A stretch of DNA of 38,991 nt from an uncultured Oscillospiraceae bacterium (GTDB taxonomy: Bacteria; Bacillota; Clostridia; Oscillospirales; Oscillospiraceae): the NCBI GenBank assembly GCA_949935795.1, contig CATLFX010000023.1, positions 1 through 38,991 on the forward strand, read 5' to 3'. The position numbers and the translations under genes were made by a program. Shown here one piece after another: positions 1 to 38,991 of this stretch (its first letter is position 1; every line of letters starts with the position of its first letter). Below the pieces are notes generated by a model. It was not told the DNA's origin. It did not search any database and was given only the letters and a program-made list of their open reading frames with translations.

Positions 1-22
1 CCCTTACCATGGGCAGAAAAAG

Positions 23-51
23 CCCCCGTGCCCAAAAACCGGGCACGGGGG
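23..51 (-). terminator. Rho-independent terminator of the TetR gene
   Basis: An 11-bp perfect GC-rich stem (23-33 with 41-51) with a 7-nt loop. On the minus strand it is followed at once by a T-rich tract (complement of the A-run at 16-21). It lies about 85 bases past the stop codon of the minus-strand TetR gene. Confidence 0.75.
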
Positions 52-71
52 AAACACTGTCTGAAATTCAG

Positions 72-120
72 ACACGGGACGGGCCCGTGCCTAAAAACTG
101 GGCACAGGCCCGTCCCGTGT
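72..120. repeat. Long hairpin related to the adjacent terminator
   Basis: A 20-bp inverted repeat (72-91 with 101-120) whose only imperfect pair, 86/106, is a G-U wobble on the minus strand. Its tip shares the core CCGTGCC..AAAAAC..GGGCAC with the hairpin at 23-51, so the two are related copies. There is no T-tract, so it is probably an mRNA 3'-end structure or a small palindromic repeat. Confidence 0.55.
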
Positions 121-133
121 TGGGAACAGGTTC

Positions 134-676
134 TCAATGGACCAGCTGCTCTACGCCCCGCTTTTGCAGGGCGCACACACGGCGGAAATAGTCCGCAATG
201 TCGTCCTTCATTCCGCCGTTGAGCCAGTCGATCACCGAGCCGAAGCAGGCGCACTTGTGGAGCCGGATCAGGGCGTCCAAGTCCTGGGAATCTATGGACT
301 TCCCCGCGAACTCTGCCCGCAAATAGGTGGACACAATGTACTGGCAGGCTTCCATGAGATACCGCTCAAACACGTCCCGGCTCAGGGAGTTGTAGATGTG
401 GTAGACGGCCCGCTTGTTCTCCATCACCAGCTCGATGACGGCGTCGGCGCACTCCTCCACAGACGAGACGGTGGGGTGCTTCTGGATCAGGCTCTGCACC
501 TGCTCCCCGATGATCTCCTCCACCAGGGCGGGCAGGTCCTCAAAATGGTAGTAGAAGGAGTTGCGGTTGATGCCGCAGTCCTCCACGATGTCCTTTACGG
601 TGATCTGGTTCAGGGGCCGCTGGTTCAGCAGCTTCCAAAAGCTCTCCTTGATGGCCCTGCGGGTGAAATTCGCCAT
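134..676 (-). CDS. TetR/AcrR-family regulator (DhaS-like C-terminal domain)
   Basis: A 180-residue one-component transcriptional regulator. Residues 1-60 form the TetR helix-turn-helix, with the recognition region ending in NSFYYHFEDL, typical of the DhaS-like TetR subgroup. Residues 70-180 are a helical ligand/dimer domain of the TetR_C_8 type. The ATG at 674-676 is preceded by GGAGG on the minus strand. It is transcribed away from feoA, sharing a 243-base intergenic region, so it may regulate feoAB or itself, but that is inferred only from position. The inducer cannot be told from sequence. A second regulator of the same subgroup lies at 27200-27760. Confidence 0.85.
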   Translation of the reverse strand: MANFTRRAIKESFWKLLNQRPLNQITVKDIVEDCGINRNSFYYHFEDLPALVEEIIGEQVQSLIQKHPTVSSVEECADAVIELVMENKRAVYHIYNSLSRDVFERYLMEACQYIVSTYLRAEFAGKSIDSQDLDALIRLHKCACFGSVIDWLNGGMKDDIADYFRRVCALQKRGVEQLVH

Positions 677-706
677 GACACACCTCCGGCAAACGATACT
701 GCCTTT

Positions 707-735
707 AGGCTACAATCTGGAGCGGAAAATGTCAA
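707..735 (-). promoter_or_regulatory. Candidate promoter of the TetR gene
   Basis: On the minus strand TTGACA (735-730), a 17-base spacer and a weak -10, TAGCCT (712-707), lie about 30 bases upstream of the start codon. The -35 is perfect and the -10 poor, so a bound activator or weak basal expression is possible. Confidence 0.4.
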
Positions 736-792
736 GGGGAGATTTGCCCAAAAGGGCCTGGCCGCACCGCCGAAAAAAGTACCGTCAGCCTC

Positions 793-821
793 TTGACAAA
801 CCAAGTTAGCAATGCTAAATT
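793..821 (+). promoter_or_regulatory. feoAB promoter with overlapping dyad operator
   Basis: TTGACA (793-798), a 17-base spacer and TAAATT (816-821). A perfect dyad, TTAGC-AAT-GCTAA (806-818), covers the end of the spacer and the -10, where bound protein would block RNA polymerase. The half-site resembles TTAG/CTAA-type DtxR-family iron operators, but the divergent TetR protein is an equally plausible ligand. Confidence 0.6.
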
Positions 822-919
822 CAGTTCGTCCCAAGCGAGCGGGGCTCGTACATGCGGCCGGCGTTTTCCGTCCCGGCGGCGTTTGGGCGTGTACACAATT
901 CCTCAAAGGAGGCTGTCAT

Positions 920-1153
920 ATGCTGTTAAAGGACATACCCGCCGGGCAGTCCTGCGTGGTGGAGCGCATTGACCTGCCCTTCCAGATGGAGCGCCGCCTC
1001 CAGACCCTGGGCATGACCCGGCAGACCGAGCTGGCCGTGGTCAACCGCAAGGGCAGGGGCATCCTCATCGTCAAGCTCCGGGGGACCCGGTTCGCCCTGG
1101 GATATCAGATCACCAGGCATATCACCGTACGGGCGGCGGGGGGTGCGGCATGA
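920..1153 (+). CDS. feoA: Ferrous iron transport protein A (FeoA)
   Basis: A 77-residue cytosolic SH3-like protein, the usual FeoA size. It shows the family pattern of a beta-barrel with ERRLQTLGMT near residue 24, followed by a strand with a glycine-turn and LGYQITRHI near the end. FeoA binds FeoB and is thought to modulate its GTPase or assembly. The start is ATG 920 because AAAGGAGG at 905-912 sits at ideal distance; the open frame extends upstream to 812 without a ribosome site. It overlaps feoB by 4 bases (ATGA), indicating translational coupling. Confidence 0.95.
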   Translation: MLLKDIPAGQSCVVERIDLPFQMERRLQTLGMTRQTELAVVNRKGRGILIVKLRGTRFALGYQITRHITVRAAGGAA

Positions 1154-3198
1154 ATCAGAAAGAGGATCTGACCATCGGCTTCATCGGCAACCCCAACTGC
1201 GGCAAGACCACCCTGTTCAACGCCTACACCGGCGCCAACCTGAAGGTGGCCAACTGGCCCGGCGTCACCGTGGAAAAGGTGGAGGGGGCCATCCGGGACC
1301 ACAATCTGAACATACGGCTGGTGGACCTGCCCGGCACCTACAGCCTCACCTCCTACACCATGGAGGAAACCGTGTCCCGGCAGTTCATTTTGAGCGACGA
1401 GGTGGACGTGATCATCAACGTGGTGGACGCCTCCACCCTGGAGCGCAACCTGTACCTCACCCTCCAGCTGCTGGAGCTGGGCAAGCCGGTGGTGGTGGCG
1501 CTGAACATGATGGACATCGTCGCCAAGCGGGGAATGGAGATCGACCTCCACCGCCTGCCCGAGATGCTGGGGGCGCCGGTGATCCCGGTGTCCGCCCGGA
1601 AGCGGTCGGGGCTGGACTCCCTGCTCCACGCCGCCGCCCACCACAAGGACCACACCGGCCCGGACAGCCTGGTCCACCAGCACAAACAGACCGGGGCCCA
1701 CCCCCACGACCACCACCAGGAGTTCGCCATGGTGTACTCCGACGAGATCGAGGATAGGATCGACCAGCTCATCCCCGCCCTGGAGGAGAAGTACCCCGGC
1801 CTGACCAACCCCCGCTGGCACGCCCTCAAGCTGCTGGAGGGGGACCGGGAGGTGACCGGGCAGTACCCCGTGGACCTGCCCGGCCTGTCGGAAAAGGACT
1901 ACGAGTCCCAGATCATCAACGAGAAGTACGCCTTCATCGACGAGATCGTGGAGGAGGTGCTCCTCCACAAGCAGCGCCAGGACCAGCTGACGGAAAAGCT
2001 GGACCGCGCCCTCACCCACCGCGTGTGGGGCATCCCCATCTTTCTGGGCATTATGGCCCTGGTGTTCTTCCTCACCTTCACCGTGGGCGACTGGATCAAG
2101 GGCTATTTCGAGCACACCATCGACGCGCTGTCCCTGCTGGCCCAGCAGGGGATGGACGCCATGGGGGTGGCGGACATCGTCCAGTCCCTGGTCGTCGAGG
2201 GGGTCATCGGCGGCGTGGGCACCATCATCACCTTCCTGCCCAACATCTTCATTCTGTTCCTGGCCCTGGCCTTTCTGGAGGACAGCGGCTACATGGCCCG
2301 GGTTGCCTACGTGATGGAGGGCCTTATGAGCCGCCTAGGCCTGTCGGGCAAGGCCTTCATCCCCATGCTGCTGGGCTTCGGGTGCACCGTCCCGGCGCTG
2401 ATGGCCTCCCGGGCGCTGGAGAACAAGCGGGACCGCTACAAGGTGATGCTGGTCACCCCCTTCATGAGCTGCAACGCCCGGCTGACCATTTACATCCTGT
2501 TCTCCCAGATGTTCTTCGGCAAGTACGCCATGCTGGCCGCCTGGTCCATGTACCTCATCGGCATCCTAGTGGCCATAGCGGTGTCTGCGGTCCTCCACCT
2601 GCTGGACCGGAAAAAGAGCGCCAACTACCTGATTATCGAGCTGCCGGAGTACAAAATGCCCGACGCCCGGACGGTGGCCATCTACGTGTGGGACAAGGTC
2701 AAGGACTACCTGGGCAAGGCGGGGTCCACCATCTTCCTGGCCACCCTGCTGATCTGGCTGCTGCTGAACTTCGGCCCTCAGGGCTACGACCCCACCATGT
2801 CCGGCGGCTTCGGGGCCATCATCGGCAGGTGGCTGGTCCCCCTGTTCGCCCCCATCGGGCTGGGCTTCTGGCAGATCACCGTGGCCCTCATCGCCGGCAT
2901 CTCCGCCAAGGAGGTGGTGGTGTCCAGCTGCGCCGTGCTCTTCGGGGTGGTCAACGCCAACTCCCCGGCGGGGATGGCCCAGTTCTCCCAGGTGCTGGCC
3001 GGCATCGGCTTCGGCCCCCTCAACGCCTTCTGCCTGATGGTGTTCTGCCTGCTCTACGTCCCCTGCGCCGCCGCCCTGGCCACCATCCGCAGGGAGTCGG
3101 GGAGCTGGGGCTGGACCGCCTTCGTGGCCCTGTTCCAGGTGGCCGTGGCCTGGGTGGTCACCCTCCTGGTGTACCGGGTGGGCCTTTTGCTCCTCTAA
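1150..3198 (+). CDS. feoB: Ferrous iron transporter FeoB
   Basis: A 682-residue inner-membrane Fe(II) transporter. The N-terminal GTPase domain shows G1 GNPNCGKT (13-20), G3 DLPG (59-62), G4 NMMD (119-122) and G5 SAR (148-150). A histidine-rich stretch (about 160-189, roughly ten His) is inserted after G5, before the helical linker. The membrane core runs from about 290, with the Gate motifs GFGCTVPA (409-416) and PFMSCNARL (437-445) and the typical C-terminal LLYVPCAAALATIRRESGS. The length is usual for FeoB. It is co-transcribed with feoA. A second, truncated FeoB core of a different subtype lies at 34538-35383. Confidence 0.97.
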   Translation: MNQKEDLTIGFIGNPNCGKTTLFNAYTGANLKVANWPGVTVEKVEGAIRDHNLNIRLVDLPGTYSLTSYTMEETVSRQFILSDEVDVIINVVDASTLERNLYLTLQLLELGKPVVVALNMMDIVAKRGMEIDLHRLPEMLGAPVIPVSARKRSGLDSLLHAAAHHKDHTGPDSLVHQHKQTGAHPHDHHQEFAMVYSDEIEDRIDQLIPALEEKYPGLTNPRWHALKLLEGDREVTGQYPVDLPGLSEKDYESQIINEKYAFIDEIVEEVLLHKQRQDQLTEKLDRALTHRVWGIPIFLGIMALVFFLTFTVGDWIKGYFEHTIDALSLLAQQGMDAMGVADIVQSLVVEGVIGGVGTIITFLPNIFILFLALAFLEDSGYMARVAYVMEGLMSRLGLSGKAFIPMLLGFGCTVPALMASRALENKRDRYKVMLVTPFMSCNARLTIYILFSQMFFGKYAMLAAWSMYLIGILVAIAVSAVLHLLDRKKSANYLIIELPEYKMPDARTVAIYVWDKVKDYLGKAGSTIFLATLLIWLLLNFGPQGYDPTMSGGFGAIIGRWLVPLFAPIGLGFWQITVALIAGISAKEVVVSSCAVLFGVVNANSPAGMAQFSQVLAGIGFGPLNAFCLMVFCLLYVPCAAALATIRRESGSWGWTAFVALFQVAVAWVVTLLVYRVGLLLL

Positions 3199-3203
3199 TC
3201 CAA

Positions 3204-3240
3204 AACAGCGCCCCGGAAAATTTCCGGGACGCTGTTTTTT
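3204..3240. terminator. Bidirectional terminator between feoB and eutH
   Basis: A 14-16 bp inverted repeat around 3220, with T6 on the plus side and a TTTT tract on the minus side. The single imperfect pair is a G-U wobble on the minus strand. It ends feoAB (plus) and the M24-eutH operon (minus), which converge here. Confidence 0.85.
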
Positions 3241-4328
3241 CAAATGGTCCGGCCCTCCGCGCCCGGACGCCCGCCCAGCCACAGAGCCAGCGCCGCCGCG
3301 GCCAAGGCTCCGCTCAGCTTGCCCGCCGCCACCGCCCCCAGCAGCTCCGGCTCCGTGCTCAGCACAAAGCCCATGTGGGCGGCCATCAGGCTGGCCCCGC
3401 TGACCAGAAAGGCCCCAGCCGCCGTCTTGCCCCGGCGGTCCATCTCCCCAAACATGGCCAGGGTGGGCAGGGGGCTTACCAGCCCCACCAGCATCCCGGT
3501 GAGGCTCCGGGGGCTCACCCCCAGCCGCCGCCCCAGCAGGGCGAAGGGCCGCTCCAGCCCCCGGCGCAGCAGCTCCGCCACGGGCAGACTGCCCAGCATC
3601 ACCACCCCGATGGAGGCCACCACCTCCATGGCCTCCCCCAGGGGGGCCATGCCGGGCAGAATCGCCCAGCCGGTGAGCGTTTCCACCGCCCCCAGCACCA
3701 GCCCCAGGGTGACCAGCGCCTTTATGGCCTCCGACAGCAGGCAGAAACCCTTTACCATCCTGTCCGGGGCCAGGCGCAGCCCCAGGAGCAGCGCCAGGGC
3801 CAGGGCAAAGACGGGCAGGTTCTGGCGGAGGCAGGCGGGCAGGGTCAGCCCGCACAGCAGGCCCCCCGCCACCAGCCCCACCGGCATGGCGGCCAGCCCC
3901 AGCATGATCCCCCGGGCCAGCAGGGGGCGGTCCTCCGGGGCAACCATCCCCATGCCCACGGGGATGGTGAACACCAGGGTGACGCCGAAAATGGCCGACA
4001 CCACCAGCCCGGCGTAGCTGCCCACCACAGGGTCCTCCGCCAGCTCCTTCGCCAACTGATAGCCCCCCATGTCGATGGCCAGCACACTGCCGAACATGGC
4101 CGGGTCCACCCCCATGAGCCGGTACAGGGGCACAATCACCCGGCCCAGCCAGTCCGCCAGCACCGGGACCAGGCAGATCATCCCCGCCATGGACAGGGCC
4201 ATGGGGCCCAGCAGCATGAACCCCTTCTCAAACTGCTCCCCCAGCCCCAGCCGGTTGCCCAGGACCCGGTCCGCGCCCCCCAGCGCCGCCCCGGCGGCCA
4301 TCACCGCCATCAATACCCCGTTCATCAC
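3240..4328 (-). CDS. eutH: Ethanolamine permease-like protein EutH
   Basis: A 362-residue polytopic membrane protein with about ten hydrophobic segments. It matches EutH in sequence character (GADRVLGNRLGLGEQFEKGF near residue 18, a SMAGM segment, FGSVLAIDMGGYQLAKELA near 80, then PVGMGMV), slightly shorter than the usual 370-410. EutH facilitates ethanolamine entry at low external concentration. No other eut gene or microcompartment gene is nearby. Instead it overlaps by 4 bases the stop of an M24 peptidase gene upstream, an unusual partner. Substrate identity is therefore less certain than family identity. Confidence 0.85.
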   Translation of the reverse strand: MMNGVLMAVMAAGAALGGADRVLGNRLGLGEQFEKGFMLLGPMALSMAGMICLVPVLADWLGRVIVPLYRLMGVDPAMFGSVLAIDMGGYQLAKELAEDPVVGSYAGLVVSAIFGVTLVFTIPVGMGMVAPEDRPLLARGIMLGLAAMPVGLVAGGLLCGLTLPACLRQNLPVFALALALLLGLRLAPDRMVKGFCLLSEAIKALVTLGLVLGAVETLTGWAILPGMAPLGEAMEVVASIGVVMLGSLPVAELLRRGLERPFALLGRRLGVSPRSLTGMLVGLVSPLPTLAMFGEMDRRGKTAAGAFLVSGASLMAAHMGFVLSTEPELLGAVAAGKLSGALAAAALALWLGGRPGAEGRTI

Positions 4329-5587
4329 GAAAAGGCCACGAAGCTTTGGCGCATGGTGTCCTCAATGGCCTCGATGGTCCGGGGGGTGGCGGCGGACAGG
4401 TTCTCGCACCCCGTCTCAGTGACCAGGCAGTTGTCCTCCAGCCGGAAGCCAATGCCCCACTCCTCGTGGTAGATGCCCACGTCCACGCAGAACACCATGC
4501 CGGGGGCCACCACTTCCGGCGCCTCCACCACGTCGTGGACGTCGAAGCCCACGTGGTGGGCCCCGCCGTGCCACATGTATCTGCCGATGTTTTTCACGTC
4601 GTCCAGCACTCCGGCATCCTTCAAGAGCTGGGCATTGTACCGGCGGATCTCCCCGTCCACCGACCCCATGGGCATACCGGGCCTGATGGTCTCAAACATG
4701 TGGTTGGAGGTGGCCAGGGCGCACTGGTACAGCAGGCGCTGGCGCTCATTGTATTTCCCGTTGCAGGGCCAGCCCCGGGACACGTCGGTCATCAGATTGT
4801 CGTACCACGCCCCCACGTCGTTGAGCACCATGTCCCCGTCCAGGGCCTGGCCCGTGTAGGAATTGTAGTGGATGCAGAAATTGTTCCGCCCCGCCGAGAT
4901 GATGGAGGGAAAACCGGGGCCCTGGGGGCCGTACTGGCCCAGGGCGTAGTCGAACACCGCCTTGTACTGGTATTCGTACATGCCCGGTTTGGACGCCTTC
5001 ATCATGGCGGTGATGCCCGCGCAGGTGATCTCCTCCGCACGGCGCATGGCCTCCAGCTCGCAGGGCTGCTTGATGGTGCGCAGGCGGCGGATGAGGGCGT
5101 TGGCGTTCTCAATTTTCAAAAAGGGGTAGTCCGACGCCGCCCGCTTCAGCAGGCGGTGGGCGGGCTCGTCCCGGTCGGCGGGCGAGGCCCGGTAGAGGTC
5201 CAGGTACAGGTGCTCATAATTGCCCGACGCGGCCAATTTGTGGAGCTCCCCCTCAAAATCCGCCCCAAAGCCGATGTCCGTCACCCCGGACCGCTCCGCC
5301 GCCTCGTCCGGCTTGATCCGCCGCCCCGTCCAGCGCTCCGCCATGGGGTCCGGCGGCAGGAGGTACGCCTTCTCCGCCACCCTGCCCTGGCCGTCCTTCC
5401 GGGCCAGCAGGGCCAGCTCCTTCCCGTCCAGCCCGGTGAGATACAAAAAGTCCCGGTTGGTGTAGAACGGGTAAAACTCGTCGTTGGTCTTGCGGACCTC
5501 CACGCCGGAAAACAGAACCAGCAGGGAGTTCTCCTTCATCCCGGCGTACAGCCGCTCCCGGTTCCCCTGAAAAAATTCTTTTGTCAT
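4325..5587 (-). CDS. M24 family metallopeptidase, aminopeptidase P type (Xaa-Pro)
   Basis: A 420-residue cytosolic enzyme expected to remove N-terminal residues preceding proline. Residues 1-130 are an AMP_N domain and about 175-415 the pita-bread catalytic domain. Visible metal ligands are D257 (NDVGA), D268 (TDVSR), H344 (in HGGAHHVGFDVHD) and E384 (GFRLED). The fifth ligand, normally Glu in a (T/V)EPGIY motif, is Asp369 (CVDVGIY), and the usual Pro is Val. The start is ATG 5585-5587, with GAGGGG six bases upstream; the open frame extends to 5707 without a ribosome site. The downstream eutH overlaps by 4 bases. Confidence 0.88.
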   Translation of the reverse strand: MTKEFFQGNRERLYAGMKENSLLVLFSGVEVRKTNDEFYPFYTNRDFLYLTGLDGKELALLARKDGQGRVAEKAYLLPPDPMAERWTGRRIKPDEAAERSGVTDIGFGADFEGELHKLAASGNYEHLYLDLYRASPADRDEPAHRLLKRAASDYPFLKIENANALIRRLRTIKQPCELEAMRRAEEITCAGITAMMKASKPGMYEYQYKAVFDYALGQYGPQGPGFPSIISAGRNNFCIHYNSYTGQALDGDMVLNDVGAWYDNLMTDVSRGWPCNGKYNERQRLLYQCALATSNHMFETIRPGMPMGSVDGEIRRYNAQLLKDAGVLDDVKNIGRYMWHGGAHHVGFDVHDVVEAPEVVAPGMVFCVDVGIYHEEWGIGFRLEDNCLVTETGCENLSAATPRTIEAIEDTMRQSFVAFS

Positions 5588-5653
5588 GCTATCCCCTCTT
5601 CCGCCGGACGATCCGGCCTTGATGTGTTCCCGGCCCCCGGAGGGCCAAGGCTG

Positions 5654-5659
5654 ATTATA
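5654..5659 (-). promoter_or_regulatory. Candidate -10 element of the M24-eutH operon
   Basis: A perfect TATAAT on the minus strand, 67 bases upstream of the M24 start codon. No convincing -35 is visible at 16-18 bases (TCCCAA at 17), so the call is tentative. Confidence 0.35.
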
Positions 5660-5705
5660 CCCCCTGCCGCCCCGTTTGGGAAGGGTGAAATTGCCCCTTT
5701 CCCAC

Positions 5706-5742
5706 AAAAAAAGCGGCGGCGCTCACGCGCCGCCGCCCTTTT
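5706..5742. terminator. Terminator after the small membrane protein gene
   Basis: A perfect 10-bp stem of GCGGCGGCGC type (5713-5722 with 5727-5736) and a 4-base loop. An A7 run lies on the left (a T-run on the minus strand) and T6 on the right. It immediately follows the minus-strand stop codon at 5744. Confidence 0.85.
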
Positions 5743-5743
5743 T

Positions 5744-6145
5744 TCACCATGGGGCCTCGCTCCGCTGCTTCCGCGCCGCCTGGACCATCAGGCCGATCAG
5801 TTCGTCCCTGCCGTCCCACCGCTGGCCCTCCTCGGACATCGGATAGTATATCAGCGCCCTTACCTGGTTCTTCTTCGAATCATACTCAAGGTACGCGAGA
5901 TGCCCTGGCGTCTCGCCCGCTATCACGCCTACCGATCTCGAGTCCGGCAGCCAGCAGCCATCTTCCCCGAAAAAGGCCCGGATGCCCTCGAGCAGGGTCA
6001 CCCCGTCCGCGATTTCAAACGCCAGAGCCTCTTTATACGCCTCCGCCGCCCGCTTTTCCTCCAGGCGCTCGCTGATCGGTATGTATATCCAGCCCGCGAT
6101 TACGATCATGAAAAATCCTAGGATAATCCAATCCCCTAAGAGCAC
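5744..6145 (-). CDS. Small membrane-anchored protein of unknown function
   Basis: A 133-residue protein with one N-terminal membrane segment (about 5-24), then a charged linker (ERLEEKRAAEAYKEAL) and a mixed alpha/beta soluble part with AYLEYDSKKNQVRALIYYPM. No family was recognised. The start is GTG at 6143-6145 because GGGAGG lies at a good distance upstream; the first internal ATG would remove half of the membrane helix. It may be transcribed from the minus-strand promoter at 6477-6505 by read-through of the hairpin at 6232-6267, or from a closer unseen promoter. Confidence 0.65.
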   Translation of the reverse strand: MLLGDWIILGFFMIVIAGWIYIPISERLEEKRAAEAYKEALAFEIADGVTLLEGIRAFFGEDGCWLPDSRSVGVIAGETPGHLAYLEYDSKKNQVRALIYYPMSEEGQRWDGRDELIGLMVQAARKQRSEAPW

Positions 6146-6188
6146 CTCGACCTCCCTTCCCGTCCGGTGATCCCTTCCGCCACAGCCT

Positions 6189-6214
6189 CCCCCGGGGGCT
6201 TCCGCCCCCGGGGG
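6189..6214. repeat. Very GC-rich perfect hairpin
   Basis: An 11-bp perfect stem (6189-6199 with 6204-6214) made only of G and C, with a TTCC loop. It sits in the presumed leader of the small membrane protein gene, about 45 bases before its start codon. There is no T-tract, so it is not a terminator. Confidence 0.6.
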
Positions 6215-6231
6215 CCGTCAGACCGGGGGAA

Positions 6232-6267
6232 GCAAAAACGCTGTGCAGGTTTGACCCCACACAGCGT
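6232..6267 (-). terminator. Terminator of the minus-strand leader or small RNA
   Basis: On the minus strand an 8-bp stem (ACGCTGTG with CACAGCGT), probably extended by GGGT/ACC inside the loop, is followed by TTTTTGCTT. It would end the transcript started at 6477-6505 after about 240 bases, before the gene at 5744-6145. Confidence 0.7.
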
Positions 6268-6340
6268 GAAAGAGCAAACGCCTCTCATGCATTCCCGCCC
6301 CGCTAAAAAGGACCGCGGCAAGCAAAGGGCAAAATCCCCC

Positions 6341-6369
6341 TTGCACAGGAGGACTGCTTGTCGTATAAT
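6341..6369 (+). promoter_or_regulatory. Promoter of the plus-strand small RNA
   Basis: TTGCAC (6341-6346), a 17-base spacer and perfect TATAAT (6364-6369). It faces the minus-strand promoter at 6477-6505, with 107 bases between the two -10 elements. Confidence 0.65.
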
Positions 6370-6375
6370 AGGAGA

Positions 6376-6464
6376 GCGGTGCGGCCGGATGGCCGCTGTG
6401 TAGGTGCCTGTACACCTGCGCAGGCTCTCGGGTGCTCGCTACACCCGGGAGCTGCCGCATTTTT
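6376..6464 (+). ncRNA. Compact structured small RNA (about 89 nt)
   Basis: Promoter and terminator bracket a short RNA made almost entirely of hairpins. Stem 1 is GCGGCC/GGCCGC (6381-6396) with a GGAT loop. Stem 2 is AGGTG/CACCT (6402-6417). Stem 3 is a long terminator stem (6417-6459) with core CGGGTG/CACCCG, leading directly into T5 (6460-6464). There is no ribosome site and no credible reading frame. It is antisense to the 5' end of the minus-strand transcript that starts just beyond its 3' end. No Rfam class was recognised by eye. Confidence 0.6.
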
Positions 6465-6476
6465 GTTTCCATGTCG

Positions 6477-6505
6477 ATTATACCAGAATCGAAACGATAT
6501 TGCAA
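6477..6505 (-). promoter_or_regulatory. Extended -10 promoter of the minus-strand leader or small RNA
   Basis: On the minus strand TTGCAA (6505-6500), a 17-base spacer ending in TGG and perfect TATAAT (6482-6477). The same TTGCAA..TGG-TATAAT arrangement is used at 22882-22910. Confidence 0.7.
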
Positions 6506-6662
6506 GAGGGAATGCAGGGCCGCATCGTACCAGCCCTGATGGATAACCCTCCTATTCATTGAACCGTGATCCTATCAGGGATTATAGCCCGAATACGGGT
6601 TATTGTCAATAGACGGGGTATCCTATACGATGAGGACAGCTGAATGAAAAGGCGGTGCGGCT

Positions 6663-6884
6663 GTGATCGTATATGACAGGCTGTGGGTTACAATGAAGCG
6701 CAGAGGCATCTCCCAGTACCGTCTGCTCAAAAAATACAAATTCAGCGCGGGCCAGCTGGACCGCCTGCGGAAAAATGAAAATATCAGCACCTACACCCTC
6801 AACCAGCTTTGTAAAATCCTCCGCTGTCCCGTGGAGGACATTATGGAGTATATTGAAGAAGAACCCCCGCCCCCTCCGGCGTGA
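6663..6884 (+). CDS. Small XRE/Cro-type regulator
   Basis: A 73-residue protein that is essentially one helix-turn-helix domain (residues 3-65). It has GISQYRLLKKY, SAGQLDRLRKNENISTYTL and LCKILRCPVEDIMEY, the layout of the short Cro/CI-like proteins of Firmicutes. It starts at GTG 6663 with AAGGCGG upstream. A possible promoter is TTGTCA (6603-6608), 17 bases, TACGAT (6626-6631). The tail EEEPPPPPA is encoded by the left arm of the terminator hairpin and the stop codon lies in the hairpin loop. Its target is unknown; the small RNAs just upstream and its own promoter are the nearest candidates. Confidence 0.8.
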   Translation: MIVYDRLWVTMKRRGISQYRLLKKYKFSAGQLDRLRKNENISTYTLNQLCKILRCPVEDIMEYIEEEPPPPPA

Positions 6885-6905
6885 CGCCGGACAGGGCGGG
6901 GGTTT
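6862..6905. terminator. Terminator shared by XRE gene (+) and importer operon (-)
   Basis: A strong hairpin: AACCCCCGCCC pairs with GGGCGGGGGTT, with an inner CCGGCG/CGCCGG stem, followed by T3 on the plus side and a T-rich stretch on the minus side. It overlaps the last codons of the XRE gene and lies just beyond the last gene of the minus-strand operon. Confidence 0.75.
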
Positions 6906-6911
6906 GATTCG

Positions 6912-7706
6912 TCAAAGGGCCTCCGTGCCCCAGGCCTCAAACTGGCTCAGCGCCGGGAAGGGTGACGGGCCCTCCGCCTGGATCAGCTCGCCCAGCTTCA
7001 GCCATTCCACCGTCCGGGGCCGGATGGGGAAGGACTGGGGCCGCGCGGTCTTGACCAGGGACAGCGTCTCGGCGCTGCCGTCGGAGAAGGTGACTTTGGC
7101 GCTGGTCCAATAGTTGTCGTGGGGGAAGTCCGCCCGGAGGACCAGCCGCAGCTCATCGATGGTGACGGGGCGGCCAAAGCTGAGCGTCCACTCCGCCTTG
7201 GGGTCCCGGTTGATGCCCCAGCTCTGGTAGGGCCACTCGCCGTGGCTGGCGTTTTCGCACACGCCGTCGATGGCGTTGTAGGCCGCGAAAACCGCCTCGC
7301 CCCGGGTCTCCACATTGGCCTTGCTGTGGGGGAAGAACCCGTTGTCCCCGTGCTGGTCGTAGGGGTTGAAGGCCAGGTTGCGGCGGGCGGCGGTCTCGTG
7401 GGGCTCCGCCAGGCGGGCGCGGATCAGATGCCGCCCGCCGGTGAAGCACTTGGGCGAGAACACGATCCGGTCGGCCCCGAAGGGGATGTGATACCAGAGC
7501 TCCCGGCCCGCGGCGTAAACGAGGGCCGGCGGCAGGCTGTCCTCAAACTGCACCACGCAGAAGCAGGGATAATCGCAGTCCAGCACAATGCTGTCGCCCT
7601 CCTGGTACTCGTTGGTGTAGACCAGGCTGACGCTTTCCGCATCGGCCCCGGTCAGCATGGTGCGGCCCTGGCCGCTGACGACTTTCAGCTTCAATGTATT
7701 TTCCAT
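6912..7706 (-). CDS. Discoidin/F5-8C-like (galactose-binding fold) protein
   Basis: A 264-residue protein without signal peptide or membrane segment. Residues 1-105 form a beta-rich region. From NLAFNPYDQH (about 110) onward it resembles a discoidin/F5-8 type C module, with AYNAIDGVCEN, SWGINRDPKAEWTLSFGRPVTIDELRLVLR and VTFSDGS. Such modules bind carbohydrates, but a cytosolic one is odd and the ligand is unknown. The start is ATG 7704-7706 with GGGAGG seven bases upstream; the longer frame to 7967 overlaps the preceding gene and is rejected. It is the last gene of the importer operon, 17 bases after its neighbour. Confidence 0.7.
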   Translation of the reverse strand: MENTLKLKVVSGQGRTMLTGADAESVSLVYTNEYQEGDSIVLDCDYPCFCVVQFEDSLPPALVYAAGRELWYHIPFGADRIVFSPKCFTGGRHLIRARLAEPHETAARRNLAFNPYDQHGDNGFFPHSKANVETRGEAVFAAYNAIDGVCENASHGEWPYQSWGINRDPKAEWTLSFGRPVTIDELRLVLRADFPHDNYWTSAKVTFSDGSAETLSLVKTARPQSFPIRPRTVEWLKLGELIQAEGPSPFPALSQFEAWGTEAL

Positions 7707-7723
7707 GGCGGTCCTCCCAGTGA

Positions 7724-8983
7724 TTAAAGGTTCCAGCCGGAGTTCAGGGTAAAGCCGTCGTAGAGGCCGGTCACCGCCGGCGGCGGGCCGACGGTCCATA
7801 TGGACCGGCCCTGGCAGAGGACGGCGCCGATCCCCTCCGCCGGCAGGCGCTCCAGGGCCTCCCGGTCCAGCGTTTCGGCGATAAAGACGGGGGCGGCCTC
7901 CATGGCCAGCCGGGCGCAGCTCCAGTCCCCGGCGTACACCGCCAGGAAATCCGCCGCGCCCCTGCACAGCCCGTCGGCGGGGTCCAGGTACATGGTGCGG
8001 GTTTCGCCGTTTTTCAGCCGGTAACAGCGGGTCTCGTCCCCCGCCGCCGCGGGAAAGGCCCGCAGGCTCACCAGGCTCATGGGCCCCTGGTACTCCATGG
8101 TCCCCGCCTGGACGGCGCGGCCGTCCGCCAGTCCCATCAGATTCAGCCCGTAGCGGCCCTCCCTGCCGTCCAGGCAGCGGGCGAAGCCGTCCACGCTGGA
8201 GACGGCGCCGTTCGTAAACCCGTTTTCCGCCAGGGTATCCGCCAGATAGTCGGCGATAAAGGCGTTTTCCATCCAGCCGAAGTCCAAAAAGCGCTGGACG
8301 CCGTTCTCCCGGGCGTAGGCCAGATAGTCCTCCGACACCCGCAGGCGGATTTGACTGCCGCCCAGCAGCTCCACGTCGATGGAGGCCGGGTCCCGGGCGT
8401 AGGCGGCGACGGCGGCGTATTCCTCCGCCACCGACCGGCTGAGCCGGGGGTCGAAGTCCGCCAATTGGCTGTCGTCCTCGCAGTCAAACAGGTCGCCGTA
8501 CCGGGCGTACACCGGGCCCAGGTAGACGTTTCGGTCCCCCGCCTCCCGGACGGCCTCAAAGGCCCGGTACAGGGCCGGGTCCACCTCCAGCGCCTCGTTG
8601 GGGCGGTCATTGATCTCCTTCAGGTTGACCACGCCCTCGAAGCTCATCTCGGTGTGAAAGAGCTGGAAGGCGGTGCGGCAGGCCTGGGTGTACAGCTCAT
8701 TCAGGTCCTGGCCCTCCTTCCGGGCGGACCGTCCCGACGCCCCCACCTCGTACAGGAGCACAAATTCGTCTCCGCAGGTGGGGCCGCCGGAGGTCCCGGC
8801 CTGGATGGTCTGCCAGCCCGGTTCCGTGGAGAAGAACTGGCTGACGGCGTAGGTCAGCGCCCCCACGCCGATCAGCAGGAATATCACCGCAGCCACCGCC
8901 CGCAGGGCGGTTTTCTCCTTGGACAGCTCGATTTTTTCCACGGGTTTTTCCTGGGGCCGCTTGTCTCTCGCGCCGCGCCCCAA
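7724..8983 (-). CDS. Membrane-anchored, degenerate ApbE-like protein
   Basis: About 419 residues. A charged N-terminus is followed by one membrane helix (about 29-49), with the rest predicted outside. The soluble part follows the order of ApbE (FAD:protein FMN transferase) segments: a VNLKEIND/VDPALYRAFEAV region (about 122-145), LDFGWMENAFIADYLADTLAENGF (given as LDFGWMENAF, then IADYLADTLA) where ApbE has DLGGIAKGYA, and MYLDPADG where ApbE has HIIDPRTG. The conserved Gly, His and acidic Mg ligands are mostly lost, so it is probably not catalytic. The start is TTG 8983, three bases after the previous stop, or a GTG near 8942; neither has a strong ribosome site. The family call is my inference. 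Confidence 0.5.
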   Translation of the reverse strand: MGRGARDKRPQEKPVEKIELSKEKTALRAVAAVIFLLIGVGALTYAVSQFFSTEPGWQTIQAGTSGGPTCGDEFVLLYEVGASGRSARKEGQDLNELYTQACRTAFQLFHTEMSFEGVVNLKEINDRPNEALEVDPALYRAFEAVREAGDRNVYLGPVYARYGDLFDCEDDSQLADFDPRLSRSVAEEYAAVAAYARDPASIDVELLGGSQIRLRVSEDYLAYARENGVQRFLDFGWMENAFIADYLADTLAENGFTNGAVSSVDGFARCLDGREGRYGLNLMGLADGRAVQAGTMEYQGPMSLVSLRAFPAAAGDETRCYRLKNGETRTMYLDPADGLCRGAADFLAVYAGDWSCARLAMEAAPVFIAETLDREALERLPAEGIGAVLCQGRSIWTVGPPPAVTGLYDGFTLNSGWNL

Positions 8984-8985
8984 GG

Positions 8986-10296
8986 TCAGATCACCGCCAA
9001 CACAATCAGCAGCAGGAAGATCACCAGAATAGCGGCCAGGAAGATCAGCCCGGCGATGGCGCCCTTCTTACAGGCCCTGGCGTTGCGGAAATGGTGGAAG
9101 TGGTGGAACACCGCCATGGCGATGAGGCCCAGCAGGGGCAGGATAAAGGAAAAGACCTTGTACCAGACGCTGCCCGTGTCCCGGGTGGGATGGACCATGA
9201 TCTCTTCCTCCCGGACGGTGGCGGCCAGGTCCTCGGGCTTTTCCCGCTTCTCCGCCACCTCGCCGGGGGCCAGAATCTTGATGGGTTTCAGGGGTACGCC
9301 CGCCTCCCGGACGGCCTTGTACTCCTCGATCTCCTTTTTGTTGCCGTAGACGTAGTGGTCGTGGCCGATGCAGACGAACTCCGGCTTATCCACAGAGTAG
9401 TCGTGGACGGAGGGATCGTAGGTATACAATGCCTTGTTTTTCTCCAGCTCCGGGTCGGGGATGGGGATGGCGGAGATCAGGGAGTGGGTGTAAGGGTGCA
9501 GGGGGAAGTTGAACAGCTCCTCCGCCTCGGCCACCTCCACGATGCGCCCCTTGTAGATGACGCCGATGCGGTCCGAGATGAAGCGGACCACCGACAGGTC
9601 GTGGGCGATGAACAGGTAGGTGATGCCCTTTTCCGCCTGGAACTTTTTCATCAGGTTGAGCACCTGGGCGCGGATGGACACATCCAGGGCGGAGATGGGC
9701 TCGTCGGCCACCACCAGCTCCGGCTCCATGACCATGGCCCGGGCGATGCCGATGCGCTGGCGCTGGCCGCCGGAGAACTCATGGGGATAGCGGGTGAGGT
9801 GCTCGGGGAGCAGGCCCACCTCCTCGATCATGGTCTCCACCTTGCGCACGCGGTCGGCCTCGTTTTTGAACAGGTGGAAGTTATACAGGCCCTCGGAGAT
9901 GATGTAGTCCACCGTGGCGCGCTCGTTCAGCGACGCCGCCGGGTCCTGGAACACCATCTGGACGTTGCGGATGACCTCCCGGTCCAGGGACCGGGGAATT
10001 TTGCCCGAGATGCGCACGCCCTTGTAGCGGATCTCGCCGGCGGCCAGGGGGTTCACCCGGATCACGGCCCTGCCCACGGTGGTCTTGCCCGAGCCGGACT
10101 CGCCCACCAGGGAGAAGGTCTCCCCCTTGTAGATGTCAAAGCTGGCGTCCTGAACGGCCCGGACCGCGTCCTCCCCCTTGCCGAAGGTGATGTCCACATT
10201 TTTCAGCGACAGCAGGATTTCCCGGCCGTTCTCATCCAGCGGCCCGTGCTCCGGCAGGCTGGAGGCCCGGACCTCATTCACGTTCTCTTTGCTCAC
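8986..10296 (-). CDS. Oligopeptide ABC transporter ATPase (OppF/DppF-like) with C-terminal membrane helices
   Basis: A 436-residue ATP-binding subunit. Walker [10 protein letters not shown] (65-73), Q-loop [10 protein letters not shown] (about 115-124), signature SGGQRQR (175-181), Walker [12 protein letters not shown] and the switch His in FIAHD are all intact. The oligopeptide C-terminal region follows, to about 310. It is about 100 residues longer than usual: a linker, then two hydrophobic segments (about 380-397 and 412-435) separated by a HHFHHF cluster. ATPases of this family are normally peripheral, so membrane anchoring is unusual. It starts at GTG 10294-10296 with GAGGAGGG upstream. 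Confidence 0.92.
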
Positions 10297-10309
10297 AGTC
10301 CGACCCTCC

Positions 10310-12058
10310 TCAAATATTGAAGGCTTCCATCAGCTTCTGATGGATATCCTGAATGCCCTCCGGCTTCTCGATCTTGGGGGCCCGGGGGTCCAGCAGCCAG
10401 GTCTTGGCGAAATGGGTGTCGCTGACCTGGAACATGGGGGGCTCCAGCTTGGTGTCGATCTCCAGGCAGTAGGGGTTGCGGGGGGCGAAGGCGTCGCCCA
10501 CGATCTGGTTGTACAGGGAGGGCGGGGTGCCGGTGATGGAGTACAGCTTGGCGTCCTTCTGGGCCAGCTGGGGCAGAGAGGACAGCAGGGCCCAGGTGTA
10601 GGGGTGCCGGGGGTCGTAGAACACGTCCCGCACGGTGCCCAGCTCGACAATCTGGCCGGCGTACAGCACCGCCACGCGGTCGGCGATGTTGGCCACCACA
10701 CCCAGGTCGTGGGTGATGAACACGATGGTATAGCCAAATTCCTTTTGAAGGTCCTTGATGAGCTGCAAAATCTGGGCCTGAATGGTCACGTCCAGAGCAG
10801 TGGTGGGCTCGTCGCAGATCAGGATCTTGGGCTGGCAGGACAGGGCGATGGCGATGACGATGCGCTGGCGCATGCCGCCGGAGTACTGGAAGGGATAGTC
10901 GTCAAACCGGGCGGCGGCGTTGGGTATGCCCACCTTGTGCATCATCTCCAGGGCCCGGCGGCGGGCCTCCCCCTCGGAGCACTGCTGGTGCTTGAGGATG
11001 ACAGAGGTGATCTGCTTGCCGATGGTGATGATGGGGTTCAGGGAGGTCATGGGGTCCTGAAACACGGTGGCGATGCGGCGGCCCCGGATCTGGGTCCAGT
11101 CCTTGGGGTCCTTCACGTTGGCCAGATTCAAAATGCAGGTGCCGTGGAGCTGTTCGGCGGTCTCGTCCAGGTAGCGCACCCGGAAGGCCACGTTGTCGAA
11201 CACGGCGCTGCGCTGCCCCTCGTCGTCCAGGTCCACGCCCAGCTGCATGGCCTTTTTCAGCGCCTCCAGCAGCTGGTTGGCCAGCTTTGTCCGCTTTCTC
11301 ATGTTGAAACGGCCCACGGACAGATAGATCTCCTTGGCCAAAACCTCGTTGCGCTTCAGCGCCTTTTCGCCGACCTGGCCCGCGGTCTCCTTCTTGTACT
11401 GCTCCTGGAGCTTGTTCATCCGGTCCTGCCAGCTCTTCTGGTAGGCGGCGTCGCTGTCCACCTTGTGCTTCTTTTCCCGGGCCAGCTGCTCGTTCTTCTT
11501 TTTCAGGGCCTTGATCTGCTCGTCGTACTTCTTAATGTCCTGGTTGGCCTTGCGGATTTTGTCCTTTTCCTTGGCGGGGTCCAGGGTCTGCTTCATGTTG
11601 AACACGTCGGTGCGCAGGTGCTCCAGCTCCTTGACCTCCGACTCCTGGGCCTCCAGTTCCGCGCCGCTCAGGCCGCTCTTCTCCTTCTTCTCCCGCTCCA
11701 GCTCCAAAATCTTCTGGTAGGTGGAGGCGCCCAGCTCCAGGCGGGCATACTCGTCCAGCTTCCGCTTGGCCCTGTCCATCATGGACTGGGCGGAGCCGTC
11801 CAGCTTCACCACGGTGTCCGCCAGCTCGTCGTCGCTGAAGACGATGGAGCCGTTGTCAATATAGCCGTTGGAGTCCAGCATACCCGCGAAGGTCTTGGTG
11901 AACACCGACTTGCCGGAGCCCGACTCGCCCACAATGGCGATGGACTCGTTTTCATAGATGTCCAGAGAGATGCCCCGGATGGCGGTGAGGGTCCTGCCGC
12001 GGACCTTGAACTTCACGTCCAAGTCCTTGACGGACAGCAATACTTTGTTCTCTTCCAT
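10310..12058 (-). CDS. Oligopeptide ABC transporter ATPase (OppD/DppD-like) with large coiled-coil insertion
   Basis: A 582-residue ATPase. Walker A GESGSGKS (44-51), Q-loop VFQDP (332-336), signature SGGMRQR (393-399), Walker [13 protein letters not shown] (412-423) and switch His (450) are intact. In ordinary OppD the Q-loop lies near residue 95. Here about 240 residues are inserted between the Walker A subdomain and the Q-loop (about 75-315), mostly Lys/Glu-rich coiled coil ([32 protein letters not shown]). The C-terminus has the family's cysteine-containing region reduced. It starts at ATG 12056-12058 with GGGGGA upstream. It pairs with the OppF-like ATPase downstream. Confidence 0.92.
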
Positions 12059-12071
12059 GCCGCGGTCCCCC

Positions 12072-13046
12072 TTACATATGCGTTCTCGGGTCGGAGGCGT
12101 CGCCCAGGTTCAGGCCCACCACGTACAGCACCACGGTGATGATGACGGAGATGGCCACCGGGCTCCAGAATTCGAACTGCCAGCCCGGGGTGACCATGGA
12201 GCTCTCTGCCTCGAAGATCAGGCGGCCCAGGGTCATCTCAGGGATGCCGCGGCCGATATAGGCCAAGAACACCTCATAGGAGATGTAGGACGGGATCTCC
12301 GTAGCCAGCAGGGTCACAATGACGGAGGTCATAAAGGGCAGGATGTTTTTGATGGCGATCTTTGGCGTGGATGTGCCCAGGCATTTTGACGCCAGATTGT
12401 ATTCGCGGTCGCGGATAATGACAACCTGTATTCGGATGGCGTAGGCGATGTACAGCCAGCCGGTGACTGTCAGGGCAAACACCATGGTCCAGAAGCTGGG
12501 GGTGAACAGCATCAGCAGCACGGAGATCAGCAGCACGTAGGGGATGTTGCCCAGAATGTTGTAGACCTCCATCATGAAGGCGTCCACCTTTTTGGAGAAG
12601 CCCCAGACGGCCCCCACCAGCACGCCGACGGTCATGTTGATGGCGCCGCAGATAAAGGCCAGGGAAATGGAGATCCGGGATCCGTTCCAGATGGCGTCAA
12701 AGGTGGACTGGCCAGCCGCGCCGGTGCCCAGGATATACTTGAGGTGGAAGCCGTAGTACTCAATGGCCGCCGAGGGGGACAGGTGCTTCACCTCAGGATT
12801 CAGCAGCTCCCCGTACTTGTCATAGTCCGTCAGCGCAGGATAGATATAGGCAAACAAAACCAGCACAGCCAGCACACTCAGTATGACGATATTGATCTTT
12901 TTGCGGAAAAACACGCGGAATACCGATTGCCAATAGGAGTACCGGGGCGCGGTGATCTTCTCCGACTCCAGGTCGCTGTGCGCGTGGAAGGAGAACAGCT
13001 GCTCCTCCGTCATGCCCAATTCCTTCAAATCAAAATCATGATCCAT
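12072..13046 (-). CDS. Oligopeptide ABC transporter permease (OppC/DppC-like)
   Basis: About 324 residues with a 55-residue cytosolic N-terminus, TM1 near 55-75, an extracytoplasmic loop with ILGTGAAGQSTFDAIW (the place of the family's LGTDxxGRD, here altered), then five membrane segments. The EAA loop that docks the ATPases is YNLASKCLGTSTPKIAIKN. The start is ATG 13044-13046, preceded by AGGTGA; an in-frame GTG at 13055, overlapping the previous stop by 4 bases, is an alternative. It forms the translocation pore with the OppB-like protein upstream. Confidence 0.92.
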   Translation of the reverse strand: MDHDFDLKELGMTEEQLFSFHAHSDLESEKITAPRYSYWQSVFRVFFRKKINIVILSVLAVLVLFAYIYPALTDYDKYGELLNPEVKHLSPSAAIEYYGFHLKYILGTGAAGQSTFDAIWNGSRISISLAFICGAINMTVGVLVGAVWGFSKKVDAFMMEVYNILGNIPYVLLISVLLMLFTPSFWTMVFALTVTGWLYIAYAIRIQVVIIRDREYNLASKCLGTSTPKIAIKNILPFMTSVIVTLLATEIPSYISYEVFLAYIGRGIPEMTLGRLIFEAESSMVTPGWQFEFWSPVAISVIITVVLYVVGLNLGDASDPRTHM

Positions 13047-13051
13047 AGCTC

Positions 13052-14620
13052 TCACCTATCCTTCGTCGTGAACGAGATGCGCGGGTCCACCGTGGCCATG
13101 AGGATATCGCCCAGAATGACGGACACCACGGACAGCACCGCATAGAACAGCGTGACGCCCACGATGACGCCGTTGTCGTATTTGTTGATGGCCTCGGTCA
13201 GCAGGTTGCCGGCGCCGGGGACCACATACACGCGCTCGGTGATGATGGCGCCGATCATGGCGCCCAGCACCTGCCCCGGGATACCGTGGACAATGGGGAT
13301 GGCCGCGTTCTTCATGATGTGCTTGGTGAAGATCTCCCTCTCCGACAGGCCGCCGGACCGGGCAAATTTCACATAGTCGGAGGTCGCCTGGTCCACCATA
13401 TACCGGCGCATCCACTTCATCAGGTCGGCAATGGACCGCATGGACAGGGATATGATGGGCAGCACATAGATCAGCTTGGTGCCCAGCCCCATGTCAAAGG
13501 TGGTGGGCAGTCCCAGCTTGCCTCCGATGGCCTTGACTGCGAAGATGTAGGCCAGGGAGGGCATGGCAATGATGAGGACGGTGTAGACAGTGCCCAGCTT
13601 GTCGATGAGCTTATCCTTGTTCAGCGCCATCGCCACGCCCAGGGACAGGCCCACAATATAGGACAGAATAACTGACAGGACGCCGATGACGAAGGAGAAG
13701 CCCAGCTTGGAGAAGCCGCCGCGCACCGCGCCCACCACGGTGTAGTCGTCGGTGAAGCGCTCCAGATTGAGCTGGTTGGCCTCCCGGCTGCCCAGCATAT
13801 AGGTGGCGGTGTGCAGGTCGTCCGCGCTCTGCTCCGTATGGCCGGTGGGGAAGGTGACGGTGGACATCATATAGGTGCCCTGGCTGCGGCTCATGGTGTC
13901 CGCCACGTCCACGTCCTTGTTCACCGTGTAGGAGGTGCCCAGCCGGATGGTGGCCAGGTTCTGGTGGATATAGGGGAACTGGCCGTCAAAATACAGCAGG
14001 TATTTGTGCTCGGTGCCGTTGCCCATAATGGCCGGGGAGAATTTGTCCCCGCCGTACACCGGGTCATAGAGGGTGAAGGACAGTCCCCGCTCTCCCTCCA
14101 CCTCCTCCGCCTTGTGGATGTTGTCGATGTCCACCAGGCCGGTGAAGTAGTTCCACAGCCGGGTGGCCAGGGGCAGGTCCTTGGCGGCAAACAACAGCTG
14201 CGCGCCGCCGGTGACCAGCTTCCGGCCGTTCACCTTGGCGTTCAGCCGGGTCACCGTATAGCCCTGTGACTCATAGTAGTCGGTGAACTTCTCCACGTAC
14301 TGCGCCGCCACCTTGGAGTCGTTCTCCGGCTTGCGGCCGAAGGCCACCGCCTCGGCGCGGGTCGCCTCGTCGATCTCCCCGTCCCGGGCCAGCCCGTTCA
14401 GCCACTCGGAGTAGGTCACATAGTCCAGATAGCCGTACTGCTCCCACTTGGTGTACATGTAGGCCGTCTTGGAGTTGGACACCTGCCGGGTGTAGGTGTT
14501 GTCGGCGGTGAAGACCAGCTCCCGGTCCAGCATGGAGTAGATCAGCACCATGACGATGGCCACCACGATGATGATGGACACCACACCGTGCAGGATACGC
14601 TTGAGCAAGTATTTTCCCAT
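13052..14620 (-). CDS. Oligopeptide ABC transporter permease (OppB/DppB-like) with large extracytoplasmic insertion
   Basis: About 522 residues against the usual 306-340. TM1 (about 9-32) is followed by some 265 residues outside the membrane before TM2 (about 306-333), where normal OppB has 60-70. The loop still contains a WNYFTGLVDIDN segment like the family's WLTGLLxGDFG, so roughly 200 residues are extra. The permease core then has a normal EAA loop (DYVKFARSGGLSEREIFTKH) and the terminal VDPRISF. The start is ATG 14618-14620, with AGG 11 bases upstream, or GTG 14632. It is the second gene of the operon, after the receptor. Confidence 0.9.
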   Translation of the reverse strand: MGKYLLKRILHGVVSIIIVVAIVMVLIYSMLDRELVFTADNTYTRQVSNSKTAYMYTKWEQYGYLDYVTYSEWLNGLARDGEIDEATRAEAVAFGRKPENDSKVAAQYVEKFTDYYESQGYTVTRLNAKVNGRKLVTGGAQLLFAAKDLPLATRLWNYFTGLVDIDNIHKAEEVEGERGLSFTLYDPVYGGDKFSPAIMGNGTEHKYLLYFDGQFPYIHQNLATIRLGTSYTVNKDVDVADTMSRSQGTYMMSTVTFPTGHTEQSADDLHTATYMLGSREANQLNLERFTDDYTVVGAVRGGFSKLGFSFVIGVLSVILSYIVGLSLGVAMALNKDKLIDKLGTVYTVLIIAMPSLAYIFAVKAIGGKLGLPTTFDMGLGTKLIYVLPIISLSMRSIADLMKWMRRYMVDQATSDYVKFARSGGLSEREIFTKHIMKNAAIPIVHGIPGQVLGAMIGAIITERVYVVPGAGNLLTEAINKYDNGVIVGVTLFYAVLSVVSVILGDILMATVDPRISFTTKDR

Positions 14621-14647
14621 GATATCACGCACCTAATTTCTGTTCTG

Positions 14648-14772
14648 TCTCCCCCGCGCGGGGGAGGAAACGGCTTTTCAATTCCGCCGTTCCCTCCCCT
14701 GTAAGGGGGAGAGAGCGCCTTTTCCTGTTAAATATGCGTGCAGGAGAATGGCACGCACCATTCTCCTGCACG
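14648..14772. repeat. Cluster of intergenic palindromes
   Basis: Three inverted repeats fill the gap between the receptor gene and oppB. They are a CTCCCCCGCG self-palindrome (14648-14665), a GGAA.CGGC / GCCG.TTCC hairpin (about 14666-14694), and a perfect 16-bp stem (14735-14750 with 14757-14772). No T-run follows any of them. Such structures between receptor and permease genes often stabilise the receptor mRNA; the first two look like a mobile palindromic intergenic repeat. Confidence 0.55.
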
Positions 14773-14827
14773 CGCGGTCTGATCGATCTTGGACCTCTAT
14801 TCCAAAGATGTCTTTAGAGCCTGCTTC

Positions 14828-17050
14828 TTACCACACACCCAGGTTCTTGGTCTGATAGCCGTTGCCGTAGGGCAGGAACAGGGTCAGGTAGGAGGCGGGG
14901 TCGGCGTAGTCGGCGGACCAGCCGGTGCCGATACCGATGTCAATGCAGTTCTCCCAGCCCTCGCTGATCAGGTAGTTGGTGGAGTTGTTCTGCTGGTTGT
15001 CCTGAACAGGGAGCAGGTTGACCTGGATCAGGCCGCCGGAGGCGTTCTCCACGCTCTGCTTGTAGGCCTTGGCGCGGTTCGTGCCGCCCTCGGAGAACAC
15101 GGGATCGGCGTACTCGATCTGGATGGGGTTCTCCTTGGAGACCTCCACGCCCACAGCCGCCAGCTCCTCAGCGGCCTTGGCCAGATACTCCTGGCAGTTG
15201 GCAACGCTGTAGTAGCCGTCGAAGCCGTCGCTGGAGCCCAGGCCGCCGTTGGCCTCGGGGTCCCAAGCCTTGATGGGATAGCCGTCGGCGTCGATCTGAG
15301 CCTGGACGATGGCGCCGTAGTAGGTGCCCTTCTCAAAGGTGGTGGAGGTGCCGTTGATGTCGGTGGTCACGTCCTTGCCCAGGGTCACGAAGTTGCCGGG
15401 GGTGTAGGTGTTGCGCACGCCCAGCTCCTTGACCTCCTCGCCCGCAAACATGGCGTTGTAGGAGACGCGGTCCCAGGCCATGGACAGGGCCAGGCGGAAG
15501 TTGTGGTTGTTCATAGCCACATGGGTGCGGGCGGCGTCGTCCACGATGCTGGCGTCGGCCACATACACCTCATTGTCACGGTCGATGGTGTCCACGCTGC
15601 CGTGCTCCATCTGGGAGACGCAGCCGGTGGGGTCGTTGAACAGGGCGAAGGACTGGCGGTTCAGGTTCAGGTAGCCCACGCGGGTGGTGGCCTCCAGCTC
15701 GGAGACGATGGCGTACTTGTCGAAGTTGCCGTCCTCCTGGCACTTCTTGATGGTGGAGGGGCCAAGGCCGCAACGGCTCAGGGTGCCAGCCATGAAGTCG
15801 TCATAGGGCTTCAGGGGGTCGTTGCCGTCCTGATAGTACCAGGTGATCTTGGTGACGTTCATGGCGTCGCGGTTCCAGTAGCTGTCGTTGGCCTCGAACA
15901 CGATGGAGTTGGTGGGGGTGTAGCTGGTGATGCGGTAGGGGCCGCAGTAGGCGATGTTCTCGGGGCTGGTGCCGTAGTTGCCGTTGACGTGGTCGTCCAC
16001 GCCGAAGGTGCCGCCCTGAGAGGTGAAGTACTCGCGGCACAGGGGGGCGAAGAAGCCGCAGTAGGTCAGCATGGACTCAAAGGCGGGAACGGGAGCGTTC
16101 AGGTGGTACTCCAGGGTCAGGTCGTCCACGGCCTTCACGCCCACCTCGGTGAAGTCGGTAACCTCGCCGTTGACATAGGCGTCGCCGTTGACAATGATGG
16201 GAGTCAGCACCTCGGCGCCGCTGGAGCCGTAGTTATCGAAGAAATGCTGCATGGAGGCCACCCAGTCGTCGGCCTTGATGTCGGCGATCTTACGGCCCTG
16301 AGAGTCGGTCCAGATCTGGCCGGGACGGATGTGGAAGGTCCAGGTCAGGCCGTCCTCAGAGCACTCCCAGCTCTCCGCCAGGGCGGGCTGGAGCACGTTC
16401 TCCATGTCGTACTTGGCCAGGTTCTCCACGGTGCCGCACACGGGGTCGCCCACGGAGTTGGTCCACACGGACAGCACGTCCCAGGTCTCGGGGTCCAGGG
16501 TGAAGTCCCAGTAGCCCAGCTCGCTCTTCAGGGTGTAGCCCTTCTCGGCCAGGAAGTCCTTGGCGGCCTGCTCATAGGTGCCGGTTCCGGCCAGCTCAGC
16601 CCACATGGAGATGAGCTCCTCGCGGTCCTCGGCGGTCAGGATCTCCTCGGTGACCAGAGCGGTCTCATAGCGGTCAGAGTCGGTGCCCCACAGCACGGTG
16701 GGGACGGACTTGTCCACGTAGCGGCTCAGGCGGTAGCCGCCGCCGTCGCCGCGCCAGATCTGCAGCACGCCGCTGGTCAGAGCCTTGGCCTCGGCCTTGG
16801 CCATCTCAACGTACATCTCGTCCACGTCGGTCAGCTCCTGAGCCGCCGTGAGCAGATCATAATACTCTTTCATAGCGCCCATATAGACGGCCTCGTCCTC
16901 GTAGGTATAGGGGACGAACGCCGCCTCTTCGGGAGCGCTGCTGCCCTCCGCGGGGGCCTTGCTCTCCTCGGTGGGTGTGCCGCCGTTGCCGCAGGCCGCG
17001 AGGCTGAGAACCATAACCAGCGCCAGCAGCAGGCTTACAAGCTTCTTCAT
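14828..17050 (-). CDS. Oligopeptide-binding lipoprotein (SBP_bac_5), apparently circularly permuted
   Basis: A 740-residue extracytoplasmic receptor. The signal peptide ends in lipobox LSLAAC (Cys20). The canonical receptor start (LDPETWDVL, then VLQPALAESWE and DGLTWTFHIRPG) only begins near residue 180. The end stops at GYQTKNLGVW, about 80-100 residues before the usual C-terminus. The missing C-terminal module seems to be at residues 60-150 instead: KEYYDLLTAAQ..MYVEMAKAEAKAL lines up with EYDDVMTRAM..QLYKRAQEIL at the C-terminus of the ordinary receptor at 29499-31091. ATG 17048-17050 has AGGAGG upstream. It is the first gene of the operon. Confidence 0.9.
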   Translation of the reverse strand: MKKLVSLLLALVMVLSLAACGNGGTPTEESKAPAEGSSAPEEAAFVPYTYEDEAVYMGAMKEYYDLLTAAQELTDVDEMYVEMAKAEAKALTSGVLQIWRGDGGGYRLSRYVDKSVPTVLWGTDSDRYETALVTEEILTAEDREELISMWAELAGTGTYEQAAKDFLAEKGYTLKSELGYWDFTLDPETWDVLSVWTNSVGDPVCGTVENLAKYDMENVLQPALAESWECSEDGLTWTFHIRPGQIWTDSQGRKIADIKADDWVASMQHFFDNYGSSGAEVLTPIIVNGDAYVNGEVTDFTEVGVKAVDDLTLEYHLNAPVPAFESMLTYCGFFAPLCREYFTSQGGTFGVDDHVNGNYGTSPENIAYCGPYRITSYTPTNSIVFEANDSYWNRDAMNVTKITWYYQDGNDPLKPYDDFMAGTLSRCGLGPSTIKKCQEDGNFDKYAIVSELEATTRVGYLNLNRQSFALFNDPTGCVSQMEHGSVDTIDRDNEVYVADASIVDDAARTHVAMNNHNFRLALSMAWDRVSYNAMFAGEEVKELGVRNTYTPGNFVTLGKDVTTDINGTSTTFEKGTYYGAIVQAQIDADGYPIKAWDPEANGGLGSSDGFDGYYSVANCQEYLAKAAEELAAVGVEVSKENPIQIEYADPVFSEGGTNRAKAYKQSVENASGGLIQVNLLPVQDNQQNNSTNYLISEGWENCIDIGIGTGWSADYADPASYLTLFLPYGNGYQTKNLGVW

Positions 17051-17152
17051 ACTTATCCTCCTATTTTTGTGTTATATTTAACCGAACGGGGCGAAACTAT
17101 ACGGTCCAAAACGCGCCATTCAGGCTAAACCGAAGAAAAGGCGGGCAGACGG

Positions 17153-17206
17153 GCCGTTGTCCCCCCGCCCTTGGGGGGACAACGGAAACGGGACGCGTCC
17201 CGTTCG
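17153..17206 (-). other. Structured 5' leader elements of the importer operon
   Basis: The operon's ~310-base untranslated leader (17051-17361) contains a perfect 13-bp hairpin, CCGTTGTCCCCCC with GGGGGGACAACGG (17153-17184), and an adjacent ACGGGACGCGTCCCGT palindrome. There is no T-tract, so it is not a simple attenuator. It may stabilise the mRNA or be a regulatory leader. Confidence 0.45.
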
Positions 17207-17367
17207 CCGCTGAAAAGCGTTAACCCGTTAAAACAACAGACGCAAAAACACGGCGCGGCACCCCACGCCCCACAACAACGGCGGTGCGCCGCGCTTTGCA
17301 AGTCGCGGGCCGGCCCGATTCATTTCCCAGAACAGGGCATAGACCGACCATTCATGATTTGTTAAAT

Positions 17368-17396
17368 ATTATAGCGAATTACTGGAGCTGTGTCAA
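17368..17396 (-). promoter_or_regulatory. Consensus promoter of the importer operon
   Basis: On the minus strand perfect TTGACA (17396-17391), a 17-base spacer and perfect TATAAT (17373-17368). Transcription would start near 17361, giving a ~310-base leader before the receptor gene. Three more TTGACA motifs lie just upstream (17438-17443, 17455-17460, 17466-17471). Confidence 0.85.
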
Positions 17397-17475
17397 TAAG
17401 GGATTTGTATTTCTCTGGATGTTCCTGCAATTTTGGCTGTCAAAGCTTGCTCTGTGTCAACAAAGTGTCAATAAA

Positions 17476-17501
17476 GCCGCCGGGGCGGACGCCCCGGCGG
17501 C
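17476..17501 (-). terminator. Terminator of the blaI-blaR operon
   Basis: A perfect 11-bp GCCGCCGGGGC stem with a 4-base loop, 7 bases past the minus-strand stop codon at 17508. It is followed on the minus strand by TTTATTG, a weak T-tract. Confidence 0.65.
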
Positions 17502-17507
17502 CATCGT

Positions 17508-20500
17508 TCACTTCACGTCAAATTCCGCGTGATAGGCCTGTTCATCGTAGCCCCCGGCGGCTCGGAAGTCCATGATCTTCTTGCCGATGCGGTAGCGCCC
17601 CGGGGAGAGCTGGCCGTAGAGCCAGGACCAGTCCACCTCCCAAGAGGTCTGACCGTTCATGGGGATCATGTACACCTCATCGGTCCAGTCCAAGTTCACG
17701 CCGGGCTCCAGTATATCGGGCCGCCGGGTCCAGCCCTCCCCGTCCTTTTGCTCCAGCCAGTATAGCGAACCGTAAAACAGCTCCCCGGTGGGCTGTCCGC
17801 CGGACTGGGTGAAGGTCAGGGTCAGGCCGGTGGGGGTCACGTCGCTGGCGGTGAGGGTGACCCCCCAGTCCGCCCTCTCGTCCTCCCACTGCTCCTCCAT
17901 GGCCGTCTGGAACGCCCGCAGCTCGTCCTCCAGGGACTTGCTCCCGTCCCGGACGAAGACCGGCTCCCAGCCGTCCAGCCAGCCCAGGCTGTCGTACAGC
18001 CGCCCTTCCTTCTTGAATGTGTCCAGCAGGTCCCCGTCGGTGTTCAGCAGCTGGACGCTGTCCGCCAGCATCCCGTTCACGTCCTCCATAAATTCGGCGA
18101 TGGCCTTCGGGTCAAACTTTTCGTGGAAAAGGGGGTGGAAATTGATGTCGAACTCCACGTAACCCTCCCGGGCCGTGACCTCTTCCCCGGCGGAGGACAG
18201 GGTGAACAGCTCATAGCTGTAGGAGGCCATTCCCTGGCCCATATAGGGGCGGTAGCGCAGCAGGTACTGCCGCCCGCCGTGCTCCCGGTAGAGGAACAGG
18301 GCGTTGTAGCCCGCGTGGGCGAAATACCCCTCCTCGGAGAAGATCAGCTCCCCCTCCTCCCAGAGCTCCAGCCGCTGGCCCTCGTTCCCGCCGATGAGGA
18401 CCAGCCGGGGGGTCTCCGGCACGCCGTTGCGGTTCAGGTCGGTCTGGGGGTAGCCCTCCGGGCCCGCCAGCCGCCCGCCCAGCCGCTCCAAAAGATCATG
18501 GAATTCCGGGTCCCCCGGCCCGCAGTCCGTCGACGTGATGTCGGTCAGGTAGGTCCGCACGCCGTTTTCCACCGTAAACAGCAGGTAGAGGCTGTCCGGC
18601 CGGAGGGGCCTGAACCAGCCGTCCGGGTACAGCGACATCCCGTCCACCACCTTCACCCGGTCCGGGGTGGTGGTGTGGATCTCGTAGCCCAGCCGCCAGA
18701 CCTCGAACCGCGCCGACTCCGTGTCCTCCTCCCAAGGGCCCGTCAGGTCGTAGATCCGCCAGTCGTCGTACTGGGGCGTGCCTTTCAAGCTGGTATCCCC
18801 CCGCCAGTTGTCGTAGGCGGCCTGGACCTTGCCCTCCGCGGCCTGGACCACGTCCTCCGGCACGCCGCTGAGCTCCGGGCCGGAGTGGAAGTCCGCCAGC
18901 CCTTTGCGGCCCAGCGCCGCCGCCACCGTCTCAAAGAACATATCAGACGCACCGTCGGGGCTGCAATCGTTGATCATCTCGGCGGTGAGGAAGCCCAGCT
19001 TCCCCCCGTCGTTCACCCGGAAGATCACATAGGTGCAGTTGGGATAGGTGGGGCACAGCCAATCGTCCTCGGTGAGGTAGTTGCCCCCCACGATGAGGTT
19101 TTCCGCCTCCTTGGGGGTGGTGGTGTGGAACAGGTAGTTGATGCTCCACACCTCCAGGTCCATATCGCGGACCGTACCCCGCCAGGGGCCGTTCAGCGCG
19201 TCCACCCGCCAGCCGTCGAACTGGATGGGCTCATCCGATACGGGGTTTTCCCGCAGATAGTCCAAATATTCGGTATACCGCTCCTGGACCACCCTCCCCG
19301 CAAAGTGGACCACGTCCTCCGGCGCGTCCGCCGCCTCCGCCGGGAACTTGGCCAGCAGCTCAGAGATGTCCGCCCACTGGCCCGACGTTCCGGCATGGCT
19401 GTCGTAGTACGCCTCGGCCTCTGTCAGCAGCTTGGCGGCGTAGCGGGCGGCCTGGATGGCCTCCTCGTCAGGGAGGGAAGCGGGGTACAGCTTCAGCTCG
19501 CCCGTGCCAAATCTCCCATCGGAGTGTTCCTTGAAAACCACCTCGCCGCCGCCTCTGGAAAGCTCCACCGTGAACACCCAGTAGCCGCTGTTGCCATAGC
19601 TGCTGAGCGAGGCCGACATCCAGGTGGACAGTGTGACCGATGTACGCTCCTCATCCGCCCATTTGGCGGTCAGCTCTGCCCAGTCGGCGGAAAACTCGTA
19701 TCCTGTACTCAGTTCCGGCTCTTGCGTTTGCTCCTCCTCAGTCCTCTGATCGTCCACCGTGTAGAGGGGGGCATAGCTCTCTGTGTGCCAAGTAGTGCGC
19801 TTCACCGCCCGATCCTCCACCTGGCCCTCGATCCGCACAAAGGGTTTCCCGTCCTCGGAGGTTTCCAGGGTAAAGGCCAGGTCAGCCGTGGGCAGCTCCA
19901 CCGGCTCCCTGGCGGCGGGTTGTTCCTCCGCCTGCCCGAAGGCGCACAGGCAGGCCAGCGCCGTGGCCATCACCACGGCCACCGCCGCCCACAGCCACCG
20001 CTTGGGGGCCTGGGCAATGCGGGTGATCCGCTCCTTGAGGCTCTTTTTGTCCCCCGCCATGGTGGTGGCGCACCGGAACAGGTCCTCCGGGCCGGGCTTG
20101 GCGGTGACCAGGGACAGCAGGGTGCCGCCGTAGGCGGCCCGCTCCCCGTCCCCCAGCCGCTTGAGGGCCCCCTCGTCACAGGCCAGCTCGCCGTCCCGGC
20201 GGCTCAGCCCCGCCGCCGCCCACACCAGGGGATTCCACCAGTGGACCGCCAGGGCGGCGCACCGCAGGAGGCTCCAGATGTGGTCTCCGTGGCGGAAATG
20301 GGTGTACTCGTGGGCCAGCACGTGGCGGAGCATGGCCGGGTCCGCCGCCGTCTCAGGGGTAACGTAGACGGCGGGCCGGAACAGCCCAAACAGGCAGGGG
20401 GAGGGCACTCCCGGGGCGGCGTACACCGCCAGCGGGCAGTCCGCGCCCTCCAGCCGGGTCCGCACCCGCCGCAGCCTCCCATAGAACCGCAGGTTGGACA

Positions 20501-20942
20501 GCAGGAGGACCAGCGCCACCACGCCCGTGCCCGCCAGCCACGCCCAGCCCAGCCAGATGGGAAGCTTGGTCAGATCGGGGGCGGCGGGGGGCTCCGGGGC
20601 GGCGGGCATCGAGGGCGGGTCGGGGAAGTTGGGCGCGGCGCCCTGCCCCACCTCCAGCGCGGGCACGTACTGCCCGCTCAGGGAGGGAGCGTCCCCCAGT
20701 CCGGCGGGGGCGGAGGGCGCTTCCGCCATGCTGTGCTCCACCCGCTTCTCCGTCACCACCCAGGTCCCGGCGATGGGGGAGGTGAACAGCTGCACCGGCA
20801 CCAGCAGCCGCAGCAGCACCACCGCCCACAGGGCGTAGCGCAGTCCGGCGCTGATCCGCCGCCCCAGGGCGGCCCGCAGGGCCAGCACCACGAGAATCAA
20901 AAAGGTGGCGGTGCACACCCACTCCAACAGCATGACGGTCAT
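17508..20942 (-). CDS. blaR1: BlaR1-like M56 membrane metallopeptidase with very large sensor region
   Basis: A 1144-residue protein, about twice a typical BlaR1. Residues 1-150 hold membrane helices near 5-25, 33-53 and 128-148. The M56 zinc site HEYTH is at 211-215, with ELACDE near 252-257, followed by a fourth helix near 315-335. Beyond lie about 800 extracytoplasmic residues with no penicillin-binding motif that I can see. Two tandem copies of a ~125-residue domain share FDGWRVDALNGPW / YDDWRIYDLTGPW, LFHTTTP / EIHTTTP and CTYVIFRVNDGG / LYLLFTVENG. An Ig-like domain ends the protein. It overlaps blaI by 4 bases. It presumably senses an envelope signal and cleaves the repressor. Confidence 0.85.
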   Translation of the reverse strand: MTVMLLEWVCTATFLILVVLALRAALGRRISAGLRYALWAVVLLRLLVPVQLFTSPIAGTWVVTEKRVEHSMAEAPSAPAGLGDAPSLSGQYVPALEVGQGAAPNFPDPPSMPAAPEPPAAPDLTKLPIWLGWAWLAGTGVVALVLLLSNLRFYGRLRRVRTRLEGADCPLAVYAAPGVPSPCLFGLFRPAVYVTPETAADPAMLRHVLAHEYTHFRHGDHIWSLLRCAALAVHWWNPLVWAAAGLSRRDGELACDEGALKRLGDGERAAYGGTLLSLVTAKPGPEDLFRCATTMAGDKKSLKERITRIAQAPKRWLWAAVAVVMATALACLCAFGQAEEQPAAREPVELPTADLAFTLETSEDGKPFVRIEGQVEDRAVKRTTWHTESYAPLYTVDDQRTEEEQTQEPELSTGYEFSADWAELTAKWADEERTSVTLSTWMSASLSSYGNSGYWVFTVELSRGGGEVVFKEHSDGRFGTGELKLYPASLPDEEAIQAARYAAKLLTEAEAYYDSHAGTSGQWADISELLAKFPAEAADAPEDVVHFAGRVVQERYTEYLDYLRENPVSDEPIQFDGWRVDALNGPWRGTVRDMDLEVWSINYLFHTTTPKEAENLIVGGNYLTEDDWLCPTYPNCTYVIFRVNDGGKLGFLTAEMINDCSPDGASDMFFETVAAALGRKGLADFHSGPELSGVPEDVVQAAEGKVQAAYDNWRGDTSLKGTPQYDDWRIYDLTGPWEEDTESARFEVWRLGYEIHTTTPDRVKVVDGMSLYPDGWFRPLRPDSLYLLFTVENGVRTYLTDITSTDCGPGDPEFHDLLERLGGRLAGPEGYPQTDLNRNGVPETPRLVLIGGNEGQRLELWEEGELIFSEEGYFAHAGYNALFLYREHGGRQYLLRYRPYMGQGMASYSYELFTLSSAGEEVTAREGYVEFDINFHPLFHEKFDPKAIAEFMEDVNGMLADSVQLLNTDGDLLDTFKKEGRLYDSLGWLDGWEPVFVRDGSKSLEDELRAFQTAMEEQWEDERADWGVTLTASDVTPTGLTLTFTQSGGQPTGELFYGSLYWLEQKDGEGWTRRPDILEPGVNLDWTDEVYMIPMNGQTSWEVDWSWLYGQLSPGRYRIGKKIMDFRAAGGYDEQAYHAEFDVK

Positions 20943-21340
20943 TGCTTCCCTCCCCCTTCCATCTGGTCCAAAATGGCCCGCAGTTCGGCCACCTCACCGG
21001 CGGACAGCTCCCGGCGCTGGGCCATGGCGCTCATCATCAGCCCCACGCTGCCCTGGTACACCCGGTCTAAAAAGCTTCGGGTCTCGGCGGTCACGGCCTG
21101 CTCCCGCTCCACCGCCGGGAAATACAGCTTGCCCTTCCCCGTGTGCTCCACCCGGACCAGCTCCTTCTCCTCCATCCGGCGCAGGGTGGTGATGGTGGTG
21201 CTCTTGGCCCAGCCCACCCGGTCTCCCAGGTCGGCCACCAGCTGCATCACCGTGCGGGGGCTGTCCTCCCACAGGCAGGTGAGCACGCTCCACTCGCTGG
21301 CAGTGAGCTTCACGCCGTCCGTCTCCCGTCTGGCATCCAT
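20939..21340 (-). CDS. blaI: BlaI/MecI-type winged-helix repressor
   Basis: A 133-residue penicillinase-repressor-family protein with the usual length and layout: winged helix at 10-75 (LTASEWSVLTCLWEDSPRTV, then GWAKSTTITTLRRMEEKELV) and a helical dimerisation tail carrying the protease-sensitive region. It is encoded immediately before the BlaR1-like sensor. The ATG at 21338-21340 follows AGGAGGGG. No beta-lactamase gene is next to it, so the regulated genes are the operon itself and unknown others. Confidence 0.92.
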   Translation of the reverse strand: MDARRETDGVKLTASEWSVLTCLWEDSPRTVMQLVADLGDRVGWAKSTTITTLRRMEEKELVRVEHTGKGKLYFPAVEREQAVTAETRSFLDRVYQGSVGLMMSAMAQRRELSAGEVAELRAILDQMEGGGKQ

Positions 21341-21376
21341 AACTGACCCCTCCTGTCAGGTTTACTTTGTAGTCCT

Positions 21377-21405
21377 ATCATAGCACAGCAGGTTTACATT
21401 GTCAA
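21377..21405 (-). promoter_or_regulatory. blaI promoter with repeated operator half-sites
   Basis: On the minus strand TTGACA (21405-21400), 17 bases, TATGAT (21382-21377). GTAAACCTG occurs twice around it, just after the -35 and again downstream of the -10 inside ACTACAAAGTAAACC, and TGTAACC occurs twice upstream. TACA/TGTA-type sites are typical of BlaI operators, so autorepression is likely. Confidence 0.7.
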
Positions 21406-21475
21406 CCAAAAAAAGAGGTTACAGTGTGGTTACAGGCGCCCGCGGAAAAAACCGCGGGAAATTTTTGATTTCCTC

Positions 21476-21504
21476 TTGACAAGCGGGCTCAATCCTGTTA
21501 CAAT
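21476..21504 (+). promoter_or_regulatory. Promoter of tRNA-Gly
   Basis: TTGACA (21476-21481), 17 bases ending in TGT, TACAAT (21499-21504), 14 bases before the mature tRNA. Confidence 0.8.
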
Positions 21505-21518
21505 CCGTTTTGGTCGTT

Positions 21519-21594
21519 GCGAGTGTAGCTCATCTGGTAGAGCGCCACCTTGCCAAGGTGGAGGTAGCGAGTTCGAGCCTCGTCACTCGCTCCA
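21519..21594 (+). tRNA. tRNA-Gly (anticodon GCC)
   Basis: The 76-base cloverleaf is complete. The acceptor stem GCGAGTG pairs with CACTCGC, the anticodon stem CCACC/GGTGG holds loop TTGCCAA with anticodon GCC, and the T-arm is GCGAG-TTCGAGC-CTCGT. CCA is encoded at 21592-21594. The gene stands alone, with its own promoter and terminator. Its last 30 bases are repeated at 21733-21762. Confidence 0.97.
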
Positions 21595-21606
21595 TTTTCT
21601 GAAAAG

Positions 21607-21643
21607 CATCCCGGCCAGCCAGCGCTGGCGGGGATGTTTTTTT
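21607..21643 (+). terminator. Terminator of tRNA-Gly
   Basis: The stem CATCCCGGCCAGC with GCTGGCGGGGATG (one mismatch) is followed by T7, starting 12 bases after the tRNA 3' end. Confidence 0.9.
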
Positions 21644-21732
21644 GCGAACTCGCTGCCTTCACCTGTGCGCGCACCGCGCGCACGTGAAATCAGAGGTGCG
21701 GGGTCCCCGCGAATTCCATTCGCGGGGTGCGA

Positions 21733-21762
21733 TAGCGAGTTCGAGCCTCGTCACTCGCTCCA
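21733..21762 (+). repeat. Exact 30-base copy of the tRNA-Gly 3' end (candidate attachment-site scar)
   Basis: Identical to 21565-21594, including the T-arm, the 3' acceptor strand and CCA. Only 138 bases separate the copies and no tRNA 5' half precedes the second. Direct repeats of a tRNA 3' end are the hallmark of integrase attachment sites, so this is probably the remnant of an excised or collapsed element. Confidence 0.75.
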
Positions 21763-21787
21763 CGTCGGGGCAAAGTCCGCCCCGTTC

Positions 21788-21816
21788 AAGGCTCCCACCC
21801 AAAGGGTGGGAGCCTT
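21788..21816. repeat. Perfect hairpin in the tRNA downstream region
   Basis: A 13-bp perfect stem (AAGGCTCCCACCC with GGGTGGGAGCCTT) and AAA loop. It may be a weak terminator on the plus strand (TTTCACTT follows). The rest of 21763-21934 shows no gene. Confidence 0.5.
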
Positions 21817-21934
21817 TCACTTCGCTCCCTTGCCCCTCCTCTCCCCACGAAAACTGAAGGGCGTTTTCGCGGGGGCCCCATCTGTCAAATTCGGCCCGTC
21901 CCAGAAGGGCCGCATAGCGCTCCCGGAACAACGC

Positions 21935-21969
21935 AAAAACCGGCAGGGCTCCCCGCCCCGCCGGTTTTT
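21935..21969. terminator. Terminator of the membrane protein gene
   Basis: AAAAACCGGC (21935-21944) pairs with GCCGGTTTTT (21960-21969), giving a T5 tract on either strand, 20 bases past the minus-strand stop codon at 21990. Confidence 0.8.
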
Positions 21970-21989
21970 CATTCCTGTTTTTATGCCGT

Positions 21990-22757
21990 TCACATCATTT
22001 TGACGGTGAAAAACACCGCCTGGACAAACATCCAGCCCACCAGCACGTACATCAGGTACTGGCTCATGTTGATGCCCAGGATCAGCCCCAGCACCATGGC
22101 CACGGCGGTCACGGCGCAGGTGAGAAAGGTCATCAGATAGTTGGACTCCACGGGCACCACCCGGATGGAGCCCAGCCTGCCGTCGGTCTTGCGCAGCTGG
22201 AGGGCCACCACCGCCGCCAGCGCCAGCACCACCACCCCGCCGATGATGCAGGCGGTGGTCAGCCGGGGATGGGTCATATAGTACTGCCTGTAGAGCCACA
22301 GGGCCAGCAGCCCGCCGCCAGTGAGGATGGCGTTGAAAAAGAAAGGCCGCTGGTAGAGGAAGAAGATGATGATGAGCACAGCCGCCGCCGCAGGGAGCAT
22401 CATCAAAATGCGGATGCCCTCCGCGTACATGAAATAGCTCAGCAGGGAGACCACCCACAGCCCCGCCGCCACAGCGGCGATGACGACGGGCAGAGTGGCA
22501 GGCTTTCCGCCGCGGCGGCTGACCACCGCCCACACGGCGCAGCCCGCCACCGCCACCGCTCCCGCGATGGAAAACACATGGAAGAACGACTGGAGCGCCT
22601 TGGCCACCATGGCGTCGAAAATGATGTCCACATAGGCCTTCTGAAGCAGCAGGAGCAGCAGCTCCACCACCACGGCCCCGGCCAGCCACAGCAGCATCCG
22701 GTTGAAGACCTTATCGTCTTCGCTCTGGCGGCGTTCGCGTTTACCCTTCTCAAACAT
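21990..22757 (-). CDS. Polytopic membrane protein of unknown function
   Basis: A 255-residue protein with a short charged N-terminus (KGKRERRQSEDDKVFNR) and about seven hydrophobic segments between 22 and 255, including WLAGAVVVELLLLLLQ and LIIIFFLYQ, and one cytosolic loop (LQLRKTDGRLGSI). No conserved transporter or enzyme motif was recognised. It starts at ATG 22755-22757; the upstream AAAGGAA is a modest ribosome site. It is monocistronic, with its own promoter and terminator. Confidence 0.7.
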   Translation of the reverse strand: MFEKGKRERRQSEDDKVFNRMLLWLAGAVVVELLLLLLQKAYVDIIFDAMVAKALQSFFHVFSIAGAVAVAGCAVWAVVSRRGGKPATLPVVIAAVAAGLWVVSLLSYFMYAEGIRILMMLPAAAAVLIIIFFLYQRPFFFNAILTGGGLLALWLYRQYYMTHPRLTTACIIGGVVVLALAAVVALQLRKTDGRLGSIRVVPVESNYLMTFLTCAVTAVAMVLGLILGINMSQYLMYVLVGWMFVQAVFFTVKMM

Positions 22758-22881
22758 TATTTGATCATTCCTTTATTTCAATATCTATCGCAGCCGGCCC
22801 GACCAGGAAACGCCTGGTGACCCCTCTCTTTTCTGTGTGCCATACGATGCGGAACAGCCGTCCTGACATCGAACAGCTCGT

Positions 22882-22910
22882 ATTATACCAGAAACTTTCC
22901 GGCATTGCAA
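22882..22910 (-). promoter_or_regulatory. Promoter of the membrane protein gene
   Basis: On the minus strand TTGCAA (22910-22905), 17 bases ending in TGG, perfect TATAAT (22887-22882). The leader of about 120 bases contains a small ACCAGG/CCTGGT hairpin near 22800-22818. Confidence 0.75.
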
Positions 22911-22943
22911 CAACAAAAATCGCCGTAAGCCGTGTTTTTCCCC

Positions 22944-22972
22944 TTTCAACCGGCGGAGAAACCTGCTATACT
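22944..22972 (+). promoter_or_regulatory. Promoter of cdd
   Basis: TTTCAA (22944-22949), 17 bases ending in TGC, TATACT (22967-22972), an extended -10 promoter. It is divergent from the promoter at 22882-22910. Confidence 0.65.
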
Positions 22973-23038
22973 ATATAATAAGGAGCGGATTCAGCTCCTC
23001 TCCCCAAAAAAGGCTCAATCTGGAAAGGAGTTTTAAAC

Positions 23039-23434
23039 ATGACCGACCAAGCTCTGGTGGACCTGGCCTTCTCCATGCTGGAGCGCTCCTATGTGCCATA
23101 CTCCCACTTCCCCGTGGGGGCGGCCCTGCTGTGCGCCGACGGCACGGTGTTCACCGGCTGCAACATCGAGAACGCCGCCTACGGGCCCACCATCTGCGCC
23201 GAGCGCACCGCCCTGGTGAAGGGCGTCAGCGAGGGATACCGGGCATTCACCGCCATCGCCATCGCGGGCAGAAGCCGGGACTACTGCTGGCCCTGCGGGG
23301 TGTGCCGCCAGGTGCTGTACGAGTTCGCGCCGGACCTCACCGTGCTGGTGGCCCGGGGGGACGGGGATTATGTGAAGCTGCCCTTGAAGGAGCTCCTCCC
23401 CCACGGCTTCGGGCCCGACTCGCTGAATGGATGA
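23039..23434 (+). CDS. cdd: Cytidine deaminase
   Basis: A 131-residue homotetrameric-type enzyme converting cytidine or deoxycytidine to uridine or deoxyuridine in pyrimidine salvage. The zinc and catalytic motifs are intact: C53-A-E55 (TICAERTA) and P85-C86-G-V-C89. The substrate-binding NIENAAYG precedes CAE. The length fits the short bacterial class. ATG 23039 follows GGAAAGGAG. Confidence 0.96.
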   Translation: MTDQALVDLAFSMLERSYVPYSHFPVGAALLCADGTVFTGCNIENAAYGPTICAERTALVKGVSEGYRAFTAIAIAGRSRDYCWPCGVCRQVLYEFAPDLTVLVARGDGDYVKLPLKELLPHGFGPDSLNG

Positions 23435-23447
23435 CCTGTAAAAGGGA

Positions 23448-23481
23448 AGGGCCTCCGCCTTTGCGGGGGCCCTCCGTTTTT
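23448..23481 (+). terminator. Terminator of cdd
   Basis: An 11-bp stem (23448-23458 with 23463-23473, one G-U pair) with loop CTTT, then CCG and T5. Confidence 0.8.
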
Positions 23482-23485
23482 CCCG

Positions 23486-23914
23486 TCAGAGGAACCGCTT
23501 CATCTCCTCGATGTTGGCCTGCTCGGTCTTAAGCAGCCTGTCCGCCAGGCGGCGCACCCCCTCGTCCCGCAGGTCGCAGTCCCGGATGGTGCGCAGGCTC
23601 TTGGTCACCCCCATGGTGGACCCCTGGATCATCATCTCCGCGATATTTGCGGCGGAGCGGTCGGTCATGGCCTTCACGGTGCTCATCACCTCGGAGGACG
23701 CCTTGGCCACGGGGCCCAGGCCCTTGGGGGGCTCGCCCCGGGCCTGGAGCAGGGACCCGGCGGCGTTTTGCAGCTTTTCGTATTCGGTATACTGGCTGTT
23801 CAAAGCGCCGGCCAGCTTGGGGTCCTCCGTGTACTTCAATACCGACTGGATGCCCTCCCGCCCCATCTCGGCGGTCTGGTAGATGTGGTTAAGCAGCTGG
23901 TTTTCGCTGAGCAT
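23486..23914 (-). CDS. Small all-helical protein of unknown function (ferritin-like fold suspected)
   Basis: A 142-residue, cytosolic, almost entirely helical protein with four predicted long helices. Fragments are NHIYQTAEMGREGIQSVL, LNSQYTEYEKLQNAAGSLL, ANIAEMMIQGSTMGVTKSL and ADRLLKTEQANIEEMKRFL. Spaced Glu residues suggest a four-helix bundle of the ferritin-like type, but no full metal motif was identified. The start is ATG 23912-23914 because GAGG lies 8 bases upstream; two upstream in-frame starts at 23920 and 23923 are too close to it. Confidence 0.65.
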   Translation of the reverse strand: MLSENQLLNHIYQTAEMGREGIQSVLKYTEDPKLAGALNSQYTEYEKLQNAAGSLLQARGEPPKGLGPVAKASSEVMSTVKAMTDRSAANIAEMMIQGSTMGVTKSLRTIRDCDLRDEGVRRLADRLLKTEQANIEEMKRFL

Positions 23915-23965
23915 TGTCATCACCTCGGGGCTAGTATGCCCGAAATGAGCCGGGAAAACCCAACC

Positions 23966-25255
23966 TCACTTGTCCAGCCGCACCTCCGCCTTGCCGGCGT
24001 TCTTTTTCCGGGCGCTGGTCCGGCCCTCCTCGTGGATCTCGCCGGCTGCCAGCAGGGAGCGCTTGGTCAATGCCGGACCCACCAGCTCGTACACCAGCAC
24101 GGAGAACAGCACCACGCTGCGCACCACCGCCCCGTCGGCCAGCTGTTGGGCGGTGAGCGCCATGCCCAGGGCCACGCCGGCCTGGGGCAGCAGGGTGATG
24201 CCCAGGTGCTTTTTGATGTTGTCGCTGCACCCGGTCATGGCGCAGCTGCCGTAGGCCCCCAGATATTTGCCCAGGGAGCGGGACACGATATACACCAGCC
24301 CGATGAGCAGCACCATGGGGTTGGAGAGGATCTTCAGGTTGAGCTCCGCGCCGGACAGCACGAAGAACAGCACGAACAGCGGGGCGGTCCAGCCGTCCAC
24401 ACGGCCCATCAGCTCCTCGGAGAAGTCGCAGATGTTGCAGAAGACGGTGCCCGTCATCATGCACACCAGCAGCAGGCTGAAGCCGAAGTGGATGCCGCCC
24501 CACTCGAACTCCACCATGGACAGCCCCACGGTGAGCAGGACGAAGCCGATGGAGATGGACAGGCGCTTGCTCCGGGAGTGGAAGAACTGCTCCACCCAGT
24601 ACAGCACCCAGCCCGCCAGGGCGCCCAGCCCCAGGGACAGCACGATCTCGATCACCGGCTCCACCAGCACGGTGACCAGGCTGATGGACCCGCTCTCCAG
24701 AGCCGTGGCCACCCCGAAGGAGGCGGAGAACAGAACCAACCCCACCGCGTCGTCGATGGCCACCACCAGCAGCAGCAGCCGGGTCAGCGGGCCGTCCGCC
24801 TTGTACTGCCGCACCACCATCAGGGTGGCGGCGGGGGCGGTGGCGGCGGCGATGGCGCCCAGGGTGATGGCGGAGGAGATGGAGATCAGCTCCGGGTTGA
24901 TGAGGTGGAGAACCACCAGGGCCAGGTCCACCAGCGCGGTGGTGACCACCGCCTGCAAAATGCCCACGGTGATGGCCTGCTTTCCCATACTCTTGAGCTG
25001 CTCCAGCCGGAACTCGTTGCCGATGGTGAAGGCGATGAAGCCCAGGGCCACCTGTGAGATGATGTCCAGCCGGGCCACCGCCTCCGCCGTGCCAAAGCCG
25101 AGGCCGGTCACGTCCAGCGCCCCCAGCAGGTAGGGGCCCAGCAGAAGGCCGGTGACCAGATAGGCGGTGACGGCGGGCAGATTCAGAAGCTTGGCCAGGC
25201 GGGACATGAGCAGCCCGCCCACCAGAGAAAAGGACAATTGGATCAGGATTTCCAT
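23966..25255 (-). CDS. Cation:proton antiporter (CPA2/KefB-type)
   Basis: A 429-residue polytopic membrane protein with twelve or thirteen helices. Family features are LPAVTAYLVTGLLLGPYLL near 26-44, GFIAFTIGNEF near 93, APAATLMVVRQ, and the paired acidic residues in VVAIDDAVGLVLFS (about 165), the ion-binding Asp of CPA2 antiporters. The C-terminal tail is short and charged, with no RCK/TrkA-N domain, so it is not a complete Kef channel. It probably exchanges Na+ or K+ for H+. Its promoter is at 25337-25365. Confidence 0.9.
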   Translation of the reverse strand: MEILIQLSFSLVGGLLMSRLAKLLNLPAVTAYLVTGLLLGPYLLGALDVTGLGFGTAEAVARLDIISQVALGFIAFTIGNEFRLEQLKSMGKQAITVGILQAVVTTALVDLALVVLHLINPELISISSAITLGAIAAATAPAATLMVVRQYKADGPLTRLLLLVVAIDDAVGLVLFSASFGVATALESGSISLVTVLVEPVIEIVLSLGLGALAGWVLYWVEQFFHSRSKRLSISIGFVLLTVGLSMVEFEWGGIHFGFSLLLVCMMTGTVFCNICDFSEELMGRVDGWTAPLFVLFFVLSGAELNLKILSNPMVLLIGLVYIVSRSLGKYLGAYGSCAMTGCSDNIKKHLGITLLPQAGVALGMALTAQQLADGAVVRSVVLFSVLVYELVGPALTKRSLLAAGEIHEEGRTSARKKNAGKAEVRLDK

Positions 25256-25336
25256 AGAGACACCTCAATTTTTCATTCCACAAAGAAACGGGCCCCTTCT
25301 GCGCGAACGGGCCCGCATGTCTTTTGAGCGGAACAA

Positions 25337-25365
25337 ATCATAGCATTTCAAATGGGAAAGCGCAA
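25337..25365 (-). promoter_or_regulatory. Promoter of the antiporter gene
   Basis: On the minus strand TTGCGC (25365-25360), 17 bases ending in TGC, TATGAT (25342-25337). The leader contains a CGGGCCC hairpin (about 25291-25317). The rest of the 203-base gap is featureless. Confidence 0.65.
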
Positions 25366-25458
25366 GGAACAAAACAACGAAAATCCGGCTGTTTCCCTGT
25401 GCGCTTTTGGAGAGGTGCACCGTGGAGGCGGCGAAGGTCCGGCCTGTTTTGCCGGTTT

Positions 25459-26241
25459 TCAGTGGTGTCCGTGGCTGAAAATCAGCAGCACCCCCAGGGC
25501 AAAGCCCACCACCGTGGCCAGGATGGACCAGCGGGACTTCCACTGGAGGGACGCCTCGGGCAGAAGCTCAAAAAACACCACGTACAGCATGGCCCCTCCG
25601 GCCAGAGCCAGGGCGGCGGCCAGCGCCGCCGGGGCCTGGCTGCCCACAAAATATCCGAGCAGCGCACCCAGCACGGTGGGCAGGCCGGACAGCGCCGCCA
25701 CGCCGATGGCGCTCCAAGTCTTGGAGCCGTCGTGGAGCAGGGGGACGGCGATGCTCATGCCCTCGGGCAGGTTGTGGAGGCCGATGGTCACCGCCGCCAG
25801 CACGCTGGCCAGGCAGATGCCTTGGACCGCCACCGAGGCGCCCACCGCCATGCCCACCGGCACGTTGTGCAGGGCCACCGCCGCCGCCAGCACAATGCCC
25901 GCCGTGTGCAGGTCGTGGTGGCCGCAGGCGCAGTGGTGGGGGTTGTTTTTGTCCTCGTGGTGGGCGCTCTTGTCGATCCAGCAGTTGAGCAGGTAGGTCA
26001 CCACAAAGCCCGCCACCAGCACCAAGGGGGTCATGGGCAGCCAGGGGGCGGCCTCCATGGCCTCGGGCACCATGTCCAGGGCCACGATGGCCAGCATCAG
26101 CCCGGCGGTAAAGCTGAGCAGCAGGCTGGTCCCCCGGGGGGACTCCCGCTTGACCAGGGCGGCCAGCACACCCCCCAGGGCCAGACCGCCCACGCCGGTG
26201 GCGGCGGTGAGAAGAATCACAAACAGGATGGGCTCCATCAT
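25459..26241 (-). CDS. ZIP-family divalent metal transporter
   Basis: A 260-residue membrane protein with about eight helices. The two ZIP metal-binding helices carry ALHNVPVGMA (His125-Asn126) and GLHNLPEGMSIA (His156-Asn157, Glu161). A cytosolic loop near 93-112 is rich in metal-binding residues (AHHEDK, then HHCACGHHDLH). It imports Zn2+, and possibly Fe2+ or Mn2+, like ZupT. ATG 26239-26241 has AGGAG upstream. Confidence 0.93.
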   Translation of the reverse strand: MMEPILFVILLTAATGVGGLALGGVLAALVKRESPRGTSLLLSFTAGLMLAIVALDMVPEAMEAAPWLPMTPLVLVAGFVVTYLLNCWIDKSAHHEDKNNPHHCACGHHDLHTAGIVLAAAVALHNVPVGMAVGASVAVQGICLASVLAAVTIGLHNLPEGMSIAVPLLHDGSKTWSAIGVAALSGLPTVLGALLGYFVGSQAPAALAAALALAGGAMLYVVFFELLPEASLQWKSRWSILATVVGFALGVLLIFSHGHH

Positions 26242-26268
26242 AATAATACGCTCCTAAACAAGAGGTTC

Positions 26269-26331
26269 GCCGGACCGGCAGAAGGCCGGTCCGGCACAGA
26301 GCATATTATCACAGCTCATCCGGAAAGGCAA
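26269..26331 (-). promoter_or_regulatory. Promoter and hairpin leader of the ZIP gene
   Basis: On the minus strand TTGCCT (26331-26326), 17 bases, TAATAT (26308-26303). Its transcript would soon enter a perfect 11-bp hairpin (GCCGGACCGGC, 26269-26279 with 26285-26295) before the ribosome site. The hairpin could instead end the TauE operon upstream, though no T-tract follows. Confidence 0.5.
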
Positions 26332-26337
26332 GCAAAA

Positions 26338-26697
26338 TCATCCTTTTTTGAACAGCTCCCGCAGTCCGATGAGGATGAGGAAGCCGCCGAAGCATTTGCG
26401 CAGGATCTCCACGTCCAGCGCCGTGGCCGCCCAGGCGGTGAGGGCGGAGCACGCCAGCCCCGCGGCGATGGCGGGGAGCAGCGCCTTTTTCTCCACAAAG
26501 CCGTTTTTAAAGTGGGCGGGGAGGGCGGTGGCGGCGGCGGGGAGAAAATAGAGCAGATTCACCCCCTGGGCCAGGGTCTGGGGCACCCCGGCAAAGCTGG
26601 TCATGTAGATGAGCAGCAGGGAGCCGCCCCCCACCCCGAAGCCGGACAGCACCCCGGTGACCGCCCCGGCCAGGGCGGCGATGAGCCAGTCCTTCAT
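26338..26697 (-). CDS. TauE/SafE-family half-size membrane protein (second of pair)
   Basis: A 119-residue protein with four hydrophobic segments. It has the family's N-terminal glycine motif LSGFGVGGGSLLLIYM and a NLLYFLPAAATALPAHF segment. Full-length TauE/SafE (DUF81) sulfite/organosulfonate exporters have about 250 residues built from two such repeats; this is one repeat. It overlaps the preceding half-size gene by 4 bases, so the pair probably forms a heterodimer equal to one transporter. The substrate is unknown. Confidence 0.85.
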   Translation of the reverse strand: MKDWLIAALAGAVTGVLSGFGVGGGSLLLIYMTSFAGVPQTLAQGVNLLYFLPAAATALPAHFKNGFVEKKALLPAIAAGLACSALTAWAATALDVEILRKCFGGFLILIGLRELFKKG

Positions 26698-27059
26698 AGC
26701 AGCGCCTTCACCCCGCCATACAGAATGAGCAGGGCGAACCCCCGGCGCAGCCAGGTCATGGACAGCTTTTGGAACACCTTACCGCCCACGAAGCCCCCGA
26801 CGAGCCCCCCGGCCAGGTAGGGCAGGGCCAGCGCCAGGTCCAGCTGCCCCCGGAACCAGTAGACGGCGGCGGACAGGGCACACAGCGGCGCGATCACCGC
26901 CACCGAGGTGGCGAAGGCCCTCCGCTGGTCCAGGCCGCATTTTCCCGCCAGCAGGGGCACCAGCACCTGGCCCCCTCCCCCGCCGAAAAAGCCGTTGACC
27001 ACCCCGGCGGCGGCTCCCGCCAGGGCATACCACAGGGACTTTGATTTTTTCTCCGACAC
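26694..27059 (-). CDS. TauE/SafE-family half-size membrane protein (first of pair)
   Basis: A 121-residue protein with four hydrophobic segments and the glycine-rich motif VNGFFGGGGGQVLVPLL near 20. It starts at GTG 27057-27059 with GGGGTGAT upstream. With its neighbour it makes two separate copies of the TauE/SafE repeat. It is transcribed away from the TetR gene at 27200, across a 140-base intergenic region, so that regulator may control it. Confidence 0.85.
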   Translation of the reverse strand: MSEKKSKSLWYALAGAAAGVVNGFFGGGGGQVLVPLLAGKCGLDQRRAFATSVAVIAPLCALSAAVYWFRGQLDLALALPYLAGGLVGGFVGGKVFQKLSMTWLRRGFALLILYGGVKALL

Positions 27060-27140
27060 CGAATATCACCCCATGTCAGTGTGCCGCAGGCGGGAAAAAT
27101 TATTCTTTGACAGAATCGTCTCAGTGTAAAAATTTGTTTC

Positions 27141-27169
27141 TTGCTTCTCCCGCCAAAACCCGGTATAAT
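27141..27169 (+). promoter_or_regulatory. Promoter of the second TetR gene
   Basis: TTGCTT (27141-27146), 17 bases, perfect TATAAT (27164-27169), 31 bases before the start codon. Confidence 0.7.
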
Positions 27170-27199
27170 GTTTCAAAATTTTCGGAAAGGAAACATGAT

Positions 27200-27760
27200 A
27201 TGCCAAAATCTACCAAAAATCAAATCATGAACGCCCTGATGGAGCTGCTCCAGGCAAAGCGGCTGGACGACATCACCGTCACCGAGCTGGTGGAGAAATG
27301 CGGCATCTCCCGGCAGGCCTTTTACTACCACTTCTCCGACCTGTACGGCGTGGTGGATTATGGCGTGCAGCAGCTGCTGGACCAGCTGGGGGTCGGCCGG
27401 CCGGAGGAGTGGCGGGCGTCCCTGGAGCGCACCCTCACCCTGCTGCGGGAAAACCGGACCCTGGTGCTCAACGTGTACCGGGCCTATGAGCGCAGCTACG
27501 TGGAACACGACCTGCGCCGCTGGGCCATGCCCCTGGTGGACGCCCGCACCCGGCTGGCCGCCCGGAAGTACCGGGTGACGGAGGACCAGGTCAATTTCAT
27601 GACCGAAGTGCTCACCCAGGCGCTGGTCAGCACCGTGCTCAGCTGGGTGGAGCGGGGAATGCCCTCCAGCGTCATCGAGCGGATGGACGACTTCGACATC
27701 CTGGTGGAGGGCTGCCTGGACTACACCATGGAGCGGCTGGCCCAGAAAAACAAAACGTGA
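27200..27760 (+). CDS. TetR/AcrR-family regulator (DhaS-like)
   Basis: A 186-residue protein with a TetR helix-turn-helix at 5-55 (ITVTELVEKCGISRQAFYYHF) and a TetR_C_8-like helical domain after it, like the regulator at 134-676. The start is ATG 27200 with AAAGGAAA upstream; the open frame reaches back to 27041 across the promoter. It lies between the divergent TauE/SafE pair and the radical SAM gene that follows on the same strand, and may control either. Confidence 0.9.
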   Translation: MPKSTKNQIMNALMELLQAKRLDDITVTELVEKCGISRQAFYYHFSDLYGVVDYGVQQLLDQLGVGRPEEWRASLERTLTLLRENRTLVLNVYRAYERSYVEHDLRRWAMPLVDARTRLAARKYRVTEDQVNFMTEVLTQALVSTVLSWVERGMPSSVIERMDDFDILVEGCLDYTMERLAQKNKT

Positions 27761-27804
27761 GTTTGAGAAAAATTCCATGATTCGACAATATTTTACAGCC
27801 GGTC

Positions 27805-27840
27805 GGGCCTTGTCAAAACTTTGACAAGGCCCCGTTTTTT
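27805..27840 (+). terminator. Terminator between the TetR and radical SAM genes
   Basis: A 13-bp perfect stem, GGGCCTTGTCAAA with TTTGACAAGGCCC, almost without loop, then CG and T6. The right arm contains TTGACA (27821-27826), which with 17 bases and TATGGA (27844-27849) could serve as a weak promoter for the next gene. The remaining ~150 bases to 28006 show nothing else. Confidence 0.75.
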
Positions 27841-28006
27841 GTCTATGGAACAATATTTTTCAGGAGAGTATCATGGCGGCAGACAGGCAAATCAGCTGGA
27901 CTTTCATAAAATTCAAACGCTACGGCAACACAAAAAACACACCCGGCGGGTATCATTTAGCCCGCAATGGGACAGTTTCCAAAAGACAGAAAGGAATGTG
28001 TGAATC

Positions 28007-29386
28007 ATGACCATGATGAACAGTGTAAAGCGGGCGGGCTTCCGGGCCCTCTACGGCTATCTGGACAAGGACCCCGACGCCAACATCCCCAAGCTGATGG
28101 ACTGGGTGGACCGGTTCGCCGGAAACGGCCCCAACAGCTTCCCCACCCAGCGGGCGGCCTTCCGCAAGGTGATCGAGAACCCGGACAACAACTGGTACCG
28201 GCTCATCCGGTCCATGTGGACGGACATCGACGGCGAGGTGCGCAAGACCTTTTTTGAGAACTTCATGCTCAACGGCAACCTCATCGGCTGGACCATTCAG
28301 GAGGAGGCCCGGGAACGCTACGGCTGCAACATCCCCTGGGCCATCCTGCTGGACCCCACCTCCGCCTGCAACCTCCACTGCACCGGCTGCTGGGCGGCGG
28401 AGTACGGCAACAAGCTGAATCTGACCTTCGACGAGATCGACGACATCATCACCCAGGGGAAAAAGCTGGGGGTGTACATCTACATCTACACCGGCGGGGA
28501 GCCCATGGTGCGCAAGGACGACCTCATCGCCCTGTGCAACAAGCACAGCGACTGCGAGTTTTTGTGCTTCACCAACGCCACCCTCATCGACGAGGACTTC
28601 GCCGACCAGATGCTGCGGGTGAAGAACTTCGTCCCCGCCATCAGCGTGGAGGGCGACCAGGAGGCCACCGACGGCAGGCGGGGAGCGGGCGTGTTCCAGA
28701 AGGTCCGCCGGGCCATGGAGATTTTGAAGGCGAAAAAACTGCCCTTCGGCGCCTCCTGCTGCTACACCAGCGCCAACCTGGACTCCATCAGCTCCGAGGA
28801 ATTCGTGGACCAGCTGGTGGAATGGGGGGCCAAATTCACCTGGTATTTCCACTACATGCCGGTGGGCAACGACGCGGTGCCCGAGCTGATGCCCAATCCG
28901 GAGCAGCGGGAGCAGATGTACGACCGCATCCGGGCCTACCGCAGGAGCAAGCCCCTGTTTGTCATCGACTTCCAGAACGACGGGGAGTACGTGGGCGGCT
29001 GCATCGCCGGGGGGCGGCGCTACCTCCATATCAACGCCAACGGGGACGTGGACCCCTGCGTGTTCGTCCACTACTCCGACTCCAACATCCGGGAGAAGTC
29101 CCTGCTGGACTGCCTGCGCTCCCCCATGTTCATGGCCTACCACGACGGCCAGCCCTTCAATGAGAACCACCTGAAGCCCTGCCCCATGCTGGAAAACCCG
29201 GAGAAGCTGCGGGAGATGGTGGCAAAAACGGGAGCCAAGTCCACCGACCTGCAATCCCCGGAGACGGCGGAGCATCTGTGCGCCAAGTGCGACGGCTACG
29301 CCGAAGCGTGGGACGAAACGGCGGCGCGGCTCTGGGCCTGCGGCCACAGCTGCGCCGGCTGTGCCGTCCATAAGCAGGCGGGATAA
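28007..29386 (+). CDS. Radical SAM protein with SPASM-like cysteine-rich C-terminus
   Basis: A 459-residue enzyme. The radical SAM 4Fe-4S motif is C121-NLH-C125-TG-C128, with TGGEP at 162-166 for SAM binding and TNATLIDEDFA next. Residues 1-100 are an extra helical N-terminal domain. The C-terminus has many cysteines (GGCIAGG, VDPCVF, LKPCPM, LCAKC, CGHSCAGC) consistent with SPASM-type auxiliary clusters. Such enzymes often modify peptides or cofactors, but no precursor peptide gene is visible and the substrate is unknown. ATG 28007 has AAAGGA about 10 bases upstream. It follows the TetR gene. Confidence 0.88.
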   Translation: MTMMNSVKRAGFRALYGYLDKDPDANIPKLMDWVDRFAGNGPNSFPTQRAAFRKVIENPDNNWYRLIRSMWTDIDGEVRKTFFENFMLNGNLIGWTIQEEARERYGCNIPWAILLDPTSACNLHCTGCWAAEYGNKLNLTFDEIDDIITQGKKLGVYIYIYTGGEPMVRKDDLIALCNKHSDCEFLCFTNATLIDEDFADQMLRVKNFVPAISVEGDQEATDGRRGAGVFQKVRRAMEILKAKKLPFGASCCYTSANLDSISSEEFVDQLVEWGAKFTWYFHYMPVGNDAVPELMPNPEQREQMYDRIRAYRRSKPLFVIDFQNDGEYVGGCIAGGRRYLHINANGDVDPCVFVHYSDSNIREKSLLDCLRSPMFMAYHDGQPFNENHLKPCPMLENPEKLREMVAKTGAKSTDLQSPETAEHLCAKCDGYAEAWDETAARLWACGHSCAGCAVHKQAG

Positions 29387-29396
29387 ACCAAACACC

Positions 29397-29427
29397 GGGC
29401 CGAAATTGCCTCTTGCAATTTCGGCCC
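29397..29427 (+). terminator. Hairpin after the radical SAM gene
   Basis: A perfect 13-bp stem, GGGCCGAAATTGC with GCAATTTCGGCCC, with a 5-base loop, 11 bases past the stop codon. No T-tract follows, so termination is uncertain. Its right arm forms the -35 of the next promoter. Confidence 0.5.
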
Positions 29428-29440
29428 AATGTGTTACAAT
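29413..29440 (+). promoter_or_regulatory. Promoter of the second ABC importer operon
   Basis: TTGCAA (29413-29418), 16 bases ending in TGT, TACAAT (29435-29440), an extended -10 promoter 58 bases before the start codon. Confidence 0.65.
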
Positions 29441-29498
29441 AGGCCCCGACAACTGAATAGGACAGTTGCGAGAAATGCAGTAGAAAGGAAGAAGCAAA

Positions 29499-31091
29499 AT
29501 GCCCAAGTTTTTGAAACGGGCCCTTTTGCTGCTGGCCGCACTTGCCATGCTGGCGGTTTCACTGTACGGATGCAGTACGGGAGACACGCAGCCCACGCCC
29601 GACGAGAGTCAGGCCGTGAGCGACAGCGGGAGCGAGGCGTCCGCTGCACAATCGGGCGAGTTACCCGAAGGGAACTCAGTCACGGTAGGTATCGCACAGG
29701 ATTTGAGCAACCTGGACCCTCAGTTGGCCGCCACGGCCGGCGTGCGGGAGGTGTTGTTCAACATCTTCGAGGGACTGGTGAAGGCCAGCCCCGACGGCTC
29801 GGTGACCCCGGCCGTCGCCAGTGACTATGAGATCTCTGAGGATGGCAAAACGTACACCTTCACCCTGCGGGAAGGCGTGACGTTCCACAACGGAGAGACC
29901 GTCACCGTCGAGGATGTGGTCTATTCCCTGGAACGCTGCGCCGGATCGGAGAACGATGGAACGCCTCTGGTCTCGGCGTTTTCTAATGTCTCCAGCATTG
30001 AGGCCGTTGGTGACAATCAGGTGGTTATCACCCTGGCCGAGCCCAGCACCGAGTTCATCAACGCCCTCACCGCCGCCATCATCCCCAAAGACTCCGGCCC
30101 CGCCATCGCCGCCGACCTGATTGGCACCGGCCCCTTTAAATTTGTCTCCTACGCCCCCCAGGACAACCTGGTGATGGAGAAGTACGACGGCTACTGGGAC
30201 GCGGCCAAGGCCGCCAAGCTGGACCGGGTGACCTTTAAGATCATCCCCGACGTGAACTCCCTGGTCATCGGCCTGAAGGGGGGCGCCCTGGACATGGTGG
30301 TCCACCTGCCCAATACCCTGCTGAAAGAGGTGGAGGACGGCTTCACCGTCCACCAGAACACCATGAACATCGTTCAGGCCCTGTACCTGAACAACGCCGT
30401 GGAACCCTTTGACAACGAGCTGGTCCGCCAGGCCATGTATTACGCCATCGACGTGGACCAGATCATCGAGTTCGTGTGCTCCGGCGCGGGGGTGGCCACC
30501 GGCACCAGCATGTACCCCGCCCAGACCAAATACTTCATGCCCGAGCTGGCGGAGAACTACAAGCAGGACGTGGAAAAGGCCAAGGAGCTGCTGGCCCAGG
30601 CGGGCTATCCCGACGGCTTTGCCATGACCATCACCGCGCCCTCCAACTACACCCAGCACATGGACACCGCCCAGGTGCTCATCGAGCAGCTCAAGGCCGT
30701 GGGCATCACCGCCGAGCTGGTGCCGGTGGAGTGGCAGACCTGGGTGGACGACGTGTACCGGGGCCGGAACTATCAGTCCACGGTGTGCGGCATCGCCGCC
30801 GACGACATGACCGCCCGGGAGATGCTGGTGCGTTACATGAGCGACAACCGCAAGAACTTCATCGCCTTTGACGACCCGGAGTACGACGACGTGATGACCC
30901 GGGCCATGACCTCCACCGACGACGGGGAGCAGACCCAGCTGTACAAGCGGGCTCAGGAGATCCTCAACGAGAAGGCGGCCAGCCTGTGGATTCAGGACGC
31001 CTGTGAGCTGACGGTCACCGACCCGGCCCTGGAGGGGTTCACCTTCTACCGCACCTACGTCATCGACATGGCGGCCATCAGCCGCAAATAA
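29499..31091 (+). CDS. Peptide/nickel-type substrate-binding lipoprotein (SBP_bac_5)
   Basis: A 530-residue extracytoplasmic receptor of normal length and order. The lipobox AVSLYGC places Cys25, with an acidic Ser/Glu linker after it. The canonical start LSNLDPQLAATAG, GKTYTFTLREGVTFHNGE and NNAVEPFDNELVRQAMYYAI follow in usual order. The C-terminal module ends with EYDDVMTRAM..QLYKRAQEIL. It delivers a dipeptide, oligopeptide or nickel chelate to the permeases downstream; the ligand cannot be told. ATG 29499 follows AAAGGAAG. Confidence 0.93.
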   Translation: MPKFLKRALLLLAALAMLAVSLYGCSTGDTQPTPDESQAVSDSGSEASAAQSGELPEGNSVTVGIAQDLSNLDPQLAATAGVREVLFNIFEGLVKASPDGSVTPAVASDYEISEDGKTYTFTLREGVTFHNGETVTVEDVVYSLERCAGSENDGTPLVSAFSNVSSIEAVGDNQVVITLAEPSTEFINALTAAIIPKDSGPAIAADLIGTGPFKFVSYAPQDNLVMEKYDGYWDAAKAAKLDRVTFKIIPDVNSLVIGLKGGALDMVVHLPNTLLKEVEDGFTVHQNTMNIVQALYLNNAVEPFDNELVRQAMYYAIDVDQIIEFVCSGAGVATGTSMYPAQTKYFMPELAENYKQDVEKAKELLAQAGYPDGFAMTITAPSNYTQHMDTAQVLIEQLKAVGITAELVPVEWQTWVDDVYRGRNYQSTVCGIAADDMTAREMLVRYMSDNRKNFIAFDDPEYDDVMTRAMTSTDDGEQTQLYKRAQEILNEKAASLWIQDACELTVTDPALEGFTFYRTYVIDMAAISRK

Positions 31092-31114
31092 CGGATTTCC
31101 ACCATAAACGGTAT

Positions 31115-31150
31115 GGGCGGGGCCGTCCAAGCGGCGGCCCCGCCCTTTTT
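31115..31150 (+). terminator. Partial terminator between receptor and permease genes
   Basis: A perfect 11-bp stem, GGGCGGGGCCG with CGGCCCCGCCC, then T5, 24 bases past the receptor stop codon. Inside an operon this would let the receptor be made in excess over the transporter. Confidence 0.8.
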
Positions 31151-31172
31151 CTTAGAAAGGGGGCTTATCCCC

Positions 31173-32126
31173 GTGGGAAAAGCCTTGCTGAAACGGCTGG
31201 CCCTGCTCCTGGGCACCCTGCTGCTGGTGAGCGCGCTGGCCTTCGCAGCCTTCTCCGTCATCCCCGGCGACCCCACCACCGCCGTATTGGGGAGCGAGGC
31301 CACCGAGGAACAGATTGCCACCTTCCGGGCCCGGCAGGGGCTGGACCTGCCCGTCTGGCAGCGGTACTGGAACTGGCTCACCGCCTTCGTCACCGGCGAT
31401 TTCGGCCAGTCCTACAAATATGACATGACGGTGAACCAGCTGCTGGCGGACAAGATCGGCGTCACGCTGGTGCTGGCGGCGGTGTCCTTTACCCTCATCC
31501 TCCTCATCTCCCTGCCCCTGGGGCTCATTGCCGCCCGCAGGCCGGGGGGAACTGTAGACCGCATCGTGACGGTGCTCACCCAGGTCACCATGTCCATCCC
31601 CAATTTTGTGCTGGGCATCGGGCTGATGTACCTCTTCGCTCTGGTGCTCCACTGGTTTGACCCGAAGTACATCCCCCTCCGGGACGAGCAGGGCCTCCAC
31701 CTGGCGGCCCATCTGCGCTTTATGGTGTTTCCCGCCCTGGCCATCGCCCTGCCCAAGAGCGCCATGACGGTGAAGCTCCTCCGGGGCTCCATCCTGGGGG
31801 AGCTGGGCCAGGATTACATCCGCACCGCCTACAGCAAGGGGAACAGCCGGGGCTCCGCCCTGCGCCGCCACGTGCTGCGCAACGCCATGATCCCGGTGGT
31901 CACCTTTCTGGCTATGGCTATCGGCGATATCATGGCGGGCTCCATCGTGGTGGAGCAGGTCTTCGGCATACCCGGCCTGGGCCGCATCCTGATCTCCTCC
32001 ATCGGCAACCGGGATTACCCGGTGGTCCAGGCCGTCGTGGTGCTGCTGGCGGCGGCGGTGGTGGGCTGTAATTTCCTGGCCGACCTGCTCTACCGGGCCA
32101 TGGACCCCCGAATTGAGGGAACATAA
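31173..32126 (+). CDS. Peptide/nickel ABC transporter permease (DppB/NikB type)
   Basis: A 317-residue permease of standard size with six helices. TM1 is RLALLLGTLLLVSALAFAAF, followed by VIPGDPTTAVLG, the family WQRYWNWLTAFVTGDFGQS, and an EAA loop DYIRTAYSKGNSRGSALRRH. It ends in MDPRIEG. The start is GTG 31173, with AAAGGGGG nine bases upstream; the frame extends to 31113 through the terminator, which is rejected. Confidence 0.93.
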   Translation: MGKALLKRLALLLGTLLLVSALAFAAFSVIPGDPTTAVLGSEATEEQIATFRARQGLDLPVWQRYWNWLTAFVTGDFGQSYKYDMTVNQLLADKIGVTLVLAAVSFTLILLISLPLGLIAARRPGGTVDRIVTVLTQVTMSIPNFVLGIGLMYLFALVLHWFDPKYIPLRDEQGLHLAAHLRFMVFPALAIALPKSAMTVKLLRGSILGELGQDYIRTAYSKGNSRGSALRRHVLRNAMIPVVTFLAMAIGDIMAGSIVVEQVFGIPGLGRILISSIGNRDYPVVQAVVVLLAAAVVGCNFLADLLYRAMDPRIEGT

Positions 32127-32128
32127 CC

Positions 32129-32935
32129 ATGAAACAAAGAAACTGGTATTTGACAATCGGCGTGATATTGACCGCCTGTATGCTGGCCTTTATCACCGTG
32201 GGCTTTTTCTGGACTCCTTTCGAGCCCTCCGCCATGGACGGGGCGGCCCGGAACGCCGCCCCATCCGCCGCCCACCCCTTCGGCTGCGACGCCTACGGGC
32301 GGGACATCTTCTCCCGCACCCTGGAGGGGGCCGGGTCCACCCTGACCATCGCCCTGGCGGTGCTGGCGGTGGGGGCGGTGTGCGGCCTCGTCATCGGGGC
32401 GCTGTGCGGCTACTTCGGCGGGCCCATTGACGCCCTGGTCATGCGCCTGTGCGACGCGGTGGCGGCCTTCCCCAGCTTTTTGCTGGCCCTGGTGGTGCTG
32501 GCGGTCACCGGGCCGGGAAAGTATAACGTGATCGGGGCCTTGGGGGTGCTGTTCATCCCCAGCTTCGCCCGGCTGGTCCGGGGGGAGTTCCTGAAATACC
32601 GGGACCGGGACTTCGTCCGGGCCGCCCGGCTCATGGGGGTTTCAGATGGGCGGATCATCTTCGTCCATATCCTGCCCAACACCTGGCCCACCCTGCTGTC
32701 CGGGCTGGCCATCGGGTTCAACAACGCGGTGCTGGCGGAGGCCTCCATGAGCTATCTGGGCATCGGCGTCAACGCCCAGGAACCCAGCCTGGGCTACATG
32801 CTCAAGGACGCCCAGGGGTCCTTTTTCACCCTGCCCTGGTGCACCGCCTTTCCGGCGGCGGTGGTCATCCTGCTGATTCTGGGCGTGGGCCTGGTGGGCG
32901 AGGGCATTCGGGAACGGATGGGGGTGGCCTCATGA
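32129..32935 (+). CDS. Peptide/nickel ABC transporter permease (DppC/NikC type)
   Basis: A 268-residue permease. After TM1 it has HPFGCDAYGRDIFSRTLEGA, the family LGTDxxGRD motif with Cys replacing Thr, and an EAA loop DFVRAARLMGVSDGRIIFVH. ATG 32129 lies 2 bases after the DppB-like stop, with GAGGGAAC upstream. It forms the pore heterodimer with the preceding protein. Confidence 0.93.
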   Translation: MKQRNWYLTIGVILTACMLAFITVGFFWTPFEPSAMDGAARNAAPSAAHPFGCDAYGRDIFSRTLEGAGSTLTIALAVLAVGAVCGLVIGALCGYFGGPIDALVMRLCDAVAAFPSFLLALVVLAVTGPGKYNVIGALGVLFIPSFARLVRGEFLKYRDRDFVRAARLMGVSDGRIIFVHILPNTWPTLLSGLAIGFNNAVLAEASMSYLGIGVNAQEPSLGYMLKDAQGSFFTLPWCTAFPAAVVILLILGVGLVGEGIRERMGVAS

Positions 32936-33747
32936 TGCTGGATATTCGGGACCTGTCGGTGGTGTTCACCGACAGGGGGGAAGAAAAACCTTTCACGGCG
33001 GTGGACAAATTCTCCCTCCGGATGGACCGGGGAGAGATCGTGGGCATTGTGGGCGAGTCCGGCTCGGGCAAGTCCATGACCGCCCATGCCCTCATGGGCC
33101 TCATCCGCCGCTCCCAGGTGTCGGTCACCGGCAGCGCCCTTTTTGAGGGCACCGACCTGCTCTCCCTGTCCCGGGAGGAGCTGCGGCAGTATCAGGGCCG
33201 GGACCTGTCCATCATCTTCCAGGAGCCCATGACCAGCCTGAACCCCACCATGCGCATCGGAAAGCAGGTGGAGGAGTCCCTGCGCATCCATGAGAGGCTG
33301 TCCCCGGCGGAGCGGAAAGCCCGGGCCCTGGAGGCCATGGCGCTGGCGGGCCTGCCCCACCCCGAGGGGCTGTACCGGCAGTACCCCCACCAGCTGTCCG
33401 GCGGTATGCGGCAGCGGGTGATGATCGCGTCGGCTCTGGTGCTGCGGCCCCGTCTGCTCATCGCCGACGAACCCACCACGGCGCTGGACGTGACCATCCA
33501 GGCCCAGATTTTGGAGACGTTAAAGGACATTAACCGCCGGGAAGGGACCGCCATCCTGTTTATCTCCCACGATCTGGGGGTGGTGCGGGCCCTGTGCGGC
33601 CGGGTGGTGGTGATGAAGCAGGGAAAAATTGTGGAGTCCGGCCCGGCGGATCAGGTGTTCCGCCATCCCAGGGAGGACTACACCAAGCTGCTCATCGCCT
33701 CCCGGCCCACCCGGAAAAAGCTGAAAGGGGGCCGATCAGATGGCTGA
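32932..33747 (+). CDS. Peptide/nickel ABC transporter ATPase (DppD/NikD type)
   Basis: A 271-residue ATPase with Walker [10 protein letters not shown] (about 37-45), Q-loop [11 protein letters not shown], signature [11 protein letters not shown], Walker [13 protein letters not shown] and switch His in ISHD. It is short at the C-terminus compared with DppD, lacking most of the oligopeptide/cysteine region. The start is ATG 32932, overlapping the permease stop by 4 bases; the longer frame from 32839 is a shadow. The Walker A to Q-loop distance is normal, in contrast to the OppD at 10310-12058. Confidence 0.93.
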
Positions 33748-34465
33748 GCCCATTGTGCATATCAGCCGCCTCAGCAGCTGGTACGGCCGGGGGAAAGCCC
33801 GCAAGCAGGTGCTCCGGGACGTGTCCCTGGACCTGGCTCCCGGCGAGGCCCTGGGCGTCGTGGGGGAGTCCGGGTCGGGCAAGTCCACCCTGGCCAAGTG
33901 CGTGCTGGGGATGGTCACCGACATCACCGGCACCCTGGAGGTAAACAGCCCCCGGCCCCAGATGGTGTTCCAGGACCCCTACGGGTCGCTGAACCCGGCC
34001 AAGACAGTGGGGTGGATTCTGGAGGAGCCCCTCCGGGCCGCCGGGGTGGCGGACAAAGAAGCGCGCCGCCGCAGGGTGCGGGACTTCCTCCCCCTAGTGG
34101 GGCTGGAGGAGGAGCACCTGACGCGGAAGCCCGCCCAGCTGTCCGGCGGCCAGCGCCAGCGGGTGGCCATCGCCGCCGCCCTCATCCAGGGGAGCAGGCT
34201 CATCGTGCTGGACGAGCCGGTGTCCGCCCTGGACGTGACCCTTCAGGCCCAGATTCTGCGCCTGCTGGCCGATTTGAAGGAGAAGCTGGGGCTGTCCTAC
34301 CTGTTCATCTCCCACGACCTGGCGGTGGTGTACCAGCTGTGCGGCCGGGTGGCGGTGATGACCGACGGGGAGATCGTGGAGGCGGGGGATGTGGATGAGA
34401 TCTACGACCACCCCAGGCACCCCTATACGAAAAAGCTGCTGGCGGCCTCCCTGGCGCTGGACTAA
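33740..34465 (+). CDS. Peptide/nickel ABC transporter ATPase (DppF/NikE type)
   Basis: A 241-residue ATPase with Walker [10 protein letters not shown] (about 42-50), Q-loop [15 protein letters not shown], signature [11 protein letters not shown], Walker [13 protein letters not shown] and switch His in ISHD. It ends shortly after [18 protein letters not shown]. It overlaps the previous gene by 8 bases and closes the five-gene operon. Confidence 0.93.
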
Positions 34466-34472
34466 ATTGAAG

Positions 34473-34533
34473 AAAACCGCTGATGAAGCCTGGGCCGGGG
34501 ATTGGCCGCACACGGGGTTTCATCAGCGGTTTT
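34473..34533. terminator. Bidirectional terminator of the second importer operon
   Basis: A 15-bp perfect stem, AAAACCGCTGATGAA (34473-34487) with TTCATCAGCGGTTTT (34519-34533), and a 31-base GC-rich loop. T4 occurs on both strands. It separates the plus-strand importer operon from the minus-strand feoB fragment. Confidence 0.8.
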
Positions 34534-34537
34534 ACAT

Positions 34538-35383
34538 TTATGCCAGCCCCAGCAGACGAGCCGCCCCGGCCATCACAAAGCACAGCCCCAGCCCCAGGGC
34601 CGTGGGCAGGACCACGGCCAGCGCCGTCCACTTCACGCTGCCCGTCTCCCGGTAGATGGTGAGGCAGGTGGTGGAGCAGGGCCAGTGGAACAGGGAGAAC
34701 AGCATGGTGCACACCGCCGTCAGCCAGGTCCAGCCCTGCTGGGCGAGGAGCTGACCCAAGGCGGCCAGGTCGTCGAACTCCACCAGGCTTCCGGTGGACA
34801 GATAGGCCATGAGCATCACCGGCAGGACGATCTCGTTGGCGGGCCAGCCCAGGATAAAGGCCATGAGAATCACCCCGTCCAGCCCGAACCAGCGGGCAAA
34901 GGGGTCCAGAAATCCGGTGCAGTGAGCCAGCAGGGAGGCGTCACCCAAAGTGACGTTTGCCATCAGCCAAATGACGGCTCCGGCGGGGGCCGCCACCGCC
35001 ACTGCCCGGCCCAGCACAAACAGGGTGCGGTCCAGCACCGAGCGGACCACCACCTCTCCCACCCTGGGCTTGCGGAAGGGAGGCAGCTCCAGGGCGAAGG
35101 AGGAGGGCATCCCCTTGAGCACCGTGGCGGACAGCAGGCGGGAGCAGGCCAGCGTCCCCGCCACCCCCAGCACCAGGGTGGCCAGCAGCAGAGCCGCACC
35201 CTCCAGGGAGGCCAGCAGACCGCCCCGCCCGCCCACGAAAAAGATGGTGATGAGGGCGATGAGGGTGGGGAATTTCCCGTTGCAGGGTACCAGGGAGGAG
35301 GTCAGAATGGCGATGAGCCGCTCCCTGGGGCTGTCGATGATGCGGCATCCGGTGACTCCGCAGGCGTTACAGCCCAAGGACAT
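34538..35383 (-). pseudogene. feoB: FeoB C-terminal membrane core, 5'-truncated
   Basis: A 281-codon frame covering only the second half of a FeoB. It opens at MSLGCNACGVTGC, equivalent to about residue 407 of the intact FeoB (GFGCTVPA), then IIDSPRERLIAIL, SSLVPCNGKFPTLIALI and a normal end (LFHWPCSTTCLTIYRETGS). The GTPase domain, linker and first membrane helices are missing. The start codon has no ribosome site, and the sequence before it changes abruptly to AT-rich DNA. It differs in subtype from the FeoB at 1150. It is most likely the remnant left by insertion of the phage-like DNA to its right; the 5' half may lie beyond the window. Confidence 0.85.
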
Positions 35384-35457
35384 ACATATGGTATATATAA
35401 TTATGCAAAAACTTATTTGCGTGTTTAGAGGCTAAAGCTAGCCCAAAACCATAAAAA

Positions 35458-35489
35458 TGAGGACGCCTGATTGCTTAGGCGTCCTCATT
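35458..35489 (-). terminator. Terminator of the antirepressor operon
   Basis: A perfect 12-bp stem, ATGAGGACGCCT with AGGCGTCCTCAT, and an 8-base loop, followed on the minus strand by TTTTTATGG. It lies 4 bases past the antirepressor stop codon. Confidence 0.85.
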
Positions 35490-35492
35490 GTT

Positions 35493-36290
35493 TCACCATG
35501 CCGGAGTTCCTGCGGAGAGATATTGATCCACCCGCTTCTCGAACCAGTGGCGCAATGTGGTGTCATAAAAGATGGCCAACAGCACAGAGCAGTCGGTAAG
35601 CTGGTGCTCCTCCAGCGCCTTGAGCCGGACCTCGCTGAGGATCACACCCTCGTCCTCCTCCAGCTCCCGGTACAGGGCGTGGAGCACGGAGCTGCTTGGA
35701 ATACCGCACTTGTCCGCCAGGGCATTCAGCTTTTCGCTGGCCGTGCGCATCCACTGCCGCCGCATCTTGTTGGACGGCGGCTTGATGGGCACAGGGCAGT
35801 CATCAAAGGGATTGTCTTCATCCAGCGTACGGGGCGGCGGGAGGGCCTTCCGGCGGTCCTGTTCCTGCTGGTCCATGCGCTGGGTCAGGGTCTGGACGGC
35901 GGAGGTCAGCGTTTCCAGGGCGGCGGCGAAGGTCTCCAGCTCCTGGGGCTGGGCCTGGGGCGCTATGTAGGCCCCGTGTTTGCGGATGGAGGGCAGCACC
36001 ACCGATGTAACCCACCGCTTGAATTCCCGGGCCTTCTCCAGCCTGCTGGAGAAGATCAGGCTGTATACGCCGCTCTCGTTGATGATGGTCATTTCCTGTT
36101 CGCCGGAGGGGGTCGTGATTCGCGACGCCCTCTTGTCCTCGGCATCAACGTGCTTTGCCAGAGCGTCCCTCGGGTTGCTGTACCCCAGCGCCTCGGCCAT
36201 GTCCTTTCCCACAAACCAGGGCTCTCCATCCACCTCCACCACCCGGATATCCCCAAATTCGGGGTTGTTAAAGATTTGGAGTTCGTTCAT
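35493..36290 (-). CDS. Phage antirepressor, BRO-family N-terminal domain
   Basis: A 265-residue protein. The Bro-N domain (about 5-105) has FGDIRVVEVDGEPWFVGKDMAEALGY (as DGEPWFVGKDMAEALGY), HVDAEDK, INESGVYSLIFSSRLEKA and FKRWVTSVVLPSIRKHG. A helical linker follows, and a C-terminal region (about 185-265) with LNALADKCGIPSSSVLHALY. Such proteins occur in phages and integrative elements, where they counter repressors. The start is ATG 36288-36290 with GGAGG upstream; the frame to 36347 covers the preceding small gene. It overlaps that gene by 4 bases. Confidence 0.9.
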   Translation of the reverse strand: MNELQIFNNPEFGDIRVVEVDGEPWFVGKDMAEALGYSNPRDALAKHVDAEDKRASRITTPSGEQEMTIINESGVYSLIFSSRLEKAREFKRWVTSVVLPSIRKHGAYIAPQAQPQELETFAAALETLTSAVQTLTQRMDQQEQDRRKALPPPRTLDEDNPFDDCPVPIKPPSNKMRRQWMRTASEKLNALADKCGIPSSSVLHALYRELEEDEGVILSEVRLKALEEHQLTDCSVLLAIFYDTTLRHWFEKRVDQYLSAGTPAW

Positions 36291-36427
36291 GCCCCTGCCT
36301 CCGTTCCTTTTCCCTTGGGCGCGATCCGATGTGACACAAAGTACCACACGTTGTTAAGCTCTTCGTCGGTGGCTGTTTCTAAAAGCTCAATGACCTGCGT
36401 TTTCATCCAACTTTTTTTGTTCTCCAT
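36287..36427 (-). CDS. 46-residue protein preceding the antirepressor
   Basis: A short gene starting at ATG 36425-36427 with GGAGG 8 bases upstream and ending in ATGA shared with the antirepressor start. The product is soluble and helical (QVIELLETATDEELNNVWYF, then VSHRIAPKGK). Similar short proteins with a TDEELNNVWYFV-type helix are common before regulators in Firmicute mobile elements. Function unknown. Tight coupling suggests a shared role or translational control. Confidence 0.7.
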   Translation of the reverse strand: MENKKSWMKTQVIELLETATDEELNNVWYFVSHRIAPKGKGTEAGA

Positions 36428-36537
36428 TCAAAAAACCTCCTTGAAATTCCCCGGAGGTTCGACTATAATGGATTTAGCCTCCTTCGGGTGGTGATGTAAG
36501 AGTTCCGGTGTTTGACTTCCCACGGTCGCCGGAGCTC

Positions 36538-36720
36538 TTATTTTCTGTCCAAATCCGCTTTGAGCAAATCAATCCCGGCCATAATTGCATCTGTTCTAGT
36601 CGAATCCAACCTATCGGCACACTCTTGAATTTTTTGCGCCTCCTGGTCGGAAATTCGGATTGTAATTTTATTGGTCCTGGATTGTTCACCTTTTGGCGGA
36701 CGACCTGTCCTTGGAGACAC
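36538..36720 (-). CDS. Ribbon-helix-helix (CopG/Arc-type) regulator
   Basis: A 60-residue protein: a basic arm (SPRTGRPPKGEQSRTNK), a beta strand ITIRIS, then two helices DQEAQKIQECADRL and TRTDAIMAGIDLLKADL, the RHH layout. It starts at GTG 36718-36720 with GAGG upstream. The stop codon lies in a TAAGAG..CTCTTA hairpin (36497-36540). The promoter is flanked by a perfect inverted repeat (36736-36775), the likely autoregulatory operator. Similar proteins act as plasmid or phage copy and antitoxin regulators. Confidence 0.8.
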   Translation of the reverse strand: MSPRTGRPPKGEQSRTNKITIRISDQEAQKIQECADRLDSTRTDAIMAGIDLLKADLDRK

Positions 36721-36735
36721 CTTTCATCACCTCAC

Positions 36736-36780
36736 TTTTGGTCGTGCTTATATAATAACTTATGTACGACCAAAAATCAA
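36736..36780 (-). promoter_or_regulatory. RHH gene promoter inside a 10-bp inverted-repeat operator
   Basis: On the minus strand TTGATT (36780-36775), 17 bases, TATTAT (36757-36752). The perfect repeat TTTTGGTCGT (36736-36745) / ACGACCAAAA (36766-36775) places one arm in the spacer beside the -35 and the other just after the -10. The arm centres are 30 bp apart, about three helical turns, suited to two RHH dimers on one DNA face. Confidence 0.75.
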
Positions 36781-36790
36781 GAGGGTTTTC

Positions 36791-36831
36791 AAAAAAAGTT
36801 TTGCCTCCGCCAAAATCAGCGGAGGCAAAAC
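36791..36831 (-). terminator. Terminator of the lipoprotein gene
   Basis: A perfect 13-bp stem, GTTTTGCCTCCGC with GCGGAGGCAAAAC, and an 8-base loop, then T7 on the minus strand (36797-36791). Confidence 0.92.
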
Positions 36832-36835
36832 TCGT

Positions 36836-37753
36836 TTATTTTGCTTTCACAACAATAGATTCAGTATCTTCGATTGTTTCCCAATCATCTGTCCCAAAAA
36901 TATGGAAGGAACATTCTATTTCCTCAATGCTTTCGATCCCGCTTTCCTCAATGGAACTATTCATAAACGTTATCCCGTCTATTGCATATTTCCCGTCACA
37001 AATCTCCGAAGAAAAAATGGTGTCCATCATGAACCCGTTTACAGATGTGTCTCTTGTTTGAATCGTTACATTTTTCCCACTTTTATTTTCGATAAATACC
37101 ACAAGAGACGGTCCAAAAATAGAATCCCCGTCAGAAACTCCTTTTGAAACAATGCGGATTCCATTTCCACTATATAATTCCTCTCCAGAGTCATCAAAAG
37201 AATAGACGTAAGAATCCGAAGCAGATGTTTTTATTTGAACAGTGTTTGTGTCAAGATATGTTTCCAACGATTCATCAAAAACATGAAAAGAAAATTCCAT
37301 ATCTGCCAGCGTTTCGATTCCGCAGGCTTGGAGAGACGAAGAAGAAAACGTAATCGAATCGTTTGCCTTTTTCCCTGGCGCAACGTCAGAAGAAAACATG
37401 GTTTCAACCATGTAGCCGTTGACAGATGCATTTCTTGATTGGAAAGTAAGCTTTTTTTCTGTGTTGTTTTCAATTTGAACTTTTAATTCAGGACCAAATA
37501 ACCCTTCCTTATCAAGGCCGGTTGCGGTTATTTTTACATCACTTTCGTCACAAAGAACCTGATTTTCCACAGTCTCACCAGAAAGCTGCTCTGGCTCTTT
37601 CGTTTCCACTTTATCGCCGCCTGCGTTGCTTACAACTGGAGCTTCACTGAGCGCTGGGGCCTCGCTGGGCGTGGAGCCAGATTCTTCTGCACTACACGCG
37701 CAGAATGAAGCAAAGAGCGCAAGCGATAGAATTAAACCAACTATTTTCTTCAT
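36836..37753 (-). CDS. Lipoprotein with two tandem homologous domains
   Basis: A 305-residue protein. The signal peptide ends at lipobox SFCAC (Cys20), followed by a Ser/Pro/Glu linker. Two ~105-residue beta-rich domains follow (about 70-175 and 198-303), with matching motifs: LFGPELKVQIENNTEKK / IFGPSLVVFIENKSGKN, ASVNGYMVETMFSSDV / TSVNGFMMDTIFSSEI and FSFHVFDE / CSFHIFGT. The fold is probably Ig-like; function unknown. The gene is clearly richer in A+T than the chromosomal genes, suggesting recent transfer. ATG 37751-37753 has AAGGGGAT upstream. Confidence 0.8.
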   Translation of the reverse strand: MKKIVGLILSLALFASFCACSAEESGSTPSEAPALSEAPVVSNAGGDKVETKEPEQLSGETVENQVLCDESDVKITATGLDKEGLFGPELKVQIENNTEKKLTFQSRNASVNGYMVETMFSSDVAPGKKANDSITFSSSSLQACGIETLADMEFSFHVFDESLETYLDTNTVQIKTSASDSYVYSFDDSGEELYSGNGIRIVSKGVSDGDSIFGPSLVVFIENKSGKNVTIQTRDTSVNGFMMDTIFSSEICDGKYAIDGITFMNSSIEESGIESIEEIECSFHIFGTDDWETIEDTESIVVKAK

Positions 37754-37798
37754 TGTCCAATCCCCTTAAAAAATTTAGGCAGTATGCCTATGTTCAGC

Positions 37799-37827
37799 AT
37801 AATACCACATCATATTATAAAATTCAA
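37799..37827 (-). promoter_or_regulatory. Promoter of the lipoprotein gene
   Basis: On the minus strand TTGAAT (37827-37822), 17 bases ending in TGG, TATTAT (37804-37799). The surrounding 37754-37930 is AT-rich and otherwise empty. Confidence 0.65.
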
Positions 37828-37937
37828 CAAAATATTTACATTTTATGAACGGCATGATAGTTTATATTGTGACGGGGATTTTACGGTAATAATTATTTGT
37901 TCGAGAAATTTTTGAAAAACCATCCCCGCCTTGCCGG

Positions 37938-37966
37938 TTGACAAAGCGGAGGACATTGGCTATAAT
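37938..37966 (+). promoter_or_regulatory. Perfect consensus promoter of the antisense RNA
   Basis: TTGACA (37938-37943), 17 bases, TATAAT (37961-37966). It faces the equally perfect promoter at 38245-38273, 278 bases away. Confidence 0.85.
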
Positions 37967-37972
37967 AATCAC

Positions 37973-38244
37973 GAAAGGGCCACTGCTACAGCGGTCAGCC
38001 CTGGACATTCAGTACAATGGTTCTATACTGACTGCCTGAGCCACCAGGCAGTCAGTACGCTTTTGGGGCCGTGGCAATCATCAAGAACAGCACAATGATG
38101 AACCACACCAGGATACGCAGGGCTTTCGCCCCGCGCCCGTCTCCCATCCGCATCACCTCCCTTCTCAGGGAAGTGGCTGACCGCCTTTATGTAACAGCGG
38201 ACCCTTTCTCCCTCAATCGGGCAAGACCCGGTCGAGGTTTTTTT
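37973..38244 (+). ncRNA. Candidate antisense (antitoxin) RNA, about 270 nt
   Basis: It is predicted from the promoter at 37938-37966 to a terminator at 38211-38244, whose 11-bp stem CCTCAATCGGG/CCCGGTCGAGG (one A-C mismatch, one G-U) is followed by T7. A 5' hairpin (37977-38001) and a perfect 13-bp hairpin, TACTGACTGCCTG/CAGGCAGTCAGTA (38026-38057), lie before the part complementary to the peptide gene. It would cover the whole peptide mRNA including its ribosome site. No open frame on this strand has a ribosome site. Confidence 0.65.
38052..38147 (-). CDS. 31-residue hydrophobic peptide, candidate type I toxin
   Basis: The peptide starts MGDGRGAKALR, followed by one membrane segment ILVWFIIVLFLMIA and tail TAPKAY. 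The start is ATG 38145-38147 because GGAGG (38156-38160) is 8 bases upstream; an ATG at 38153 is too close. The stop codon lies in the right arm of the hairpin 38026-38057. The promoter is the perfect one at 38245-38273, giving a ~90-base leader. A charged N-terminus plus a single membrane helix in about 30 residues is the form of membrane-acting type I toxins. It does not resemble the Fst, TxpA or Hol_Tox sequences that I know. Confidence 0.65.
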   Translation of the reverse strand: MGDGRGAKALRILVWFIIVLFLMIATAPKAY

Positions 38245-38273
38245 ATTATATCCGCCGCACTGCACTTTGTCAA
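38245..38273 (-). promoter_or_regulatory. Perfect consensus promoter of the hydrophobic peptide gene
   Basis: On the minus strand TTGACA (38273-38268), 17 bases, TATAAT (38250-38245). Transcription would start near 38238, exactly inside the T-tract that ends the opposing RNA, so the 5' end of one RNA coincides with the 3' end of the other. Confidence 0.85.
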
Positions 38274-38286
38274 ATCATGCCGTAAA

Positions 38287-38322
38287 GGAACGAGGCCGGG
38301 GATCACTCCCCGGCCTCGCTCC
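38287..38322. terminator. Terminator of the endolysin gene
   Basis: A 16-bp stem (38287-38302 with 38307-38322) with one G-U/A-C position and a 4-base loop. T5 follows on the plus side and TTT on the minus side. It lies 4 bases past the minus-strand stop codon at 38326 and just upstream of the peptide promoter. Confidence 0.8.
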
Positions 38323-38325
38323 TTT

Positions 38326-38991
38326 TTAGCCCAGCACCTCCAGCCGGTCCAGCGTAGTCATGACCCGGCAGTAGTCCTCCGAGAGATTGAGCACGTTGTC
38401 CTCCAGGCTGTTGGGGTCGGGGTCGCTCTCGCCCCGGAGGGCCCCGAGCTCCATGAGCTTGCGGATGGTGGGCCGGTAGCTGTCCGGTACGTCCTTCAGC
38501 GTTCTGTACTTGGGCATATTCTCGTCCTCCTTTTCATGCTCCTGGGCGGCGTAATCCACCCAGGGCAGCTTGCCGTGCTTGGTCCACCTGCGGCTCCCGG
38601 CGGTGCCGGAGATCAGCTTGGCGGAGACGTTGGCCAGTGTGGACCGCTGCACCCCGCCCTTCCACTTGGGTGTGGCCTCCACCACCACGCCGCCGCCCAC
38701 ATACACCCCGATGTGGCCATCCATCCAGACGGCCTCGCCGGGGACGATGGTGGAGAAATCGGTGGATACGTCCCGGCAGCAGTCGATCATCTTTTTTGCA
38801 TCATAGTCGGGTACGCCATTACAAGCGTACCCCGCCCCGCCGTAGGTGCGGGACAGGTCGCCGTCCCAGCCCCACAGAATGCCCTTGATGAGGCCCACAC
38901 AGTCGAACAGGAAACCCTTATCCTTGATGGCGGTGGCCTGGGGCAGCCACTGCCGGTTGGTCTTGGCGTTGCTGCCCTGAGTGGTGGCCCG
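38326..38991 (-). CDS. Phage-type NlpC/P60-like endolysin, 5' end outside the window
   Basis: At least 222 codons are present; the frame is open to the window edge, so the start is missing. The catalytic Cys lies in FLFDCVGLIKGILWGW, and the expected His in GEAVWMDGHIGVYVGGG, the NlpC/P60 (or CHAP-like) Cys-His arrangement of peptidoglycan peptidases. After an acidic linker (EHEKEDEN), a ~60-residue C-terminal segment, KYRTLKDVPDSYRPTIRKL, is probably a wall-binding or accessory domain. It marks this region as prophage or integrative-element DNA. Confidence 0.82.
   Translation of the reverse strand, partial: RATTQGSNAKTNRQWLPQATAIKDKGFLFDCVGLIKGILWGWDGDLSRTYGGAGYACNGVPDYDAKKMIDCCRDVSTDFSTIVPGEAVWMDGHIGVYVGGGVVVEATPKWKGGVQRSTLANVSAKLISGTAGSRRWTKHGKLPWVDYAAQEHEKEDENMPKYRTLKDVPDSYRPTIRKLMELGALRGESDPDPNSLEDNVLNLSEDYCRVMTTLDRLEVLG

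Follow-up and report, generated by a model that had tools for sequence, protein, structure and literature searches.

Facing promoters around a 31-codon frame

The window analysed here is a 38,991-nt stretch of contig CATLFX010000023.1 from an uncultured Oscillospiraceae bacterium (GCA_949935795.1; assembly of 2.2 Mb, about 70% complete). It holds two promoters that point at each other, one on the plus strand at 37938-37966 and one on the minus strand at 38273-38245, and both match TTGACA-17-TATAAT at 12 of 12 consensus positions, as a sequence-only reading of the locus had claimed. The minus-strand promoter would produce the mRNA of a 31-residue membrane peptide, MGDGRGAKALRILVWFIIVLFLMIATAPKAY (38055-38147, minus strand; TGA stop at 38052-38054), whose frame is kept in relatives. 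An in-frame ATG further upstream (38153, minus strand) directly abuts GGGAGGTG and would give 33 residues; relatives keep the second start, the ATG at 38147 (once GTG, in L046), 6 nt downstream of GGGAGGTG, and it is this 31-residue frame that bears out the single-helix peptide with its own ribosome site proposed earlier for the minus transcript.

From the plus-strand promoter an antisense RNA of about 270 nt is predicted (37973-38244, plus strand; fold z-score -8.7), delimited by that promoter, with a start at about 37973, and by a terminator at 38211-38244. The terminator consists of a hairpin (38211-38237) followed by seven T residues (38238-38244) and lies at the predicted 5' end of the peptide mRNA, so that the plus transcript would indeed end, as had been proposed, where the minus transcript begins. 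Because the terminator abuts the minus-strand -10 element, the predicted RNA could base-pair with almost all of the minus transcript. A terminator-like hairpin for the peptide mRNA lies at 37924-37951 (minus strand), and the -35 element of the antisense promoter falls inside it.

Perfect promoter matches with 16-18 nt spacing number four in the window, versus 0.00 expected from 100 shuffles, and 51 in the whole assembly, where the reversed pattern gives none. Among these 51, the only perfect pairs that face each other at a distance of 450 bp or less are the window pair and that of a second module copy on contig C44, which is 90% identical to the window module over query positions 1-290. The two further perfect TTGACA-N17-TATAAT promoters of the window lie at 6581-6609 and 17368-17396, both on the minus strand.

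Conservation of the peptide and of the transcription signals

The 356-bp module was used as a DNA query against 99 genomes (E up to 0.01), which gave matches, some of them short, in 28 genomes with the own genome counted. We took the 32 loci around those matches, and nhmmer over these loci and the window yielded 33 hits, 28 of which, window included, carry the 31-codon frame of one peptide family. The other five comprise three with an MPL-type peptide, one with an MEY-type peptide (the 23-residue MEYLSV... of L062) and one, L061, without a peptide, which was dropped to leave 32 modules for counting. For alignment (A1) we kept 40 of the 69 rows assigned to family 1 by a regular expression (86 non-redundant rows, 99 in total), excluding shorter peptides, MPL-type rows mislabelled by the expression, and L040, L054 and L118; 38 rows are gap-free, L105 and L176 being gapped at the start codon. 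Because A1 rows were chosen for having the peptide, the absence of stops from the 38 gap-free rows is by construction, and our figure for frame conservation comes from the unselected set (28/33).

Conservation of the frame was a point on which the sequence-only reading could have failed, and in addition to the 31 codons kept in these 28 hits, the peptide frame has the lowest values of all six frames, with pN/pS at 0.61 and median dN/dS at 0.47. As substitution patterns go, a pN/pS of 0.61 is moderate, not strong, purifying selection; length and hydrophobicity are nonetheless kept. Codon position 2 is the least variable in A1 (p = 0.0004 versus position 3), and the difference between positions 1 and 3 is not significant (p = 0.26). 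The best 16-residue mean Kyte-Doolittle value averages 2.88 in the peptide frame over 38 sequences, versus 0.57 and 0.16 in the other two frames of the same strand, which leaves the peptide frame as the sole hydrophobic one. R5, L10, R11, P28 and A30 are conspicuous in the 38 aligned family rows, hydrophobic residues predominate at positions 12-26, and every row (38/38) has a net positive charge over residues 1-11; the 31-residue peptide has the form of the small hydrophobic single-helix proteins of the type I toxin-antitoxin class.

The window peptide matches zero families in Pfam and NCBIfam at E up to 1, libraries that we take to include Fst, Ldr and Hok models, and has one weak match in PHROG (E 0.1). 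It fails the Hol_Tox profile, and a search of the own genome for PF16935 (Hol_Tox) was negative at E up to 0.001. A tblastn search of phages with the peptide (E up to 10) and a DNA search of plasmids with the module gave no match; a DNA search of phages with the module returned one unannotated faecal record. The library searches support the view that the peptide family is new to Pfam, NCBIfam and, but for that weak match, PHROG, in keeping with the earlier remark that the peptide fits no familiar toxin family.

Promoters were scored over the 32 modules as the best of the region on either strand. The antisense promoter scores 12/12 in 27 modules and 11/12 in the remaining five, and the sense (peptide) promoter is variable, reaching 11/12 or better in 17 modules and scoring 7-10 in the other 15. 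Because the query DNA included the promoters, this set is partly selected for them; a set selected by its leader (129 matches, below) provides a promoter check free of that selection. A strong, kept antisense promoter combined with a weaker toxin promoter would be what a held-down toxin needs. An antisense terminator-like site is present in 24/32 modules and was not found in the other eight (no shuffled control for that strand), its T-tract lying either at the toxin start (for example in the window, L049, L052 and L053) or upstream of the toxin -35. On the toxin strand a terminator was found in 16/32 modules (shuffled rate 0.066) and not in the other 16, and in 11/32, window included, it holds the -35 element of the antisense promoter.

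A conserved fold of the peptide mRNA

The predicted fold of the minus transcript (-146.6 kcal/mol, z -9.6) contains the perfect 13-bp hairpin around the peptide stop codon that had been described before (38026-38057, minus strand; arms 38026-38038 and 38045-38057, 100% complementary). What goes beyond the earlier account, besides the minus-strand terminator-like hairpin at 37924-37951, is a hairpin enclosing the ribosome-binding site (38155-38174, minus strand) and a long 5'/3' panhandle. The latter consists of an outer helix, whose 3' strand (37973-37989, minus strand) pairs with the 5' leader around 38190-38208, and a clamp, in which the 5' strand GGCGGTCAGCC (38175-38185, minus strand) pairs with the 3' strand GGCTGACCGCT (37990-38000, minus strand), as assigned from fold and covariation. 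The A1 consensus correspondingly comprises the outer helix, an 11-bp GGCGGTYRGCC clamp, an 8-bp ribosome-site hairpin, a small in-frame hairpin and the stop-codon hairpin. Rfam 15 gave no match above gathering score over 36700-38991.

Across A1, 97.4% of cells pair, versus 36-52% with partners slid, two-sided changes occur at 25 of 47 pairs, and 0/500 shuffles reach four of five covariation measures and 3/500 the fifth, on a structure derived from the same sequences it was counted on and with related rows that are not independent. By helix, the outer panhandle (helix 1) has two-sided changes at 9/10 pairs and 94.2% of cells paired, the clamp has 99.8% of cells paired over 40 sequences, the ribosome-site hairpin (helix 3) has 98.7% paired with two-sided changes at 3/8 pairs, and the stop-codon hairpin has two-sided changes at 7/12 pairs.

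An A-C cell on the peptide strand is a G-U pair on the antisense strand, and the excess of G-U among non-Watson-Crick cells on the peptide strand (172 G-U versus 25 A-C in A1, and 52 versus 0 in the clamp, counted as cells and not as independent events) therefore marks the peptide mRNA as the strand whose fold is kept. The stop hairpin is exceptional, with 17 G-U and 11 A-C, and so may matter in both RNAs; our best guess is that mRNA and antisense RNA would make their first contact there.

One RNA scaffold with several peptides

Type I modules are hard to find because their peptides are tiny and diverge fast, and a conserved, covarying leader would offer a search handle that is independent of the peptide. 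We scanned viral contigs and genome contigs with the leader pattern GGCGGTYRGCCACTN{7,13}RGGRGGTG and found 25 stretches in the former and at least 118 in the latter. Among the matches listed are the genera Oscillibacter, Flavonifractor, Pseudoflavonifractor, Butyricicoccus, Agathobaculum, Evtepia, Anaeromassilibacillus and Acutalibacter and, as Bacilli titles, Cytobacillus, Lederbergia, Bacillus, Anoxybacillus, Ammoniphilus and Oceanobacillus; class Bacilli was confirmed for Ammoniphilus and Anoxybacillus, and the other four presumably belong to it as well. Within the matches listed from this one scan, the leader retrieves several unrelated types of peptide, and the record titles name Oscillospiraceae, Ruminococcaceae and a range of Bacilli.

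Feature counts were made on the 129 of 140 distinct leader matches with enough downstream DNA, a set that partly overlaps the earlier homologue set (e.g. L150, L154). A facing promoter of at least 10/12 is present at 122/129 (shuffled 3.6), the 3' clamp at 101/129 (shuffled 1.1), a small hydrophobic ORF at 119/129 (shuffled 14.3), and all three together at 97/129 (shuffled 0.0). Three genome-contig matches (L100, L178 and L204) lack every other feature and are chance matches. The 3' clamp strand is not part of the search pattern, and at the two variable clamp positions 71 of 96 leader-selected loci are fully Watson-Crick, versus a shuffled mean of 31.5 (maximum 44 in 2000); with G-U allowed, all 96 are pairable. 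No 3' clamp partner was found by expression in 44/140 leader loci, of which about a third carry Hol_Tox-like peptides, and a partner of the form GGTYARCCGC is present in all four of these that were inspected (L131, L095, L147 and L097).

Although strong conservation of the RNA structure goes together with a variable peptide, as would be expected if the structured RNA were the functional product and the small frame incidental, 31 codons are kept in 28/33 hits, hydrophobicity is limited to one of three frames and a hydrophobic small ORF follows 119 of 129 leaders against 14.3 in shuffles. We rejected such an RNA-only element on frame conservation and regard it as exceedingly unlikely.

Regular expressions applied to 149 leader matches, duplicates included, assigned 77 to the window type or its 24-28-aa kin, 19 to a basic MPL type, 13 to a Hol_Tox-like type and 5 to an MEY/MVEL/MEIL type, leaving 13 uncertain and 22 without a called ORF; some of the latter, among those viewed, are contig ends or a double-leader variant with a later frame start. 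The window peptide family gave no alignment to an MPL, an MEY or the L131 peptide. Five MT-/MV-type peptides borne by the leader were scanned with the Hol_Tox profile (cut-off 23.3 bits): L131 (Anoxybacillus) passes with 44.9, for comparison with 34.5 for BsrG, the L095 type falls just short at 21.8, two score weakly (17.7 and 13.3) and L190 has no profile match. The L131 Hol_Tox peptide had no tblastn match in phages at E up to 1.

The MPL-type peptide (27 aa, basic; L056 near 8025, L057 near 4649, L051 near 595 and near 783) sits on the same RNA scaffold and reads MPLxxTFHVFGxTVTVRIKRDNRHxxx in these three loci, with hydrophobic residues that alternate and are not continuous, and with a weak, sub-threshold likeness to YrzI (E 0.14). 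The MEY type forms adjacent modules at 13857-14501 of L062, from another family of the order, with a third some 6 kb off at 7552-7822, and all three have facing promoters. The predicted mRNA folds of BsrG, L131, L095, L109, L102, L062, L156 and L091 all contain a 5'/3' helix, a ribosome-site hairpin and a post-stop hairpin, with z-scores from -9.6 to -4.2 (60 shuffles); that of L147 is weaker (-2.3).

We lean towards reading this scaffold, made up of the ribosome-site hairpin, the GGCGGTYRGCC panhandle, the stop hairpin and the facing antisense promoter, as a cassette used interchangeably across Bacillota. Four or more types of peptide without detectable similarity, namely LR...PKAC (window), basic MPLxxTFHVxGFTVTxRIKRDNRH, MEYIAA-like and Hol_Tox, would then have been swapped as toxins on a constant RNA, and in some members the antisense -35 would double as part of the stem of the toxin terminator.

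In a leader variant with an additional ribosome-site hairpin, the first GGTG is followed by ATATTCATCTCCTCA and next by GAGAAGGGAGGTG and ATG, which puts the frame start about 40 nt later (L064 3175-3208, L084 4000-4032, L069, L119 and L141); this variant occurs at several places on single phage contigs.

Genomic settings and distribution

The window copy lies between an endolysin gene and a lipoprotein-like gene, near a phage anti-repressor. Its placement beside an endolysin gene had been noted before and is confirmed by the ORF at 38326-38898 (minus strand), which matches PHROG 3513 endolysin (E=4.7e-10) and has no Pfam match at E up to 0.1; a terminator-like hairpin at 38291-38318 lies between this ORF and the module. 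The lipoprotein-like ORF (36836-37753, minus strand) appears by eye to consist of two similar halves and has no Pfam match over the cut-off.

Other copies sit amid phage structural genes (L033, L049 and L054, the last with an endolysin nearby) or near an integrase or DNA-invertase-like gene (L041). Chromosomal settings include a position directly 3' of rplQ, where the rpoA operon ends (L055, 6352-6859), one downstream of rpoA (L051, 5667-7295; a neighbour there had no PHROG match), and sites near V-type ATPase genes (L038, L043) or an rRNA methylase gene (L050). The gene thrE adjoins the module in L039 and L053, with an SLH-domain gene on the far side in L039; clustered relatives of thrE lie at the module in L035 and L047, and thrE/SLH relatives at other loci. 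Eight loci (L034, L035, L039, L040, L042, L046, L047 and L053) have a common sequence upstream of the module, which together with the thrE neighbours suggests a single fixed chromosomal site. The toxin promoter in several of the eight resembles an extended -10 without a good -35. Tandem copies occur in L143, L153, L158, L062, G736 and G742. Judged by these surroundings the module is both mobile and settled, and the copies at plain chromosomal sites make the endolysin neighbour look incidental.

This context bears on whether the peptide could be a small phage lysis accessory, holin- or pinholin-like and antisense-regulated by chance, whose site beside an endolysin reflects its role in lysis. 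The single hydrophobic helix and the endolysins beside the window module and near the L054 module would suit such a role, but the terminator-like hairpin at 38291-38318 parts endolysin from module, and no lysis genes are in view at the copies that follow rplQ, neighbour V-type ATPase genes or lie between thrE and an SLH gene. Consistent linkage to lysis genes, as for a phage holin, was not seen, the rplQ, V-type ATPase and thrE/SLH sites being among the matches listed. Holins are not known to need a conserved antisense promoter or an mRNA panhandle. We rejected a holin role on genome context, and consider lysis accessory function very unlikely.

A chromosomal site common to several species, the thrE/SLH gap, is unusual for a pure addiction module and would fit a non-toxic small membrane regulator, for instance one acting on a transporter or sensor, with an antisense RNA keeping its synthesis under tight control. 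We think such a regulator unlikely, as a toxin is the better fit to the copies in phage regions and in tandem, to the unrelated peptides, Hol_Tox included, on one RNA scaffold, and to an mRNA self-inhibition like that described for bsrG in PMC6562991.

The peptide profile was found in 13/150 genomes of the family, with up to five matches each. The strict leader occurs in 6/245 genomes of the order, own included, and the exact leader in 1/398 genomes of an even phylum sample, the own genome only (reversed controls 0 in both), counts which indicate that the strict leader is patchily distributed and that its pattern overlooks variants.

A probable type I toxin-antitoxin-like module and its relation to known systems

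The frame, the antisense promoter and the covarying mRNA fold are kept, and the leader is common to loci that encode Hol_Tox-like peptides in Bacilli; on these grounds the type I toxin-antitoxin interpretation of the earlier reading is supported as far as sequence can support it. We put at roughly 85% the probability that the window locus is a type I toxin-antitoxin-like module, in which a minus-strand mRNA for a membrane peptide would be held down by a facing antisense RNA. It looks like a new branch of the systems in which RNA restrains a toxic peptide, a new family of peptides being carried on a shared RNA scaffold.

In the mechanism that we propose, the minus promoter would give an mRNA for the 31-residue single-helix membrane peptide, and this mRNA would fold into its 5'/3' panhandle with the ribosome site shut in a hairpin. 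It would thus start out poorly translatable, as its fold and the bsrG precedent suggest. The facing, more strongly conserved promoter would supply an antisense RNA over essentially the whole mRNA, and pairing of the two would stop translation and lead to cleavage of the duplex, probably by RNase III. Were the element lost or antisense synthesis stopped, the peptide would accumulate and would be expected to disturb the membrane.

With bsrG/SR4 and the TxpA/BsrG group the window module shares a small hydrophobic peptide, a ribosome-site hairpin, a long 5'/3' mRNA helix and prophage sites. Its predicted fold has the Hol_Tox/TxpA-BsrG mRNA topology (5'/3' helix, ribosome-site hairpin, post-stop hairpin), the same as that predicted for the BsrG mRNA of phage SPBc2. 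The GGCGGTYRGCC leader letters were looked for in BsrG and not found, so the likeness to BsrG is one of topology only; the leader of the window sequence is also found on the L131 Hol_Tox gene and on those of Hol_Tox-like peptides of other Bacilli. Unlike the BsrG group, the window peptide has no Pfam match (E up to 1) and carries a basic N-terminus instead of a lysine tail. By protein the module is outside Hol_Tox, in its predicted design it would work like bsrG/SR4, and the leader links it to Hol_Tox-like loci.

PMC6562991 describes ribosome sites of bsrG, bsrE and txpA shut in four or five GC pairs, and bsrG and bsrE RNAs that fold alike, with toxin exchange between such loci suggested. In the B. 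subtilis pairs the overlap is at the 3' ends and spans 100 to 140 bp (PMC6562991), whereas the window antisense RNA is predicted to cover the whole mRNA; this predicted full-length overlap and the range of peptides set the module apart from bsrG/SR4. The leader would make toxin exchange on a shared RNA, suggested for bsrG/bsrE in PMC6562991, testable across many hosts. The module would moreover extend type I systems to abundant, little-studied gut Clostridia; a literature search returned no such module described in Oscillospiraceae among the best-ranked matches (for example the best 20 of 8,857 and the best 8 of 1,738), and the leader string GGCGGTTAGCCAC turns up in a single paper, on an unrelated subject.

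In hok/Sok, folding of the toxin mRNA with long-range pairing holds translation off, and both hok/Sok and aapA1/IsoA1 come from other phyla and have other peptides than the window module. A toxin mRNA fold that keeps translation off through long-range pairing is a feature which the window module would share with both systems (for aapA1, abstract of PMC6733600). Members of the Fst/Ldr family are likewise short membrane toxins with an antisense RNA (PMC7472228), and the window peptide differs from them in having no Pfam match at E up to 1. The C. difficile modules CD2517.1-RCd8, CD0956.2-RCd10, CD0977.1-RCd11 and their kin, as described in PMC6563280 and PMC7699646, also encode mostly unannotated small membrane proteins and have convergent antisense RNAs like that of the window, several of them in prophages. 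By description their toxins are set apart, with 34-53 aa, a hydrophobic N-terminus and a lysine-rich positive tail, whereas the window peptide is charged at its N-terminus.
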